Source of the DNA: Neotamlana sedimentorum | GTDB lineage: Bacteria > Bacteroidota > Bacteroidia > Flavobacteriales > Flavobacteriaceae | Length of the DNA: 64,000 bases | Reading direction: 5' to 3' | Assembly (NCBI RefSeq): GCF_000943565.1 | Contig: NZ_JTDW01000011.1 | Coordinates: 1-64,000, forward strand | In this document: in pieces, positions 1 through 64,000 of the stretch | Layout of the letters: the number at the start of each line of letters is the position of its first letter | Position numbering within the stretch: the first letter of the stretch is position 1 | Notes under the pieces: model-generated | Databases searched by the model: none | Seen by the model: only the letters and a program-made list of their open reading frames with translations | What the model was told of the DNA's origin: nothing | Position numbers and translations under genes: made by a program

Positions 1-131
1 AGGATTATGACTAATAACGGATATGCAAAAAGGTATTTTATTAAATTGTAAAAAATTTGAACAGAATTATTATTGAATTGAACATATCTATTATTTAAAA
101 ATAAGACCATACTAAAACTTGCACATTAGTT

Positions 132-1049
132 ATGAACCAATTACTAAACCACCACATTAGCAACCGAAAAATAACCACACTTGTAGAAAATAAAACCACG
201 TACAACGCCGATTATGCGGAGTTAAATATTTACGAAACCCATAAATATGCCGAAAAAATATCGTTAACGTTTGACTTTCCTGTAATTGCTAGTATGTTAA
301 CAGGAAAAAAAGTAATGCATTTAGAAAACATGGCTTCGTTTGATTTCTTTCCTGGTGAATCGGTTGTTATGCCAACAAATAAAGAAATAGTAATCGATTT
401 TCCGGTGGCAACCTTAAAAAACCCAACACAATGTTTAGCACTAGGAATAGACAGTACAAAAATTGACGAAGTTGTCGATAAATTTAATAACCACGTTGCC
501 ATTGAACGTGAAAACAATAACTGGAAACTTAGTAATAATGCCTCGCATTTAATAAACAACACCGATGTTAATCATCTTGTGGAGCGTTTAGTTTATACGT
601 TTACAAAAAACACAAGTTCTAAAGATGTTTTATTAGACTTAATGATCCAGGAACTTATTGTGCGCTTATTGCAAACCAAAGCGAAAGCGTTTTTACTTAA
701 CGACACCGATGGCGTTTTTAACGATACGCGCATTGGATATGTTATTAAATACATAAAACAAAACTTAACCAATAAAGACATAACGGTTGATTTGCTTGCT
801 AAAAAAGCATGTATGAGTGCATCACATTTTCACAAAAAATTTAAAAACACCCTTGGCGTTTCGCCTATAGATTATATAAATTCTGAAAAAATTAAATTTT
901 CGAAAAAGCTTATAAAAGAAACTAAAAATTTACGCATTTCTGAAATTGCATACAAATCTGGTTTTAATAATACAAGTTATTTTAACAGACAGTTTAAAAA
1001 AATGGAATTGATGACCCCTCAACAATTTAAAGCATCTGTCTCGAAATAA
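132..1049 (+). CDS. AraC-family transcriptional regulator
   Basis: A 305-residue DNA-binding regulator. The N-terminal ~190 residues look like the AraC_N-type sensor/cupin region. The C-terminal ~100 residues hold the two helix-turn-helix units of the AraC family: the first around residues 222-245 (ACMSASHFHKKFKNTLGVSP), the second around 270-293 (ISEIAYKSGFNNTSYFNRQF), with the usual closing Pro-Gln motif (TPQQFK). The effector is unknown. It converges on the symporter operon, whose end lies only 38 bp past its stop, so regulation of that operon is possible but not shown. No clear TAnnTTTG box lies in the 131 bp upstream. The family call is firm; the target is open. Confidence 0.9.
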   Translation: MNQLLNHHISNRKITTLVENKTTYNADYAELNIYETHKYAEKISLTFDFPVIASMLTGKKVMHLENMASFDFFPGESVVMPTNKEIVIDFPVATLKNPTQCLALGIDSTKIDEVVDKFNNHVAIERENNNWKLSNNASHLINNTDVNHLVERLVYTFTKNTSSKDVLLDLMIQELIVRLLQTKAKAFLLNDTDGVFNDTRIGYVIKYIKQNLTNKDITVDLLAKKACMSASHFHKKFKNTLGVSPIDYINSEKIKFSKKLIKETKNLRISEIAYKSGFNNTSYFNRQFKKMELMTPQQFKASVSK

Positions 1050-1066
1050 CAGATGCTTTTTAATTT
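1029..1066 (+). terminator. Rho-independent terminator overlapping the araC-type stop codon
   Basis: An 11-bp perfect stem (AAAGCATCTGT at 1029-1039 and ACAGATGCTTT at 1049-1059) with a 9-nt loop is followed by a T-rich stretch. The stop codon (1047-1049) lies in the loop and the first base of the right arm, so the last codons of the gene form part of the terminator. Confidence 0.75.
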
Positions 1067-1087
1067 TAAAGTGAAGCTTAATTAATG

Positions 1088-2818
1088 TTAATGGTTCACT
1101 GCCTCTCCTGCTCCACTTGGTATTCGAATATTTTCTACAATCTCTTGAACATCCTCTGGTGGACTTTTGGTAAATTTCATAACAACAAATGAAACCACAA
1201 AGTTTAACACCATAGCTACGGTGCCAAAACCTTCAGGCGAAATACCAAACCACCATGCGCTTTTATCTGGTAATTCAGCATCAAACCAACCCAGTTTATA
1301 TTTTATCATATATAACAACATTGCAGTAATACCTACAATCATTCCTGCTATGGCGCCTTCTTTATTCATTCGTTTATAAAATATTCCTAAAATAATGGCT
1401 GGAAAAAACGATGCTGCCGCCAAACCAAAAGCTAGTGCAACAACAGCCGCAACAAACCCAGGCGGATTAATACCAAAATACCCAGAAACACAAACTGCAC
1501 CAACGGCAGATAAACGTGCAGCTATAAGTTCGCCTTTTTCGCTAATATCTGGTTTTATTATTTTCTTTACTAAATCGTGAGATACCGATGCCGAAATTAC
1601 CAACAATAAACCGGCAGCTGTAGACAATGCAGCTGCTAAACCTCCAGCGGCAACCAATGCAATAACCCAATTTGGTAATTTAGCAATTTCGGGGTTGGCT
1701 AAAACCATAATATCTCGATCTACAATTAATTCGTTTTGAGATTCGTTGGCTACATATTTTATGAGTCCGTCGTTATTTTTATCGGTAAACGAAATTAACC
1801 CAGTAGTTTCCCATTTTTTAAACCATTCGGGAGCGTCTGCATAGGGCTGATTTGAAACCGTTTCAATTAAATTTGTTCTTGCAAAAACCGAGACAGCTGG
1901 TGCCGTTGTATACAGAATGACAATAAGTAATAAAGCTAATCCTGCCGATTTTCTGGCATCCTTTACCCGTTTCACTGTAAAAAACCTCACAATAACATGA
2001 GGTAAGCCTGCGGTTCCAACCATTAAAGCCAAGGTAATTGCAAATACATCGATGGTTGTTTTTGAGCCTTCGGTGTATTCGTTAAAACCAAGCTGAGTAC
2101 TTAAGCCATCTAATTTATCTAATAAATACGTACCAGAACCATCGGCCAAAGTACTACCAAATCCTAATTGCGGAATAGGATTACCCGTCATTTGAATAGA
2201 AATAAAAATAGCGGGAACCATAAAGGCAAAAATGAGCACACAATATTGCGCCACTTGGGTATAAGTAATCCCTTTCATACCACCTAAAACGGCATAAAAT
2301 AGTACAATAATCATCCCAATGATTACACCTGTATTAATATCGACCTCTAAAAATCTAGAAAAAACAATGCCAACGCCACGCATTTGTCCTGCTACATAGG
2401 TAAACGACACTAAAAGTGCACAAAATACAGCAACTAAACGTGCGGTTTTAGAGTAGTAACGATCGCCAATAAAATCGGGTACAGTAAACTTGCCAAATTT
2501 GCGCAAATAAGGCGCTAAAAGTAAAGCGAGTAGCACGTAACCACCAGTCCATCCCATTAAATACACAGCGCCATCGTAACCCGAAAAGGAAATAATACCC
2601 GCCATTGAAATAAAGGAAGCTGCACTCATCCAATCGGCTGCAGTTGCCATACCATTGGCCAATGGTGAAACACCACCACCAGCAACATAAAACTCTTTTG
2701 TAGAACCTGCTCTAGACCAAATGGCAATACCAATGTACAACGCAAAGGTAATGCCTACTAAAATATACGTCCAGTTTTGCACGTCGATGCCTTCTGCAAA
2801 TAAGAAACTATTCATCAT
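1088..2818 (-). CDS. Sodium:solute symporter, VC_2705-type large subunit
   Basis: Multi-pass inner-membrane Na+/solute symporter of the SSF family, about 576 residues. The early FYVAGGGVSPLANGMATAAD segment and the long series of hydrophobic helices match the acetate-permease-like VC_2705 subfamily, which is found paired with a DUF4212 small subunit. That subunit is encoded directly upstream. An upstream TTG at 2836 is possible, but the ATG at 2818 (or 2815) overlaps the small-subunit stop and is the better start, implying translational coupling. A non-membrane insertion about two thirds along contains an EF-hand-like run (DKNNDGLIKY). The substrate is probably acetate or another small carboxylate, inferred from the subfamily only. 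Confidence 0.88.
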   Translation of the reverse strand: MMNSFLFAEGIDVQNWTYILVGITFALYIGIAIWSRAGSTKEFYVAGGGVSPLANGMATAADWMSAASFISMAGIISFSGYDGAVYLMGWTGGYVLLALLLAPYLRKFGKFTVPDFIGDRYYSKTARLVAVFCALLVSFTYVAGQMRGVGIVFSRFLEVDINTGVIIGMIIVLFYAVLGGMKGITYTQVAQYCVLIFAFMVPAIFISIQMTGNPIPQLGFGSTLADGSGTYLLDKLDGLSTQLGFNEYTEGSKTTIDVFAITLALMVGTAGLPHVIVRFFTVKRVKDARKSAGLALLLIVILYTTAPAVSVFARTNLIETVSNQPYADAPEWFKKWETTGLISFTDKNNDGLIKYVANESQNELIVDRDIMVLANPEIAKLPNWVIALVAAGGLAAALSTAAGLLLVISASVSHDLVKKIIKPDISEKGELIAARLSAVGAVCVSGYFGINPPGFVAAVVALAFGLAAASFFPAIILGIFYKRMNKEGAIAGMIVGITAMLLYMIKYKLGWFDAELPDKSAWWFGISPEGFGTVAMVLNFVVSFVVMKFTKSPPEDVQEIVENIRIPSGAGEAVNH

Positions 2819-3062
2819 AGCCGTATTTTTTATCAAGCTTGTTCATAAGGCGTACGTATACAAATATCAATATTACAAACACGTACATTGACCCTTGTTG
2901 TGCAAACCAAAACCCGAGTTTAAATCCGCCAAGGCGAATTTGGTTGAGTTCATCTTTAAATAAAATTCCGGCGCCATAAGACACAATAAACCATATGGCT
3001 AATAAAATAATGAGATACCTAATGTTTTCTTTCCAATAGGCTTTTGCTTTTTGTTTTGTCAT
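2808..3062 (-). CDS. DUF4212 symporter small subunit
   Basis: An 84-residue protein with two predicted transmembrane helices (about residues 12-32 and 50-70), charged ends and the AYWKENIRY start typical of DUF4212. This family is the small partner of VC_2705-type SSF symporters. The gene overlaps the symporter start by about 11 bp and overlaps the 3' end of the upstream amino-acid carrier by 44 bp, so all three are very likely one transcript. It has no enzymatic motif; a role in assembling or stabilising the carrier is assumed from the family. Confidence 0.85.
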   Translation of the reverse strand: MTKQKAKAYWKENIRYLIILLAIWFIVSYGAGILFKDELNQIRLGGFKLGFWFAQQGSMYVFVILIFVYVRLMNKLDKKYGYDE

Positions 3063-4437
3063 GATTATTTAGTTGTTGTTGGTTGATGGTTTTTATGTAG
3101 CGTTTAAACTCCTGAACTACTTTTGGAGTAAGTATAATAGTCGCTAACATGGTTGGTATAGCCATGAGCGCAAAAACACCATCGATTAAATTTAACATGG
3201 TGGCAAACGGTGTTGTTGCTGCTAAAATGATACTTAAAATATAAATGTAATTATAAAAATGTTTTTTGTTGGCTCCAATTAAAAATGATAAACATTTAGA
3301 GCCATAATAAGCGTAGGAAAACAAAGAAGACACACTAAACACCAAAACGCAAATCATTAGCAAATATTTACCATAAACAGGAATCGCATAATCGAAAGCA
3401 TTGGCTGTTAAACTAACGCCATTACTTTCTGTCGTTTCCCAAACTCCTGTTACTAAAATCGCTAATGCAGTTAAGGTACAAACAATTAAAGTGTCTATTG
3501 CTGGTCCAAGCATAGCGACTAAACCTTCGCGAATAGGCTCGCTTGTTTTTGCAGCGCCATGTGCTAACGGTGCAGTACCAATACCGGCTTCGTTAGAAAA
3601 AGCTCCACGACGAATACCTAACAGAATTAATCCGCCTAAAACTCCTCCATAAAAAGCATCGCCATTATAATTTTTTCCCGAAAAGGCATTTTCAAAAATC
3701 ATGAGGAAATATTTTGGTACTTCTTGGTAATTCGATATTAAAATAAAAAGTACAAATGCAAAATAAAGTAGCACCATACTCGGCACCATTTTGGATGCAG
3801 CATTACTAATGCGCTGTAAACCACCAAGAATAATTAAAGATGTAAAAACCACCAAAATTATAGCTAAAATTAAATTTGATTTTAAACCTACTTCTACGCC
3901 ATTAGGAGTTAAAACAATATCGTTTATAGCTTGTGTTAACTGATTTACATTTACAACAGGTAATGCGCCTAACATTCCGAAAAGACAAAACATAACAGCC
4001 AAGGGTTTCCAGTTTTTCCCTAAACCTTCTGTAATAAAATACATGGGGCCACCTTGAACAGTTCCGTTAGAATCTTTTCCTCTGTACATTACAGCTAAAG
4101 TACAAGTGAAAAACTTGGTAGACATTCCAACAATAGCACTTACCCACATCCAAAACATGGCTCCAGGTCCGCCCACAGAAATAGCGACTGCAACACCTGC
4201 AATATTACCCATGCCAATTGTAGAAGCCAAAGCGGTTGTTAATGCTTTAAAATGGCTAATTTCTCCAGCATCTTCAGGGTTATCGTACTTACCTCTTAAT
4301 ACTTGAATCGCATGTCCTAAATATCGAAAAGGTAGAAGCTTTGAACGAATAATTAAATACAAACCACCACCAATAAGTAAAATTATTAGAGGTAATCCCC
4401 AAGCATAATTAGAGAATGCTCTTATGATATTATCCAT
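3019..4437 (-). CDS. Alanine/glycine:cation symporter (AGCS family)
   Basis: A 472-residue inner-membrane amino-acid carrier using Na+ or H+. Recognisable AGCS features are the motif STIGMGNIAGVAVAISVGGP near residue 75, the VQGGPMYFI segment near 128, and GIRRGAFSNEAGIGTAPLAH in the middle of the protein. It is the first gene of the operon AGCS-DUF4212-SSF. Its hydrophilic, Lys-rich tail (ending in SKSLLERKH) is encoded in the 44 bp that also encode the start of DUF4212, so this tail is probably recent or free to vary. Alanine or glycine as substrate is inferred from the family. Confidence 0.92.
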   Translation of the reverse strand: MDNIIRAFSNYAWGLPLIILLIGGGLYLIIRSKLLPFRYLGHAIQVLRGKYDNPEDAGEISHFKALTTALASTIGMGNIAGVAVAISVGGPGAMFWMWVSAIVGMSTKFFTCTLAVMYRGKDSNGTVQGGPMYFITEGLGKNWKPLAVMFCLFGMLGALPVVNVNQLTQAINDIVLTPNGVEVGLKSNLILAIILVVFTSLIILGGLQRISNAASKMVPSMVLLYFAFVLFILISNYQEVPKYFLMIFENAFSGKNYNGDAFYGGVLGGLILLGIRRGAFSNEAGIGTAPLAHGAAKTSEPIREGLVAMLGPAIDTLIVCTLTALAILVTGVWETTESNGVSLTANAFDYAIPVYGKYLLMICVLVFSVSSLFSYAYYGSKCLSFLIGANKKHFYNYIYILSIILAATTPFATMLNLIDGVFALMAIPTMLATIILTPKVVQEFKRYIKTINQQQLNNHDKTKSKSLLERKH

Positions 4438-4530
4438 GTAAAAAATCTAAATTCGTAAAAAAAAGCATTTTGTAGTACCAATATAAAGTTTTTAATTTTT
4501 AAAAAGTATATTTAGAGTTAATAAACTAAC

Positions 4531-4538
4531 TAACTTTG
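4531..4538 (+). promoter_or_regulatory. TAnnTTTG -7 box overlapping the apparent start of the acyltransferase gene
   Basis: TAACTTTG matches the Bacteroidota -7 consensus exactly. No clear TTG -33 element is seen 17-23 bp upstream. The only in-frame start codon upstream of the conserved N-terminus (TTG at 4536) lies inside this box. Confidence 0.45.
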
Positions 4539-5624
4539 CAAACTACTCGGTTATATTTTATTGATGCTGTGCGCGCATTCGCAATTATTATGATGTTGCA
4601 AGGGCATTTTATAGACACACTGTTAAACCCAATTTATAGAAACGCCAATAACATTTATTATAACACCTGGAGTTATTTTAGAGGTATAACAGCTCCTGTA
4701 TTTTTTACAATTTCGGGTTTAGTTTTTGCATATTTATTACTTCTAGCTTATCAAAAGGGAGATGACAAGCCTCGAATAAAAAAAGGACTTTTTAGAGGAT
4801 TACTTTTAATTGTAATTGGTTATAGTTTAAGAATAAATGTTTTAAACTGGCTTAGCGGTAATTTTAATTCATATGTGTTAGTTATTGATGTCTTGCAATG
4901 TATAGGCTTGTCTTTAATTATACTTGTACTTTTACACATTCTATTCAAACGGTTTCAATTAATATATGCCTTTGTTTTACTGCTTTTAGGAATATCAATT
5001 TTTGTTACAGAACCACTGTACAGAACCTTAGAATTGAACAACGTCCCTCTTATATTTTCAAATTACTTATCAAAATCAAACGGATCGGTTTTTACTATGC
5101 TTCCCTGGTTTGGTTATACGGCTTTTGGAGCATTTTTATCGGTAATATTCTTTAATTATGCACATAAAAGAAAGTTTAAAACAATTGCTACTATAGCCTT
5201 TTTTATTATTGGTTTTGCCCTTATTTATTTATCGACTTTTGTTCTATTAAAAGTGAGTTATTTTACTGGTATTGAAATTTTTAAAAGAAGTGCTAATTAC
5301 AACTATTTATTTACGCGTTTAGGCGATGTATTTATACTTTTTGGATTGCTTTATACACTAGAAAAATACCTAAAGCAATCTTTAATTACTAATATTGGAA
5401 AAAAAACATTATCCATTTACGTTATTCATTTTATAATATTGTACGGTAGTTTTACTGGCTATGGATTAAAACGTTATTTATATAAAAGTTTAGATCCAGT
5501 TGAAGTAGTTTGTGGTGCTTTAATTTTTATAGTTTGTGTATGTTTTATTGCTTTTTACTACGTGAGAACCAATACATTTATTTACACCTTAATAAGAAAA
5601 TTGGTAGACAAACTAAAAGGTTAA
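4536..5624 (+). CDS. Multi-pass membrane acyltransferase-like protein (HGSNAT/DUF1624 type)
   Basis: A 362-residue membrane protein with about ten hydrophobic helices. The N-terminus (RLYFIDAVRAFAIIMMLQGH) carries the Arg/Asp/His pattern of the heparan-alpha-glucosaminide N-acetyltransferase catalytic family (DUF1624) and related membrane acyltransferases. It probably transfers an acyl group to an envelope glycan; the real acceptor is unknown. The only start upstream of the conserved motif is TTG at 4536. There is no ATG between 4438 and that point, and the first internal ATG would remove half the motif. A wider acyltransferase-3/OpgC-like assignment is the main alternative. Confidence 0.65.
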   Translation: MQTTRLYFIDAVRAFAIIMMLQGHFIDTLLNPIYRNANNIYYNTWSYFRGITAPVFFTISGLVFAYLLLLAYQKGDDKPRIKKGLFRGLLLIVIGYSLRINVLNWLSGNFNSYVLVIDVLQCIGLSLIILVLLHILFKRFQLIYAFVLLLLGISIFVTEPLYRTLELNNVPLIFSNYLSKSNGSVFTMLPWFGYTAFGAFLSVIFFNYAHKRKFKTIATIAFFIIGFALIYLSTFVLLKVSYFTGIEIFKRSANYNYLFTRLGDVFILFGLLYTLEKYLKQSLITNIGKKTLSIYVIHFIILYGSFTGYGLKRYLYKSLDPVEVVCGALIFIVCVCFIAFYYVRTNTFIYTLIRKLVDKLKG

Positions 5625-5642
5625 TAGTTATTAATAATACTC

Positions 5643-5804
5643 TTAATTGGTAAGCCATGGTACAAACAATAGATTTATAAGGAAATGTAACCTTAACAAA
5701 TCAATTAATTTTAAACCATCGGAAAACAGAAACAAAAATATCCCTAAAAAAACCACCATAAAACTGAGTGTTAGCAAAATATTTTCGTAAAAAAACTCTC
5801 TCAA
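5643..5804 (-). CDS. Possible small hydrophobic membrane protein (53 aa)
   Basis: An uninterrupted reading frame starting with TTG at 5804 (or ATG at 5759, 38 aa). The predicted product is one or two very hydrophobic segments (LLTLSFMVVFLGIFLFLF, then LLRLHFLINLLFVPWL) separated by a short polar stretch. It lies downstream of the CAP-domain gene in the same orientation, but a terminator hairpin at 5791-5824 covers its TTG start. It could be a real small membrane protein, a decayed gene end, or chance in AT-rich DNA. I do not recognise it. Confidence 0.25.
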   Translation of the reverse strand: MREFFYENILLTLSFMVVFLGIFLFLFSDGLKLIDLLRLHFLINLLFVPWLTN

Positions 5805-5824
5805 ATAATTATGAGAGAGTTTTT
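5791..5824 (-). terminator. Terminator hairpin for the CAP-domain gene
   Basis: Perfect 12-bp arms (AAAAACTCTCTC at 5791-5802 and GAGAGAGTTTTT at 5813-5824) with a 10-nt loop and T-runs on both strands. It may serve the CAP gene (minus) and also act on read-through from the plus-strand gene ending at 5624. Confidence 0.7.
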
Positions 5825-5943
5825 AATCCCAAAGCTAAATTTGTAATAACTTAAAAAGCTATTAACTAAATAACCTTCTAATTCCCTAATTATTAAAAAT
5901 TAGTTAATCAAAAAGGTTATGCTGCTATACTGCAAAGGCAATA

Positions 5944-6441
5944 TTATTTTTTTATGAAAATATTTGTAAAATACCAACGACCATCTGCATTAGCTTCGGC
6001 CGAAACATCGAAGTCTGTAAAATCTCCTTCTAAATTTTCCTTATGAGATTCGCTATTTAACCAAGCTCTAACAACAGCCGCTGCAGAACTATACCCGTAG
6101 GCCACATTTTCGGTTACTTTTGTAGCTCCGGCATGTTGTTTTAAATAGTTACTTCTGGTATAGAAATTAGCGTGAGAAACCACATCGTTAACAATCATAT
6201 AATCGGTATGGCTATATGCCACCGATTTTACAAGTTCCATTTCATTTAAGGTATTTAGCCCTAAAGAAACGCGATGATCGTTAATTAAATTTAAAATTTC
6301 AATTTCAATATCTTTCGCATCAAGAGCGGTTTGGGGTAACTCTAGTGACACGTTTTCGGAATCCATACTATCTGTTGTACAAGACGACAACGTAATAATA
6401 GCCATAAACACCAAAACTGGTAGTTTGTTAAACAATTTCAT
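5944..6441 (-). CDS. CAP-domain (SCP/PR1-like) lipoprotein
   Basis: A 165-residue secreted lipoprotein. Residues 1-21 form a lipoprotein signal ending in the lipobox LSSC (Cys21). The rest is a CAP domain: an N-terminal helix (LNLINDHRVSLGLNTL), then SHTDYMIVNDVVSHANF, then the family's ENVAYGY motif and AWLNSESHKENLEGDFTDF, closing with GRWYFTNIF. Bacterial CAP proteins are extracytoplasmic and their activity is usually unknown. It stands alone between the terminator hairpin at 5791-5824 and pdxH. Confidence 0.9.
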   Translation of the reverse strand: MKLFNKLPVLVFMAIITLSSCTTDSMDSENVSLELPQTALDAKDIEIEILNLINDHRVSLGLNTLNEMELVKSVAYSHTDYMIVNDVVSHANFYTRSNYLKQHAGATKVTENVAYGYSSAAAVVRAWLNSESHKENLEGDFTDFDVSAEANADGRWYFTNIFIKK

Positions 6442-6610
6442 TTCTAGGTTAAGTTTGTAGGTTTGGGATTATAAAACTACAAGCCTTTCGTAAAAGAAAA
6501 CGTTAACAAAATGTTAAAATCGACAACAAACATGCATTTAAACGATAATTTGTGTTTTTAATCGTTAAAAAGCATTTAAAATACAATTAAAAAAGTGTTT
6601 CATCGATGAT

Positions 6611-7258
6611 TTAAGGAGATAATCGATTTTTAACCCAATTATAATCTGGTTGTAGTTTATAGCAAACACGATCGTGTAATCGGTTTGGGCGACCTTGCCA
6701 AAATTCAATTTCAACTGGTTTTACAATGTACCCACCCCAATGCTTAGGTCTTGGTATTTCTTTTCCTTCAAAATCTTTTTCCAATGTTTCGAGTTTTCTT
6801 TCTATGAAATTTCTACTTTCGATAATTTCACTTTGATTAGACACCACAGCACCTAACTGACTTCCTCTTGGTCTCGACTCGAAATAACCATCGCTTAAGT
6901 TTTCTGAAATTTTTTCTGCTTTTCCTTTAATTATAACTTGCCGTTCGGCCCCATGCCAAAAAAAAGACAGACAAACATGAGGATTTTTAGCAATAGATTT
7001 TCCTTTTTCACTATTATAATTCGTGTAAAATATAAAACCTTCATAAGTGTATTTTTTTAATAACACGACTCTATTTTTTGGAAAACCATCTAAACCAATA
7101 GTTGAAACAGTCATGGCATTAGTTTCATCTTCAGAAAAAAATTTGTCAACCTCATAAAACCACTTTTGAAATAACTCCATAGGGTTTTCTGGAGTATCTG
7201 ATAATAATAAAGCCCCTTTTTCGTATGATTTTCTGTAATTGCTTAAATCTTTATTCAT
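6611..7258 (-). CDS. pdxH: Pyridoxamine 5'-phosphate oxidase
   Basis: Cytosolic FMN enzyme that oxidises pyridoxamine/pyridoxine 5'-phosphate to pyridoxal 5'-phosphate. The 215-residue length is normal. Diagnostic segments are RVVLLKKYTYEGFIFYTNYN (FMN binding, residues ~62-81), SRPRGSQLGAVVSNQS (~128-143) and the C-terminal EFWQGRPNRLHDRVCY (~181-196), ending in the usual W-x-x-x-RLSP. The substrate-binding Arg and His of RLHDR are present. Transcribed alone; its end lies 169 bp from the CAP gene start. Confidence 0.96.
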   Translation of the reverse strand: MNKDLSNYRKSYEKGALLLSDTPENPMELFQKWFYEVDKFFSEDETNAMTVSTIGLDGFPKNRVVLLKKYTYEGFIFYTNYNSEKGKSIAKNPHVCLSFFWHGAERQVIIKGKAEKISENLSDGYFESRPRGSQLGAVVSNQSEIIESRNFIERKLETLEKDFEGKEIPRPKHWGGYIVKPVEIEFWQGRPNRLHDRVCYKLQPDYNWVKNRLSP

Positions 7259-7343
7259 ACTACAAAATAAATAAAATTATAAGATAAAGCGTTTTATTTA
7301 ATGAACAGAATTTCTATTTTTAACACCCCTAAGAAAATTATAT

Positions 7344-7757
7344 ATGAAATTTGAAGATTCCTCCATTTATAAAGAGTTGAATCCAGAAAAACTTGTTTTA
7401 CCTTTCGGTGAATTTTATTTAACGGATAAATTTATAGTCGCAGAAATTTATGATGGAGAGCATGTAGATTGGAGTAAAATTGAACTTCTTCTTACTAAAA
7501 TTGAATCATTCTATAAAAAAAACACTAAACTAGCCTACATTTCACATAGAATAAATGACTACTCTGTAAACCCACAAATTTGGTCACATTGGGAAAATAC
7601 ATTTGATTTTATTGTTGCGAGTGCCATTGTTATTTACAAAAGTACAACCTTAATGAATGCATCTATTGAAAAAGTTTTTGCAAACAAAAGCTTGAAGCGT
7701 TGCAGAAGTTTAGAAGAAGGTATAAACTGGGTTAATAATTTAAAAGAGTTTGCTTAA
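7344..7757 (+). CDS. Conserved STAS/SpoIIAA-like protein of unknown function
   Basis: A 137-residue cytosolic protein with no signal or membrane segment. Its alternating strand/helix pattern (FIVAEIYDGEHVDWSKIELL, then FDFIVASAIVIYK, then a C-terminal helix ending in GINWVNNLKEF) resembles the SpoIIAA-like/STAS fold seen in small flavobacterial proteins. It converges on rnz with only 6 bp between the stop codons, near a second STAS-like gene at 9145-9477. No catalytic residues can be named and the function is unknown. Confidence 0.7.
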   Translation: MKFEDSSIYKELNPEKLVLPFGEFYLTDKFIVAEIYDGEHVDWSKIELLLTKIESFYKKNTKLAYISHRINDYSVNPQIWSHWENTFDFIVASAIVIYKSTTLMNASIEKVFANKSLKRCRSLEEGINWVNNLKEFA

Positions 7758-7763
7758 TATAGA

Positions 7764-8669
7764 TTAAAAGTTAAATACCTTACCGTCTTTGGCTAATTTA
7801 ACATTGTTAAACACTTCACTTGCTTCATTTTTAAACAAAGATAAATCGTCGTACCTCGTAGAATAATGTCCTAATATTAAAGTTTTAACTTCAGCCTGTC
7901 TAGCTATGTTTGCTGCTTGTTTTGCCGTTGCATGTTTTGTTTTTTCGGCATAGTGTGCATGCTTTTCTAAAAAAGTAGACTCATGATATAGCACATTAAC
8001 ATTCTTGATTAAGGGTATAATATCTTCTTTGTATTTAGTATCACTGCAAAAAGCATAGCTTTTTGGGGTTTCGGAAGGAAAAGTTACCGCTTTATTATCT
8101 ATAAGAACACCATCTTCATTTTCAACATCATACCCTTGCTTTAATTTACGGTAGTAAGCAACATCTATATTTGCTTCATGCGCTGCTTCTATATTTAATT
8201 TACGTTCGCCTTCCTTTTCTTTAAACAAGTATCCATTGGTATAAATTCTATGATCCAACGGAATAGTATAAACTTCTACTTTATCATCATGGAAAATTAA
8301 TTCTGATTTTTTTGAAGTTAATTCATGGAAACATAACTTATAATTAGTCCAAGAATCTGATAATTTAAGTTGCAACGTAATAGCTTCTTTTATGCCTTTT
8401 GGACCATAAATATGTAAATCAGCTTCTCGTGTTAACAACCTAAAGGTCGAAATTAAACCAACCAGACCAAAAAAATGATCGCCATGTAAATGTGAAATAA
8501 AAATATGTTTAATTCTATTAAACTTTATTTTGTGTTTTCGCAATTGTACTTGTGTACCTTCACCGCAATCTATTAAAAACATATGATTGTTTATTTCTAA
8601 TACCTGCGAGGTGGTATTATTTAAAGTTCGTGGTGTTGCGCTATAACAGCCTAAAATGGTTAACCTCAT
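7764..8669 (-). CDS. rnz: Ribonuclease Z
   Basis: Zn-dependent endonuclease of the metallo-beta-lactamase fold that trims tRNA 3' ends. The metal-binding motif HLHGDH is at residues 60-65 (H60, H62, D64, H65), with the FCSDT and HEST segments near 207-231 and the late ILGHYSTRY motif near 267-275. 301 residues is the short bacterial form. Its start overlaps the DUF3291 stop by 4 bp (ATGA type), so it is translated as the last gene of the pyrR-pyrB operon. Confidence 0.96.
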   Translation of the reverse strand: MRLTILGCYSATPRTLNNTTSQVLEINNHMFLIDCGEGTQVQLRKHKIKFNRIKHIFISHLHGDHFFGLVGLISTFRLLTREADLHIYGPKGIKEAITLQLKLSDSWTNYKLCFHELTSKKSELIFHDDKVEVYTIPLDHRIYTNGYLFKEKEGERKLNIEAAHEANIDVAYYRKLKQGYDVENEDGVLIDNKAVTFPSETPKSYAFCSDTKYKEDIIPLIKNVNVLYHESTFLEKHAHYAEKTKHATAKQAANIARQAEVKTLILGHYSTRYDDLSLFKNEASEVFNNVKLAKDGKVFNF

Positions 8670-9142
8670 AATTGTTTTAGAGGTTTATAGTTAAGAAAAT
8701 CGCTTACCGAAAATTTATCTTTAAACGTAAAAGCATATGGCGAACTCCCAAATTCGTTTAAATAATCTAGTTTATGTTTTGCTTCTTGTAAGGTTGGTAA
8801 CGCACTTTCAGGAATATACCAAAATGCCATATGACTTAATTCTATTTTAGAAAACCACTCCTTCTTTCGTTTAAAAATATCGACATGAGCTGATTTGTAG
8901 ATATAATTGAATAAACTTTCTAGATTTTTCCAAAGCGATATATTTACAATTAAAGATGCATCTTGAAAAATTTGAGCTACTTCATTTTTTTCTTCACCTT
9001 CTAAACGCCAAATAAATCCTTCGCTTTGATCGGCAATAGCATTAATTCTATTAACATTATTTACAAAATCTTGCATAATGGGATCGTCCAATGGTGCTTT
9101 ACATTTAGCTACATTAACTTGCGCCAGATAAAATTGTTGCAT
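8666..9142 (-). CDS. DUF3291 family protein
   Basis: A 158-residue protein matching the DUF3291 pattern, a ferredoxin-like/ABM monooxygenase-related fold. Visible landmarks are the start YLAQVNVAKCKAPLDDPIMQ, the FIWRLEGEE strand, a Leu/Phe-rich helix (SLFNYIYKSAHVDIFKRKKEWF) and the MAFWYIPE strand. The biochemical role is unknown. It sits 2 bp after the STAS-like gene and overlaps rnz by 4 bp, so it is firmly operonic. Confidence 0.75.
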   Translation of the reverse strand: MQQFYLAQVNVAKCKAPLDDPIMQDFVNNVNRINAIADQSEGFIWRLEGEEKNEVAQIFQDASLIVNISLWKNLESLFNYIYKSAHVDIFKRKKEWFSKIELSHMAFWYIPESALPTLQEAKHKLDYLNEFGSSPYAFTFKDKFSVSDFLNYKPLKQL

Positions 9143-9144
9143 GC

Positions 9145-9477
9145 TTAAAACCCTAAATCACGTTCCATTTCTTCCATATCAATAATATCGTAAGCTTCTT
9201 GAAGGGTTGGAACAATAACTATTTCGTCTGGGGTTTTATCGACATCAATCCCTTGATTTACAATTACAAATGAATGTTTAGCTCTACGATGCTTATTAGA
9301 AAGCTGTAAAAATTCAATAATTTGTCCTAAAGGAATTGTTTTTAACGTATTTAAATTAACAATTATATTATCGTTTTTAAATTTGGGGTACAAACTTTCT
9401 ATTTTTTTTACCAATTCTATAACCGACGCATTTTCTTGGGTTATTAAAGTAGTATTTTCATTTTTATCTATAATCAT
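9145..9477 (-). CDS. Small STAS-like protein of the pyrB-rnz operon
   Basis: A 110-residue cytosolic protein with the beta-alpha repeat of the STAS/SpoIIAA-like fold: strand NIIVNLNTL, helix LGQIIEFLQLSNKH, strand SFVIVNQGID, strand EIVIVPTLQEAYDIIDMEE. It contains no HxHxDH and no other nuclease motif. It lies between pyrB (4 bp) and DUF3291 (2 bp). Because of its place next to rnz, such proteins may be named ribonuclease Z in databases; the sequence does not support that. The function is unknown. Confidence 0.75.
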   Translation of the reverse strand: MIIDKNENTTLITQENASVIELVKKIESLYPKFKNDNIIVNLNTLKTIPLGQIIEFLQLSNKHRRAKHSFVIVNQGIDVDKTPDEIVIVPTLQEAYDIIDMEEMERDLGF

Positions 9478-9481
9478 TGTC

Positions 9482-10411
9482 TTATTGTTTAATTTTTGAA
9501 GCTAACAAATAAATAACAGCCATCCTAACTGCTACACCATTTTGTACTTGGTCTAAAATTATAGATTGACTAGAATCAGCCACATCGCTGGTAATTTCCA
9601 CTCCACGATTTATTGGCCCTGGATGCATAATAGTTATCTCTTTATCTAAACTATCTAGCAACGCTTTATTAACTCCAAATTGTTGGGTATATTCTCTAGT
9701 TGTTGGAAAATAACTAATATCCATGCGCTCATTTTGTACACGAAGCATATTCGCTACGTCACACCAATTTAAAGCTTTTCGTAAATTGGTTTCTACTTTT
9801 ACACCTAATTTATCGATGTATTTTGGTATTAATGTTTTAGGCCCGCAGACCATAACTTCGGCTCCTTGTAATTGTAACGCAAAAATATTTGATAAAGCTA
9901 CCCGACTATGTAAAATATCGCCTACAATTACTACCTTTTTACCTTTTACGTTTCCTAATTTTTCACGAATAGAATATGAATCGAGTAAGGCTTGAGTTGG
10001 ATGTTCATGAGCACCATCGCCTGCATTTACAATACTTGCACTAACATGCTTGGATAAAAAAACGCCTGCTCCGGGGTTTGGATGTCTCATTACTACCATA
10101 TCGACTTTCATTGATAAAATATTGTTTACCGTATCGATTAAAGTTTCTCCTTTTTTAACAGACGATTGCGCAGATGAAAAGTTTATTACATCAGCAGATA
10201 ACCGTTTCTGTGCCAGCTCAAACGATAATTTTGTTCGGGTAGAATTTTCGAAAAACAAATTAGCAATGGTAATATCGCGAAGCGAAGGGACTTTTTTAAT
10301 TGGCCGATTTATGACTTCTTTAAAATGATCGGCAGTTTCAAAAATAAGTTTTATATCTTCTTTGTTAAGATATTTTATTCCTAATAAGTGATTTACACTT
10401 AATTCGCTCAT
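9482..10411 (-). CDS. pyrB: Aspartate carbamoyltransferase catalytic subunit
   Basis: Condenses carbamoyl phosphate and aspartate in the second step of pyrimidine synthesis. 309 residues, the normal length. The carbamoyl-phosphate loop FFENSTRT is at residues 53-60, HPTQALLDSYSI in the middle, and HPGPINRGVEI near 260. No regulatory pyrI gene is adjacent, so it is probably regulated through PyrR, encoded 50 bp upstream in the same operon. Confidence 0.97.
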   Translation of the reverse strand: MSELSVNHLLGIKYLNKEDIKLIFETADHFKEVINRPIKKVPSLRDITIANLFFENSTRTKLSFELAQKRLSADVINFSSAQSSVKKGETLIDTVNNILSMKVDMVVMRHPNPGAGVFLSKHVSASIVNAGDGAHEHPTQALLDSYSIREKLGNVKGKKVVIVGDILHSRVALSNIFALQLQGAEVMVCGPKTLIPKYIDKLGVKVETNLRKALNWCDVANMLRVQNERMDISYFPTTREYTQQFGVNKALLDSLDKEITIMHPGPINRGVEITSDVADSSQSIILDQVQNGVAVRMAVIYLLASKIKQ

Positions 10412-10461
10412 TTTTATTATTTAAGTTTTAAGTTATTTAATCTCTATATCTTGATTAAATT

Positions 10462-11001
10462 TTATTTTTCAATTAGGTAAACCGAATCTTCTTTATCACG
10501 TTCTTTCCAGTTTACTCGAACTTTTTCATCGTTAATTACATCTACTTGCCTTCCTCTATAATTAGGTTGAATTGGTAAATGCCTACTAAAACGCCTATCG
10601 ATTAATGTTAACAGTTCTATTTCGTTTGGTCTACCAAAAGATTGAATTGCAGTTAATGCGGCACGAATACTGCGCCCAGTGTATAAAACATCGTCAATAA
10701 ACACAATATTTTTATCTTCAACAATAAAATTAATTTTAGTTTTATTAGCTTCTAGTGGTTTATCTCCACGGCGAAAATCGTCTCTAAAAAACGTAATATC
10801 TAAATAACCTAATTGAATGTTTTTAATTTTATAATGCTCTGATAAAATTTTAGCCAATCTATCGGCTAAAAAAACACCTCTAGGTTGTAAACCTATTAAA
10901 ACAGTATTCTGAAATTTATGATGTTTTTCAATAAGTTGACAAGCCAATCGATGAAGAATGATGTTTACCTCTTTTTCGTTAAGTAACACTTTTTGACTCA
11001 T
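10462..11001 (-). CDS. pyrR: PyrR: pyr operon regulator / uracil phosphoribosyltransferase
   Basis: Type I phosphoribosyltransferase of the PyrR family, about 179 residues. The PRPP-binding motif IVFIDDVLYTGRS lies near residues 99-111, and PRGVFLADRLAK near 40-51. PyrR either makes UMP from uracil and PRPP or binds pyr mRNA. It is first in the operon pyrR-pyrB-STAS-like-DUF3291-rnz. The longer frame starts with ATG at 11016, but that lies within a few bases of the expected transcription start set by the TACCTTTG box. The ATG at 11001 (MSQKVLL) is preferred. Confidence 0.93.
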   Translation of the reverse strand: MSQKVLLNEKEVNIILHRLACQLIEKHHKFQNTVLIGLQPRGVFLADRLAKILSEHYKIKNIQLGYLDITFFRDDFRRGDKPLEANKTKINFIVEDKNIVFIDDVLYTGRSIRAALTAIQSFGRPNEIELLTLIDRRFSRHLPIQPNYRGRQVDVINDEKVRVNWKERDKEDSVYLIEK

Positions 11002-11008
11002 AATATTT

Positions 11009-11034
11009 CCAAACATATTTGGACAACAAAGGTA
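11009..11034 (-). promoter_or_regulatory. pyrR promoter -7 box and leader inverted repeat
   Basis: TACCTTTG on the minus strand (11027-11034) fits TAnnTTTG and lies 25 bp before the pyrR ATG. Between them is an inverted repeat, CCAAA-TATG-TTTGG (11009-11022), which would form a small hairpin at the 5' end of the mRNA or serve as a protein site. Confidence 0.55.
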
Positions 11035-11090
11035 ATGTAAAAATTAAAAAATTAAAGCATTAAATTAAGTTTCCTAAAACTTCCATCCTC

Positions 11091-12045
11091 TTATTTATTT
11101 TGCTTTAAAATTTTAAATATTTCAAAACTACCATCAAATCCTTCTATTTTTTAAAAAAATAAACAAAATTTAATTTTGAGATATCAAGTTTATTAACTTT
11201 TAGATTACTCAGAATTAATTGACTTAATTTAGAATACAAATTTATATGTAATATTGGTTTATCTGTTTTAATATTAATTTCTTTCTTTGCTGGATTAGGA
11301 TATACAATTAAGTTCCATTTTTATTCTTTGCTGCATCTAATTCTGAATCTAAAATAAAAGTATAAGATGCTCCAACTAAACCCATACCTGAGATTCTTGT
11401 AAATCAACACCCCTTGCTCCTACCATTATTTGAGATGAATGAATTGCTGCCGAGTCTCCCCAAAAAACCACTTGAAGTTCTATCAGAAGGAACGATTTTT
11501 TGTACCTCACTCCATTGACATTTTCTTTAAATACATAAATTGCCCCAGCACTAGTTAATGTATTACTCCCATTTTCATCATCATCTTGTCCGGTACCAAC
11601 AACAATCTAATTATTATCCATGTCTATGGTAGAGCCCAAAAAGCCATTTACACTTCTTTGCGATGATACTATCTTTTAATTTTGAGTCCATGCTCCACTA
11701 ACTTCTTTTTTGGAAATTTAACAGGAACCAGCATTGCTAATAGTATTATCAAGGTTATTACCCTCATCTTCTTGCACAGCACCAATAACGGTATAAGAAC
11801 CATTAATAGCTACATCTGACCTCAAAAATGATTATTCTCGGATCTATATGTTGCCACTACTTTTTGTTGATTTCGTCAATTCCCTTTAGTATAATGGACA
11901 AATCACCACCTAAATCAACTGACCAACCAAATAAATCACCAATATTAAAATCTTGAGCTATAATATTATTTCATTCTATCCAATTTTGAGCATCGGTAGA
12001 AATAAGTATATAAAAAACAATAAATGTAAGATAGACTTTTCTCAT
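11091..12045 (-). pseudogene. Decayed FG-GAP-repeat protein with T9SS-type C-terminal sorting domain
   Basis: The minus strand still reads as a secreted beta-propeller protein but is broken by several stops and frameshifts. It starts with ATG at 12045 and a signal peptide (MRKVYLTFIVFYILI...DAQ), then hits TGA at 11971-11973 where Trp is likely expected. FG-GAP-type fragments follow in different frames: FGWSVDLGGD, SDVAINGSYTVIGA with an acidic run, NTISNAGS, and GFLGSTIDMDNN then a stop then IVVGTGQDDDENG and TLTSAGAIYVFKENVNG. Near 11271-11306 the sorting-domain motif VYPNPAKKEINIK appears, and the tail runs to a final stop at 11091 after an in-frame TAG at 11144. When intact it would have been exported and sorted by the T9SS. 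Confidence 0.88.
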
Positions 12046-12088
12046 TTTGAAGTAAACAACTAAAATTCTTGTACAAATGAATATAAAA

Positions 12089-12113
12089 AAAGCCTCGCAA
12101 ATTGCGAGGCTTT
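12089..12113 (-). terminator. rpsA terminator
   Basis: A near-perfect palindrome: AAAGCCTCGCAA (12089-12100) and TTGCGAGGCTTT (12102-12113). On the minus strand it is followed by a T-rich run, as expected for a strong intrinsic terminator 43 bp past the rpsA stop. Confidence 0.9.
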
Positions 12114-12155
12114 AAAATTTTACCAAACGCATTTAAGCGCTTAGTGAGACAAAAA

Positions 12156-13988
12156 TTATTTCTTTCCGTCCATTTTATCTTTTAATGCTTGTAAAGCATC
12201 GTTAGCATCACCTAAAGTTGGTTTAGCTTCTGCAGCTGCAGCTTCGGCTTTTCTTACCGCTTGCTTAACTATTTTAGCTTCTTCAGCTTTGAATACAGCT
12301 GTGTGAGATGCTACAACACGTTTAAATTCTTTGTTAAATTCAATGATTTTAAACTCTGCGCTTTCACCCTTTTTAAGTTTGCTTCCGTCTTCTTTTTCTA
12401 AGTGACGAGAAGGAATAAATGCAACAATATCTTCGTTAAACTCAACAGTTGCTCCTTTGTCTACTATTTCAGAGATTTCAGCAGTATGAATCGATTCTAA
12501 AGCGAATTCAGTTTCATACTTATCCCAAGGGTTTTCAGTTGTTTGTTTGTGACCTAAACTTAATTTACGTCCTTCAACATCTAACTCAAGTACCACAACG
12601 TCTAATTTATCACCTACAGAACAGAATTCTGATGGATGCTTAATTTTCTTAGTCCAAGATAAATCAGAGATGTAAATTAATCCATCAATACCTTCTTCTA
12701 ATTCAACAAAAACACCAAAGTTTGTAAAGTTACGTACAACACCTGTGTGCTTAGAACCTAGTGGGTATTTAGTTGTAATATCTGTCCATGGGTCTGGGTG
12801 TAATTGCTTAATACCTAAAGACATTTTACGATCTTCTCTATCTAAAGTTAAGATTACCGCTTCAACCTCATCACCAACAGCTACGAAATCTTGAGCAGAA
12901 CGTAAGTGTGTAGACCAAGACATTTCAGAAACGTGAATTAATCCTTCAACACCATCAGCAACTTCAATAAATGCACCGTAATCTGCGATTACAACGACTT
13001 TACCTTTTACTTTATCGCCAACAGCAACAGTATCAGCTAAAGCTTCCCAAGGGTGTTTACTTAATTGTTTTAAACCTAACTGGATTCTTGATTTATCTTC
13101 ATCAAAATCAAGGATTACAACGTTAAGTTTTTGATCTAATTCTACGATTTCGTTAGGGTGGTTAATACGAGACCATGAAAGATCTGTAATATGTACTAAA
13201 CCATCTACGCCACCAAGGTCGATAAATACACCGTAAGAAGTAATGTTTTTAACAATACCTTCTAATACTTGACCTTTTTCTAACTGACCAATAATTTCTT
13301 TCTTTTGCTCTTCAATATCAGCCTCAATAAGTGCTTTATGAGAAACAACAACGTTTTTAAATTCGTGGTTAATTTTAACAACTTTGAATTCCATTGTTTT
13401 ATTTACGTACTGGTCGTAATCTCTAATTGGTTTAACATCAATTTGAGAACCTGGTAAGAATGCTTCGATACCGAAAACATCTACAATCATACCACCTTTA
13501 GTTCTACATTTAACAAAACCATTAACGATTTCGCCAGTTTCGTGTGCTTTATTAACTCTATCCCAAGCCTTAATTACACGAGCCTTACGGTGAGATAATA
13601 CTAATTGTCCTGTAGCATCTTCACGTACATCTATTAATACTTCTACCTTATCACCAACTGCTAAGCCAGGGTTGTAACGAAATTCGTTTAATGAAATTAC
13701 ACCTTCAGATTTTGCGTTAATATCAATAATAGCATCGCGATCTGTAATGTGAATTACTGTACCTTCAACAACTTCATCATCTAAAGTGTCTACAAAGTTT
13801 TCAGCAACTAACTTTTCGAATTCTTTTAATTGTAAATCATCAACCTCATCAATACCTTCTTGGTAATTGTGCCAGTTAAACTCTTTTAAGAATTTTTCTG
13901 GGTTTGCTTGAGCTTCAGATACAACAGGAGTTTCTTCTTTTTGAGCTTCAGTAGATTCTACTTGAGCTTCTTGTGCTTTTTCAGCCAT
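12156..13988 (-). CDS. rpsA: 30S ribosomal protein S1
   Basis: RNA-binding ribosomal protein, 610 residues, with six S1 (OB-fold) repeats. They begin roughly at residues 78 (VVEGTVIHITDRDAIIDI), 155 (NGFVKCRTKGGMIVDV), 240 (LEGIVKNITSYGVFIDLGG), 325 (VKGKVVVIADYGAFIEV), 410 (HTGVVRNFTNFGVFVELEE) and 500 (HTAEISEIVDKGATVEF). The acidic, Gln-rich N-terminal ~30 residues and the Ala/Lys-rich C-terminus lie outside the repeats. In this phylum, where Shine-Dalgarno sequences are rare, S1 is thought to be important for initiation. Confidence 0.98.
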   Translation of the reverse strand: MAEKAQEAQVESTEAQKEETPVVSEAQANPEKFLKEFNWHNYQEGIDEVDDLQLKEFEKLVAENFVDTLDDEVVEGTVIHITDRDAIIDINAKSEGVISLNEFRYNPGLAVGDKVEVLIDVREDATGQLVLSHRKARVIKAWDRVNKAHETGEIVNGFVKCRTKGGMIVDVFGIEAFLPGSQIDVKPIRDYDQYVNKTMEFKVVKINHEFKNVVVSHKALIEADIEEQKKEIIGQLEKGQVLEGIVKNITSYGVFIDLGGVDGLVHITDLSWSRINHPNEIVELDQKLNVVILDFDEDKSRIQLGLKQLSKHPWEALADTVAVGDKVKGKVVVIADYGAFIEVADGVEGLIHVSEMSWSTHLRSAQDFVAVGDEVEAVILTLDREDRKMSLGIKQLHPDPWTDITTKYPLGSKHTGVVRNFTNFGVFVELEEGIDGLIYISDLSWTKKIKHPSEFCSVGDKLDVVVLELDVEGRKLSLGHKQTTENPWDKYETEFALESIHTAEISEIVDKGATVEFNEDIVAFIPSRHLEKEDGSKLKKGESAEFKIIEFNKEFKRVVASHTAVFKAEEAKIVKQAVRKAEAAAAEAKPTLGDANDALQALKDKMDGKK

Positions 13989-14157
13989 TTAATTAAATTT
14001 TGCAAGTTTTACTTTTAACTTTAAAATATAACTTACATTTTGTATTCTGCATGCTACGGAAGATTTAAGCGACTGACACACAGAAGTGTTATTACTTATT
14101 TTTCATCTAAATTCCTTTTATCTTTTCCGTTGATTCGCTAAAAGGAGTGCAAAAATA
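13989..14157 (-). promoter_or_regulatory. rpsA promoter and long 5' leader
   Basis: The -7 box TATTTTTG lies on the minus strand at 14150-14157, which implies a leader of about 150 nt before the rpsA ATG, much longer than the 17-45 nt seen for other genes here. The leader contains a five-codon mini-ORF, ATGAAAAATAAGTAA (14092-14106), and a short GTG/CAC hairpin near 14080. S1 autoregulates its own mRNA in other bacteria; a similar role here is only inference. The rest of the gap to 14317 is plain AT-rich DNA upstream of the LysM gene. Confidence 0.45.
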
Positions 14158-14317
14158 CAAACATTTAACTTAAATACCTAATTATGAGGCTTTAAATTAA
14201 ATGTGACTTTTTCTGTCTTTTTGTATCTTAATAATGAAGATATTCTTAATATATATTTTAAGATGTTCTTTTAAAAAATCATTATATTTAAACATAAATT
14301 AATTAAAAACTTTCACA

Positions 14318-14698
14318 ATGGCAGTTAAACAAAAATACCAACCTGTACTAGATTTAGGAGAAGAATTAAGCATTAAAAATGGAGACGTTTCTGTTGAAGG
14401 AGATGTATTAAAAATTAAAGGTACAGCGAATACGCAATACGAAAAAAACCTACTTTGGGATAAAATTAAAGAAATTGGCGGGCAAGAACCATCCGATATT
14501 ATGGCTAACATTAGTGTTGCAGATGATAGCATTTACCATAAGCACACTGTAAAAAGCGGTGAGACTTTAGGTAAAATTGCGAAGCATTACTATGGAGATG
14601 CCATGAAGTACAAAGCTATTTTTGAAGCTAACACGTCTATTTTAAGCAACCCAGATGTTATTCATCCAGATCAAGAGTTAGTAATTCCTAACTTATAA
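14318..14698 (+). CDS. YgaU-like LysM domain protein
   Basis: A 126-residue protein without a signal peptide. Residues ~20-70 resemble a BON-like domain (SVEGDVLKIKGTA, WDKIKEIGG). Residues ~74-125 are a LysM domain (HTVKSGETLGKIAKHYYGDA, then AIFEANTSILSNPDVIHPDQ, then LVIPNL). This BON+LysM arrangement is that of E. coli YgaU, a K+-binding stress protein; whether K+ binding holds here is not visible. It is a single gene closed by its own terminator. Confidence 0.85.
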   Translation: MAVKQKYQPVLDLGEELSIKNGDVSVEGDVLKIKGTANTQYEKNLLWDKIKEIGGQEPSDIMANISVADDSIYHKHTVKSGETLGKIAKHYYGDAMKYKAIFEANTSILSNPDVIHPDQELVIPNL

Positions 14699-14714
14699 TA
14701 AAGTTTTATATTAC

Positions 14715-14747
14715 AAAAAAAGCGAACCTAATTGGTTCGCTTTTTTT
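14715..14747 (+). terminator. Bidirectional terminator between LysM gene and cmk
   Basis: 14-bp arms AAAAAAAGCGAACC (14715-14728) and GGTTCGCTTTTTTT (14734-14747) around a 5-nt loop. It lies between convergent genes and has a T-run on both strands. Confidence 0.9.
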
Positions 14748-14756
14748 ATATCTTTT

Positions 14757-15452
14757 TTACTTAAAACGTTTCATCGTTCTTTCTACTAATTTTAAAATTT
14801 CGTCAAACTGTTCGGTTAATGTCATATTAGAGTTATCAAATTCAATGGCTTCGTCTGCTTTTACTAATGGAGAATCTTTTCTATTAGAATCGATATAATC
14901 ACGGTCTTGCACATTTTTTAACACCTCTACATACTCAATTTTATCCCCACGTTCTATAAGTTCGTCATATCGTCTTTGCGCTCTTGTTTCGGCCGAAGCT
15001 GTCATAAACAACTTTAATTCTGCATCTGGAAAAACAACGGTTCCAATATCGCGACCATCCATAACCACGCCTTTATCTTTCCCCATGTTTTGCTGTTGTT
15101 CTACTAACTTTTTTCGAACTTGAGACACAGCCGCTACTTGGCTAACAAAACTTGAAACTTGGAGTGTTCTAATTTGCTTTTCAACATTTTCATTATTTAA
15201 ATAAACCTCTGCAAAACCTTTGCTTTCGCTAAACTTAAAACTAATTGTAATTTTAGGTAAATCGTTTATTAAAGCTTCGGTATCAAAACCTGCTTTATTT
15301 ATAAACCCCTTTTGCATGGCATAATAAGTTACCGCACGATACATGGCTCCTGTATCTACATACACATAACCTAAATGTTTTGCTAATTGTTTTGCAACTG
15401 TACTTTTTCCTGTAGATGAAAACCCGTCGATTGCAATTGTAATTTTTTTCAT
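14757..15452 (-). CDS. cmk: Cytidylate kinase
   Basis: Phosphorylates CMP/dCMP with ATP. 231 residues. The P-loop GFSSTGKST is at residues 10-18, the CMP-binding segment YVDTGAMYRAVTYYA at ~30-44, and the substrate motif DGRDIGTVVFP at ~131-141 with the LID segment AETRAQRRYDEL after it. It lies 37 bp after porQ and has its own -7 box in that gap. The pairing of cmk with porQ is a known Bacteroidota arrangement. Confidence 0.97.
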   Translation of the reverse strand: MKKITIAIDGFSSTGKSTVAKQLAKHLGYVYVDTGAMYRAVTYYAMQKGFINKAGFDTEALINDLPKITISFKFSESKGFAEVYLNNENVEKQIRTLQVSSFVSQVAAVSQVRKKLVEQQQNMGKDKGVVMDGRDIGTVVFPDAELKLFMTASAETRAQRRYDELIERGDKIEYVEVLKNVQDRDYIDSNRKDSPLVKADEAIEFDNSNMTLTEQFDEILKLVERTMKRFK

Positions 15453-15469
15453 AATGATTAATAGTAAGA

Positions 15470-15477
15470 CAAAAATA
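15470..15477 (-). promoter_or_regulatory. cmk -7 promoter box
   Basis: TATTTTTG on the minus strand, 17 bp upstream of the cmk ATG, fits TAnnTTTG exactly. No TTG is seen at the expected -33 distance, so cmk may also be read from the porQ transcript. Confidence 0.5.
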
Positions 15478-15489
15478 CAATAAGATATT

Positions 15490-16509
15490 TTATTGTAAAT
15501 CTATTTGAAGTCCAAAAAAGTTAGCATTCGCCTCTCCGGTATATTTGGCATGTGTATAGTTAAAACGCATTCTATTCATTTTCAAACCAAAACCTACAGC
15601 AATACCCGAAAAGTTGCGTTGTTCCACAACACGAAGCTCCTCGCCTCTTCTAAAATTATAACCAACACGAATATTAAAACCACCTTCTGGAAAAATTTCG
15701 GCTCCTACAATAGTATGACGAATAACCTCGGCTAAAAATCCAACTTTTTCTTTGGTTTCATTTCCATTTAAATCGCTAGATGTTCTAGAAGGATTAGAAA
15801 AAGCAATAGGCCATTGTTGCAAATTCTCGAAAGTAACATGCCAACGAATAGGCACATTTTCTAGTTTTTGAGACAGCCCCAAGGCAACCTCAAATGGCAA
15901 AGATTCTTGCAAGCCTGCATAAGTTGTAATTTGCGAACCTAAATTTCTAACTACTAGTGCCGCATTAAAATCTAAATTATGGTCAATATAAATTAAACCT
16001 AAATCTACCGCGGCCCCAAACGATGTATATTCTTCGAGTTTAGAGGTAATTAATTTTAAATTTCCACCAAAATAAAAATCGGAATAACCAATTTGAGTGG
16101 CATAACCTAAAGACAAAGCTGTTTCGCCTCCCGAAAAGGCTCCTGTGGAATTACCATCTTCGTCGTAACCATCAAATTTTCCGTAATTAATATAAGTTAC
16201 ACCGGCATGAAATGTTTGCGTTCGCCTATCTACTGTGTAAGCATAAGCAGCAGTACCGTAACCAATACCGCCTAAATAACTCACGTAGTTTAAAGCTAAT
16301 TGATTATCCATATCGGCATTAATAGTTGCCGGATTATAAAGCGCTTGGGTAACATCGTAATCTACATTTGTTAAAACCTTACCTCCTAAAGCCGCTTGAC
16401 GTGGCGCAGAAATTAAATTTAAAAATTCATAGGTATGCTCGCCTCCTATTTGAGAATAAGACACCGCACTAACAACTAACAAACAATGTAGAACTACTTT
16501 TTTAAGCAT
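15490..16509 (-). CDS. porQ: Type IX secretion system protein PorQ
   Basis: A 339-residue outer-membrane beta-barrel protein. A short signal peptide (MLKKVVLHCLLVVSAVSYSQ) is followed by GGEHTYEFLNLISAPRQAAL, the family hallmark near residues 23-42, then repeated amphipathic strands ending in LQIDLQ. PorQ takes part in the attachment complex of the T9SS, which processes proteins with C-terminal sorting domains. The FG-GAP pseudogene 3.4 kb away was such a substrate. Confidence 0.93.
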   Translation of the reverse strand: MLKKVVLHCLLVVSAVSYSQIGGEHTYEFLNLISAPRQAALGGKVLTNVDYDVTQALYNPATINADMDNQLALNYVSYLGGIGYGTAAYAYTVDRRTQTFHAGVTYINYGKFDGYDEDGNSTGAFSGGETALSLGYATQIGYSDFYFGGNLKLITSKLEEYTSFGAAVDLGLIYIDHNLDFNAALVVRNLGSQITTYAGLQESLPFEVALGLSQKLENVPIRWHVTFENLQQWPIAFSNPSRTSSDLNGNETKEKVGFLAEVIRHTIVGAEIFPEGGFNIRVGYNFRRGEELRVVEQRNFSGIAVGFGLKMNRMRFNYTHAKYTGEANANFFGLQIDLQ

Positions 16510-16585
16510 ATTAAGGTCGCAAAGTAACTAAAACTATACTAAAACGTTGTTATGCTTTTTTTATTTTTTTTGAAGACTACTAAAA

Positions 16586-17140
16586 CTAATTTAACTTTAA
16601 CTTTTGACCAACAAAAATATTATTGTCCTTTAAATTATTTAAGCGTTTTAACTCTTTTACACTAACACCAGAGTTAACCGAAATTCGATATAATGTTTCT
16701 CCCGGTTTAACTACCCAAACATCACTTTTAATATTTGTTTTAACTGAAGGCTTCGAAGTTTCAACCTGGTTTTGTTGCTCAAAATTACGAACGCGTAGTT
16801 TTTGCCCTGGTTGCACAAGTGTTGTTTCTAATTGGTTAGCTACTTTTATTTCTTGTAAGCTTAACCCATATTGGTTTGCAATATCCAACAACTTCTCTCC
16901 AGATGCGACAACATGATAATTCAAGCTTTCTAAAGAAAAATCTTTGTTTTTTAATTTCGCATCAACTATTGAATCTTGCCCTTTTGAACCTACTAAAGTA
17001 AACTCGCCAGTTGCTAAATTAAGTCGTGCTGGTTTTCCGTTTAGTAGCACATCTTTATACGATGTTCTTGTTTGTGCTTGTAAACAAACACAAGCACAAA
17101 CAAGAACAATAAAAATTTGAAACCTACAGTTTTTTAGCAT
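16586..17140 (-). CDS. Secreted protein with two LysM domains
   Basis: A 184-residue exported protein. The signal peptide spans residues 1-23 (ending LQAQ). Two LysM peptidoglycan-binding domains follow at about 75-118 ([18 protein letters not shown] ... LRV) and 140-183 ([18 protein letters not shown] ... LKLN), joined by a Gln/Ser-rich linker. No hydrolase domain is attached. Its ATG overlaps the lon stop by 17 bp, so it is probably translated from the lon transcript. Role in the cell wall inferred only. Confidence 0.85.
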
Positions 17141-19574
17141 TTTTTACTTTTTGATTTGTTAATGCTAATTTAATAACATCGCTCATATCTGTAACATAAT
17201 GGAAGGTTAAACCTTTTAAATATTCTGGTTTTATTTCTTCTATATCTCTTCGGTTATCTTCACAAAGTAAAATTTCTTTTATTCTGGCACGTTTAGCCGC
17301 TAGAATTTTTTCTTTAATTCCTCCAACTGGCAATACCTTTCCGCGAAGCGTAATTTCGCCTGTCATAGCTAAGCTTTTCTTCACCTTTCGCTGTGTATAC
17401 AACGATACTAGAGATGTTAACATGGTAACTCCTGCGCTTGGTCCGTCTTTTGGGGTAGCTCCTTCTGGCACGTGAATATGCACATTATATTTATCGAAAA
17501 CTGTTGGATCTATCCCAAACGTTTCGGCATTTGCTTTAATGTATTCCATCGCGATGGTAGACGACTCTTTCATTACCTTACCAAGGTTTCCTGTAATTGT
17601 TAAAGCGCCTTTTCCTTTTGATAGAATAGATTCTATAAATAAAATATCGCCACCAACACGTGTCCAAGCTAATCCTGTAACAACACCGGCAACATTATTA
17701 TTTTCATATTTATCGCGCTCTAATTTTGGTCCGCCTAAAACTTCAATAACGTCTTCGTTTGTAACTTTTACGTTATAATCTTCTTCCATAGCAATATTTT
17801 TGGCCGCAAAACGCACCATTTTTGCTATTTGCTTATCTAAACCTCGAACACCAGATTCGCGTGTATATCCTTCAACAATTTTTTCTAATTGCGATTTCCC
17901 AATTTTTAAATCTTTAGAAGATAAACCGTGTTCTTTTAACTGCTTTGGTAACAAATGGCGTTTAGCTATTTCCACCTTTTCTTCAATAGTATAACCCGTT
18001 ACGTTTATAATTTCCATACGGTCTAACAACGCTGGTTGAATGGTTGACAAACTGTTTGAAGTTGCGATAAACATAACTTTAGAAAGGTCGTAACCCATTT
18101 CTAAAAAGTTATCGTAAAACTCGCTATTTTGCTCAGGATCTAAAACTTCTAACATAGCAGAAGATGGATCGCCTTGATGTGAATTTGATAATTTATCTAT
18201 CTCATCTAAAACAAAAACTGGGTTTGATGTTCCTGCCTTTTTTAAACTTTGAATAATACGCCCTGGCATAGCTCCAATATAGGTTTTTCTATGTCCACGA
18301 ATTTCTGCTTCGTCACGCAAACCGCCAAGCGATATACGTACATACTCACGCCCTAAAGCTTCCGCTATAGATTTTCCTAAAGAGGTTTTACCAACTCCTG
18401 GAGGGCCGTAAAGACATAATATTGGCGATTTCATATCGTTTCGCAGTTTTAAAACAGCTAAATATTCAATTATTCTGCGCTTCACATCTTCTAAACCAAA
18501 ATGATCGCGATCTAGAATTTTCATAGCGCGTTTTAAATCGAATTTATCTTTGCTAAACTCATTCCAAGGTAAATCTAAAAAGAGTTCTAAATAATTTCTT
18601 TGAATAGAATATTCGGCAACTTGCGGATTCATACGTTGCATTTTTGCAATTTCTTTTTCGAAATGCTTTTCAATTTTTTCGTCCCATTGCTTTTCTTTAG
18701 CCTTTGCCTTCATTTCATCAATTTCTTGATCGTGGCTAACGCCTCCCAATTCTTCTTGAATGGTTTTCATTTGCTGATGCAAGAAATACTCGCGCTGTTG
18801 CTGGTTCATATCCATTTGAACCTTAGATTGAATATCGTTTTTCAATTCTAATTTTTGAAACTCAACATTCATATATTTTAAAGTAGCTAATGCACGACGC
18901 TTAAGATCGTCCATTTCTAGCAACGACTGTTTTTCCTCGACCGATAAATTCATGTTAGACGATACAAAATTTACTAAAAACGAATTGCTTTCAATATTTT
19001 TAATAGCAAATGATGCTTCGCTAGGTATGTTCGGGCTTTCCTTTATAATTTCTAAAGCTAAATCTTTAATAGAATCTATTATTGCCGTAAATTCCTTGTT
19101 TTTTACTGCAGGTTTAGCCTCAGGTAAATCGCGAATGGTAGCATTCATGTATGGTTCTTCGGTTAAAACCTCGGCTACTTTAAATCGTTTTTTACCTTGA
19201 ATAATAACTGTAACGTTACCATCAGGCATTTTTAAAACGCGCAATATTCTGGCAACAGTACCTGTTTCGTGGATTTCTTTTGCTGATGGGTTTTCAACAG
19301 CTTCATCTTTTTGAGCTACAACACCAATAACTTTTCCGCCTTTATTGGCATCATTTATTAGTTTTATAGATTTATCGCGTCCTGCAGTAATTGGAATAAC
19401 CACACCTGGAAATAACACCGTATTTCTTAACGAAAGAATAGGTAAAGTTTCAGGTAATTCCTCATTATTTATTGCTTCCTCATCTTCTGGGGTCATTAAA
19501 GGAATTAATTCTGAATTTTCATCGAATTCCTGAAGTGACAAACTGTCAAGGGTTGTAAATTTAGATTTTTTCAT
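17124..19574 (-). CDS. lon: Lon ATP-dependent protease
   Basis: Cytosolic AAA+ serine protease, 816 residues from the ATG at 19574 (a TTG 18 bp upstream is less likely). The N-terminal substrate domain starts at [14 protein letters not shown], a coiled coil spans ~210-310, and Walker [10 protein letters not shown] is at ~390-398 with Walker [12 protein letters not shown] after it. The protease domain carries the catalytic Ser in [11 protein letters not shown] near residue 710 and the Lys in the [12 protein letters not shown] segment. It is the first gene of the lon-LysM-porQ block. Confidence 0.98.
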
Positions 19575-19751
19575 ATATTCATAGTAGGTCAATCTGTCAT
19601 TAAAAACTAAATTGATCGTAAATTTTATTTCTTATAAAACAATTAAAATTACTGAATTTCAAGCACTTAAGCAGCGCTATTTGTTCAATATTAGAACTAT
19701 AAAGTCAATTGCTGTGCCAATTTTAAGAATAGGTAACAAAATTCGCATCTA

Positions 19752-20402
19752 CTACATGTTCCCTGTTTTCTTTAAAAGAAATAAAATAAGAATAGGGATA
19801 GCCAAAAGAACAACCATAAATAGATTAGTGCTAAAAAGCCATGGTGATAAAATTAAGGTAATTAAATAACCACCAACAGCGCCACCAAAATGCGCGTCGT
19901 GACCAATATTACCTAATTGTTTTTTCATACCGTAAATTGAATACAACAAATACCCAACACCAAAAATGTACGCAGGAATAGGTATAGGAACTAGAAAAAA
20001 CATCAGCTTCATTCCTGGTTGCAATAAAATTGCAGAATAAATAATACCAGAAACCGCACCACTGGCTCCAACGGCACTATAATTATATTCGTTTTTATGA
20101 AAATAAACCGACAGTAAACTACCTAAAACTAAACTCCCGAAATAAATAATTAAAAATTTTATGCTACCTAAATTTCCTAAAACCACATCGGCAAAAAAGT
20201 ACAACGACAACATATTAAACAATAAATGCTGAGTATTGGCATGTAAAAAACCAGAACTTACTAATCGGAGTTTCTCTCCGCGGTTAATAGGCCCTACTTG
20301 AAGTTTATACTTCTCAAAAAAACTATAATCGTTAAAACCTTTATATGATATTAATGCGTTTGCACCTATTAAAATTATCGTGATTAAATCTATATTCCCC
20401 AT
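19752..20402 (-). CDS. Rhomboid-family intramembrane serine protease
   Basis: A 216-residue inner-membrane protease with about six helices. The catalytic serine is in GASGAVSG (Ser114), the catalytic histidine in HFGGAVGGYL (His171), and Asn63 in HLLFNMLSLYF helps form the oxyanion hole. Rhomboids cut transmembrane segments of other proteins; the substrate here is unknown. The 177 bp between its stop and the lon start hold nothing recognisable. Confidence 0.93.
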   Translation of the reverse strand: MGNIDLITIILIGANALISYKGFNDYSFFEKYKLQVGPINRGEKLRLVSSGFLHANTQHLLFNMLSLYFFADVVLGNLGSIKFLIIYFGSLVLGSLLSVYFHKNEYNYSAVGASGAVSGIIYSAILLQPGMKLMFFLVPIPIPAYIFGVGYLLYSIYGMKKQLGNIGHDAHFGGAVGGYLITLILSPWLFSTNLFMVVLLAIPILILFLLKKTGNM

Positions 20403-20470
20403 GTTTTGTTATGGTTTTATGTTATAAGTTTTCGTTAGAATAAAGCACAATTCAAATAAAAAAATTGCTG

Positions 20471-20478
20471 TACTTTTG
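20471..20478 (+). promoter_or_regulatory. -7 promoter box of the lipid A acyltransferase gene
   Basis: TACTTTTG fits TAnnTTTG and lies 24 bp before the ATG at 20503. No clear TTG is found at the -33 position. Confidence 0.5.
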
Positions 20479-20502
20479 CATTCACAAATCTAAAACTAAT
20501 TC

Positions 20503-21378
20503 ATGCACTTTTTAGCATATATTTTTATTTATCCGTTTTTATGGCTAACTTCTATTTTACCATTTAGACTTCTTTATTTATTTTCAGACGGATTATATAT
20601 TTTACTTTTTCGCGTTTTTGGATATAGAAAAAAGGTAGTTTCTTCTAATTTAAAACTTGTTTTTCCTGAAAAAACCGAAAAAGAAATTAAAAGAATTACC
20701 AAGGTGTTTTATCACCATTTGTGTGATATGATTGTAGAATCGATAAAATCTCTAACAATTTCTGAAGCTGAGATGAAAAAGCGATTTAAATTTACAAATG
20801 TAGAATTAATTCAAGATATAGAATCTAACAACCGTAGTATAATTTTAATGTGTGCGCATTACGGAAGCTGGGAATGGATTTTTATATTGCAAACCTATAT
20901 TAAAGCTAGAGGAAATGCCGTTTACAAACAGCTAGCTAATAAGTATTTCGACAAACTAGTAAAACGAATAAGAGCAAAATATAATAGTTATTTAATAACT
21001 ACAAAAGATATTATACCTACCTTAATTGAACAAAAAAAGCAAGGCATTTTATCTGTTAACGGTTTTGTTTCAGATCAATCTCCAAGACGAAATAAAGCTT
21101 ACCACTGGCAGGATTTTATGGGTATTCATGTTCCTGTCCATACAGGAGCAGAAATGCTTGCTAAAAAATTAAATATGGCTGTAGTTTTTTTTAAAGTAAA
21201 AAAAGTTAAACGCGGTTTTTACGAATGCACTTTTGAAACCATTACAGAAACACCTGCTGATTTTAAGAACTACGAAATTACTGATATCTTCCTAAAACTT
21301 GTTGAACAACAAATACATGAAGCTCCAGAATATTATTTATGGACACATAAACGCTGGAAGCACGCGCGTAAACACTAA
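20503..21378 (+). CDS. Lipid A biosynthesis (LpxL/HtrB-type) acyltransferase
   Basis: A 291-residue membrane-anchored enzyme that adds a secondary acyl chain to the lipid A precursor. The N-terminal membrane helix (residues ~1-30) is followed by the catalytic H-x4-E motif HYGSWEW (His119, Glu124), then NGFVSDQSPR near 190 and the closing YLWTHKRWK near 278, all typical of the family. It stands alone with its own promoter. The number and position of acyl chains added cannot be told. Confidence 0.92.
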   Translation: MHFLAYIFIYPFLWLTSILPFRLLYLFSDGLYILLFRVFGYRKKVVSSNLKLVFPEKTEKEIKRITKVFYHHLCDMIVESIKSLTISEAEMKKRFKFTNVELIQDIESNNRSIILMCAHYGSWEWIFILQTYIKARGNAVYKQLANKYFDKLVKRIRAKYNSYLITTKDIIPTLIEQKKQGILSVNGFVSDQSPRRNKAYHWQDFMGIHVPVHTGAEMLAKKLNMAVVFFKVKKVKRGFYECTFETITETPADFKNYEITDIFLKLVEQQIHEAPEYYLWTHKRWKHARKH

Positions 21379-21548
21379 TATCCTTCAATGTAATTACTCT
21401 TCTACTTTAATTACAAAATAACATTAAAATACAAATAATCAGATAATTACAAAATTTAGTATGAGCTAAAATTAAACTTAACAAAAGTATTAAGGCTCTA
21501 TTAAAAAAATATTTTTTTGTTAAATAAACTATTTATGTCTCATATTTA

Positions 21549-21569
21549 GACAAATTCTATATTTTTGTC
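21549..21569 (+). promoter_or_regulatory. tetR-type promoter with overlapping palindrome (probable operator)
   Basis: The -7 box TATTTTTG (21560-21567) lies inside an inverted repeat GACAAA-N9-TTTGTC (21549-21569), 24 bp before the TetR-type ATG. A repressor bound there would block the promoter, the usual design for autoregulated TetR efflux operons. Confidence 0.55.
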
Positions 21570-21593
21570 GAAAATTAAACACTTTTAAATAAA

Positions 21594-22196
21594 ATGTCGA
21601 AAAATCAAAAAGACGAATTTGTAAAAAGTCAAATTATGGAAGCCTCTAAAACTGTGTTTCAAAAACATGGCTTTCGTAAAGCTAACATGGGGCTTATTGC
21701 GAAAGCATCTGGAAAAGGCAGAAGCACACTTTATTACTATTACAAAAATAAAGAAGATGTTTTTCAAGCATTCATGGAAGATTTCAATGAAACACTAATA
21801 AAAAGCTGTAAAACAAGAATTACCAAAAACAATTCAATTGAAGAAAACCTATCTATATACGCTAATGAGCATATAACACATTTAAAAAATGCTGCAAAAA
21901 CTTATGAAGCCATTTTAAACGATTTAAAACAAGGTGAAGATTTTGTATCTGCAATTGCAATTAAATTAAGAAAACAAGATATAGAAATTATAAAAACATG
22001 TTTAAAATGGGCTATAGAAAAAGAAGAAATAATTGCTATCGATGAAGAAAATTTAAACTTTTTAGCAACCGTAATTGTTACAACAAGCGACAATACAAAA
22101 AGAGAGTTTTTCATATATGAAACGTTTAAAGGAGATATGGAAACAAAAATAAACTGGATAAATCAACTTTTAATAAAATCGTTAAAAACCAAATAA
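21594..22196 (+). CDS. TetR/AcrR-family repressor of the efflux operon
   Basis: A 200-residue regulator. The N-terminal HTH spans residues ~8-55 (KSQIMEASKTVFQKHGFRKA, then GKGRSTLYYYYKNKEDVF). The rest is the helical ligand/dimer domain, which is variable in the family. It lies 4 bp upstream of the periplasmic adaptor gene in one transcript with it, the RND pump and TolC, so it probably represses its own operon from the palindrome at 21549-21569. The inducing compound is unknown. Confidence 0.92.
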   Translation: MSKNQKDEFVKSQIMEASKTVFQKHGFRKANMGLIAKASGKGRSTLYYYYKNKEDVFQAFMEDFNETLIKSCKTRITKNNSIEENLSIYANEHITHLKNAAKTYEAILNDLKQGEDFVSAIAIKLRKQDIEIIKTCLKWAIEKEEIIAIDEENLNFLATVIVTTSDNTKREFFIYETFKGDMETKINWINQLLIKSLKTK

Positions 22197-22200
22197 CAAA

Positions 22201-23253
22201 ATGATAAATAAACCATTTTTATACACTATTCTTTTGGGGCTTATTCTAACCTCTTGTAAAGAAGAAAAAACAACTAACACCATAAACCCAATTGGGGTTA
22301 GCATAATTACAATTACACCCGGAACTAATAGTAATAACACCGAAAAGTACCCAGGAATTATAAAACCCATTAAAACATCAAACGTTAGTTTTCAAGTTGC
22401 TGGAGATATAACTAAACTAAATGTTAACCTAGGCGACTATGTAAAAAAGGGACAACTTTTAGCGACTATAGATCCATCAATTTATAAAGCTCAATTTGAA
22501 GCGAATAAAGCACAAGCTAACTTAGCTAAAGAAAACTTTACACGTATAAATAGTGTGTATCAAAAAGGAAGTATTGCAGAAATACGAATGATTGAAGCAA
22601 AATCTAATTACGAGCAAGCACAATCTGCTTTAAACGCTTCAAGTAAAAACCTAAGCCACACAAGTTTAGTAGCTCCTTTTAGTGGCTATATAACCAAAAA
22701 GGAAATGGAAACTGGAGATATAGCTTCTCCAGGAATGCCTGTTCTTGAATTAGTTGATCTATCTAAGGTTCAAGCCATAATTTCATTATCAGATAAAGAA
22801 ATAAACTTATATAAAACAGGTAGCGAAGCAAAAATTTATGTACCTAACCTTAACAAAGAATTTACGGGTAAACTTACAGAAATTGCTGTACAAGCAGAAA
22901 CCTCAACTCCTGTATACACAGCAAAAATAACTATTAATAATCCTAATAGCATCTTAAAGCCTGGAATGACATGTACTAACGTAATTCAAAATTTATCTAA
23001 AGATATTGATAACGCTGTAAATCAATTCATCAAACTACCTGTAGATGTAGTTTCTATAACCAACGAAGGCAAAAATTTTGTATATGTTGTAAATAATGAA
23101 AATAATTCTGCAGAACGCAAATTGGTTGAAGTTGGCAAATTATATAATGATGGTATTGAAATTAAAAAGGGCCTAAAATTAGGCGATAAAGTAATTACTT
23201 CTGGCTACCATAAATTAACCAACAACACTCCTATTAAAATTTTAACGCAATAA
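22201..23253 (+). CDS. RND efflux periplasmic adaptor (HlyD/MFP) lipoprotein
   Basis: A 350-residue lipoprotein: lipobox LTSC with Cys19, a short linker, then a split biotinyl-lipoyl domain around ~60-90 and ~150-185 (VSFQVAGDITKLNVNLGDYV and APFSGYITKKEMETGDI), a helical hairpin (~95-145) between the halves, and a beta-barrel plus membrane-proximal domain to the end. It bridges the RND pump and TolC. Only 3 bp separate it from the pump gene. Confidence 0.93.
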   Translation: MINKPFLYTILLGLILTSCKEEKTTNTINPIGVSIITITPGTNSNNTEKYPGIIKPIKTSNVSFQVAGDITKLNVNLGDYVKKGQLLATIDPSIYKAQFEANKAQANLAKENFTRINSVYQKGSIAEIRMIEAKSNYEQAQSALNASSKNLSHTSLVAPFSGYITKKEMETGDIASPGMPVLELVDLSKVQAIISLSDKEINLYKTGSEAKIYVPNLNKEFTGKLTEIAVQAETSTPVYTAKITINNPNSILKPGMTCTNVIQNLSKDIDNAVNQFIKLPVDVVSITNEGKNFVYVVNNENNSAERKLVEVGKLYNDGIEIKKGLKLGDKVITSGYHKLTNNTPIKILTQ

Positions 23254-23256
23254 AAA

Positions 23257-26200
23257 ATGAAACAAAAAGGTTCACTTATTGAATGGGGAATGAAAAACAC
23301 GGCTTTCCCCATAGCGCTTGCTTTGGTGTTTTTATTTATAGGTATTCTTGGACTAGCCAACATGTCTAGAAATGAGTTTCCAGATTTTACTATTAGAACA
23401 GGGCTTGTTGTTGGTATATATCCGGGAGCCAGTGCCGAAGAAGTAGAAGAACAACTTACCACTAAGTTAGAAGAATATTTATTTAGCTACAACCAAATTG
23501 ATAAAGCAAAAACCTACTCGTATTCGCAAGAAGGCAGAAGCTATGTTTATGTTGAAGTTGCTAACAGAGTCGATAAATACGAAACACAACAGTTCTGGAA
23601 CAGATTAAAAAACGATTTATTTGTATTTCAGCAAACATCGTTACCTCCAGAAGTTCAAGGTGTTGTAGTAAATAGCGATTTTGGTAATACAGCTGCCATG
23701 ATTTTGGCTGTAGAGTCTAAAGACAGACCATACAAAGACTTACAACGTCATGCCGAAGAAATTATAGACGATTTAAGAGGCATTGATGAAATGGCTAAAA
23801 TTAGTTTTTCCGGAAGTATAAAGGAGCAAATAGCTGTATATGTTGACCAAAATAAATTAGCAGAATACGCCATAAGTTCTGGCATGCTAACGCAAAGTTT
23901 AAATGCTCAAGGCGCTATAAAACCTGCAGGCGATTTAGAGTCGGAAACCATAGATTACCCAATACACATTAATCCATCGTTCAATAATATTGCAGATATT
24001 GCTCAACATATTATTACTTCAGATGAAAACGGAAACGTTATAAGAATAAGCGATATTGCCGATGTAAAACGTGAGTATAACGATCCGGACTCCTACATTC
24101 AAAGCAATGGTACAAAAAGCATTATTATTACTTTAGAAATGGCTAAAGGCAATAACATTGTACAATTTGGAGATGAAATTGAAGAACATATTTCTAAACT
24201 TAAGCAAGATTTACCTCAAGACATTAAAATAAATGTAATTGCAGATCAACCTGAAGCTGTAAACCACTCCATTGCACATTTTATGAAAGAGTTTGGTTAT
24301 GCCCTTATGGGGGTAATTTTAGTAAGTATGCTTTTGCTACCTTTTCGTGTGGCATCTTTAGCTGCTGCTACAATTCCTATTACCATTGCATCAACGCTTG
24401 CCGTTATGTATTTGCTAAATATGGAACTAAACACAGTTACCCTAGCCGCTTTAATTGTAGTTTTAGGTATTGTGGTAGATGATCCTATTGTGGTTATAGA
24501 TAATTACATTGAAAAACTAGACGAAGGTAAAACACGCTGGGAAGCTGCCTTAGAAAGTGCTACCGAACTGTTTCCATCTGTATTTACTGCTACCCTAGCA
24601 ATTTCAGCTACCTTTTTCCCGCTTATGTTTTTTATGAGCGGAACAGCGAAAGACTTTTTAAGTACATTTCCATGGACAATATCTATAGCGCTATTCCTTT
24701 CATTAACCATATCTATTTTATTAGTACCGCATTTAAATACTGTTTTTATTAAAAAAGGACTTCATGCCGATAAAAAAGAAGGCGAAGAACATAAAAAATC
24801 GATGCTAGATCGTATTCAAACTTTCTTCAACAATAGCGTTAATAAAGCTATGGAGCATTACAGAATTACGGTTTTAGCTGGTGTTCTTTCTATTGTTTTA
24901 GGATTAGTATTATTTTCTAACGTAAGCCAAGAATTATTTCCCATAGTTGAAAGAAATCAATTCGCTGTAGAAGTTAATTTAAATAAAGCTAGCAACTTAG
25001 AAGAAACAGCTAAAGTTGTAAATGAATTCGAAAAAGTACTCGCTAAAGATGAACGTGTGGTTAACTACACAAGTTTTATAGGCGAAAGTTCTCCAAGATT
25101 CCACATGGTTTATGCACCTAATTTACCAGCAAAAAACTATGCACAAATTTTGGTAACAACTACCTCTGATGATGCTACAGAAGAAGTTTTAAAAGAATAC
25201 GACCAAAAATATGCAAACATGTTCCCGAATGCATATTTACGAATGAAACAATTAAACATGGTTGGTAAACCTGCACCTATTGAAATTAAACTATATGGTG
25301 ATAACATTGCGGAAATTAAAAAGTATGGCGATTCCATAATAAACTTAGCAAGACAAACACCACAAACCATTTGGTCTAGAACCGATTTTGGAGAAGTGTA
25401 CAATAAAGTTGGTATAAAAATAAAAGAACAACAATTAGCACAAGCCGGATTAACCAAAACCGATATAGCAAATACTATTGCTATGAATACCGAAGGTTTA
25501 CAGGCTACACAAATTTACGATGATAATTACGCTATAAATGTAAAAGTAAAATCTAAAACAGATAAAGCGCAAACTATATCAGAGTTAGATCAACTTTCTG
25601 TTATTGTACCTTCTACTGGTAAAAACATTCCGTTAACTCAAGTAGCAGAAATAAAAGCAGACTGGGGACAAGAGCAAATTGTAAGGCAAAATGGTATGCG
25701 CTGCTTAACCGTAAGAGTAGACATTGAAAAAGGTGCCGTTGCTAACGTAGTATTAGAAAAAATTAAACCAAAATTAGAAGAACTTAACATTCCAGACCAC
25801 ATTACTGTAGAATATGGTGGAGAATTCGAGATGTCTCAAGAAAATCTTGTACCAATGGGAATTTCTCTACTAGTTAGCGTTGTGCTAATTGTACTTATAC
25901 TTATCTGGCATTTTAAATCGTTTAAACACGCTATTTTAAGTTTTATAACTATGCCATTAAGTATTTTAGGAGCCGCTTTAGGGTTACTGCTTATGCAATA
26001 TCCATTTGGTTTCACTTCATTCTTAGGCATCTTAGCGTTATGTGGTATTGTAGTACGAAACGGTATTATTTTAATAGATTATGCCGATGAGCTTCACCTC
26101 CACCATGGTAAAACGTTTAAAGAAGCTGCTATTTTATCTGCAGAACGCAGAATGCGTCCAATATTTTTAACATCGGCTGCCGCTGCGGTTGGTGTAACAC

Positions 26201-26373
26201 CAATGATAATTAGTCGCTCTAGTCTTTGGGGCCCACTTGGTACTGTAATTGCCTTTGGTTTATTAGTATCTATGGTATTAACATTATATGTATTACCAAT
26301 TTTATATTGGATATTTTTTAGAGGAGATGAAGACAAAACTGAACAAGAACAAAATATTGAAAACCATGAGTAA
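23257..26373 (+). CDS. RND efflux pump, inner-membrane permease
   Basis: A 1038-residue proton-driven transporter of the AcrB/HAE1-like class with twelve membrane helices and two large periplasmic loops. The proton-relay region is GIVVDDPIVVIDNYI near residue 410, with paired acidic residues. The N-terminal AMSR-type segment reads NMSRNEFPDF. The C-terminal repeat has LCGIVVRNGIILIDYADELH followed by AERRMRPIFLTSAAAAVG. The exported compounds are unknown; a role in drug or solvent export is inferred from the TetR-controlled tripartite operon. Confidence 0.95.
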   Translation: MKQKGSLIEWGMKNTAFPIALALVFLFIGILGLANMSRNEFPDFTIRTGLVVGIYPGASAEEVEEQLTTKLEEYLFSYNQIDKAKTYSYSQEGRSYVYVEVANRVDKYETQQFWNRLKNDLFVFQQTSLPPEVQGVVVNSDFGNTAAMILAVESKDRPYKDLQRHAEEIIDDLRGIDEMAKISFSGSIKEQIAVYVDQNKLAEYAISSGMLTQSLNAQGAIKPAGDLESETIDYPIHINPSFNNIADIAQHIITSDENGNVIRISDIADVKREYNDPDSYIQSNGTKSIIITLEMAKGNNIVQFGDEIEEHISKLKQDLPQDIKINVIADQPEAVNHSIAHFMKEFGYALMGVILVSMLLLPFRVASLAAATIPITIASTLAVMYLLNMELNTVTLAALIVVLGIVVDDPIVVIDNYIEKLDEGKTRWEAALESATELFPSVFTATLAISATFFPLMFFMSGTAKDFLSTFPWTISIALFLSLTISILLVPHLNTVFIKKGLHADKKEGEEHKKSMLDRIQTFFNNSVNKAMEHYRITVLAGVLSIVLGLVLFSNVSQELFPIVERNQFAVEVNLNKASNLEETAKVVNEFEKVLAKDERVVNYTSFIGESSPRFHMVYAPNLPAKNYAQILVTTTSDDATEEVLKEYDQKYANMFPNAYLRMKQLNMVGKPAPIEIKLYGDNIAEIKKYGDSIINLARQTPQTIWSRTDFGEVYNKVGIKIKEQQLAQAGLTKTDIANTIAMNTEGLQATQIYDDNYAINVKVKSKTDKAQTISELDQLSVIVPSTGKNIPLTQVAEIKADWGQEQIVRQNGMRCLTVRVDIEKGAVANVVLEKIKPKLEELNIPDHITVEYGGEFEMSQENLVPMGISLLVSVVLIVLILIWHFKSFKHAILSFITMPLSILGAALGLLLMQYPFGFTSFLGILALCGIVVRNGIILIDYADELHLHHGKTFKEAAILSAERRMRPIFLTSAAAAVGVTPMIISRSSLWGPLGTVIAFGLLVSMVLTLYVLPILYWIFFRGDEDKTEQEQNIENHE

Positions 26374-27694
26374 CACATATAAAATAGCATATTTATCTAC
26401 TAGCGTTTTTATTGTCTTTCTATTATTTAACACAGTTACTGTTAATGCACAAGAGAAACAATTAAAACTAGACGATTTAAAAAAGAAAGCGCTACAATAC
26501 AGTAGAAGTATAAAAAACGATTCACTTTTAATAAAAAAAGCAGAATTTGTTAAGCAAGAAGCTTTTGACAATTATTTTCCAGAAGTTTCAGCAAATGCAT
26601 TTGCTGTTCAAGCTTTTGATTATTTAGTACCTGAAATACCAACCTATTTGCCCGACGGTATTGAGAATATATATTCTGTAGGCGCTACAGCAACACAAGC
26701 CGTTTATGCAGGAGGCAAAGTAAGACTTGGCAATAAGTTAGCTGAATTACAATTAGAAGCCAGAAAAATTGGTCATGAAACTACTATAGATTCTGTTATG
26801 CTTAATACAGAATTAAAGTTTTGGCAGCTAATACAGTTACAAGAGCAACAAAAAGTATTACAAGCAGGTAAAACGTATGTTAACGAGCTTTTAAAACAAC
26901 AACAGGACTTACTAGATGCTGGATTAATATCTGAAAGCCAAATGCTACAAGTAAATGTTGAAAAAAGTAATATTCTGGTTAACGAATTAGAACTTGCCAA
27001 TTTTAGAAAAATTGCACTTTTAGATTTAGCTTTATATGTAGGAATACCTTTTGACACTACTATGGTAGCTACAAGCAGCATTAATAAAGAGGCTTTTTCA
27101 TCGGCAATTTTAGATAACAATTTAACTATTGATTTAGCTGGCAACAATCTATATCAACTTTCTCAAAAACAAGTAAGTGCTGCCGAATTGCAAGTTAAAA
27201 ATGAAAAATCGAATTTATTACCACAAGTTGCCGTGGGCGTAAACGCAGTAAAAGTAGGTACTTTTAACAATGCTTTTGATATGGATATACAACCCATTGC
27301 TTTTGGTACAGTAACTATACCTATTTCTGCATTCTGGGGAAAAGAAAAAAAGAAAATTCGCCAAAAAGAAGTGGATTTACAAATTGCTGAAAATAATTTA
27401 CATGATGTTGAAGATCAATTAACAAAATACATTACCAAAAATTGGTACGATTTACAAACAGCAAACAAACAAATTCAATATGCAAAAGACAAACTTACTT
27501 TTGCCAATAAAAACCTTGAAGCTCAACGTGATAATTACAATAGCGGTTTAAATAATTTAACCGATTTATTAAACGCAAGACAAACTCAAGAAGAAGCCGA
27601 AGCTAGCTTAATAAGCGCTATTGCTAATTTTAAACAAAAAGAAGCGACTTACTTATACAGCACAAACCAAATTGAAATTCCGGTTTTAGATTAA
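26366..27694 (+). CDS. TolC-family outer-membrane efflux protein
   Basis: About 442 residues from the ATG at 26366, which overlaps the pump stop (ATGAGTAA). Longer in-frame starts at 26327 and 26288 would extend the protein inside the pump gene and are less likely. The signal peptide ends at VNAQ. Two long coiled-coil repeats of the OEP family follow, with LNTELKFWQLIQLQEQQKVL in the first half and DLQTANKQIQYAKDKLTFAN then NLTDLLNARQTQEEAEASL in the second. It forms the outer-membrane duct of the pump and is the last gene of the operon. Confidence 0.92.
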   Translation: MSNTYKIAYLSTSVFIVFLLFNTVTVNAQEKQLKLDDLKKKALQYSRSIKNDSLLIKKAEFVKQEAFDNYFPEVSANAFAVQAFDYLVPEIPTYLPDGIENIYSVGATATQAVYAGGKVRLGNKLAELQLEARKIGHETTIDSVMLNTELKFWQLIQLQEQQKVLQAGKTYVNELLKQQQDLLDAGLISESQMLQVNVEKSNILVNELELANFRKIALLDLALYVGIPFDTTMVATSSINKEAFSSAILDNNLTIDLAGNNLYQLSQKQVSAAELQVKNEKSNLLPQVAVGVNAVKVGTFNNAFDMDIQPIAFGTVTIPISAFWGKEKKKIRQKEVDLQIAENNLHDVEDQLTKYITKNWYDLQTANKQIQYAKDKLTFANKNLEAQRDNYNSGLNNLTDLLNARQTQEEAEASLISAIANFKQKEATYLYSTNQIEIPVLD

Positions 27695-27713
27695 TAGCAA
27701 ATAATCGTTCCAA

Positions 27714-27746
27714 AAAAAGGCTATAAACAATGTTTATAGCCTTTTT
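27714..27746. terminator. Bidirectional terminator between tolC-type gene and glmM
   Basis: Perfect 15-bp arms AAAAAGGCTATAAAC (27714-27728) and GTTTATAGCCTTTTT (27732-27746) around a 3-nt loop, with a T-run on each strand, between convergent genes. Confidence 0.92.
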
Positions 27747-27765
27747 ATTTTGTTTTAAATCAATC

Positions 27766-29154
27766 TTATTTTTTGGCTATTTCACCTAATTCTTCAATAA
27801 ATTTATCAGCTAAATTATCTGCAACATCTTGCGATGTAGCTTCAGTATAAATTCTAATAATAGGTTCTGTATTACTTTTTCGTAAGTGTACCCAATTCTC
27901 CGGGAAATCTATTTTTACACCATCAATAGTGGTTAATTGTTCGTTTTGGTAACGGGCTTCTATTTCTTTTAAAATAGCATCAACATCTAATTCTGGTGTT
28001 AATTCTATTTTCTTTTTACTCATAAAATAACTTGGGTAGGTTTTTTTAAGCTCACTAACACTCATTTTTTTATCGGCTAATAAACTTAAAAATAGAGCTA
28101 CTCCAACTAAGGCATCTCTACCGTAATGTGCTGGAGGATAAATTATTCCACCGTTACCTTCACCTCCAATAACCACGTTATTTTTCTTCATTAAATTCAC
28201 AACATTTACTTCGCCTACAGCGCTAGCTTCATATGTTCCGCCATGTTTTTCGGTTACATCGCGCAATGCTCTAGTAGAACTCATATTGCTTACTGTATTA
28301 CCTGGTGTTTTACTTAACACATAATCGGCACAAGCCACTAACGTATATTCTTCACCAAACATTTCTCCATTTTCATCCATAAAGGCTAATCGATCTACAT
28401 CTGGATCTACCACAATTCCAAAGTCGGCATTGTGTTTTTTTACAGCTTCAGACAAATCGGTTAAATGTTCTTTTAAAGGTTCGGGGTTATGCGGAAAATG
28501 CCCATTTGGTTCGCAATATAACTTAATAACATTTACACCTAAACGTTCTAAAAGCAAAGGTATAGCAATACCTCCGGTAGAATTCACACCATCAAAAACT
28601 ACTGTAAAATTAGCATCTTCAATAGCCTTTACATTTACTAAATCTAAATCCAGTACTTCAATAATATGTAAATCTATATACGCTTTATTTTTAGTAATTT
28701 CCCCCAGACTATCCACATCGGCAAAATCTATAGTATTGCTTTCTGCTATTTCTAAAATTTCGGCACCTGCTTTGGCATCAACAAACTCGCCCTTGCTATT
28801 TAATAATTTTAAAGCATTCCATTGCTTTGGATTGTGGCTTGCAGTTAAAATGATACCGCCATCGGCATGTTCCATAGGTACAGCAACCTCAACAGTTGGT
28901 GTAGTAGAAAGACCTACATCTACCACATCTATACCTAAACCAATTAGTGTATTCATAACTAAATTCTGTATCATTTTTCCAGAAATACGCGCATCTCGTC
29001 CAACTACAACTTTGTAATTTGTTTTGTTGCGTTGCGCTTTAACCCAAACACCATAAGCCGAAGCGAACTTAACCGCATCAATTGGCGTTAAATTATCGCC
29101 TACTTGCCCTCCAATGGTTCCTCTAATTCCCGATATAGATTTTATTAATGTCAT
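27766..29154 (-). CDS. glmM: Phosphoglucosamine mutase
   Basis: Converts glucosamine 6-phosphate to glucosamine 1-phosphate for peptidoglycan and LPS. 462 residues from the ATG at 29154; a longer frame to 29193 runs into the promoter. The phosphoserine loop is TASHNP (residues 104-109, Ser106), the Mg2+ loop DPDVDRLAF lies near 240, the sugar-binding GEGNGGIIYP near 315, and the phosphate-binding RKSNTEPIIRIYTEA near the end. Related phosphoglucomutases are the alternative, but the short length and motif set favour GlmM. Confidence 0.9.
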   Translation of the reverse strand: MTLIKSISGIRGTIGGQVGDNLTPIDAVKFASAYGVWVKAQRNKTNYKVVVGRDARISGKMIQNLVMNTLIGLGIDVVDVGLSTTPTVEVAVPMEHADGGIILTASHNPKQWNALKLLNSKGEFVDAKAGAEILEIAESNTIDFADVDSLGEITKNKAYIDLHIIEVLDLDLVNVKAIEDANFTVVFDGVNSTGGIAIPLLLERLGVNVIKLYCEPNGHFPHNPEPLKEHLTDLSEAVKKHNADFGIVVDPDVDRLAFMDENGEMFGEEYTLVACADYVLSKTPGNTVSNMSSTRALRDVTEKHGGTYEASAVGEVNVVNLMKKNNVVIGGEGNGGIIYPPAHYGRDALVGVALFLSLLADKKMSVSELKKTYPSYFMSKKKIELTPELDVDAILKEIEARYQNEQLTTIDGVKIDFPENWVHLRKSNTEPIIRIYTEATSQDVADNLADKFIEELGEIAKK

Positions 29155-29176
29155 AAATTTTTTAATTAGTTGTTCA

Positions 29177-29184
29177 CAAATATA
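29177..29184 (-). promoter_or_regulatory. glmM -7 promoter box
   Basis: TATATTTG on the minus strand, 22 bp before the glmM ATG at 29154, fits TAnnTTTG. Its position supports the shorter glmM start. Confidence 0.55.
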
Positions 29185-29231
29185 GTATTTCAAAGTCGGA
29201 ATTTTTACTAAGGAATTTGTAAATTTCCAAA

Positions 29232-29831
29232 ATGAATTACTTGGCGCATATTTATCTTTCTGGCGAAAACAACATGGTTACTATTGGCAATTTTATGGCC
29301 GATGGCATAAAAGGTAAAAGCTATAAAAAATACCAACGCGACCTTCAAATTGGCATTCTTTTACACCGGCATATCGACACCTTTACCGATGCACACCCAG
29401 TAGTAAGGCAAAGCACCAAAAGACTTCACAAAAAATACGGACATTATTCTGGGGTTATTGTAGATATTTTATACGACCATTTTTTAGCTAAAAATTGGCA
29501 AAATTACTCGAATAAACCTTTACCGGATTATGTAAATGATTTTTACAATTCTTTAAAAACGCATTACAACATTTTACCAAGTCGAATACAAAAAATGATG
29601 CCTTATATGATTGCCGATAATTGGTTGTTAAGCTACGCTAATACTGAAGGTATTTCGCGCGTATTAAATGGGATGAATAAACGCACGCAAAATCGATCGG
29701 GCATGAACGAAGCTGTAAAAGAACTTGAAGATTTTTATGAAGATTTTGAAGCTGAATTCACTACTTTTTTTGAAGCTTTACAGCAATCATCTAAAGAAAA
29801 ATTAAACGAATTAAACCAATCTGTTATATGA
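29232..29831 (+). CDS. Acyl carrier protein phosphodiesterase (DUF479)
   Basis: A 199-residue protein of the AcpH/DUF479 family, which removes the phosphopantetheine arm from acyl carrier protein. Typical segments are MNYLAHIYLSGENNMVTIGN at the start, GILLHRHIDTFTDAHP near 47-62 (conserved metal-binding His and Asp), and VIVDILYDHFLAKNW near 76-90. The gene overlaps ggt by 4 bp (ATGA), so the two are coupled. Confidence 0.88.
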   Translation: MNYLAHIYLSGENNMVTIGNFMADGIKGKSYKKYQRDLQIGILLHRHIDTFTDAHPVVRQSTKRLHKKYGHYSGVIVDILYDHFLAKNWQNYSNKPLPDYVNDFYNSLKTHYNILPSRIQKMMPYMIADNWLLSYANTEGISRVLNGMNKRTQNRSGMNEAVKELEDFYEDFEAEFTTFFEALQQSSKEKLNELNQSVI

Positions 29832-31519
29832 AGCAATTTGCTTACCTATTTACTGTTTTACTATTTTTATCGTGTAAAGAAACTGCCGTAAAAAAAACAC
29901 CTACGCGAGGTTTAATTACTGAAAACGCCATGGTGGTAACGGCTCGTGTTGAAGCCTCAAAAATAGGAAGCAATATTTTAAAACAAGGCGGCAATGCTTT
30001 TGATGCCATGGTAGCAACAGAACTGGCTCTTGCTGTAGCTTATCCTTACGCCGGAAACCTTGGCGGAGGCGGCTTTATGGTTTACCGAAAAAATAATGGT
30101 GACGTCGGCGCACTGGACTATCGTGAAAAAGCACCACTTGCTGCTACGAAAAACATGTATTTAGATAGTTTAGGTAATATTATACCAGAAAAAAGCACGC
30201 TTGGCGCGATGGCCGTTGGAGTTCCTGGTACAGTTGCAGGTGTTTTCGAAGTACATAAAAAATTAGGTTCACTACCTATTGAAACCATTTTACAACCAGT
30301 AATTGATTTAGCTAAAAATGGCGTAATTGTTACCCACAAGCAAGAAATTCGCATTAAAAAGTATCAACCTTTATTTAAGAGGGCAAATAAAGATTCTATA
30401 ATTTTAGATAAGCCTTGGAAACAAAACGATACCATAAAATATCCTGCATTAGCCCAAACCCTGGAACGTATAATGATTGGTGGTCGTGATGAGTTTTATA
30501 AAGGTGAAACTGCCAAAACTTTGGCTAAATTTATTCAAGATAATGGAGGCATTATTACTGAAGAAGATTTAGCCCTTTACGAAGCCAAATGGCGCAAACC
30601 AATTACCTTTAACTACGACGATTTAAAAGTAATTTCTATCGCACCACCATCAAGTGGCGGTGTGTGTTTAGCACAGATAATGAAATCGATTGAACCGTTT
30701 AACTTAAACGAATACGGCCATAACTCGCTAAAATCGATACAAGTAATTACCGAAGCCGAAAGACGAACTTATGCCGATAGAAGTCATTTTTTAGGCGATC
30801 CAGATTTTGTGAGTATTCCAACCGATTCACTTTTAAACACAGATTATTTAAACCAACGAATGGCAGACTTTACGTTTAATAAAGCTACTTTATCGAGCGA
30901 CGTATCTCATGGCAATATTGAAGTAATTGAAAGCGATGAAACAACCCACTACTCTATTGTAGACCAGTTTGGAAATGCTGTGGCTGTTACAACTACAATT
31001 AATGGTGCCTATGGTTCGAAATTATACTGCCAAGAATTAGGTTTCTTTTTAAACAACGAAATGGACGATTTTAGCAGTAAACCAGGTGAACCAAACATGT
31101 TTGGTTTAATTGGAGCCGAAGCCAATAGTATTGCACCGCAAAAACGCATGCTTAGCGCCATGACACCAACTATTGTTGAAAAAAATGGTGAATTATATAT
31201 GGTTGTTGGAACGCCTGGTGGTTCTACAATTATAACATCGGTGTTACAAACTATATTAAATGTTCACGAGTTTGGCATGACCATACAAGACGCTGTAAAT
31301 GCACCAAGGTTTCACCACCAATGGCTACCAGATGAAATTAGACTTGAAAAAAACGGATTTGATGAAAGCCTCAAAACTCAACTTAAAAATTTAGGGTATT
31401 CAATAAACGAAAAGCGCTCACCTATTCTTGGTAAAGTCGATGCTATATTGGTTTTAAACGATAAAACTTACGAAGCCGGTGCCGATTATCGAGGTGACGA
31501 TACGGCTATCGGATTTTAA
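29828..31519 (+). CDS. ggt: Gamma-glutamyltransferase, lipoprotein form
   Basis: Self-processing N-terminal nucleophile hydrolase that splits the gamma-glutamyl bond of glutathione and related peptides. 563 residues. Lipobox FLSC with Cys16 places it on the envelope. The large subunit begins near residue 28 (GLITENAMVVTARVEAS). The processing site is before Thr372 in ETTHYSIVD, so Thr372 becomes the nucleophile of the small subunit. The glycine-rich loop VVGTPGGSTIITSV lies near 460. All key residues look intact. Confidence 0.95.
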   Translation: MKQFAYLFTVLLFLSCKETAVKKTPTRGLITENAMVVTARVEASKIGSNILKQGGNAFDAMVATELALAVAYPYAGNLGGGGFMVYRKNNGDVGALDYREKAPLAATKNMYLDSLGNIIPEKSTLGAMAVGVPGTVAGVFEVHKKLGSLPIETILQPVIDLAKNGVIVTHKQEIRIKKYQPLFKRANKDSIILDKPWKQNDTIKYPALAQTLERIMIGGRDEFYKGETAKTLAKFIQDNGGIITEEDLALYEAKWRKPITFNYDDLKVISIAPPSSGGVCLAQIMKSIEPFNLNEYGHNSLKSIQVITEAERRTYADRSHFLGDPDFVSIPTDSLLNTDYLNQRMADFTFNKATLSSDVSHGNIEVIESDETTHYSIVDQFGNAVAVTTTINGAYGSKLYCQELGFFLNNEMDDFSSKPGEPNMFGLIGAEANSIAPQKRMLSAMTPTIVEKNGELYMVVGTPGGSTIITSVLQTILNVHEFGMTIQDAVNAPRFHHQWLPDEIRLEKNGFDESLKTQLKNLGYSINEKRSPILGKVDAILVLNDKTYEAGADYRGDDTAIGF

Positions 31520-31577
31520 TCACTTTTTTTTAGCATCACGACAACGTTTAATATTTTAGAGCAGATTAAATTAATTA

Positions 31578-32300
31578 ATGTCTAAAAAAGCAAAAAAAAC
31601 TTTTAAAATCGTAGTCGGGGTAATCGTATTTTTAACCTTGCCTAGTTTGTTGTTTTTTGGTTTTTTATTCTTTAAGTATAACGAAGACTTACCGTCTGGC
31701 AAACAAGGAGAACAAGCCGATGCTTTGGCTACAAAAATGCTGGAAACCTTAAATTACGACGCCTATACCAATACCGATTATATTGAATGGACTTTTAAAA
31801 AACGTCATCATTATAATTGGCATAAAAAAAATAATATTTGCGATGTGTTTTGGGGAAATAACAAAGTAATTTTAAACTTTAATAACCTTTCCAAAAGTCG
31901 TGCATTCACAAATAATTTACCACAAACTGGCGACAATGCAGCCAAATTAATTAAAAAAGCGACTATGCTTTTTAATAATGATTCTTTTTGGCTAGTAGCA
32001 CCATTTAAAGTCTTTGATACTGGGGTTGAGCGGCGTTTAGTAAAAACCGATACTAACGGCGATGCCTTGTTAGTTTCTTATACTTCTGGTGGCAGCACTC
32101 CAAGAGATTCTTATTTATGGATTTTTGATGAAAACGGTAAACCAAAAGCCTTTAAAATTTGGGCTTCAATATTACCAATTAAAGGTTTAGAAGCTTCTTG
32201 GACCCATTGGAAAACAACCGAAACAGGCGCAGAATTGCCAACCTTCCACAAGTTATTAGTTCTAGGCCTAGAGTTAGACAATATTCGTGCTTTTAATTAA
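31578..32300 (+). CDS. Membrane-anchored conserved protein of unknown function
   Basis: A 240-residue protein with one N-terminal transmembrane helix (residues ~10-30) after a Lys-rich start, so the remainder probably faces the periplasm. That part is rich in Trp and charged residues (DYIEWTFKKRHHYNWHKKNN, later WKTTETGAELPTFHKLLVLG). I recognise no domain. It follows ggt by 58 bp in the same orientation, so co-transcription is possible. Confidence 0.7.
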   Translation: MSKKAKKTFKIVVGVIVFLTLPSLLFFGFLFFKYNEDLPSGKQGEQADALATKMLETLNYDAYTNTDYIEWTFKKRHHYNWHKKNNICDVFWGNNKVILNFNNLSKSRAFTNNLPQTGDNAAKLIKKATMLFNNDSFWLVAPFKVFDTGVERRLVKTDTNGDALLVSYTSGGSTPRDSYLWIFDENGKPKAFKIWASILPIKGLEASWTHWKTTETGAELPTFHKLLVLGLELDNIRAFN

Positions 32301-32304
32301 AAAC

Positions 32305-32829
32305 CTATTTACTTTTTTGCCCTACAAATTTGTGGCTATCCGATTTAAAAAGTATATTAAAACTAGTTAAACTACCGTAAATTCTAGTAATATATTGCTG
32401 TAAATCTACTTTTTGTTGCTCATCTAAATCACTCGCATTTACACGTTGCTCCATAACTCTTAAACGGTCTCTAACCATAATAATTTTATGAAAAAACTTA
32501 TCAATAGGTATTTCGTATGGTTTTAAATTATCGTCGGCTGGCTTTAAAACTAATGTACCGCCTTTATACTTATCTGCAATAGGCACAATTTCGCTAGCGT
32601 CGCTCCACTTCTTCAAAATTTCAACTAAACTCGATTCAACATCATATAAACTAACGGTATCAACTTCATCGTGCGAAGCTTCAATAATATCAAAATCGCT
32701 ATCTAAATCAATGGTTTCTAACCCGTTTTCAATAAAAGTTACCCAGTAATGTTGAGCGGTTACATTTGTAACTACACCTTTACCATATTCGGCATGATTT
32801 ATTCTTGAACCAATTCCTAATAATTTCAT
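32305..32829 (-). CDS. Protein with Tudor/SH3-like N-terminal domain, unknown function
   Basis: A 174-residue protein from the ATG at 32829; a longer frame to 32895 has no support. Residues ~4-50 (GSRINHAEYGKGVVTNV, then YWVTFIENGLETIDL) follow the pattern of the small beta-barrel at the C-terminus of UvrD/PcrA helicases and in CarD/Mfd. The C-terminal half is helical and ends in a Lys/Ser-rich tail. It is transcribed divergently from uvrA across a 97-bp gap. A nucleic-acid or polymerase contact is plausible but not shown. Confidence 0.65.
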   Translation of the reverse strand: MKLLGIGSRINHAEYGKGVVTNVTAQHYWVTFIENGLETIDLDSDFDIIEASHDEVDTVSLYDVESSLVEILKKWSDASEIVPIADKYKGGTLVLKPADDNLKPYEIPIDKFFHKIIMVRDRLRVMEQRVNASDLDEQQKVDLQQYITRIYGSLTSFNILFKSDSHKFVGQKSK

Positions 32830-32926
32830 TTTTACTTTTTTTAGTTGTTTACAAGTATAATAAATCCCATTATAAACTTCACAAGAAATTAACAACTAAA
32901 ATTGTAAATTAGCCGTTTTGTAATTT

Positions 32927-35758
32927 ATGAGTCATTTCGAAGATTTTATTGAAGTAAAAGGAGCACGTGTACACAATCTTAAAAATATTGATGTATCTAT
33001 TCCGCGTGAAAAACTTGTGGTAATTACAGGTTTATCGGGAAGTGGGAAATCATCCTTAGCTTTCGATACGATTTATGCAGAAGGACAACGTCGTTACATT
33101 GAAACCTTTTCGGCTTACGCCAGACAATTTTTAGGTGGTTTAGAACGGCCAGATGTAGATAAAATTGATGGGCTTTCGCCTGTTATCGCCATAGAACAAA
33201 AAACAACAAGTAAGTCGCCACGCTCTACTGTTGGTACCATTACCGAGATTTACGATTTTTTACGTTTACTTTTTGCCCGTGCCAGTGATGCTTACAGTTA
33301 CAACACAGGCGAAAAAATGATAAGTTATAGTGACGAGCAAATTAAAGAGCTTATTATTAAAGATTTTAATGGTAAACGCATTAATATTTTAGCTCCAGTG
33401 GTTCGGTCTAGAAAAGGCCATTATCGCGAATTATTCGAGCAAATTGCAAAACAAGGATTTGTAAAAGTGCGCACCGATGGCGAAATACGCGACATTGTAA
33501 AAGGCATGAAACTCGACCGTTACAAAACGCACGACATTGAAATTGTAATAGACCGTTTAAAGGTTGACGAGCATGTAGATAACGATAAACGCCTTAGCGA
33601 AACTATAAACACCGCGATGTATCATGGCGACGATGTGCTTTTAGTAATCGACCAAGATACCCAGGAAGCACGTTATTTTAGTAGAAGTTTAATGTGCCCA
33701 TCTTCTGGGATTTCGTATCCTAATCCCGAACCTAATAACTTTTCGTTTAACTCTCCAAAAGGCGCATGTAGCCATTGTAACGGTATTGGAGATTTATACC
33801 AAGTTAACGAACAAAAAATAATTCCAGACCCATCCTTATCAATTAATAATGGCGCTTTAGCACCTCATGGTCCCGAAAAAAAGAGTTGGATTTTTAAACA
33901 GTTCGAAACCATTGCACAGCGTTTCGATTTTAAATTAACCGATGCTTATAAAGATATTCCAGAGGAAGCTAAGCAAATGATTTTATATGGTGGAAATGAA
34001 AAATTTTCAATAGAAAGTAAAACTTTAGGTGTTACCAGAAATTATAATATAGATTTTGAAGGCGTTGCTAATTTTATTGAAAACCAATATAAAACCGCCG
34101 AATCGACCTCGCTTAAACGATGGGCAAAAGATTATATGGACAAAGTTAAATGTCCAGTTTGCGAAGGTTCTCGATTAAAAAAAGAATCGCTTTATTTTAA
34201 ACTTAACGGCAAAAACATAGCCGAATTAGCAAATACCGATATTGTTGATTTAGCTGATTGGTTTAACGATTTAGACAAGCACCTCTCAAAAAAACAACTA
34301 AAAATCGCAGAAGAAGTTGTAAAAGAAATTAAAGCTCGTTTACAGTTTTTACTCGATGTTGGTCTTAATTACTTATCACTAAACCGCAGCTCTAAATCGC
34401 TTTCTGGTGGCGAAGCGCAACGCATTCGTTTAGCAACCCAAATAGGATCGCAATTAGTTGGGGTTTTATATATTTTAGACGAACCAAGTATTGGTTTACA
34501 CCAGCGAGATAACGAAAAACTAATTAACTCATTAGTTTCATTGCGCGATATAGGAAACTCGGTAATTGTAGTTGAACATGATAAAGACATGATTGAACGT
34601 GCCGATTTTGTTATAGATATTGGCCCAAAAGCAGGAAAACATGGTGGTGAAATTATTAGTTTAGGCACACCCGACGAACTTAAAACACACCACACGCTAA
34701 CTGCCGATTATTTAAATGGCTCGTTAGAAATTGAGATTCCTAAAAAACGTCGCGATGGCAATGGTAATTTTCTAGAACTTAAAGGCTGTACTGGTAATAA
34801 CTTAAAAAATATCTCGGTTAAATTCCCATTAGGAAAAATGATTGGAGTTACTGGTGTTTCTGGCAGCGGAAAATCGACCTTAATTAACGAAACACTCTAC
34901 CCTATTTTAAACGCTTATTATTTTAACGGTGTAAAAAAGCCAATGCCTTACAAAAGCATTAAAGGTTTAGAGCATATAGATAAAGTTATAGATATTAACC
35001 AATCGCCAATTGGGCGCACACCACGAAGTAACCCAGCAACTTACACCGGTACATTTAACGAAATTCGCAGCTTATTTGCCAAAACACCAGAAGCTATGAT
35101 TCGTGGTTACAAACCTGGTCGTTTTAGCTTTAATGTAAAAGGTGGACGTTGCGAAACTTGCCAAGGTGGTGGTTTACGCGTTATAGAAATGAATTTTTTA
35201 CCAGATGTTTATGTAGAATGCGAAACTTGCCAAGGTAAACGCTTTAATCGTGAAACTTTAGAAATTCGCTATAAAGGAAAAAACATTAGCGATGTTTTAA
35301 ACATGACGATAAATGAAGCGGTCGATTTTTTTGAGCATATTCCTAAAATATATAAAAAACTAAAAACTATAAAGGATGTTGGTTTAGGCTATATTACTTT
35401 AGGACAACAAAGCACAACACTTTCTGGCGGTGAAGCCCAACGTATTAAATTAGCTACCGAACTATCTAAACGCGATACAGGTAATACATTTTATATTTTA
35501 GATGAACCCACTACCGGATTACATTTTGAAGATATTAGGGTACTTATGCAAGTTTTAAATAAATTAGCAGACAAAGGAAATACGGTCTTAATTATTGAAC
35601 ACAATTTAGATGTTATAAAAACCGTTGACCATATTATAGATATTGGCTACGAAGGTGGTAAAGGCGGCGGACAAGTTATTGTTGAGGGTACACCAGAAAA
35701 AGTTGCAAAACACCCTAAAAGTTACACCGCAAAATTTTTAAAGAAAGAATTAAATTAA
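32927..35758 (+). CDS. uvrA: UvrA, excision nuclease subunit A
   Basis: DNA-damage sensor of nucleotide excision repair; 943 residues, normal length. Two ABC ATPase halves: Walker [10 protein letters not shown] at residues 35-43 and GVSGSGKST in the second half, signature motifs [17 protein letters not shown] and [17 protein letters not shown], and Walker [11 protein letters not shown] and [10 protein letters not shown]. Zinc-finger cysteines are visible (CPVCEGS, and the pair CETCQGG/CETCQGK). It is followed 56 bp later by a LOG-family gene. Confidence 0.98.
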
Positions 35759-35814
35759 ACTAAAACTATTAAAAAATACTATTGTTAAATTAAACGATAG
35801 ATCAAAAATATATT

Positions 35815-36504
35815 ATGAGAAAAGAACAACACCATAAAGGTTGGAACGAAATAAAAACAAACGATTCTTGGGCCATTTTTAAAATAATGGGCGAATTTGT
35901 AAATGGTTACGAAAAATTAAGTAAAATAGGGCCATGTGTTTCTATTTTTGGTTCCGCACGGACAAAACCTGACCATAAATATTATAAATTAGCAGAAAAA
36001 GTAGCTACAAAAATTGTTGAAGCAGGCTATGGCGTTATTACTGGTGGCGGACCTGGAATTATGGAAGCGGGTAACAAAGGCGCTCATTTAGGTGGTGGTA
36101 CATCGGTTGGATTAAATATTGATTTACCTTTCGAGCAACATGATAATCCTTATATAGATTCTGATAAAAATTTAGATTTTGATTACTTTTTTGTACGTAA
36201 AGTAATGTTTGTAAAATACTCACAAGGTTTTGTAGTAATGCCTGGAGGTTTTGGTACGTTAGATGAACTTTTTGAAGCCATCACGCTTATTCAAACTCAT
36301 AAAATCGGGAAATTCCCTATTATTTTAGTGGGCACCGAATTTTGGGAAGGTCTTATGGACTGGATTAAAAAAACACTTTTAGATAGCTTCGGAAACATAA
36401 GTGAAAAAGATCTTGATTTAATTCATTTAGTAGACACCGAAGATGAAGTTATTACTATTTTAGATAATTTTTACAAAGAATCTGGTTTAAGCCCAAATTT
36501 TTAA
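35815..36504 (+). CDS. LOG-family Rossmann-fold nucleosidase (TIGR00730)
   Basis: A 229-residue cytosolic enzyme of the lysine-decarboxylase-like family that hydrolyses nucleoside 5'-monophosphates such as cytokinin ribotides. The defining motifs are GGGPGIMEAGNKGA near residues 78-91 and PGGFGTLDELFEA near 142-154, both complete. The name lysine decarboxylase sometimes given to this family is not supported. True substrate unknown. Confidence 0.9.
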   Translation: MRKEQHHKGWNEIKTNDSWAIFKIMGEFVNGYEKLSKIGPCVSIFGSARTKPDHKYYKLAEKVATKIVEAGYGVITGGGPGIMEAGNKGAHLGGGTSVGLNIDLPFEQHDNPYIDSDKNLDFDYFFVRKVMFVKYSQGFVVMPGGFGTLDELFEAITLIQTHKIGKFPIILVGTEFWEGLMDWIKKTLLDSFGNISEKDLDLIHLVDTEDEVITILDNFYKESGLSPNF

Positions 36505-36600
36505 TCATTTAATACTCTATAAACAAAACAAAACAGCATCCTAATTTTGCTATATTGCAATGCCTTAAATAATGTATTCACTTTTAATAGTTTTTATAAG

Positions 36601-39426
36601 TTGAAAATTCGCCTATTTATTTCTTTTATTCTCTTGTCGTTATATTTTTCGGCGTACAGCCAAAATAAAATCGATTTGACGGCTAGTTTCAACTTACAAG
36701 AAAAACAAATTAAAATTTCGCAAACCATTACGTATTTTAACACATCTAAAACCGTGTTAGATACGATTTATTTAAGTAATTGGGCTAACAGTTTTTCATC
36801 TAAAAAAACCCCGTTAGCTAAACGCATTGCCGAAGAGTATAAAAACGATTTTCATTTAGCAAAAAACGAAGATCGTGGATATTCTGTGATAACATCAATC
36901 AGGCAACATAATACAGATGTATTTTTTTCTGAGCTAAAAAACCAGCCAGACATTGTAAAAGTGGCACTTAATAAGCCTCTAAAACCCAATGAAGCTTATA
37001 CCCTTAAATTAGATTACCTAGTACAAGTGCCACATGCTAAATTCACAAGTTATGGTGTTACTAATGGAGGTGATTACAATTTAAAATACTGGTATATTAC
37101 ACCAGCCGTTTATAATACCGATTGGCAATATTACAGCAACAAAAACTTAAATGATTTATTTATACCTAAGGCTGATTTAAATTTTATCCTTCAAATTCCT
37201 AAAGGTTATACTTTAATTTCAGAATTAGATACAAACAAAATTGAAGAAACAACCGACGGGCAAACCATAATTTTGGAAGGAAAAAATCGGATTAATTCAA
37301 GTCTATTTCTTTCTAAAAAATCAACATTTAATACTATACAAGATGGTGATTTAGCTTTGGTTTCAAATCTTCCTGATAAGAATTTGGAAGTGATTGAAAA
37401 GGTGTTAATTACAGAAAAAATAAAAAAATATTTAACTAAAAAATTTGGAAATTATCCACACAAACGACTTTTAATTTCTGAAACAGACTACAATAAAGAT
37501 CCGCTTTACGGGTTAAATTTTCTGCCTAATTTTTTACGTGCTTATCCAAACAGTTTTGAGTACGAAATAAAACTTCTTAAAGTTGCTATTCGTAATTATT
37601 TAGAAAATACTTTACTAATAAACCCTCGAAAAGAACAGTGGTTGCTAGACGGTATTCAAACCTACTATTTAATAACTTATGTTGAAGAGCATTACCCCAA
37701 CATGAAATTTTTAGGCAATTTTGCAGATATTTGGGGCATTCGTACTTTTCATGCTGCCGATATGCATTTTAATGATAAGTATAATATTGCTTTTATGCTT
37801 ATGGCACGAACCAACCGAGACCAACCATTAAGCATGCAAAAAGACTCACTGTTAAAATTTAACAGCAATATTGCTAACAAATATAAGGCGGGCTTAGGTT
37901 TAAAATATCTCGACGACTTTGTAAATAGTAATATAGTTGAAAATAGCATTGAAGAATTTATAAAAAATAAAAAGCTTAAGCCAACATCTTCAAGTGAATT
38001 CGAGTATTTTATTAAATCACAGACTAATAAAAATATAGATTGGTTTTTCAGTGATTATTTAACCACTAGAAAAAAGATAGATTTTAAAATAAAAAAGGTA
38101 ACCAAAACGGAAGATTCAATTACGGTTAGTATAAAAAACAAGCGAAATAATAGTATGCCCGTTTCGCTCTACAGCATTAAAAACGACACCATTGTTTCAA
38201 AAATATGGGTTGAAAACATTAGTGATGTAAAAACATTAACTATTCCGAGAAATGAAACCAATAAACTGGTTTTAAATTATAATAACAAAATTCCAGAAGT
38301 TAACGTTCGCGACAACTGGAAATCTTTAAAAGGATTAAGTAACAAACCCTTACAATTTAGGCTGTTTCAAGATGTAGAAGACCCGTATTACAGTCAGGTA
38401 TTTTTTATGCCCATTGTAGAATTCGACAATATTTACGACGGCTTCACATTAGGTTTAAAAGCTTATAATAAAACGGTTTTACGCAAACTATTCAATTACA
38501 AAATTCAGCCTCAATATGCATTTAAATCGAAATCTTTAACAGGCTCTCTATCGCTTTCAAAAACACATTATTTACAAAATAGCAACTTATATTACATAAA
38601 TTATGGTGTTGGTAGTAGTTACACCTCTTATGCCGAAGATTTATTTGTACGCAAAATAACGCCATCGGTTGCCTTTGGTTTTAGAGAAGACGACGATTTC
38701 AGATCGAATAAACGCAAGTTGCTCCAATTTAGATATATTGATATTCATCGGGATAAAGTTGATACTAATTTACAATCATCAGAAGAGCCAAATTATAGTG
38801 TTTTTAATGCCCGATTTACACATTCCAATGATAATTTAATTAACTACAACCGCTGGTACGCCGATTTTCAATTAGGGGCAAAATTCAGCAAGCTTTCATT
38901 TAACTACGAATACAGAAAACTTTTTGAAAGCAATAGGCAATTAAATATTCGCTTTTTTGCAGGTACATTTTTAAAAAACAATACCGATTTAGCATCAATC
39001 TATTTTAGTTTTGCACTCGATCGTCCAACCGATTATTTATTCGATTATTCCTATTTAGGTCGCTCGGAACAATCTGGTTTATTTAGTCAACAATACATCG
39101 ATGCCGAAGGTGGTTTTAAATCGAAACTCAACACACCATTTGCCAACCAATGGATAACCACACTTAATACAAGTACTACACTTTGGAATTATATTTTAGC
39201 ATATGGAGATGTTGGCTTAGTTAAAAGCAAATACAATACTTCAAAGTTTGTGTACGATTCTGGAATTCGAGTTAACCTAGTAACCGATTATTTCGAAATA
39301 TACTTCCCTATTTACTCCAACTTAGGCTGGGAAGTAAGTCATGCCCATTATGCCGAAAAAATACGCTTCAAAATCACATTAGCACCTCAAGCACTACTCG
39401 GTCTATTTAGACGTCGTTGGTTCTAA
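36601..39426 (+). CDS. Degenerate M1 aminopeptidase-like domain fused to a probable outer-membrane barrel
   Basis: About 941 residues from a TTG at 36601, which gives a clean signal peptide (KIRLFISFILLSLYFSAYSQ); an upstream TTG at 36547 would bury it. The N-terminal ~480 residues follow the M1 peptidase layout (beta-sandwich, then a thermolysin-like helical region). No HExxH is present: the matching helix reads VAIRNYLENTLL and the usual EG-containing segment reads WLLDGIQTYY. The last ~350 residues are rich in alternating aromatic strands and end in RRRWF, the terminal Phe typical of outer-membrane barrels. Probably a non-catalytic surface protein. Confidence 0.7.
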   Translation: MKIRLFISFILLSLYFSAYSQNKIDLTASFNLQEKQIKISQTITYFNTSKTVLDTIYLSNWANSFSSKKTPLAKRIAEEYKNDFHLAKNEDRGYSVITSIRQHNTDVFFSELKNQPDIVKVALNKPLKPNEAYTLKLDYLVQVPHAKFTSYGVTNGGDYNLKYWYITPAVYNTDWQYYSNKNLNDLFIPKADLNFILQIPKGYTLISELDTNKIEETTDGQTIILEGKNRINSSLFLSKKSTFNTIQDGDLALVSNLPDKNLEVIEKVLITEKIKKYLTKKFGNYPHKRLLISETDYNKDPLYGLNFLPNFLRAYPNSFEYEIKLLKVAIRNYLENTLLINPRKEQWLLDGIQTYYLITYVEEHYPNMKFLGNFADIWGIRTFHAADMHFNDKYNIAFMLMARTNRDQPLSMQKDSLLKFNSNIANKYKAGLGLKYLDDFVNSNIVENSIEEFIKNKKLKPTSSSEFEYFIKSQTNKNIDWFFSDYLTTRKKIDFKIKKVTKTEDSITVSIKNKRNNSMPVSLYSIKNDTIVSKIWVENISDVKTLTIPRNETNKLVLNYNNKIPEVNVRDNWKSLKGLSNKPLQFRLFQDVEDPYYSQVFFMPIVEFDNIYDGFTLGLKAYNKTVLRKLFNYKIQPQYAFKSKSLTGSLSLSKTHYLQNSNLYYINYGVGSSYTSYAEDLFVRKITPSVAFGFREDDDFRSNKRKLLQFRYIDIHRDKVDTNLQSSEEPNYSVFNARFTHSNDNLINYNRWYADFQLGAKFSKLSFNYEYRKLFESNRQLNIRFFAGTFLKNNTDLASIYFSFALDRPTDYLFDYSYLGRSEQSGLFSQQYIDAEGGFKSKLNTPFANQWITTLNTSTTLWNYILAYGDVGLVKSKYNTSKFVYDSGIRVNLVTDYFEIYFPIYSNLGWEVSHAHYAEKIRFKITLAPQALLGLFRRRWF

Positions 39427-39504
39427 TGAAATTGAAAAATATTCATCAAATTTAAATTTTGTTAAATATTATTCAACAAAAACTCATAATTACTCAATTT
39501 TTTA

Positions 39505-39567
39505 TGATATTTATAAAATATCAGATTAAGTTTTAATTGTAAAATAGTTCTGTTTTCACTATTTTTG
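39505..39567 (+). promoter_or_regulatory. Promoter of the 2-oxoacid dehydrogenase gene, with upstream palindrome
   Basis: The -33 TTG (39537-39539) and -7 box TATTTTTG (39560-39567) are 20 bp apart, a full match to the flavobacterial consensus, 24 bp before the ATG at 39592. Just upstream, TGATATTT-ATA-AAATATCA (39505-39523) is a perfect palindrome and a possible regulator site. Confidence 0.65.
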
Positions 39568-39591
39568 CAAAACCAAAAAAGCATATACCGC

Positions 39592-42003
39592 ATGCAAACC
39601 ATACCCGATTTACAAAACAATATTTCTTTCGACGATTTTAAAATAGAAGTTCTTGCAGACTACAAAATTGCTGTAGAGAGTCGAGAATGTAGTTTACTTG
39701 GTCGTAGAGAGGTGCTTACTGGAAAAGCTAAATTTGGAATTTTTGGCGATGGAAAAGAAGTGCCTCAATTAGCAATGGCTAAAGCTTTTCAAAAAGGAGA
39801 TTGGCGCTCTGGCTATTACCGTGATCAAACATTCATGATGGCTATTGGAGAATTTACTAAAGAACACTTTTTTGCAGGCTTGTACGCCGATACCGATATT
39901 AAAAATGAACCAATGTCGGCAGGTCGCCAAATGGGCGGCCATTTTGTCACTCATAGTTTAGACGATAATGGCAATTGGAAAAATTTAACAAAACAATACA
40001 ATTCTAGCGCAGATATTTCGCCTACAGCAGCACAAATGCCACGTTTATTAGGATTAGCACAAGCCTCAAAAATTTTTAGAAATGTTGATGGTATAAATAA
40101 ATCTAAATTTTCTAATAATGGAAACGAGGTAGCTTGGGGAACCATTGGTAACGCTAGTACCAGCGAAGGCTTGTTTTTTGAAACGGTTAATGCTGCTGGT
40201 GTTTTACAAGTACCCATGGTTATCAGTATTTGGGACGACGAATATGGTATTTCAGTTCATGCAAAACATCAAACTACAAAAGAAAATATTTCTGAAATTT
40301 TAAAAGGATTTCAACGTGACAAAAATCATAAAGGCTACGAAATTTTCCGTGTAAAAGGATGGGATTATGCAAATTTGGTAGAGACATACCAAGAGGCTGG
40401 TGCTATAGCACGCGAAGAACATGTACCTGTAATTATACACGTTACAGAGCTAACGCAACCGCAAGGTCACTCTACATCTGGATCTCATGAACGCTACAAA
40501 AGCCCAGAGAGATTAACCTGGGAAAAAGAACACGATTGTATCCTAAAAATGCGTGAATGGATTATTGAAAGTGGTATCGCCACCGAAGAAGACCTGGTTA
40601 AAATAGAACGCAATGCAAAGCGTGAAGTAAGAGAAGCAAAAAAAAATACATGGAATACGTTTCTACAACCTATTGCTAAAGAACGTATTGAACTTATTTC
40701 AATTTTAAAATCTATTGAAACTAAAAGTACAAACGGGGTATTTATTGGCAAACTCAAAAACAGCCTTGAAGCTATTGATGAGCCAACAAGAAAAGATATT
40801 TTATCACATGGAAGAAAAGCATTGCGCTATGTTTTAAATGAAACTTTCGATGAAAAAACGAAGCTTCAGCTGTGGATTAATCAAATTTTTGAAAATGTAC
40901 AACCAAAATTTAGTTCTCATCTTTTTTCTGAAACAGAACGTGCTAATAGCCGCATTAAAGAAATAAAACCAACATACAACGAAGATGCTGAATTAGTTGA
41001 CGGTCGTATTATTTTACGTGATAATTTCGATGCCATTTTTAGTAACATTCCAGAAGCTCTGGTTTTTGGTGAAGATTCTGGAAATATAGGTGATGTTAAT
41101 CAAGGTTTAGAAGGATTACAAGAAAAATACGGTGAACTTCGAATTGCCGATGCAGGTATTCGTGAAGCCACAATAATTGGACAAGGAATTGGTATGTCGC
41201 TACGTGGTTTAAGACCAATCGCCGAAATTCAATATTTAGACTATATTCTTTACGCTATTCAAATAATAAGCGACGATTTAGCAACAACGCACTACCGTAC
41301 GGTTGGAAAGCAAAAGGCTCCATTAATTATAAGAACAAGAGGTCATAGATTAGAAGGTATATGGCATTCAGGTTCTCCTATGGGTGGAATTTTGCATTTA
41401 ACACGTGGGGTAAATGTTTTAGTTCCACGAAACATGACTAAAGCTGCTGGTTTTTATAACACGCTAATGCAAGGAAACGACCCAGCAATTATTATAGAAT
41501 GTTTAAATGGATATCGCTTAAAAGAAAAAATGCCAAACAATTTAGGAGCCTTAAAAACGCCAATTGGTGTTGTTGAAACCGTTCGAGAAGGAAAAGACAT
41601 TACCGTAGTTTCTTATGGTTCTACACTTCGTATTGTAGAACAAGTAGCAAAAGAATTGATAGCAGTAGGTATTAATATTGAAATTATTGATGTGCAATCT
41701 TTATTTCCATTCGATCTTAATCATGACATTGTTAAAAGTGTTGAAAAAACAAACCGATTAATAATTGTTGATGAAGACGTTCCTGGAGGTGCATCGGCTT
41801 ATATTTTAAATGAAGTATTAAATGTTCAAAACGCATATCAATTTTTAGATAGTGCACCAAAAACCTTGAGCGCTAAAGAACATCGTCCTGCATATGGAAA
41901 TGATGGTGATTATTTCTCGAAACCTTCTGCCGAAGATATTTTTGAGGCTATTTATAACATAATGCATGAGTCTAACCCTAATAATTATCCAAAATTACGT
42001 TAA
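39592..42003 (+). CDS. 2-oxoacid (branched-chain type) dehydrogenase E1, fused alpha and beta subunits
   Basis: Thiamine-diphosphate enzyme that decarboxylates 2-oxoacids and passes the acyl group to lipoyl-E2. The ~803 residues (ATG at 39592; the frame reaches a TTG at 39565 inside the promoter) combine both subunits. Alpha is ~1-390, with the TPP region TIGNASTSEGLFFETVNAAG. Beta is ~430-803, with VFGEDSGNIGDVNQGLEGLQ, GIREATIIGQGIGMSLRGLR and the closing VDEDVPGGASAYI. Branched-chain substrate is inferred from the fused architecture; no E2 or E3 gene is adjacent. Confidence 0.9.
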   Translation: MQTIPDLQNNISFDDFKIEVLADYKIAVESRECSLLGRREVLTGKAKFGIFGDGKEVPQLAMAKAFQKGDWRSGYYRDQTFMMAIGEFTKEHFFAGLYADTDIKNEPMSAGRQMGGHFVTHSLDDNGNWKNLTKQYNSSADISPTAAQMPRLLGLAQASKIFRNVDGINKSKFSNNGNEVAWGTIGNASTSEGLFFETVNAAGVLQVPMVISIWDDEYGISVHAKHQTTKENISEILKGFQRDKNHKGYEIFRVKGWDYANLVETYQEAGAIAREEHVPVIIHVTELTQPQGHSTSGSHERYKSPERLTWEKEHDCILKMREWIIESGIATEEDLVKIERNAKREVREAKKNTWNTFLQPIAKERIELISILKSIETKSTNGVFIGKLKNSLEAIDEPTRKDILSHGRKALRYVLNETFDEKTKLQLWINQIFENVQPKFSSHLFSETERANSRIKEIKPTYNEDAELVDGRIILRDNFDAIFSNIPEALVFGEDSGNIGDVNQGLEGLQEKYGELRIADAGIREATIIGQGIGMSLRGLRPIAEIQYLDYILYAIQIISDDLATTHYRTVGKQKAPLIIRTRGHRLEGIWHSGSPMGGILHLTRGVNVLVPRNMTKAAGFYNTLMQGNDPAIIIECLNGYRLKEKMPNNLGALKTPIGVVETVREGKDITVVSYGSTLRIVEQVAKELIAVGINIEIIDVQSLFPFDLNHDIVKSVEKTNRLIIVDEDVPGGASAYILNEVLNVQNAYQFLDSAPKTLSAKEHRPAYGNDGDYFSKPSAEDIFEAIYNIMHESNPNNYPKLR

Positions 42004-42028
42004 TATAGCATGAGATAATAAAACATAT

Positions 42029-42055
42029 AACCATCGCATTTGCCGATGGTTTTTT
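42029..42055 (+). terminator. Terminator of the 2-oxoacid dehydrogenase gene
   Basis: Stem AACCATCG (42029-42036) and CGATGGTT (42044-42051), followed by a T-run to 42055, 26 bp after the stop codon. Confidence 0.8.
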
Positions 42056-42068
42056 ATATTTATAAAAA

Positions 42069-42341
42069 ATGAAATTTATGAAAGACGATTCTCCTTTAAT
42101 TACCCGAGATTGGTTGGCCATTGAGCGTACCAAACTCGCCAATGAACGTACATTTTTAGCATACTTTAGAACCTTTATTGTATTTTTAGGAACAGGAATT
42201 ACAGTATTAAAACTAGAATTTTTTGCCGAATTAAAACCCTTCGGTATTATTTTACTTTTAACCTCACCAATCATTTTAATAATTGGTTTAGTTCGTTTGT
42301 TTGCCGTAAAACGTACCATTAAAAAACATTATCAGGTATAA
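42069..42341 (+). CDS. DUF202 membrane protein
   Basis: A 90-residue protein with the DUF202 signature LAIERTKLANERTFLAYFRT near residues 16-35 and two transmembrane helices (~37-50 and ~57-76). A start at the second ATG (42078) is equally possible. DUF202 proteins (YidH-like) have no established activity. The next gene begins directly after its stop codon, so the two are surely co-translated. Confidence 0.88.
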   Translation: MKFMKDDSPLITRDWLAIERTKLANERTFLAYFRTFIVFLGTGITVLKLEFFAELKPFGIILLLTSPIILIIGLVRLFAVKRTIKKHYQV

Positions 42342-42812
42342 ATGAAGGCAGCTAGTGTAAAAGAAATTAAAACAGAACTTAATGAGCTATCTACTAAAGA
42401 ATTACAAGATTTATGCTTACGACTTTCACGTTTTAAAATAGAAAATAAAGAGCTCCTTACCTATTTACTTTTTGAGTCGCACAACGAAGACCAATACATT
42501 GAAAGTGTCAAAAATTATATGGACGGTGAATTCGAAATCATTAACACCAAAAATATTTTTTACATAAAAAAAAGCGTTCGTAAAATTTTAAAAAACATAA
42601 AAAAGTACATTCGTTATTCACAAAATAAAGCTACAGAAGCCGAATTACTTATCTATTTCTGTAAAAAATTAAAACAATTTAAACCAAGTATTTCACGAAG
42701 TACTCAGCTTCAAAACTTATACAACCGCCAATTACTCCAAGCTAAAAAACGTATTGAAACACTTCATCCAGATTTACAATACGATTTTCACAGCCTTCTC
42801 GAAGAACTTTAG
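42342..42812 (+). CDS. Conserved hypothetical helical protein
   Basis: A 156-residue, strongly basic, almost entirely helical protein (for example ELSTKELQDLCLRLSRFKIE, then YIKKSVRKILKNIKKYIRYS and RQLLQAKKRIETLHPDLQYD). It has no signal peptide, membrane segment or recognised domain. It begins at the base after the DUF202 stop. The Lys/Arg content would allow nucleic-acid binding, but nothing specific supports it. Confidence 0.75.
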   Translation: MKAASVKEIKTELNELSTKELQDLCLRLSRFKIENKELLTYLLFESHNEDQYIESVKNYMDGEFEIINTKNIFYIKKSVRKILKNIKKYIRYSQNKATEAELLIYFCKKLKQFKPSISRSTQLQNLYNRQLLQAKKRIETLHPDLQYDFHSLLEEL

Positions 42813-42848
42813 TTTGTTAAAATAACGTCTCAAACTTAACATCTATTC

Positions 42849-42902
42849 ACAAAAATATAACACAATTAAATTGCGCACAATTTAATTGTGTTATATTTTT
42901 GT
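42849..42902 (+). promoter_or_regulatory. OhrR-type operator: 54-bp perfect inverted repeat at the ohrR promoter
   Basis: Two perfectly complementary 25-bp arms (42849-42873 and 42878-42902) flank CGCA. Each arm holds an 11-bp near-palindrome, CAATTAAATTG (42863-42873) and CAATTTAATTG (42878-42888), very like the ACAATT/AATTGT half-sites reported for OhrR in Bacillus. The -7 box TATTTTTG (42894-42901) is inside the right arm, 4 bp before the regulator's ATG, so a bound repressor would cover the promoter. Confidence 0.8.
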
Positions 42903-42905
42903 ACC

Positions 42906-43331
42906 ATGAACGATAAGTTAAACATAAACGAGCAAATATGTTTCCCTATTTATCTTTTAGCTAAAGATATTATAGCGCTTTACAAACCATTGTTAAATGC
43001 ATTAAACCTAACCTATCCTCAATATTTAGTGATGTTAGTTTTATGGGAAAACGAAACGCGAACTGTAAATACTATTGGTAAAACATTAAACTTAGATAGT
43101 GGCACTCTAACCCCATTATTAAAACGTTTACAACAAAAAGAACTTGTTACCAGAACACGAAGTGTTACAGACGAACGTGTAGTTAATATCAGTTTAACAA
43201 CTAAAGGCGCTCAATTAAAAAACGAGGCCCAATGTATTCCTGAACAGATGATGGAAGCCATGAATGTTTCGGTGGAAGACTTAACGACATTAAAAGAATT
43301 AGTAATTAAAATTTTAAACAGTAAAAAATGA
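42906..43331 (+). CDS. ohrR: OhrR-like MarR-family peroxide-sensing repressor
   Basis: A 141-residue MarR-fold regulator. The start at ATG 42906 is chosen because the frame's GTG at 42888 lies inside the operator. Cys12 in NEQICFPIYLLAKDI matches the reactive cysteine of OhrR that is oxidised by organic hydroperoxides. The winged helix lies at ~50-100 (IGKTLNLDSGTLTPLLKRLQ, then RTRSVTDERVVNISLT). It overlaps ohr by 4 bp (ATGA) and so controls its own operon. The very short or absent leader suggests leaderless mRNA. Confidence 0.88.
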   Translation: MNDKLNINEQICFPIYLLAKDIIALYKPLLNALNLTYPQYLVMLVLWENETRTVNTIGKTLNLDSGTLTPLLKRLQQKELVTRTRSVTDERVVNISLTTKGAQLKNEAQCIPEQMMEAMNVSVEDLTTLKELVIKILNSKK

Positions 43332-43753
43332 AAACAATATATACCATAGGTGCAACAGCCACCGGAGGGAGAAACGGACATGTAAAAAGTGAAAATGGTA
43401 TTCTAGATATCGAAGTAAAACATCCAAAAGCATTAGGAGGTAGCAGCAACGATTATGCAAACCCCGAAATGTTATTTGCCGCAGGCTACGCCGCTTGTTT
43501 TGATAGCGCACTTAATTTAGTTATTAACCAAAACAACGTAAAATCAGGAACTACAACCGTAACTGCAAACATTAGTATTGGAAAATTAAACGAGGGTGGT
43601 TTTGGTTTAGAGGCAGAACTATCGATAAATGTACCGGATGTTTCTTTAGAAGAAGCTCAGGATTTAGCCGAAAAAGCACATCAAGTTTGTCCTTATTCTA
43701 ACGCAACAAGAGGTAATATCGATGTAAAATTAACAGTAACAAATAATAGTTAA
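43328..43753 (+). CDS. ohr: Organic hydroperoxide resistance protein
   Basis: A 141-residue thiol peroxidase of the Ohr/OsmC family that reduces organic hydroperoxides. The peroxidatic Cys57 is in GYAACFDSAL and the resolving Cys121 in HQVCPYSNATRGN; the N-terminal IGATATGGRNG loop, with the catalytic Arg, is complete. It starts inside the ohrR stop and is followed 15 bp later by a nitroreductase, so all three form one peroxide-induced operon. Confidence 0.96.
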   Translation: MKTIYTIGATATGGRNGHVKSENGILDIEVKHPKALGGSSNDYANPEMLFAAGYAACFDSALNLVINQNNVKSGTTTVTANISIGKLNEGGFGLEAELSINVPDVSLEEAQDLAEKAHQVCPYSNATRGNIDVKLTVTNNS

Positions 43754-43768
43754 AAAATTAATAGTAAA

Positions 43769-44404
43769 ATGAACTTAATAGAAAATTTAAACTGGAGACA
43801 TGCCGTAAAAGCGTATAATCCAGAAAAAAAAGTAAGTCAAGAACATATAGACAAAATAGTTGAAGCTGCCCGTTTAGCACCTTCATCGTCTGGTTTACAA
43901 CCATTTCAAGTATTAGTTGTTTCTAACCCAAAGGTAAAAGAAAAGCTTGCTGAAGGTGCATTAAACCCCGAATGTATGCGAGATTGCTCTCATGTTATTG
44001 TTTTCGCCGCTTGGGATAGATATACCGAAGAACGCATAGATCATGTTTACAACTTTACAACAGACGAACGCGGTTTACCTCGCGGCCGTTTTAGTAGTTA
44101 TACCGATAAATTAAAGGCCATTTATTTAAACCAACCCGCTAGCGAAAACTTTGCGCACATTGCAAGACAAACCTACATATCGTTAGGCTTAGCCTTAGCC
44201 CAAGCTGCCGAATTAAAGGTTGATACAACTCCTGCAGAAGGATTTAGTAATGCTGTTGTTGATGATGTTCTAAATCTAGATAAATTAGGACTTAAAAGTG
44301 TGTCGTTAATGTATGTTGGTTATGCTGATAACGAAAACGACTGGATTGCTTCAATGAAGAAAGTAAGAACACCAAAAGAAAACTTTGTTATAGAATACAA
44401 GTAA
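43769..44404 (+). CDS. NAD(P)H-dependent nitroreductase-family flavoprotein
   Basis: A 211-residue FMN enzyme. Family landmarks are the start NLNWRHAVKAYNPEKKVS, APSSSGLQPFQVLVV near residues 36-50 (FMN binding) and the later GLALAQAAELKVDTTPAEGF. Members such as NfsB reduce nitro compounds and quinones. Third gene of the ohrR operon, so its expression is probably raised by organic peroxides; its true substrate is unknown. Confidence 0.92.
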   Translation: MNLIENLNWRHAVKAYNPEKKVSQEHIDKIVEAARLAPSSSGLQPFQVLVVSNPKVKEKLAEGALNPECMRDCSHVIVFAAWDRYTEERIDHVYNFTTDERGLPRGRFSSYTDKLKAIYLNQPASENFAHIARQTYISLGLALAQAAELKVDTTPAEGFSNAVVDDVLNLDKLGLKSVSLMYVGYADNENDWIASMKKVRTPKENFVIEYK

Positions 44405-44428
44405 ATTCAATTTAAAATTTAAATCAAT

Positions 44429-44458
44429 AAACCAGTTAATTTAGTTTAGCTGGTTTTT
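44429..44458 (+). terminator. Terminator of the ohrR-ohr-nitroreductase operon
   Basis: Stem AAACCAGTTAA (44429-44439) with TTAGCTGGTTT (44446-44456), which pairs with one G-U, followed by a T-rich run, 25 bp after the nitroreductase stop. Confidence 0.75.
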
Positions 44459-44541
44459 GTTTTTTATAATCGTAAGGATAATATCTCACATTTAATTTAT
44501 AATTACATAAAAATTATACTTAAACAATTTAAATGCATTGT

Positions 44542-44571
44542 TTGAATGCTTGCAGCAATATTTTATCTTTA
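44542..44571 (+). promoter_or_regulatory. pheT promoter
   Basis: TTG at 44542-44544, a 19-bp spacer, then TATCTTTA at 44564-44571, which matches TAnnTTTG except for the last base. It lies 25 bp before the pheT ATG. Confidence 0.5.
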
Positions 44572-44596
44572 CACGCTCAAAATAGGAAATGATTTT

Positions 44597-47023
44597 ATGA
44601 AGATCTCGTATAATTGGTTAAAACAATTTTTAAAAATTGATTGGACTACAGAACAAACAGGAGAATTACTTACAGATTTAGGACTTGAAGTTGAAGGTAT
44701 AAATGCTTATCAATCTGTAAAAGGCGGACTAGAAGGCGTTGTAATTGGCGAAGTACTTACTTGTGAAAAACATCCAAATGCTGATAAATTAAAAGTAACA
44801 ACAGTAAACATTGGTGCAGATGCGCCTGTACAAATTGTTTGCGGCGCTCCAAACGTTGCTGCTGGACAAAAAGTTCCGGTAGCCACTATTGGAACCACCT
44901 TATATACCGAAGAAGGCGAAGCTTGGACCATTAAAAAAGGTAAAATTAGAGGCGAAGAAAGTTTTGGAATGATTTGCGCCGAAGACGAACTAGGTTTAGG
45001 CAAATCGCACGATGGTATTATGGTTTTAAGCGACGATTTAATTCCTGGAACTCCTGCTGCAGAATTATTTGAAATTGAAAACGACCAAGTATTTGAAATT
45101 GGGCTAACTCCTAACCGAGCCGATGCTATGAGCCATTGGGGAACAGCTCGTGATTTAAAAGCTGGTTTACTACAAAAAGACATTAATTTAGAATTAATTA
45201 CACCTTCAATAAGTGCCTTTCATGTTGATAGCCGTATTTTAAAAATTGACATTGATGTTATTGATAAAGAATTAGCGCCAAGATACTGCGGTGTAACGCT
45301 TTCTGGTATAAAAGTAAAAGAATCTCCTACCTGGTTACAACACCGTTTAAAAGCCATTGGTTTAAGCCCAATTAACAATGTTGTAGATGCTACAAATTAT
45401 GTTTTACATGAATTAGGACAGCCACTACATGCATTTGATGCTTCAAAAATTTCTGGTAATAAAATTGAGGTTAAAACTCTACCTAGTGGAACTAAATTTA
45501 CAACATTAGATGGTGTAGAACGTGAACTTCATGAAGATGATTTGATGATTTGTGATGCCGAAAAACCTCTTTGTATTGCCGGTGTTTTTGGCGGATTAAA
45601 CTCTGGTGTTTCAGAAACGACAACCAATATATTTTTAGAAAGTGCTTATTTTAATCCTGTTAGTATTCGTAAAACAGCTAAACGACATGGTTTAAACACA
45701 GATGCTTCATTTAGATTTGAGCGCGGAATTGACCCTAACACAACACAGTATGTTTTAAAACGTGCAGCCCTTTTAATTAAAGAATTAGCAGGTGGCGAAA
45801 TTACAAGCGATGTATTGGATTTTTATCCAAAAAAAATAAAAGATTTTGAGGTACGTTTAAGCTTTGAAAATGCTAAAAAACTTATTGGAGAAGCCATTCC
45901 TGAAGAAACCATAAAACACATCTTATCCTCATTAGAAATCAAAGTAAATAACGTTACCGAAGCTGGTTTGGGATTAACAGTTCCAGCCTACCGTAACGAT
46001 GTACAGCGTGAAGCAGATATTATTGAAGAAATTTTACGAGTTTACGGCTATAATAATGTAGGTATTACAAAGAAATTAAATGCTTCTATTGCGAGTACTT
46101 CTAAGTTCGAAGATTATAAAATTCAAAATATTGTTGGCTCACAATTAGCATCTAAAGGCTTTTTTGAAATTATGTGTAATTCTTTAACCTCTCCCGGTTA
46201 TGTTAATCTGGTCGATCAATTAAAAGAAGAACACAATGTGACTATGCTTAATCCATTAAGTAGTGATTTATCGGTAATGCGTCAATCTATGCTATTTTCT
46301 GGATTAGAATCTGTTGCTTTTAATATTAACAGAAAACGAGCTGATTTAAAACTATTTGAATTTGGCAAAACATATCATAGCTATAACGGTAAACGTGAAG
46401 AAATTAAACACTTAGCCCTTTTTGCTACAGGTAATCAATCTTATGAAAGTTGGTTATCATCAAACAGAAAAAGTGAATTCTTTTTCTTAAAAGGTACTAT
46501 TGCCACTATTTTATCGCGTTTAGGTATAAATAGATTTAACGAATCGGCTAATAAAAATGATATTTTTAGTGAAGGCTTGAGTCTTGGTTTAGGTAAAAAT
46601 ACATTTGTAGACTTTGGCTTGGTTAAAAAATCTATTTTAAAACACTTCGATATTTCTCAAGATGTTGTTTATGCTGATTTTAATTGGGATACTATTTTAG
46701 AATTTGTAAAACATAATAAAATCACATTTAAATCAATTACTAAATTCCCAGAAGTAAAGCGTGATTTCGCATTATTATTAGATGACAACGTAACCTTCGA
46801 GTCTATTTATAATATAGCGAAGAAAACTGAGAAACAGCTTCTAAAAAATGTCAATTTATTTGATGTTTACCAAGGTAAAAATTTACCAGCTGGTAAAAAA
46901 AGTTATGCTATTAGTTTTACTTTACAAGATGAAAATAAAACTTTAACCGATAAGCAAATAGATAAAATAATGCATAAGCTTCAGCAAAACTTTGAAAACC
47001 AATTAGGTGCAGAACTTAGATAG
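44597..47023 (+). CDS. pheT: Phenylalanine-tRNA ligase beta subunit
   Basis: Larger subunit of the Phe-tRNA synthetase; 808 residues from the ATG at 44597 (MKISYNWLKQFL, the usual start). An ATG at 44546 in the same frame lies within the promoter. Domains: tRNA-binding OB fold ~40-150 (VVIGEVLTCEKHPNADKLKV), B3/B4 editing module ~205-390 with the NVVDATNYVLHELGQPLHAF segment, B5 ~405-475, catalytic-like core, and the C-terminal ferredoxin-fold anticodon domain from KFPEVKRDFALLL to the end. pheS is not in the window. Confidence 0.97.
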   Translation: MKISYNWLKQFLKIDWTTEQTGELLTDLGLEVEGINAYQSVKGGLEGVVIGEVLTCEKHPNADKLKVTTVNIGADAPVQIVCGAPNVAAGQKVPVATIGTTLYTEEGEAWTIKKGKIRGEESFGMICAEDELGLGKSHDGIMVLSDDLIPGTPAAELFEIENDQVFEIGLTPNRADAMSHWGTARDLKAGLLQKDINLELITPSISAFHVDSRILKIDIDVIDKELAPRYCGVTLSGIKVKESPTWLQHRLKAIGLSPINNVVDATNYVLHELGQPLHAFDASKISGNKIEVKTLPSGTKFTTLDGVERELHEDDLMICDAEKPLCIAGVFGGLNSGVSETTTNIFLESAYFNPVSIRKTAKRHGLNTDASFRFERGIDPNTTQYVLKRAALLIKELAGGEITSDVLDFYPKKIKDFEVRLSFENAKKLIGEAIPEETIKHILSSLEIKVNNVTEAGLGLTVPAYRNDVQREADIIEEILRVYGYNNVGITKKLNASIASTSKFEDYKIQNIVGSQLASKGFFEIMCNSLTSPGYVNLVDQLKEEHNVTMLNPLSSDLSVMRQSMLFSGLESVAFNINRKRADLKLFEFGKTYHSYNGKREEIKHLALFATGNQSYESWLSSNRKSEFFFLKGTIATILSRLGINRFNESANKNDIFSEGLSLGLGKNTFVDFGLVKKSILKHFDISQDVVYADFNWDTILEFVKHNKITFKSITKFPEVKRDFALLLDDNVTFESIYNIAKKTEKQLLKNVNLFDVYQGKNLPAGKKSYAISFTLQDENKTLTDKQIDKIMHKLQQNFENQLGAELR

Positions 47024-47029
47024 TTTTAC

Positions 47030-47887
47030 ATGAAAAAACATTTTCCCTTTATTATTACCGTTTGTTTTGTTTTTTTATCAAACTACTTATATGCACAAAA
47101 TAAACTTTATGAAATAGACCAAGATTCATCTTCGGTTTGGAATTTATTTAAATACGACGTTAATACTACGTGGCATGGTGTTAAACATGCGTTTACAAAA
47201 CCGGTAACTTGGAAAGGTAACGATTTTGCTAAGCTTGGTGCCTTAGTTGCTGGAACCGCTGCTTTATCTTTAGCAGATGAAAGCGTAAATGAATTTGCAC
47301 AGAGGCAAGTATCAGACTTTCCTAGTGTAGTTCGAGATTTTGGTTGGTATTTTGGTAGCCCACAAAATTACTTTATGGCCAATGCTGGCTTATACGGATT
47401 TGGACTATTAACAAAAAACGAAAAAATACGATATACTAGTGTTTTAATTATTTCGTCGTCGGTTACAACTGGTTTTTTACAATCATTGGCAAAAAATGCC
47501 TTTGGTAGAGCACGACCAGGTACAGATTTAGGACCATATAACTTCAAGCTATTTTCAAGTGAAGGTGGACAACACTCTTTTCCTTCTGGACATACTGTTT
47601 TATCTATCACTATGGCTCATGCTATTGCTAAACAATTTAAAAATCCGTGGGTAAAATCTGGAATATATACCATAGGCGCAATTCCTCCTATTTCTAGATT
47701 AATTGATAATGCCCATTGGCTAACAGATATTGCTTTTAGTGCAGTAGTAAGTATTATTGTAGTAGACAGCATTGACGCGTTTTTAAAGCGAAATAATGCC
47801 TATAATTTACATCATCAAAAACCAAAAAACATAAGTTGGAATGTTACTTTTAGTGGTAATAAAATTGGCTTAGTAGGAACTTTCTAA
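47030..47887 (+). CDS. PAP2-family membrane-associated phosphatase
   Basis: A 285-residue protein with a signal peptide (ending YAQ near residue 23) and several hydrophobic helices. The three PAP2 phosphatase motifs are complete: K-x6-RP (KNAFGRARP), PSGH (SFPSGHTVLS) and SR-x5-H-x3-D (SRLIDNAHWLTD). Such enzymes act on lipid phosphates such as undecaprenyl diphosphate or phosphatidic acid in the envelope. It lies 6 bp after pheT, so it is probably co-transcribed. Confidence 0.92.
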   Translation: MKKHFPFIITVCFVFLSNYLYAQNKLYEIDQDSSSVWNLFKYDVNTTWHGVKHAFTKPVTWKGNDFAKLGALVAGTAALSLADESVNEFAQRQVSDFPSVVRDFGWYFGSPQNYFMANAGLYGFGLLTKNEKIRYTSVLIISSSVTTGFLQSLAKNAFGRARPGTDLGPYNFKLFSSEGGQHSFPSGHTVLSITMAHAIAKQFKNPWVKSGIYTIGAIPPISRLIDNAHWLTDIAFSAVVSIIVVDSIDAFLKRNNAYNLHHQKPKNISWNVTFSGNKIGLVGTF

Positions 47888-47901
47888 TAAAAAAAAATGT
47901 T

Positions 47902-47937
47902 AATCCTTATTTTTTGTTATAAAAATCAGGATTTTTT
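47902..47937 (+). terminator. Terminator of the pheT-PAP2 transcript
   Basis: A 13-bp stem with one mismatch: AATCCTTATTTTT (47902-47914) and AAAAATCAGGATT (47921-47933), followed by more T residues. Confidence 0.7.
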
Positions 47938-47975
47938 GCTTAAATTTAAAGGAAACCCAATTAAAACTAAACGTC

Positions 47976-48209
47976 ATGTCAAACTACATTAAAGTATTTT
48001 CCGGAAATTTTATCGATGTGCAACGCATTTTTAGCGAATTAGAAAAAGAAAACATTTGTGCCGTAATTAAAGATGAATCAGAATCTGGTCGATTAGCCGG
48101 TTTTGGTTCCTCAATACTTGGTTTTCAAGAAATTCATGTACACAAAGATGAATTAGATCGTGCAGTTTTAACCGTTGAAAAAATTGCTTCAGAAGAATTT
48201 CAAGATTAA
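47976..48209 (+). CDS. DUF2007 putative signal-transducing protein
   Basis: A 77-residue ferredoxin-like single-domain protein. It matches DUF2007: YIKVFSGNFIDVQRIFSELE at the start, AVIKDESESG in the middle, and EIHVHKDELDRAVLTVEKI at the end. These small proteins are common in Bacteroidota; function unknown. It converges on the ABC-F gene with 15 bp between the stops. Confidence 0.85.
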   Translation: MSNYIKVFSGNFIDVQRIFSELEKENICAVIKDESESGRLAGFGSSILGFQEIHVHKDELDRAVLTVEKIASEEFQD

Positions 48210-48224
48210 ATTTTAAACGCTACG

Positions 48225-49922
<1,698 letters not shown>

Positions 49923-49994
49923 CTAACTAAATACCAATATTTTAATTGGCTAATATTTAACAACGCATTAACAAGAGTTTTTAATTACATACTA

Positions 49995-50002
49995 TATTTT
50001 TG
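49995..50002 (+). promoter_or_regulatory. -7 promoter box of the thioredoxin-fold lipoprotein gene
   Basis: TATTTTTG, 45 bp before the ATG at 50047, fits TAnnTTTG. No TTG is seen at the -33 distance. Confidence 0.45.
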
Positions 50003-50046
50003 TTAGCAAATTAATTTTAAAAACAAATTACTCTCGAAGTGGATTT

Positions 50047-51462
50047 ATGAAGTGGTTTCTCTCAATAATAATTTTAACTTTTACTTTTTTAAGCTGTAAG
50101 AACATCAATAAAGATGTCAATTACGCTTATATTGGAGGTGAAATTATAAACCCAAATACCAACTTTATAGTTTTAGAAAAAGATGAAAAATTAATTGATA
50201 CTATTAAACTTGACGGTAGAAACCGTTTTATTTATAAAATAGATAACCTCGATCCTGGTTTTTACTCGTTTACTCATGGTGGCGAGTTTCAAATGATATT
50301 ATTGGAACCTCAGGATAGTTTGCTTTTAAGACTAAATACTATTGAGTTCGACGAATCGTTAGTTTTCTCTGGCATAGGCAAGAAAAAAAACAACTATTTT
50401 ATTAACGAGTTTTTAGAGCACGAAAAGCAAGAAAAGTATATCTTTAAAATTTGCCAATTAAAACCAGAAAACTACATTAAACATATCGATTCTATAAAAG
50501 CATTAAAAACTAACCATTTAGAGCTTTTTAAGAAAAAACACAAGCCCTCAAAATTATTCTCGAAAATTGCACAGGCTAATATTGATTTTGATTACTATTC
50601 GCATAAAGAAATGTACCCGTTTATACATTATGGCCGCGATAAAGTTGCCATACTAAATTCGTTACCTGAGCATTTTTACGACTATAGAAAAAACATAAAT
50701 TATAACGACGAGTTTTTTAGTAAATACCATAACTACAAAGCATTTTTAAGAAAAAATGTAAGTAATTTGGCTTTACAAGCACATGCAAAACACAGCCAAG
50801 ACAAACCCTTTAAACATAAAGAACTTTGCTATAATTTAGCACGATTAAACATTATTGATAGTTTAGTAAGCGACCCAACAATAAAAGACGAATTGCTATA
50901 CCATTTTGCTATTGATTATCTTTCGAAAAATCAAAATATTGAAGATAATGAAGTTTTGCTAAAATCGTATTTAAATAAAAGTAAAGACGATAAAGGTAAA
51001 GTTATTATGGAGCGAATTAACGCATCTATTAATCGTTTAAAAACGGGTGAAAAAATACCAGAATTTACGGTAACAGATTACAAGCAACATAATCACGATA
51101 TTTCATCTATAATTAAAAAAAATACTGTGATATGTTTTTGGTCGCAAGCGTATTATAAACATTTTAACGATAGTTATAAAAGAATAAAAGAGCTTAAATT
51201 AAAATATCCTGAAATTAATTTTATTCGAATTAATATTGATGATTATAATTTACAGCGTTCAAAAAATATACTTGAAAACCACAATTACATTTCGAATAAC
51301 GAATACAAATTACAAAACCCTGGGTCTGCTAAAGAAAGTTTGGCTATTTACCCGGTTACAAAAACCTTTATAGTTGATAAAAACAACACCATTGTAAGCA
51401 GCAACTCTAACTTGTTTTCTTTTAGATTCGAAAAAGAGTTATTAGGGTTAATTAACAGGTAA
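50047..51462 (+). CDS. Thioredoxin-fold lipoprotein lacking the CXXC active site
   Basis: A 471-residue lipoprotein: lipobox FLSC with Cys17, an N-terminal beta-rich DUF4369-like part (YIGGEIINPNTNFIVLEKDE), a long helical middle, and a C-terminal TlpA/AhpC-like thioredoxin domain from about residue 340 (GEKIPEFTVTDYKQHNHDIS). Where TlpA proteins read FWASWCxxC this one reads FWSQAYYKH, so both redox cysteines are replaced (Tyr369, His372). The cis-Pro segment survives as IYPVTKTFIVDKN. Probably a non-redox relative of the two TlpA proteins at 61-64 kb. Confidence 0.78.
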   Translation: MKWFLSIIILTFTFLSCKNINKDVNYAYIGGEIINPNTNFIVLEKDEKLIDTIKLDGRNRFIYKIDNLDPGFYSFTHGGEFQMILLEPQDSLLLRLNTIEFDESLVFSGIGKKKNNYFINEFLEHEKQEKYIFKICQLKPENYIKHIDSIKALKTNHLELFKKKHKPSKLFSKIAQANIDFDYYSHKEMYPFIHYGRDKVAILNSLPEHFYDYRKNINYNDEFFSKYHNYKAFLRKNVSNLALQAHAKHSQDKPFKHKELCYNLARLNIIDSLVSDPTIKDELLYHFAIDYLSKNQNIEDNEVLLKSYLNKSKDDKGKVIMERINASINRLKTGEKIPEFTVTDYKQHNHDISSIIKKNTVICFWSQAYYKHFNDSYKRIKELKLKYPEINFIRINIDDYNLQRSKNILENHNYISNNEYKLQNPGSAKESLAIYPVTKTFIVDKNNTIVSSNSNLFSFRFEKELLGLINR

Positions 51463-51466
51463 AACC

Positions 51467-52267
51467 TTATAATTTATAATGCTTAATTAAAAGCTTTTCG
51501 TAAGCTTTATCTGGAAGTAAAAATTTAAGTACTATTGAAAATTTCTGCATAAAGGCTCCTACTTTATAATGAATTTTTGGAGATTTATTCTCAATAATTT
51601 GTTTAACAGCTTTAGCTACTTCAATAGGATCGTCGCTATTATCTACATCATCATCAATATTTTGTAAAACTGATGGATATAATTTATAAGGCGAAGTTTT
51701 TAAAGCTGGTGCATGATAACGCCCTGCAGCTATATTTGTAGCAAAATCTCCAGGAGCCAAATTGGCCATTTTTATATTAAAATCTTTTAGTTCTATTCTA
51801 AAAGCTTCAGTAATTAAAGAAAAAGCTCCTTTACTTGCACTATAAACGCCCCTGTAAGGCAATCCCATATAACCAGCAATCGATGTCACATTTATAATTA
51901 AACCCGAATTCTGCTCTCGCATTTGTGGTAAAACCGCTTTAATAACGTTTATTGGTCCAAAAAAGTTAGTATCAAAATTATTTCGTATTTCAGCTTCAGG
52001 TACTTCTTCTATGGGTCCCGTAATACCAACACCCGCATTGTTGATTAGAACATCAATTTTATTTTCTTTCTCAATTACTTGGGCTATACAACTGTTAATA
52101 GTACTCAAACTTTTAACGTCTAGCTGCAAAATAGGAAACTTACTTTTTTTGTATTTTTCTGGGCTTCTACTGGTTCCGTAAACCACGTAATTATTTTCTA
52201 ATAAAAACTCGCCAATGGCTTTTCCAATTCCAGAAGAACCACCTGTAATTAAAACAACTTTAGACAT
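51467..52267 (-). CDS. Short-chain dehydrogenase/reductase
   Basis: A 266-residue classical SDR enzyme using NAD(P)H. The cofactor motif TGGSSGIG is at residues 8-15, NNAG at 76-79, catalytic Ser129, and Y142-x3-K146 in VYSASKGAFS. Substrate cannot be told from the sequence. It converges on the preceding gene, with 4 bp between the stops, and its start lies about 55 bp past the 3' end of the SRP RNA gene. Confidence 0.93.
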   Translation of the reverse strand: MSKVVLITGGSSGIGKAIGEFLLENNYVVYGTSRSPEKYKKSKFPILQLDVKSLSTINSCIAQVIEKENKIDVLINNAGVGITGPIEEVPEAEIRNNFDTNFFGPINVIKAVLPQMREQNSGLIINVTSIAGYMGLPYRGVYSASKGAFSLITEAFRIELKDFNIKMANLAPGDFATNIAAGRYHAPALKTSPYKLYPSVLQNIDDDVDNSDDPIEVAKAVKQIIENKSPKIHYKVGAFMQKFSIVLKFLLPDKAYEKLLIKHYKL

Positions 52268-52325
52268 TTAATAAAAATTTATAGCTTAAAGATAAGAAAG
52301 AAATACTTACAATTGGGCATAAAAA

Positions 52326-52424
52326 AAGGCAAGCTACCTACATCACACCGCTACGACCATTTACCTTTGCTTCGTTCCCGACCTGGAGGATTCAACAGGA
52401 GCTGGTTGTGTAGGACTTGCCGGC
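52326..52424 (-). ncRNA. ffs: Signal recognition particle RNA (bacterial 4.5S type)
   Basis: About 98 nt. The minus strand contains the conserved SRP helix-8 region CAGGTCGGGAACGAAGCAAA, with asymmetric and symmetric loops as in 4.5S RNA. The ends pair (5' GGCAAG... with 3' ...CTTGCC) to close the hairpin, and a T-run at 52321-52327 ends transcription. It works with Ffh to target membrane and exported proteins. The exact 5' end is estimated from the promoter. Confidence 0.9.
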
Positions 52425-52426
52425 TG

Positions 52427-52456
52427 CAAATATACAATGTTTTAAAATTATCACAA
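52427..52456 (-). promoter_or_regulatory. Promoter of the SRP RNA gene
   Basis: On the minus strand TTG (52454-52456), a 19-bp spacer and TATATTTG (52427-52434) match the flavobacterial -33/-7 consensus perfectly, ending a few bases before the RNA 5' end. Confidence 0.8.
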
Positions 52457-52510
52457 TGATTTTTTTAACCGATTTTAAATAAATATCTTGCTTTAAATTT
52501 AAAGAGAAAC

Positions 52511-53542
52511 ATGATGCGCTTCAATCACCTAACAATCATTATTTTATGCCTTATTTTATCGTCTTGCGGATCGAATTCTGGCAATAAAAAAAGGTACTTT
52601 TCTATTGAAACCAATGCTAAAAAAGGCAATATTTCGAATAATGAAACGCTAAAATTATCACTAGAAAACAAAAAAAACATCAATATTGATTCGGTAAGCT
52701 ATACTTTAAATGGCACAAAAATTACTGCGAGTACCCTTTTAAAAGATTTTAAATTAGGAAAACAAACTATTGAGGGTACCGTTTATTTTGATGGTGAAAA
52801 ACAAAGCATAACCTCGCCCCTAACTATTTTAAATAGTGAATTACCAAAAGTTTACAAGTACAAAATAGTTAACGAGTATCCGCATGATATTACCTCATAC
52901 ACTCAAGGTTTAGAGTTTTTTAATGATACACTTTATGAAAGTACAGGGCAATACAAAGAATCGAAGCTACGTAAAGTTGACTATAAAACTGGTGAAGTTA
53001 TAAAGAATATAAACTTAGCTAACGAATACTTTGGTGAAGGCTTAACCATATTAAACAATAAAGTGTACCAACTTACGTGGCAAAAAGGCACTGGTTTTGT
53101 TTATAATGTTGATACTTTTGAAAAACTAAGCAGCTTTAAATACGGAAATAGTAAAGAAGGTTGGGGTTTATGCAACAACGATACTACTTTATATAAAAGT
53201 GATGGAAGCGAAAAAATTTGGTTACTAAACCCAGAAACCCTTGAGGAAGAAAGTTTTATACAAGTATACACCAACAAAGGTAAAATTGTTGGAATTAATG
53301 AAATGGAATGGATAAACGGTAAAATTTATGCCAATCGTTACCAAAAAGATGGTGTTGCCATTATTAATCCTGTAAACGGTGCTATTGAAGCTGTTATTGA
53401 CTTTTCTCCGTTAAAAAAACTAGTAACCCAACACGATGGTTTAGATGTTTTAAACGGTATTGCCTATAACCCTAAAACCAATACTATTTTTGTAACAGGA
53501 AAACGTTGGGATAAATTATTTGAAGTTGAAATTATAGAATAG
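52511..53542 (+). CDS. Glutaminyl-peptide cyclotransferase (bacterial beta-propeller type)
   Basis: A 343-residue lipoprotein: lipobox LSSC near residue 19. An immunoglobulin-like N-terminal part (~30-110) precedes a five-bladed beta-propeller of the plant/bacterial glutaminyl cyclase family: YPHDITSYTQGLEFFNDTLY, then ESTGQYKESKLRKVDYKTGE, YFGEGLTILNNKVYQLTW, NEMEWINGKIYANRYQKDG and GLDVLNGIAYNPKTNTIFVTG. The enzyme forms pyroglutamate at protein N-termini; the envelope substrates are unknown. The two ATGs at the start are equivalent. Confidence 0.9.
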   Translation: MMRFNHLTIIILCLILSSCGSNSGNKKRYFSIETNAKKGNISNNETLKLSLENKKNINIDSVSYTLNGTKITASTLLKDFKLGKQTIEGTVYFDGEKQSITSPLTILNSELPKVYKYKIVNEYPHDITSYTQGLEFFNDTLYESTGQYKESKLRKVDYKTGEVIKNINLANEYFGEGLTILNNKVYQLTWQKGTGFVYNVDTFEKLSSFKYGNSKEGWGLCNNDTTLYKSDGSEKIWLLNPETLEEESFIQVYTNKGKIVGINEMEWINGKIYANRYQKDGVAIINPVNGAIEAVIDFSPLKKLVTQHDGLDVLNGIAYNPKTNTIFVTGKRWDKLFEVEIIE

Positions 53543-53564
53543 TTAAAACCGAATAACTTAACTC

Positions 53565-54038
53565 ATGCTTCAAACCAGACATTGCAATTTATGCGAGCAT
53601 AGTAAAAGGAGTTTGAAACATGGAATTACTTGTGGATTAACTAATAAAAAGCCGGATTTTATAGAATTTTGTCCGAATATAAAATTTACTGAAGCTTTTA
53701 ATAATTCCTATAAATCCTTAAATAGTGACATAAAAATAGCTCGAAAAGGTAAAATAGTAGCCTACATAAAATTTGCACTATTAATTATTATCGGTCTATT
53801 TGTAATTTTAAAAAGTTACTATTTATTAATTGAAGCAAACACCCGAGATTATTCCAGATCTGGTTATCATTATTTTAAGTTAGCTATTTTAGTTTTACTT
53901 TTCGGTTCTGCATTTGTAAAACTAGGATTTATAAGTCTTTCGAATTATACAAAACCACTTAAATCACTTGAATCTGAAAAGAAAGAAATAGATTTAATTC
54001 TTAGAAAATACAATAAATATAAAAGCACTAAACTTTAA
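53565..54038 (+). CDS. Membrane protein with N-terminal four-cysteine motif, unknown function
   Basis: A 157-residue protein. Cys7, Cys10, Cys23 and Cys36 (HCNLCEHSKR, GITCGLT, EFCPNIK) could bind a metal such as zinc before two transmembrane helices (~66-88 and ~105-125). A charged C-terminal helix follows. I recognise no family. It follows the cyclase gene by 22 bp and overlaps the end of the convergent PLP-enzyme gene by 11 bp. Confidence 0.7.
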   Translation: MLQTRHCNLCEHSKRSLKHGITCGLTNKKPDFIEFCPNIKFTEAFNNSYKSLNSDIKIARKGKIVAYIKFALLIIIGLFVILKSYYLLIEANTRDYSRSGYHYFKLAILVLLFGSAFVKLGFISLSNYTKPLKSLESEKKEIDLILRKYNKYKSTKL

Positions 54039-55527
54039 ACCAATTTTCGGTAATTTTTTGTTCAGTATTTAAATTACTGTTGTGTATATACTCGTTTTTA
54101 GTAGCGTTATAAGTATAATCTTCACCCCAAATTTTATAATTTTCGGCAACTTGTTTAATAGCATCGCAAATAAACTCTATTTCGGCATTCGTCATGGTTG
54201 GGTGTACAGACATTCTAATCCAACCTGGACGTTCAATTAAACAACCTTCTAATATTTTTTGTTCTATAGCTTTTGATGTGTTTTGGTCTACATGCAACAA
54301 ATAATGTCCGTAAGTTCCAGCACAAGAACAACCACCACGCGTTTGCACTCCAAAACGATCGTTTAAAAGCTTCACTATTAAATTAAAATGTACATCTTCT
54401 AAATAAAACGAAAATACTCCGAGTCTTTCTTTATTGTTAGGAGCAAGAATATTTAGGTTATTAATTTTAGACAATTTCTGAAAAACCAAATCGTTAATTT
54501 CGTGCTCTCTGGCTAAAATATTTTCTACACCCATCGCCTCTTTTAATTGAATAGAAAGTGCAATTTTTATAGCTTGTAAAAATCCTGGTGTACCGCCATC
54601 TTCTCGCGTTTCAATATCATCAATATAATCATGATCGCCCCAAGGGTTGGTGTAATTTACAGTGCCTCCTCCCGGATTATCGGGCACAAGATTTTTATAT
54701 AATTTTTTATTGAATATTAATACGCCTGAAGTACCTGGTCCGCCTAAAAATTTATGTGGAGAAAACGTAACAGCGTCTATATATTCCTCTTCATTTTCTG
54801 GATGCATATTGATGTTAACATAAGGTGCAGAACATGCAAAATCCACAAAACACAACCCGTTATTTTGATGCATTATTTTCGCGACTTCATGATAATTAGT
54901 TTGAATACCAGTAACATTAGAACAAGCCGTTATAGCAGCTATTTTAATTGGTGTATTTTGATGCTCAACTAATAATCGTTCAAGATTATCTATGCAAGGT
55001 AAACCTTCGTCGTTACAAGGTATTACTTTAACTCTAGCAATGGTTTCTAGCCAACTTGTTTGGTTGGAATGATGCTCCATATGCGACACAAAAATAATAG
55101 GGCGTTTTTCTTCTGGGACTTCGGTATTATCTTTTAAATTTTCATTTAATTTTATCCCTAATATACGTTGAAACTTGTTGATTGCTCCCGTCATTCCAGT
55201 ACCAACAGTTATTAAAACATCGTCTTTAGATGCATTAACGTGTTTCTTAATTATGTTTCTAGCGTCATGATAAGCCAAAGTCATGGTAGAACCCGTTATT
55301 GAAGTTTCGGTGTGCGTATTTGCAACAAACGGCCCTATATCGTTTACCAATTTATCTTCTATTGGGCGATACAGTCTTCCGCTTGCGGTCCAATCAGCAT
55401 AAATTATTTTTTTTCTTCCGTAAGGCGAATCAAAAAAAGAATCTACACCAATAACATGTTCTCTAAATTTCGAGAAATATTGTTCTAAACTCAATGTTTC
55501 GGCTTTTTTATTTTTTTTTAAAAACAT
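54028..55527 (-). CDS. Class V aminotransferase-fold PLP enzyme (cysteine desulfurase-like)
   Basis: A 499-residue cytosolic PLP enzyme. The cofactor Lys259 is in SPHKFLGGPG, with Asp229 in CFVDFACSAP and the VSHMEHHSNQTSW segment near 147-159, all as in the NifS/class V fold. An active-site-like GGCSCAGTYGHYLL segment lies near 389. The long N-terminal FREHVIGVDS and extended C-terminus exceed ordinary cysteine desulfurases (~400 residues). Desulfurase, lyase and hydrolase activities are all possible; the substrate is not clear. Confidence 0.82.
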   Translation of the reverse strand: MFLKKNKKAETLSLEQYFSKFREHVIGVDSFFDSPYGRKKIIYADWTASGRLYRPIEDKLVNDIGPFVANTHTETSITGSTMTLAYHDARNIIKKHVNASKDDVLITVGTGMTGAINKFQRILGIKLNENLKDNTEVPEEKRPIIFVSHMEHHSNQTSWLETIARVKVIPCNDEGLPCIDNLERLLVEHQNTPIKIAAITACSNVTGIQTNYHEVAKIMHQNNGLCFVDFACSAPYVNINMHPENEEEYIDAVTFSPHKFLGGPGTSGVLIFNKKLYKNLVPDNPGGGTVNYTNPWGDHDYIDDIETREDGGTPGFLQAIKIALSIQLKEAMGVENILAREHEINDLVFQKLSKINNLNILAPNNKERLGVFSFYLEDVHFNLIVKLLNDRFGVQTRGGCSCAGTYGHYLLHVDQNTSKAIEQKILEGCLIERPGWIRMSVHPTMTNAEIEFICDAIKQVAENYKIWGEDYTYNATKNEYIHNSNLNTEQKITENWFKV

Positions 55528-55570
55528 AATAGATTAATCATTAAAAAAATCATTTAAATAAAGTTAGATA

Positions 55571-57577
55571 TTATTTATCTGATTTCGAACTAAATACATT
55601 TAGCCCCGTTTCCAACCAATTTTTATAAGCTTCAACATCTGGTGTATAGCCTACCGGATCGACTAAATTTTCCTCGTCATGATCCATAAGCACATAGAAC
55701 GGTTGTGAGTTTGCCTTATACTTTATAGTTTGTAATTCACTCCATTTTTGCCCTATATACTTCAATTGTTTTCCAGGACGTAATTTAGATTCGGTAACCT
55801 CATTGGCCTCCAACGGACGTTTATCATCTACATACAACGAAATTAAAACTACATCGTTTTTAAGTATGTTTAAAACCTCTGGTTTAGGCCATACATTTTG
55901 TTCCATTTTTCTGCAATTTACACAAGCCCAACCTGTAAAATCTATCATAACAGGTTTACCTACTTCTTTTGCATAAGCCAATCCTTTATCGTAATCATTA
56001 AAGGCCAAAATATCGTGCGGTGCTAATAAATGAGCACCATCTGGTAACTCACTATGAGCTGCGACCATAGCGCCTCCGCCTACTTTTGTGTAACCAACAC
56101 CATAAGGCGATTCGCTATACTCTAACGGTGGCGGAAACGCACTAATTAAATTTAAAGGTGCGCCCCATAAACCAGGAATCATATAAATGGTAAATGATAG
56201 AACTATTAAACCGAGTCCTAATCTGCCAACAGAAATATGGGTTAATGGTGAATCGTGAGGTAATTGAATTTTACCAAAAAGATAAAAAGCTAATGCGCCA
56301 AAAATAGCAATCCAAATAGCTAAAAACACCTCACGTTCTAATAAATGAGCTTGCAAAACTAAATCGGCTTGCGATAAAAATTTAAAGGCTAAGGCTAACT
56401 CTAAAAATCCTAAAACAACTTTAACAGTATTTAACCAGCCACCAGACTTTGGTAATGAGTTTAACCAACCTGGGAAAGCAGCAAATAATGCAAATGGTAA
56501 CGCTATTGCTAATGAGAAACCTAGCATACCAATAATTGGCGCTAAACCTCCTTTTGATGCTGCTTCAACCAACAATGTACCAACTATTGGTCCTGTACAT
56601 GAAAACGATACAATAGCCAAAGCTAAGGCCATAAAAAAGATGCCTACTAAACCGCCTCTATCTGCTTGCGAATCGACTTTATTTGCCCATGAATTAGGTA
56701 ACATAATTTCGAATGCTCCTAAAAATGAAACTGCAAATATTACAAGTAGTAAAAAGAAAATAATATTAAACCAAACATTTGTTGCTAAGGCGTTTAATGC
56801 GTCGGCTCCAAAAATTCCAGTTACGGCAGTACCTAATAACACATAGATTACAATGATGCAAATACCATAAATAATTGCATTTTTAATACCAACGGCTTTG
56901 TTTTTACTTTGTTTTGTAAAGAAACTCACCGTCATAGGAATCATTGGAAAAACACATGGTGTAAGCAAAGCTGCAAAACCTGATAAAAAAGCCACAAAGA
57001 AAATGGTCCAGAGTCCTTTTTTAGGTTCAGCATTATTATTTGTTACTGATGAAGCTACTGACGTCGCAATAGATGTGGCTGCTGTTTTAGCTCCTGAAAT
57101 TGACGCTGAATCGCTTGCCGCCGAAGCATTATTTAAATTAAAAACCAAATCAACTTCGGTCGGTGGTAAACAACGGGTGTCATCGCAGACCATAAATTCA
57201 ACAAAACCTTCAATAGTTTCTACTGTCTCTTTTACCTCTATTTTTTGTTTGAAGGTTGCTGTGTTTTCGAAAAACTTAATTTTCATTTCAAAAACAGGAT
57301 CATCAACCGTATGCCCTTCTTCTTCTGAAGTATTCCCAATAATTTGAATAGCTCCTGCGCCGTCATCATAAATAAACGATGTTGGAATTGGCCCGTTTTC
57401 TGGAACATTTTGTGAGTATAAATGCCAACCACTTTCTATGGTAGCTTTCGACACTAAAACATATTCTTGATCTGATATTTTTTCAACAGAAGTTGACCAT
57501 TTAACAGGCTCTAAAACTTGTGCAAATAAAGTTGATGAAAAAATGAGCACTGTAACGGCAAGTAAAATTCTCTTCAT
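55571..57577 (-). CDS. dsbD: Thiol:disulfide interchange protein DsbD
   Basis: A 668-residue inner-membrane electron carrier that moves reducing power to the periplasm. Signal peptide ~1-20. N-terminal DsbD alpha domain to ~145, with Cys pair in [20 protein letters not shown]. Eight-helix CcdA-like domain ~190-470 with [20 protein letters not shown] and [21 protein letters not shown]-terminal thioredoxin domain with C552-x2-C555 in [10 protein letters not shown]. All three cysteine pairs are intact. A copy of its first domain is encoded just upstream. Confidence 0.94.
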
Positions 57578-57589
57578 TATTAAAGGAAA

Positions 57590-58051
57590 CTATTTGATAT
57601 TAAAAATTAAATCTACTTCTGTTGGAGGTAAGCATCGACGGTCGTCGCAAACCATAAATTCTACAGTCGCATTTATTTTAAATGGTGCTTTCGATTTTAG
57701 TTTAACGCGTTGTTTAAAGTCTGCTTGTGTCTCGAAAAATTTTATTTCCATATCGAAAATTTTATCGTGAACGGTATGGCCTTTTTCTTCTGAAGTATTT
57801 CCTTTTTTTAAATAATCTTTTGAACTATTAAATGTAAAAGTTGTAGCTATTGGACCTCCTTCTGGCACATTTTGAGAATATAAATGCCAATTTTGATCAA
57901 TAGTTGCTGTTGCTATTAATTCGTACTCAGAATCTGATATTTTTTTAACACTTGTAGACCATTTTACGGGTTCTAATATTTGTGCATTTCCTATTGAGCA
58001 AAATGCAATACTTAAAATTAGTATTACGTTTTTAATTGAAATATGTTTCAT
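57590..58051 (-). CDS. Stand-alone DsbD N-terminal (alpha) domain protein
   Basis: A 153-residue secreted protein, signal peptide to ~24 (IGNAQ). The rest matches the first domain of the downstream DsbD almost segment by segment: [55 protein letters not shown] and [20 protein letters not shown]. Both redox cysteines of the alpha domain (in VCDDRRC) are kept. It lies 12 bp before dsbD, clearly a tandem duplication. It may relay electrons from DsbD to a partner, but this is inference. Confidence 0.88.
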   Translation of the reverse strand: MKHISIKNVILILSIAFCSIGNAQILEPVKWSTSVKKISDSEYELIATATIDQNWHLYSQNVPEGGPIATTFTFNSSKDYLKKGNTSEEKGHTVHDKIFDMEIKFFETQADFKQRVKLKSKAPFKINATVEFMVCDDRRCLPPTEVDLIFNIK

Positions 58052-58146
58052 AATATATGCTTTAACCTATTATAATTCTTTTTACAAGTGGCAACAAACT
58101 TATACATTTCACCACTTTTTTAATGTCTATTTTTAGGAAATTTAAC

Positions 58147-60948
58147 TTATTGCTCTGGTTTAAAAACAATTTCGTACCATTGACCGTCTTCTAATATTAT
58201 TTTTGCAATTTTTTGAATATGCTTTTTATTGATTCCATTAACTATATTTTCAAAGTTTTTAGGATTATTAATATTGCTACCGTGTCTAAAATAATTAAAT
58301 AAAACACTCATATCGTATGCATTTCTATCTTTAGCTTGCTCGCGCTCTTTTATAAAGTTCGTTTTGGTTTTATTTAAATCTTCATCTTTAATAATTCCAT
58401 TCGCAATATTTTCAAGCTCACCCTTTGCTATGTTTACTAAGTTATCGGCCATTTCTGGATTACAATCGAATGCAAAAGACACATGAGCTCGAGATTTTGG
58501 TTCTCTTGAAAAATTAGCACTCACTCTTGGGCTATAAGCACCTCCTTCGGCCTCACGAATACTTTCTGTAATTCGTAATTGCAAAATATCACCTAAAACA
58601 CTAGTGTAAATTTGGTTGCTTTTTGAATAAGGCATTTCTTTTTTATAGACAATATTTACGGACGCCTTTGGGTCTTCCATTTTTAAATAAATATCTTCAT
58701 CTATTTTATTTGACAACCATTCTGAGTCGTTATCCTTGTAAGTTTCTTTAATGTTTTTGGTAGGAAGACTTGCTAAATATTGTGCTAACAATGGTTTTAA
58801 TTGCGTTTCTTTAACATCGCCTACAATAAAAAATTCAAAATCTGAAGCATCGGCAAAACGTGAATTATAAATTTCTTTTATTTTTTCGAAGCTAATATCG
58901 TTTGCATAAGCTTGGTTAAAAATGCGCTCTTTCGGATTGGTTTTTCCGTAAAGTGCCACCGTTAAACTATCTCGCATTTTTTCACCAATATCTTTACTTC
59001 TTTTTACTAAATAATTATCGATATTACTTTGTAAAACTTTAAAAGCTTCTTCATCAAATCTAGGTTTCACAAAATAAACATGAGCCAATTGAAGCATCGT
59101 TTCTACATCTTTAGTGTTTGAGCTGCCCGATACGTTTTCACTAATATCATTTAAACGTACACGCACACTTGCTGTTTTACCCGCCAACACCTTTTGTAAG
59201 TCTGTTGCATTAAAATCGCCCAGCCCCGACATACTAATTAAATCACCTAACACATTAGCCGATGGCAAATCGTCGTTATTTAATAATGATTTCCCGCCGT
59301 AACTATAAGCGTTTAATGCCACTTTATCTTTCTGTTTATCAACAAACTTATAATGTACTTTAATACCATTACTTAATACAAAAGAAGTAGCGCCTATTTC
59401 TTTGTTTTCAACAGTTTTTGTTATCGTTCCAGAAATGATATTTAAATCGGAAACTAAGGTTTTTCCATCTAACGCTTCACTATATGGTTGCAATGCATTA
59501 TTATTTTCTACTTGATTAATAATTTCTGCAACTTGAGCCTCGGTTAAATTGTTATGAGATTCTACTCCGGTAATATTTACAAATCTATTTTTCTTAGCGT
59601 ACAATCGTTTTATAGTATTATGAACATCGGTTGGAGTAACTGAAGCTAATATTTCCTGCGTTATTTCATACTCTTTTTCAACATCACTAATTGTTGAATT
59701 ATTTAAAAAGTTATTTTGAATATCGCGCTCTATTTGCCTATGACTTCTATCGTTCAATTTAGCTATTTGATTTTGATAAACGGTATTTATTTTAACAATA
59801 GATCTGTCGATTTCCGATTGTAAATAACCGAATTTTACAGCACGCACAACTTCGGTAAGCACTTCTTGAAAAGCCTTTTGTTGCTCGTTTGGTTTAGGAT
59901 AAACAGTAACGCTAAATGAGTTACTCGTGCGCGACATTTGCCCATACCCTAATCTACCTGCCAAAAAATTAGCTTCTGGCTTTTGCGATTTCTCGGATAC
60001 GCGCTCGGATAATAAACTAACCGCCATAGATTCTAATAAACTGCGTTTTAAATGCGCTATAGTTTGGCTTTCACTTGATTTTTTATGACGAATACCGAAA
60101 CTAATTTTTGCTGTTGAAACTTCTGGATCTGTACCCAAACTGTACAACATATTATCATGTTCTGGAATATCAACTACGTAACGCTCTATTGGGTTTTCTA
60201 CAGCTGGTATATTAGAAAACTTTTCTATTATTTTTTGCTCAACGTCATTTACATCTACATCTCCAATTATAGCAATAGCCTGTAAATCGGTTCTGTACCA
60301 GTCGTGATAAAAATCTCTTAAGGCCTTATAATCAAACCCTTCAACAATACTCATTAAACCAATAGGCATTCTATCGGCATATTTAGAGTGGTTAAAAGTA
60401 ATTGGCAAACTCGTATTAAACAAACGCATTTGCCCGTTTTGGCGTGTACGCCATTCTTCTTTTATTACGCCGCGTTCGGCATCAATTTCTTCTTCGGTTA
60501 ACAATAAGTAGTTAGACCAATCGTGTAAAATTGTTAAACAAGTATCTACTAAACCATCTTTAGTTGGAATGTTGTTTAGGTTGTAAACAGTTTCATCGAA
60601 ACTTGTATATGCGTTAATATCTTTACCAAAAACTGCACCATGCTTCTGCAATGTATTTAAAACACCTTTACCTGGAAAACTCTCGGTACCGTTAAACGCC
60701 ATATGCTCTAAAAAATGCGCTAACCCTTGTTGGTTGTCGTTTTCTAATATTGAGCCTACATTTTGAATAATATAATAACTCGCGGCATCTTTAACTACAT
60801 CGGTAGTTTTTATGTAATAGGTTAAACCGTTTGGTAATACGCCTTTTTTTACTGAAGCATCAATTGGCAACGGATCGTTTAAATTAATGTTCTGTGAAGT
60901 AACCGTAAAAGTTAGTAAAAAGCTTAGAGCAATAGTTAAGAGTTTCAT
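58147..60948 (-). CDS. M16-family zinc metallopeptidase (insulinase-like)
   Basis: A 933-residue secreted protease, signal peptide to ~18. The inverted zinc motif HxxEH is HFLEH (residues 78-82), with the downstream Glu in ERGVIKEEWRTR near 160. Two M16 halves follow the usual pattern; the second (from ~520, VLSNGIKVHYKFVDKQKDKV) lacks the zinc motif, as is normal. The family cleaves peptides in a closed chamber. Its start and the upstream TlpA gene are separated by 263 bp that hold only a terminator hairpin. Confidence 0.94.
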   Translation of the reverse strand: MKLLTIALSFLLTFTVTSQNINLNDPLPIDASVKKGVLPNGLTYYIKTTDVVKDAASYYIIQNVGSILENDNQQGLAHFLEHMAFNGTESFPGKGVLNTLQKHGAVFGKDINAYTSFDETVYNLNNIPTKDGLVDTCLTILHDWSNYLLLTEEEIDAERGVIKEEWRTRQNGQMRLFNTSLPITFNHSKYADRMPIGLMSIVEGFDYKALRDFYHDWYRTDLQAIAIIGDVDVNDVEQKIIEKFSNIPAVENPIERYVVDIPEHDNMLYSLGTDPEVSTAKISFGIRHKKSSESQTIAHLKRSLLESMAVSLLSERVSEKSQKPEANFLAGRLGYGQMSRTSNSFSVTVYPKPNEQQKAFQEVLTEVVRAVKFGYLQSEIDRSIVKINTVYQNQIAKLNDRSHRQIERDIQNNFLNNSTISDVEKEYEITQEILASVTPTDVHNTIKRLYAKKNRFVNITGVESHNNLTEAQVAEIINQVENNNALQPYSEALDGKTLVSDLNIISGTITKTVENKEIGATSFVLSNGIKVHYKFVDKQKDKVALNAYSYGGKSLLNNDDLPSANVLGDLISMSGLGDFNATDLQKVLAGKTASVRVRLNDISENVSGSSNTKDVETMLQLAHVYFVKPRFDEEAFKVLQSNIDNYLVKRSKDIGEKMRDSLTVALYGKTNPKERIFNQAYANDISFEKIKEIYNSRFADASDFEFFIVGDVKETQLKPLLAQYLASLPTKNIKETYKDNDSEWLSNKIDEDIYLKMEDPKASVNIVYKKEMPYSKSNQIYTSVLGDILQLRITESIREAEGGAYSPRVSANFSREPKSRAHVSFAFDCNPEMADNLVNIAKGELENIANGIIKDEDLNKTKTNFIKEREQAKDRNAYDMSVLFNYFRHGSNINNPKNFENIVNGINKKHIQKIAKIILEDGQWYEIVFKPEQ

Positions 60949-60990
60949 GAAAATTTTATGTTTTATATTTTTGTTATTCTTTATAGCTTA

Positions 60991-61016
60991 AAAGAGCTGT
61001 AAAAACACAGCTCTTT
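60991..61016 (-). terminator. Terminator of the TlpA-family gene
   Basis: Stem AAAGAGCTGT (60991-61000) and ACAGCTCTTT (61007-61016) in the 263-bp gap between the TlpA stop at 61212 and the M16 start at 60948. T-rich sequence flanks it on both sides, longer on the plus strand. Nothing else is recognised in this gap. Confidence 0.65.
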
Positions 61017-61211
61017 TTTAAGCTTTTAATTAGAGCGACTAATTCTAATTCTGTGTAATTCTATTTTGTGTTCTATTTTATAAGACGCTTAAATTAACAT
61101 ATTCCACTATTAATGAAATGTTAAAATTAAAACTAATCTAAAACTCGCTAATTTATATGCTAATTCTAGTCAATTAAATGAGGGCTTTTGTTTAACCCTT
61201 TGGTATTATAA

Positions 61212-62417
61212 TTAATGACCAAACAATTCTATTAGTTTAGCGTCTAATTCGTTTTTGGTTGGGTTTCGTAGGATAATCTTATCTTGACTATCCATTAAAA
61301 AAGTTGTTGGTAAAAATGTAACGCCATAATTTTTAGAAACGTCTCCTTTTTTCACAGCTAAATCTCCATTAATTATACCATTTTTATCTAGCACATGTAT
61401 CCATGGTGTTTTATCTTCATTAATTGCTTTCAGCCATTTATCTTCAGCATCAGCAGTACCAATGCCTATAATCTCAAAACCATCATTGTTATATTTATTT
61501 CGTAACTCTATTAAATGAGGAAAAGCTTTTCTACAAGGAATACACCAACTCGCCCAAAAATCTACTAATTTATATTTAGCTTTAACTTTAGAAAGACTAA
61601 CTGGCTCGCCATTAATATTATTTAAAGTAAAGTCTGGAGCAATGCTTCCAACCCCTAGTTTTTCAAAATAATCTTTATAAACTTTAGTTATATACGATGT
61701 AAAAAAAACTGTTTTACGGGCATCGCCTTTAAAGAGGTTATAGAATTCTTTTAATTCTTTTTCCGACATTCTAACTTCACTATAAAAATACCCTAAAATA
61801 TATACAGCAGATGGATCGCTTGGATTATTTCGCACAAAATCATATTTTTTATTTTTATAACTTTCAGACCTTTCTTTAGACAAAGGACTAAGTTCTACTT
61901 TTAATTTTTGTGCTTTTGCTAAGTAGGACGTATCTTTTTTTGCTTTTGCCAATAGAGCTTTTAAACTGTCTAATTGTTTATACTTAGGACTATTAAACAC
62001 GGCCATACATTCTGCGTCCCCTTTTTGATATAAATCGTGACTTTTTGAACCTGTAACTATAAATTTAAAATATGGACTTCGTTCTTGTTTCTGGGTAAGA
62101 TCTATATCTATTTTTATATTACTATTTTCGATTATGAAATTAGTTCTAAATTTAGATTCTACAACTAAATTAACCATATCTGGATGGTTAACTTTTCCGT
62201 TAAATTCGAATTTACCATTTACAATTTTAGTACTATCTAAAACTACTATTTTCGATTTGTCTTTAAATCCAGCCTTTGTTAGTTTAATATAAACATTGCT
62301 AAGCCCCTTTATATTTCCTGAAATAGTATAACCATCTGCGTTAATTATTGTATTGGGTTGTTTTTTACAAGAACAAACAGTTACCATTAACACTATTATA
62401 AAGAATAATTTATTCAT
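61212..62417 (-). CDS. TlpA-family thiol-disulfide reductase lipoprotein (DUF4369)
   Basis: A 401-residue lipoprotein: lipobox VCSC at residues 14-17, then a DUF4369 domain (~30-115, DGYTISGNIKGLSNVYIKLT), a helical middle, and a C-terminal AhpC/TlpA thioredoxin domain with C292-x2-C295 in WASWCIPCRKAFPHL and cis-Pro in TFLPTTFLMD. It would reduce or exchange disulfides in the periplasm or on the outer membrane. Its start lies 98 bp after the stop of a second TlpA gene transcribed the same way. Confidence 0.9.
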   Translation of the reverse strand: MNKLFFIIVLMVTVCSCKKQPNTIINADGYTISGNIKGLSNVYIKLTKAGFKDKSKIVVLDSTKIVNGKFEFNGKVNHPDMVNLVVESKFRTNFIIENSNIKIDIDLTQKQERSPYFKFIVTGSKSHDLYQKGDAECMAVFNSPKYKQLDSLKALLAKAKKDTSYLAKAQKLKVELSPLSKERSESYKNKKYDFVRNNPSDPSAVYILGYFYSEVRMSEKELKEFYNLFKGDARKTVFFTSYITKVYKDYFEKLGVGSIAPDFTLNNINGEPVSLSKVKAKYKLVDFWASWCIPCRKAFPHLIELRNKYNNDGFEIIGIGTADAEDKWLKAINEDKTPWIHVLDKNGIINGDLAVKKGDVSKNYGVTFLPTTFLMDSQDKIILRNPTKNELDAKLIELFGH

Positions 62418-62515
62418 TAGTTTTAATATTTATTTATTGATGTTGTGCGACGGCACATAAGTTATTGTGTTAGAAACACCATACAGCAAAATTTCTGGTT
62501 ATCATTTTACTTTAA

Positions 62516-63898
62516 TTAAACGCCTAATTCCTCGAACAAGCTTATCAATTTATCATCAGACGGTCTTGGCGCTTTGGCTTCTACTATATTTCCTTCTGGA
62601 TCTAATAAAATAAATTGTGGAATACCTGTTATTTTAAAGTCTTTAATAAACGATGTATTAAAACCATTATCTGTAATTAACTGTATACCGGATAGATTTT
62701 CGTCGCTTACCATTTTTACCCATTTTTCTTTATCTTTTTGCTTATCTGCAGATATACTTACAAAATGAATATTTCTGTCCTTATATTTTTCTTCTATTTT
62801 TTTTAAAAACGGAATTTCGTATTTACAAGGTGCACACCAAGTTGCCCATACATCGATATAAACATATTTACCTTTTAAATCTGCCAACGATGTTTTGCCG
62901 CCTTTATGGTTTTGATAATCTACAAATACAGGTGAAGGATTCCCAGGGTTCAACGATTGAAGTTCATCAAAAAGAAGATTTATTTTTTCTTTGTGCAATT
63001 TATTAGTAGACAACTTCATGTACATATCTACCAACTGATTTTTTTCCTTAACACGAGGCAAATAAGTCTTTAAACCATTATACATTACTTGGTTAGAAAT
63101 ATTTTCTTCTAATTTCGAAGCTACAAGTAAATGAGCTTCAGGATAAGTTATTGAATCTTTTTTTACCTTTTTTTCTGCTTCTTCTTGAATTAAATAACTC
63201 ACCAAACTACTATAATCTGAAGAATAGAAAAAATCATCAACATTATTTAAAGGCAATTCAAAAACTTCTTTATTAAAGCTTTCGGTTGATTTAAATTCAT
63301 CATTTTTTGTATAATAGGCACGGTAGTTATCGTAGAAACTTTTTCTGTTTATTCTTAGATAATTTAGTGCTCGTTTTTCTTTTTCTCGAAGTGCTTCAGA
63401 TATACCTTCAACAGCCTCAAGTTTTGCTTCTGCATTTAATTGAAGCTCGTTCACTAGGTTTACGAAATCATTTTCATTTAAAGAATAATGTGCTTCGTGC
63501 TCAACTTTAAAAGCATATATATCTAAAAATTTATTGGCATAATAGTTATTTATACTGGCATTATCGCCTGCAAAAAATGGAGCTTTACCATGTTGTTGAA
63601 TGTCTGAAACAAAAGAAATGACATGTCCTGGCTTTAAGTAAACTGGCGAATATCCTTTATCGAAACGAATATAATATAAACCTTCTTTTACAGCTAGAGT
63701 ATCTGTAAACGGAACGGAATCTTTAAAATTTATTGTTTTAGAAAAACCGCTACTCGAACTAATTTTTAATGAACCGTTACTTTTATTACTTATTATGCCC
63801 TTTAAAATTACATTATTTGTTTGAGGAACTTTTTTATTACATGATACTGACAATACCACTACGAATATAAGAAGTAGTACTAATTTTATTTTTTTCAT
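62516..63898 (-). CDS. TlpA-family thiol-disulfide reductase lipoprotein
   Basis: A 460-residue lipoprotein from the ATG at 63898 (the frame runs on to a GTG at 63964 without a plausible signal). Lipobox SVSC near residue 20. The C-terminal thioredoxin domain has C355-x2-C358 in WATWCAPCKYEIPFL and cis-Pro in GIPQFILLD. The N-terminal ~330 residues are a mostly helical, Lys-rich region with a short beta part. It is paralogous in layout to the next gene and to the cysteine-less protein at 50 kb. Confidence 0.88.
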   Translation of the reverse strand: MKKIKLVLLLIFVVVLSVSCNKKVPQTNNVILKGIISNKSNGSLKISSSSGFSKTINFKDSVPFTDTLAVKEGLYYIRFDKGYSPVYLKPGHVISFVSDIQQHGKAPFFAGDNASINNYYANKFLDIYAFKVEHEAHYSLNENDFVNLVNELQLNAEAKLEAVEGISEALREKEKRALNYLRINRKSFYDNYRAYYTKNDEFKSTESFNKEVFELPLNNVDDFFYSSDYSSLVSYLIQEEAEKKVKKDSITYPEAHLLVASKLEENISNQVMYNGLKTYLPRVKEKNQLVDMYMKLSTNKLHKEKINLLFDELQSLNPGNPSPVFVDYQNHKGGKTSLADLKGKYVYIDVWATWCAPCKYEIPFLKKIEEKYKDRNIHFVSISADKQKDKEKWVKMVSDENLSGIQLITDNGFNTSFIKDFKITGIPQFILLDPEGNIVEAKAPRPSDDKLISLFEELGV

Positions 63899-64000
63899 TT
63901 TTAAGCTAAAATTTATTTGAAAATTAAGTTGGCGCAAAAAGACATATTTAGCCACACACCTCACCTATTCAAAACAATTAAAACAAGTGTATATGTGTAA

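Follow-up and report, generated by a model that had tools for sequence, protein, structure and literature searches.

Operators of the MarR-family peroxide sensor OhrR are described as containing the core AATT-N-AATT (PMC4999210, PMC3469484), and a consensus of the OhrR box, TACAATTNAATTGTA, has been published for Bacillus subtilis and Agrobacterium (PMC6034001). Our survey of the literature on OhrR in Bacteroidota or in association with a nitroreductase (titles and abstract beginnings, few subscription papers included) yielded no description of the operator reported here. In this study, we analyzed a 64,000-nt stretch of the Neotamlana sedimentorum genome (the window), in which the inner 24 bp of a 54-bp inverted repeat at 42849–42902 most likely represent an OhrR operator overlapping the promoter of its own operon. 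Taken as a whole, the region very probably combines operator and promoter of an ohrR-ohr-nitroreductase operon under autoregulation, as judged from the sequence. With these data, the Bacteroidota OhrR operator is now available in searchable form.

The repeat has no strand of its own and consists of two arms (42849–42873 and 42878–42902) separated by the 4-nt spacer CGCA. The exact complementarity of the arms, reported by a first-pass annotation of the same DNA, was confirmed at 100% over 25 nt. Among the perfect inverted repeats of the 64-kb window (spacer up to 12), it ranks first, followed by repeats with 19- and 16-nt arms; dinucleotide shuffling of the window, repeated 20 times, gave a longest arm of 14. 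The 3.96-Mb assembly of the same genome yielded no second copy of the 54-bp repeat, and assignment to a mobile element or a repeat family was rejected based on this single copy. Next in length among the perfect inverted repeats of the window, the repeat at 17063–17108 (19-bp arms, 8-nt spacer) lies approximately 30–80 bases inside a minus-strand ORF of 184 aa, the neighbor of which is presumably a lon-like gene.

Within the 54-bp repeat, the conserved inner 24 bp (42864–42887, unstranded) form the operator core AATTAAATTG-N4-CAATTTAATT. This core joins two equally unstranded OhrR boxes, a left one at 42861–42875 and a right one at 42876–42890, which by eye count carry 11/14 and 12/14 of the fixed letters of TACAATTNAATTGTA, respectively. 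The Bacillus-like near-palindrome noted in each arm by the first-pass annotation is present, as CAATTAAATTG (42863–42873) and CAATTTAATTG (42878–42888), with a centre-to-centre distance of 15 bp. The element is an AT-rich inverted repeat with the core AATT-N-AATT and lies over the predicted promoter.

For the comparison with other loci, the window's own inner 24 bp served as search pattern, so that the match in the window itself is given by construction. Matches were scored over the 20 fixed bases, and an operator was called at 16/20 or better. Second-best matches located 15 bp off the core are expected, because each box resembles the other. Overall, 85 loci were counted, with one set of 80 loci being the best of at least 484; the loci L014–L035, representing weak MarR matches, were left out of the operator scan, and the phylum labels, taken in part from record titles, are presumed. 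Conservation upstream of ohrR in relatives had been named beforehand as the test of the operator, and among the matches listed, the core reaches at least 16/20 in the 900 bp preceding ohrR in 37/43 Bacteroidota loci (window included). Sixteen of these 43 loci belong to Chryseobacterium, meaning that the counts are not independent. A full 20/20 core was found in 15/43 of the listed Bacteroidota loci, and shuffled Bacteroidota loci reached a score of 16 at any place in 8/196 cases. In other phyla, the core is present upstream of ohrR at 16/20 or better in 30/42 loci among the matches listed (shuffled loci: 1/168). The first-pass suggestion of an operator type common to Bacillota and Bacteroidota is supported for the Bacteroidota (37/43), and its Bacillota half amounts to agreement with the published B. 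subtilis consensus, the loci of the comparison coming from Bacteroidota and from phyla other than Bacillota.

Six of the 43 Bacteroidota loci (L042, L043, L064, L067, L075, L089) stayed below 16/20, with L042, L043 and L067 showing a weaker match of 14–15/20 located 44–58 bp upstream. Furthermore, no operator was found beside ohrR in six more distant loci of the family (L008–L013; 42–51% identity), which stand outside the 43 and would change the Bacteroidota count to 37/49; L012 reaches 16/20, but at a distance of 1.3 kb from ohrR. Five OhrR-like genes without this operator (L010, L012, L013, L075, L089) are immediately preceded by DNA that, read by eye, resembles the terminal part of a glutathione peroxidase gene; such a neighbor would recall the OspR-gpx pair of Pseudomonas. 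Two operator-like sites, each with 18/20, were observed 31 bp apart in Chitinophaga (L065) and 58 bp apart in Phyllobacterium (L095).

Next, we determined the specificity of the pattern in complete genomes. In the own genome, the core occurs once with zero mismatches and at eight sites with up to three mismatches, compared to four sites for the reversed control pattern; the seven non-operator sites carry 2–3 mismatches, and ohrR, ohr and the nitroreductase gene are absent at the three of them that were retrieved (L117–L119). Across 397 genomes of the family, nine core sites with at most one mismatch were detected in eight genomes, and the reversed control matched four genomes. Four of these nine sites adjoin ohrR. 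At the other five (L122, L123, L124, L127, L128; 0–1 mismatch), no ohrR, ohr or nitroreductase gene was found within about 1.5 kb; one of the five, L123, is an exact match to the core. A wider regulon derived from pattern sites was rejected on the site counts relative to the control and on the lack of ohrR, ohr and nitroreductase genes at the retrieved non-operator loci.

The gene following the repeat, ohrR (42906–43331, + strand), encodes a protein of 141 aa, and only three bases separate the repeat from its ATG at 42906. The product matches the MarR winged-helix family PF01047 (56.7 bits, cut-off 24.6), scores highest within Pfam against PF22381 (77.2 bits, cut-off 27), and among solved structures is closest to OhrR of Xanthomonas campestris (2pfb, E 4.6e-36), followed by that of B. 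subtilis (1z91/1z9c, E 2.8e-35). In the alignments with these structures, Cys12 falls at position 22 of 2pfb (Cys) and position 15 of 1z91 (Ser in that chain), which we take to be the positions of the sensing cysteine, and together with Tyr26, Tyr37 and Tyr40 it is invariant in 13/13 sequences of a hand-chosen alignment. The NCBIfam OhrR equivalog NF052638, named after Vibrio, is still the best of 15 families matched, but remains below its cut-off (169.8 versus 200 bits). With this narrow equivalog excluded, the classification as OhrR rests on the MarR domain, the sensing cysteine and the neighboring ohr gene. A search of plasmids also matched OhrR relatives. The resolving cysteine of the two-cysteine Xanthomonas type is absent, with Glu117 at the position where the Xanthomonas protein (L096) has Cys; one-Cys OhrRs of the Bacillus type are likewise not known to have a cysteine at this position. 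A further cysteine, Cys110, located just before the conserved Pro112 (alignment columns 109–110), is found in 9/10 aligned Bacteroidota OhrRs and in 0/3 others and could, going by this alignment, be a different resolving cysteine.

Directly after ohrR and overlapping its stop codon, ohr (43328–43753, + strand) encodes an organic hydroperoxide reductase of 141 aa (TIGR03561, 168.2 bits, cut-off 88.85). It is followed by a nitroreductase-family gene (43769–44404, + strand; PF00881), likely the third gene of the operon, which accompanies ohrR-ohr in many Bacteroidota loci. In 18 loci, 15 of them from Chryseobacterium (L045–L056, L058–L063), the nitroreductase gene precedes ohrR, and in 18/18 the operator lies upstream of the nitroreductase gene, starting 731–786 bp upstream of ohrR and 61–114 bp before the aligned nitroreductase start. 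The operator thus stays at the head of the operon when the gene order changes, and its position ahead of the leading nitroreductase gene suggests that the nitroreductase is likely an OhrR target and member of its regulon.

A -7 box of the TAHHTTTG type, TATTTTTG, is located at 42894–42901 (+ strand) inside the right arm, and its mirror image CAAAAATA at 42850–42857 (- strand) in the left arm. Both had been pointed out in the first-pass annotation, but the importance attached to the mirror box was not borne out, since it was seen in 1/37 loci, namely in the window. In contrast, TAnnTTTG starting 4–10 bp past the core was found in 31/37 loci (letter-shuffled mean 0.465). The strict motif is absent at that place in 6/37 loci, including the genus relatives L005 and L006, which have TAATTTCG in its place and keep the 4-nt gap; in the nearest relative (L004), the 4-nt gap is identical to that of the window. 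A possible -33 element, TTG (42871–42873, + strand), lies inside the left box 20 nt before the -7 box and is weak. In Flavobacterium johnsoniae, the -7 element is reported to span -12 to -5, candidates 4 or 5 nt from the start were deemed probable promoters, and a -33 motif is hardly evident (PMC6847099). Applying this spacing, with the G at -5 corresponding to 42901, places the predicted start of transcription at 42906, the A of the ATG, and the ohrR mRNA is therefore probably leaderless. Leaderless messages are uncommon in Flavobacterium psychrophilum, the one flavobacterium mapped, where they account for 5.5% (PMC9723704). In six loci from Flavobacterium, Tenacibaculum and Faecalibacter, the distance to the next ATG is 16–22 nt.

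Based on sequence, protein family, conservation and the register with the promoter box, we infer the following scheme of binding, sensing, start site and operon transcription. Reduced OhrR would occupy the 24-bp core, i.e. two AATT-N-AATT boxes with centres 15 bp apart, from -42 to -19 relative to the predicted start, and in this position adjoining the -7 box it would exclude RNA polymerase. Organic hydroperoxide would oxidize Cys12 and release OhrR, upon which ohrR, ohr and the nitroreductase gene would all be expressed. The 11 outermost bp of either arm would extend the symmetry, in this genome alone, and are probably dispensable.

Among the genomes compared, the perfect outer arms were seen in this one only, and alternative explanations were considered for the repeat. 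The whole 54-bp palindrome could act as one functional unit, providing extra outer-arm contacts for OhrR or a symmetric promoter working in two directions. Such a unit would explain why all 25 bp pair and why both the -7 box and the TTG have a mirror copy, and positions 15–25 pair completely in no more than 359 (0.18%) of 200,000 shuffles of the left letters. At arm positions 11–25, however, 15/15 are paired here, compared to 4.65 on average and 9 at most in 66 other operators, and the proposal that the entire 25-bp arms constitute the operator did not withstand this comparison. As the mirror box is missing from 36/37 loci and no minus-strand ORF of at least 70 aa was found to begin beside the repeat, we regard a functional role of the complete palindrome as very improbable. 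The same low probability applies to its more specific form, in which OhrR would cover two mirror promoters driving a leaderless ohrR operon to the right and an antisense RNA into the upstream gene to the left. Slighter still is the chance that the hairpin is the terminator of the upstream gene (42342–42812): the predicted RNA hairpin is strong (-28.1 kcal/mol, z -8.57), begins 36 bp past the stop codon of that gene and has a T-rich 3' arm, but a simple scan calls no terminator-like site, the T-rich stretch lies within the stem and equals the -7 box, and the long stem is absent in three genus relatives sharing the upstream gene.

A separate question, compatible with the operator reading, is how the outer arms arose. 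The symmetry could have arisen, without a function of its own, when a quasi-palindrome underwent template switching or hairpin correction at replication; in yeast, template switching has been described as homogenising the arms of repeats (PMC8604942). In the three genus relatives, the arms pair as far as position 14 or 15, with the innermost pair missing in L004; positions 16–19 and 21 are unpaired in 3/3 and all paired here, position 20 pairs in two, 22 and 24 in all three, and 23 and 25 in L004 only. Moreover, the five genome-specific letters within positions 1–25 (left 17, 18 and 21; right 16 and 19; ungapped comparison) each create a pair. These letters are distributed over both arms, however, while a single copying event would place them in one, and with three relatives compared, A/T-rich drift may suffice, given that positions 16–21 pair in 13,493 (6.7%) of the shuffles. 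We consider this origin possible, but on balance rather unlikely. The extra symmetry is unusual and may reflect A/T-rich drift, possibly helped by template switching; the full palindrome and the mirror box look like additions peculiar to this genome, arising by one or the other in A/T-rich DNA. Among the operators compared, the outer symmetry is no conserved part of the operator.

Comparing our results to known and related systems, the operators of Acidovorax and relatives, Rhodoferax and Arthrobacter (L087, L088, L114, L069) are alike in showing 19–20 of the 20 core letters upstream of ohrR. They differ from the window in belonging to other phyla and in lacking the long outer arms, with 4/15 outer pairs in L088, 8/15 in L114 and not above 9 in L087 and L069. 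The box of B. subtilis and Agrobacterium, TACAATTNAATTGTA, likewise presents AATT-N-AATT in an AT-rich inverted repeat (PMC6034001), whereas in the window two boxes face each other, separated by a spacer of 4 bp and adjoining a Bacteroidota -7 box, with the outermost consensus letters partly replaced. The ohrR gene of Chromobacterium violaceum resembles the window in having an OhrR site over promoter elements and autoregulation (PMC3469484), the latter being predicted here. In that species, a 12-nt perfect repeat, ATAGTGCACTAT, is common to the separate ohrA and ohrR promoters, in contrast to the single predicted operon promoter of the window (PMC3469484). The start of ohrR transcription in C. 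violaceum overlaps the start codon, and a leaderless message has been suggested (PMC3469484), as is predicted for ohrR in the window.
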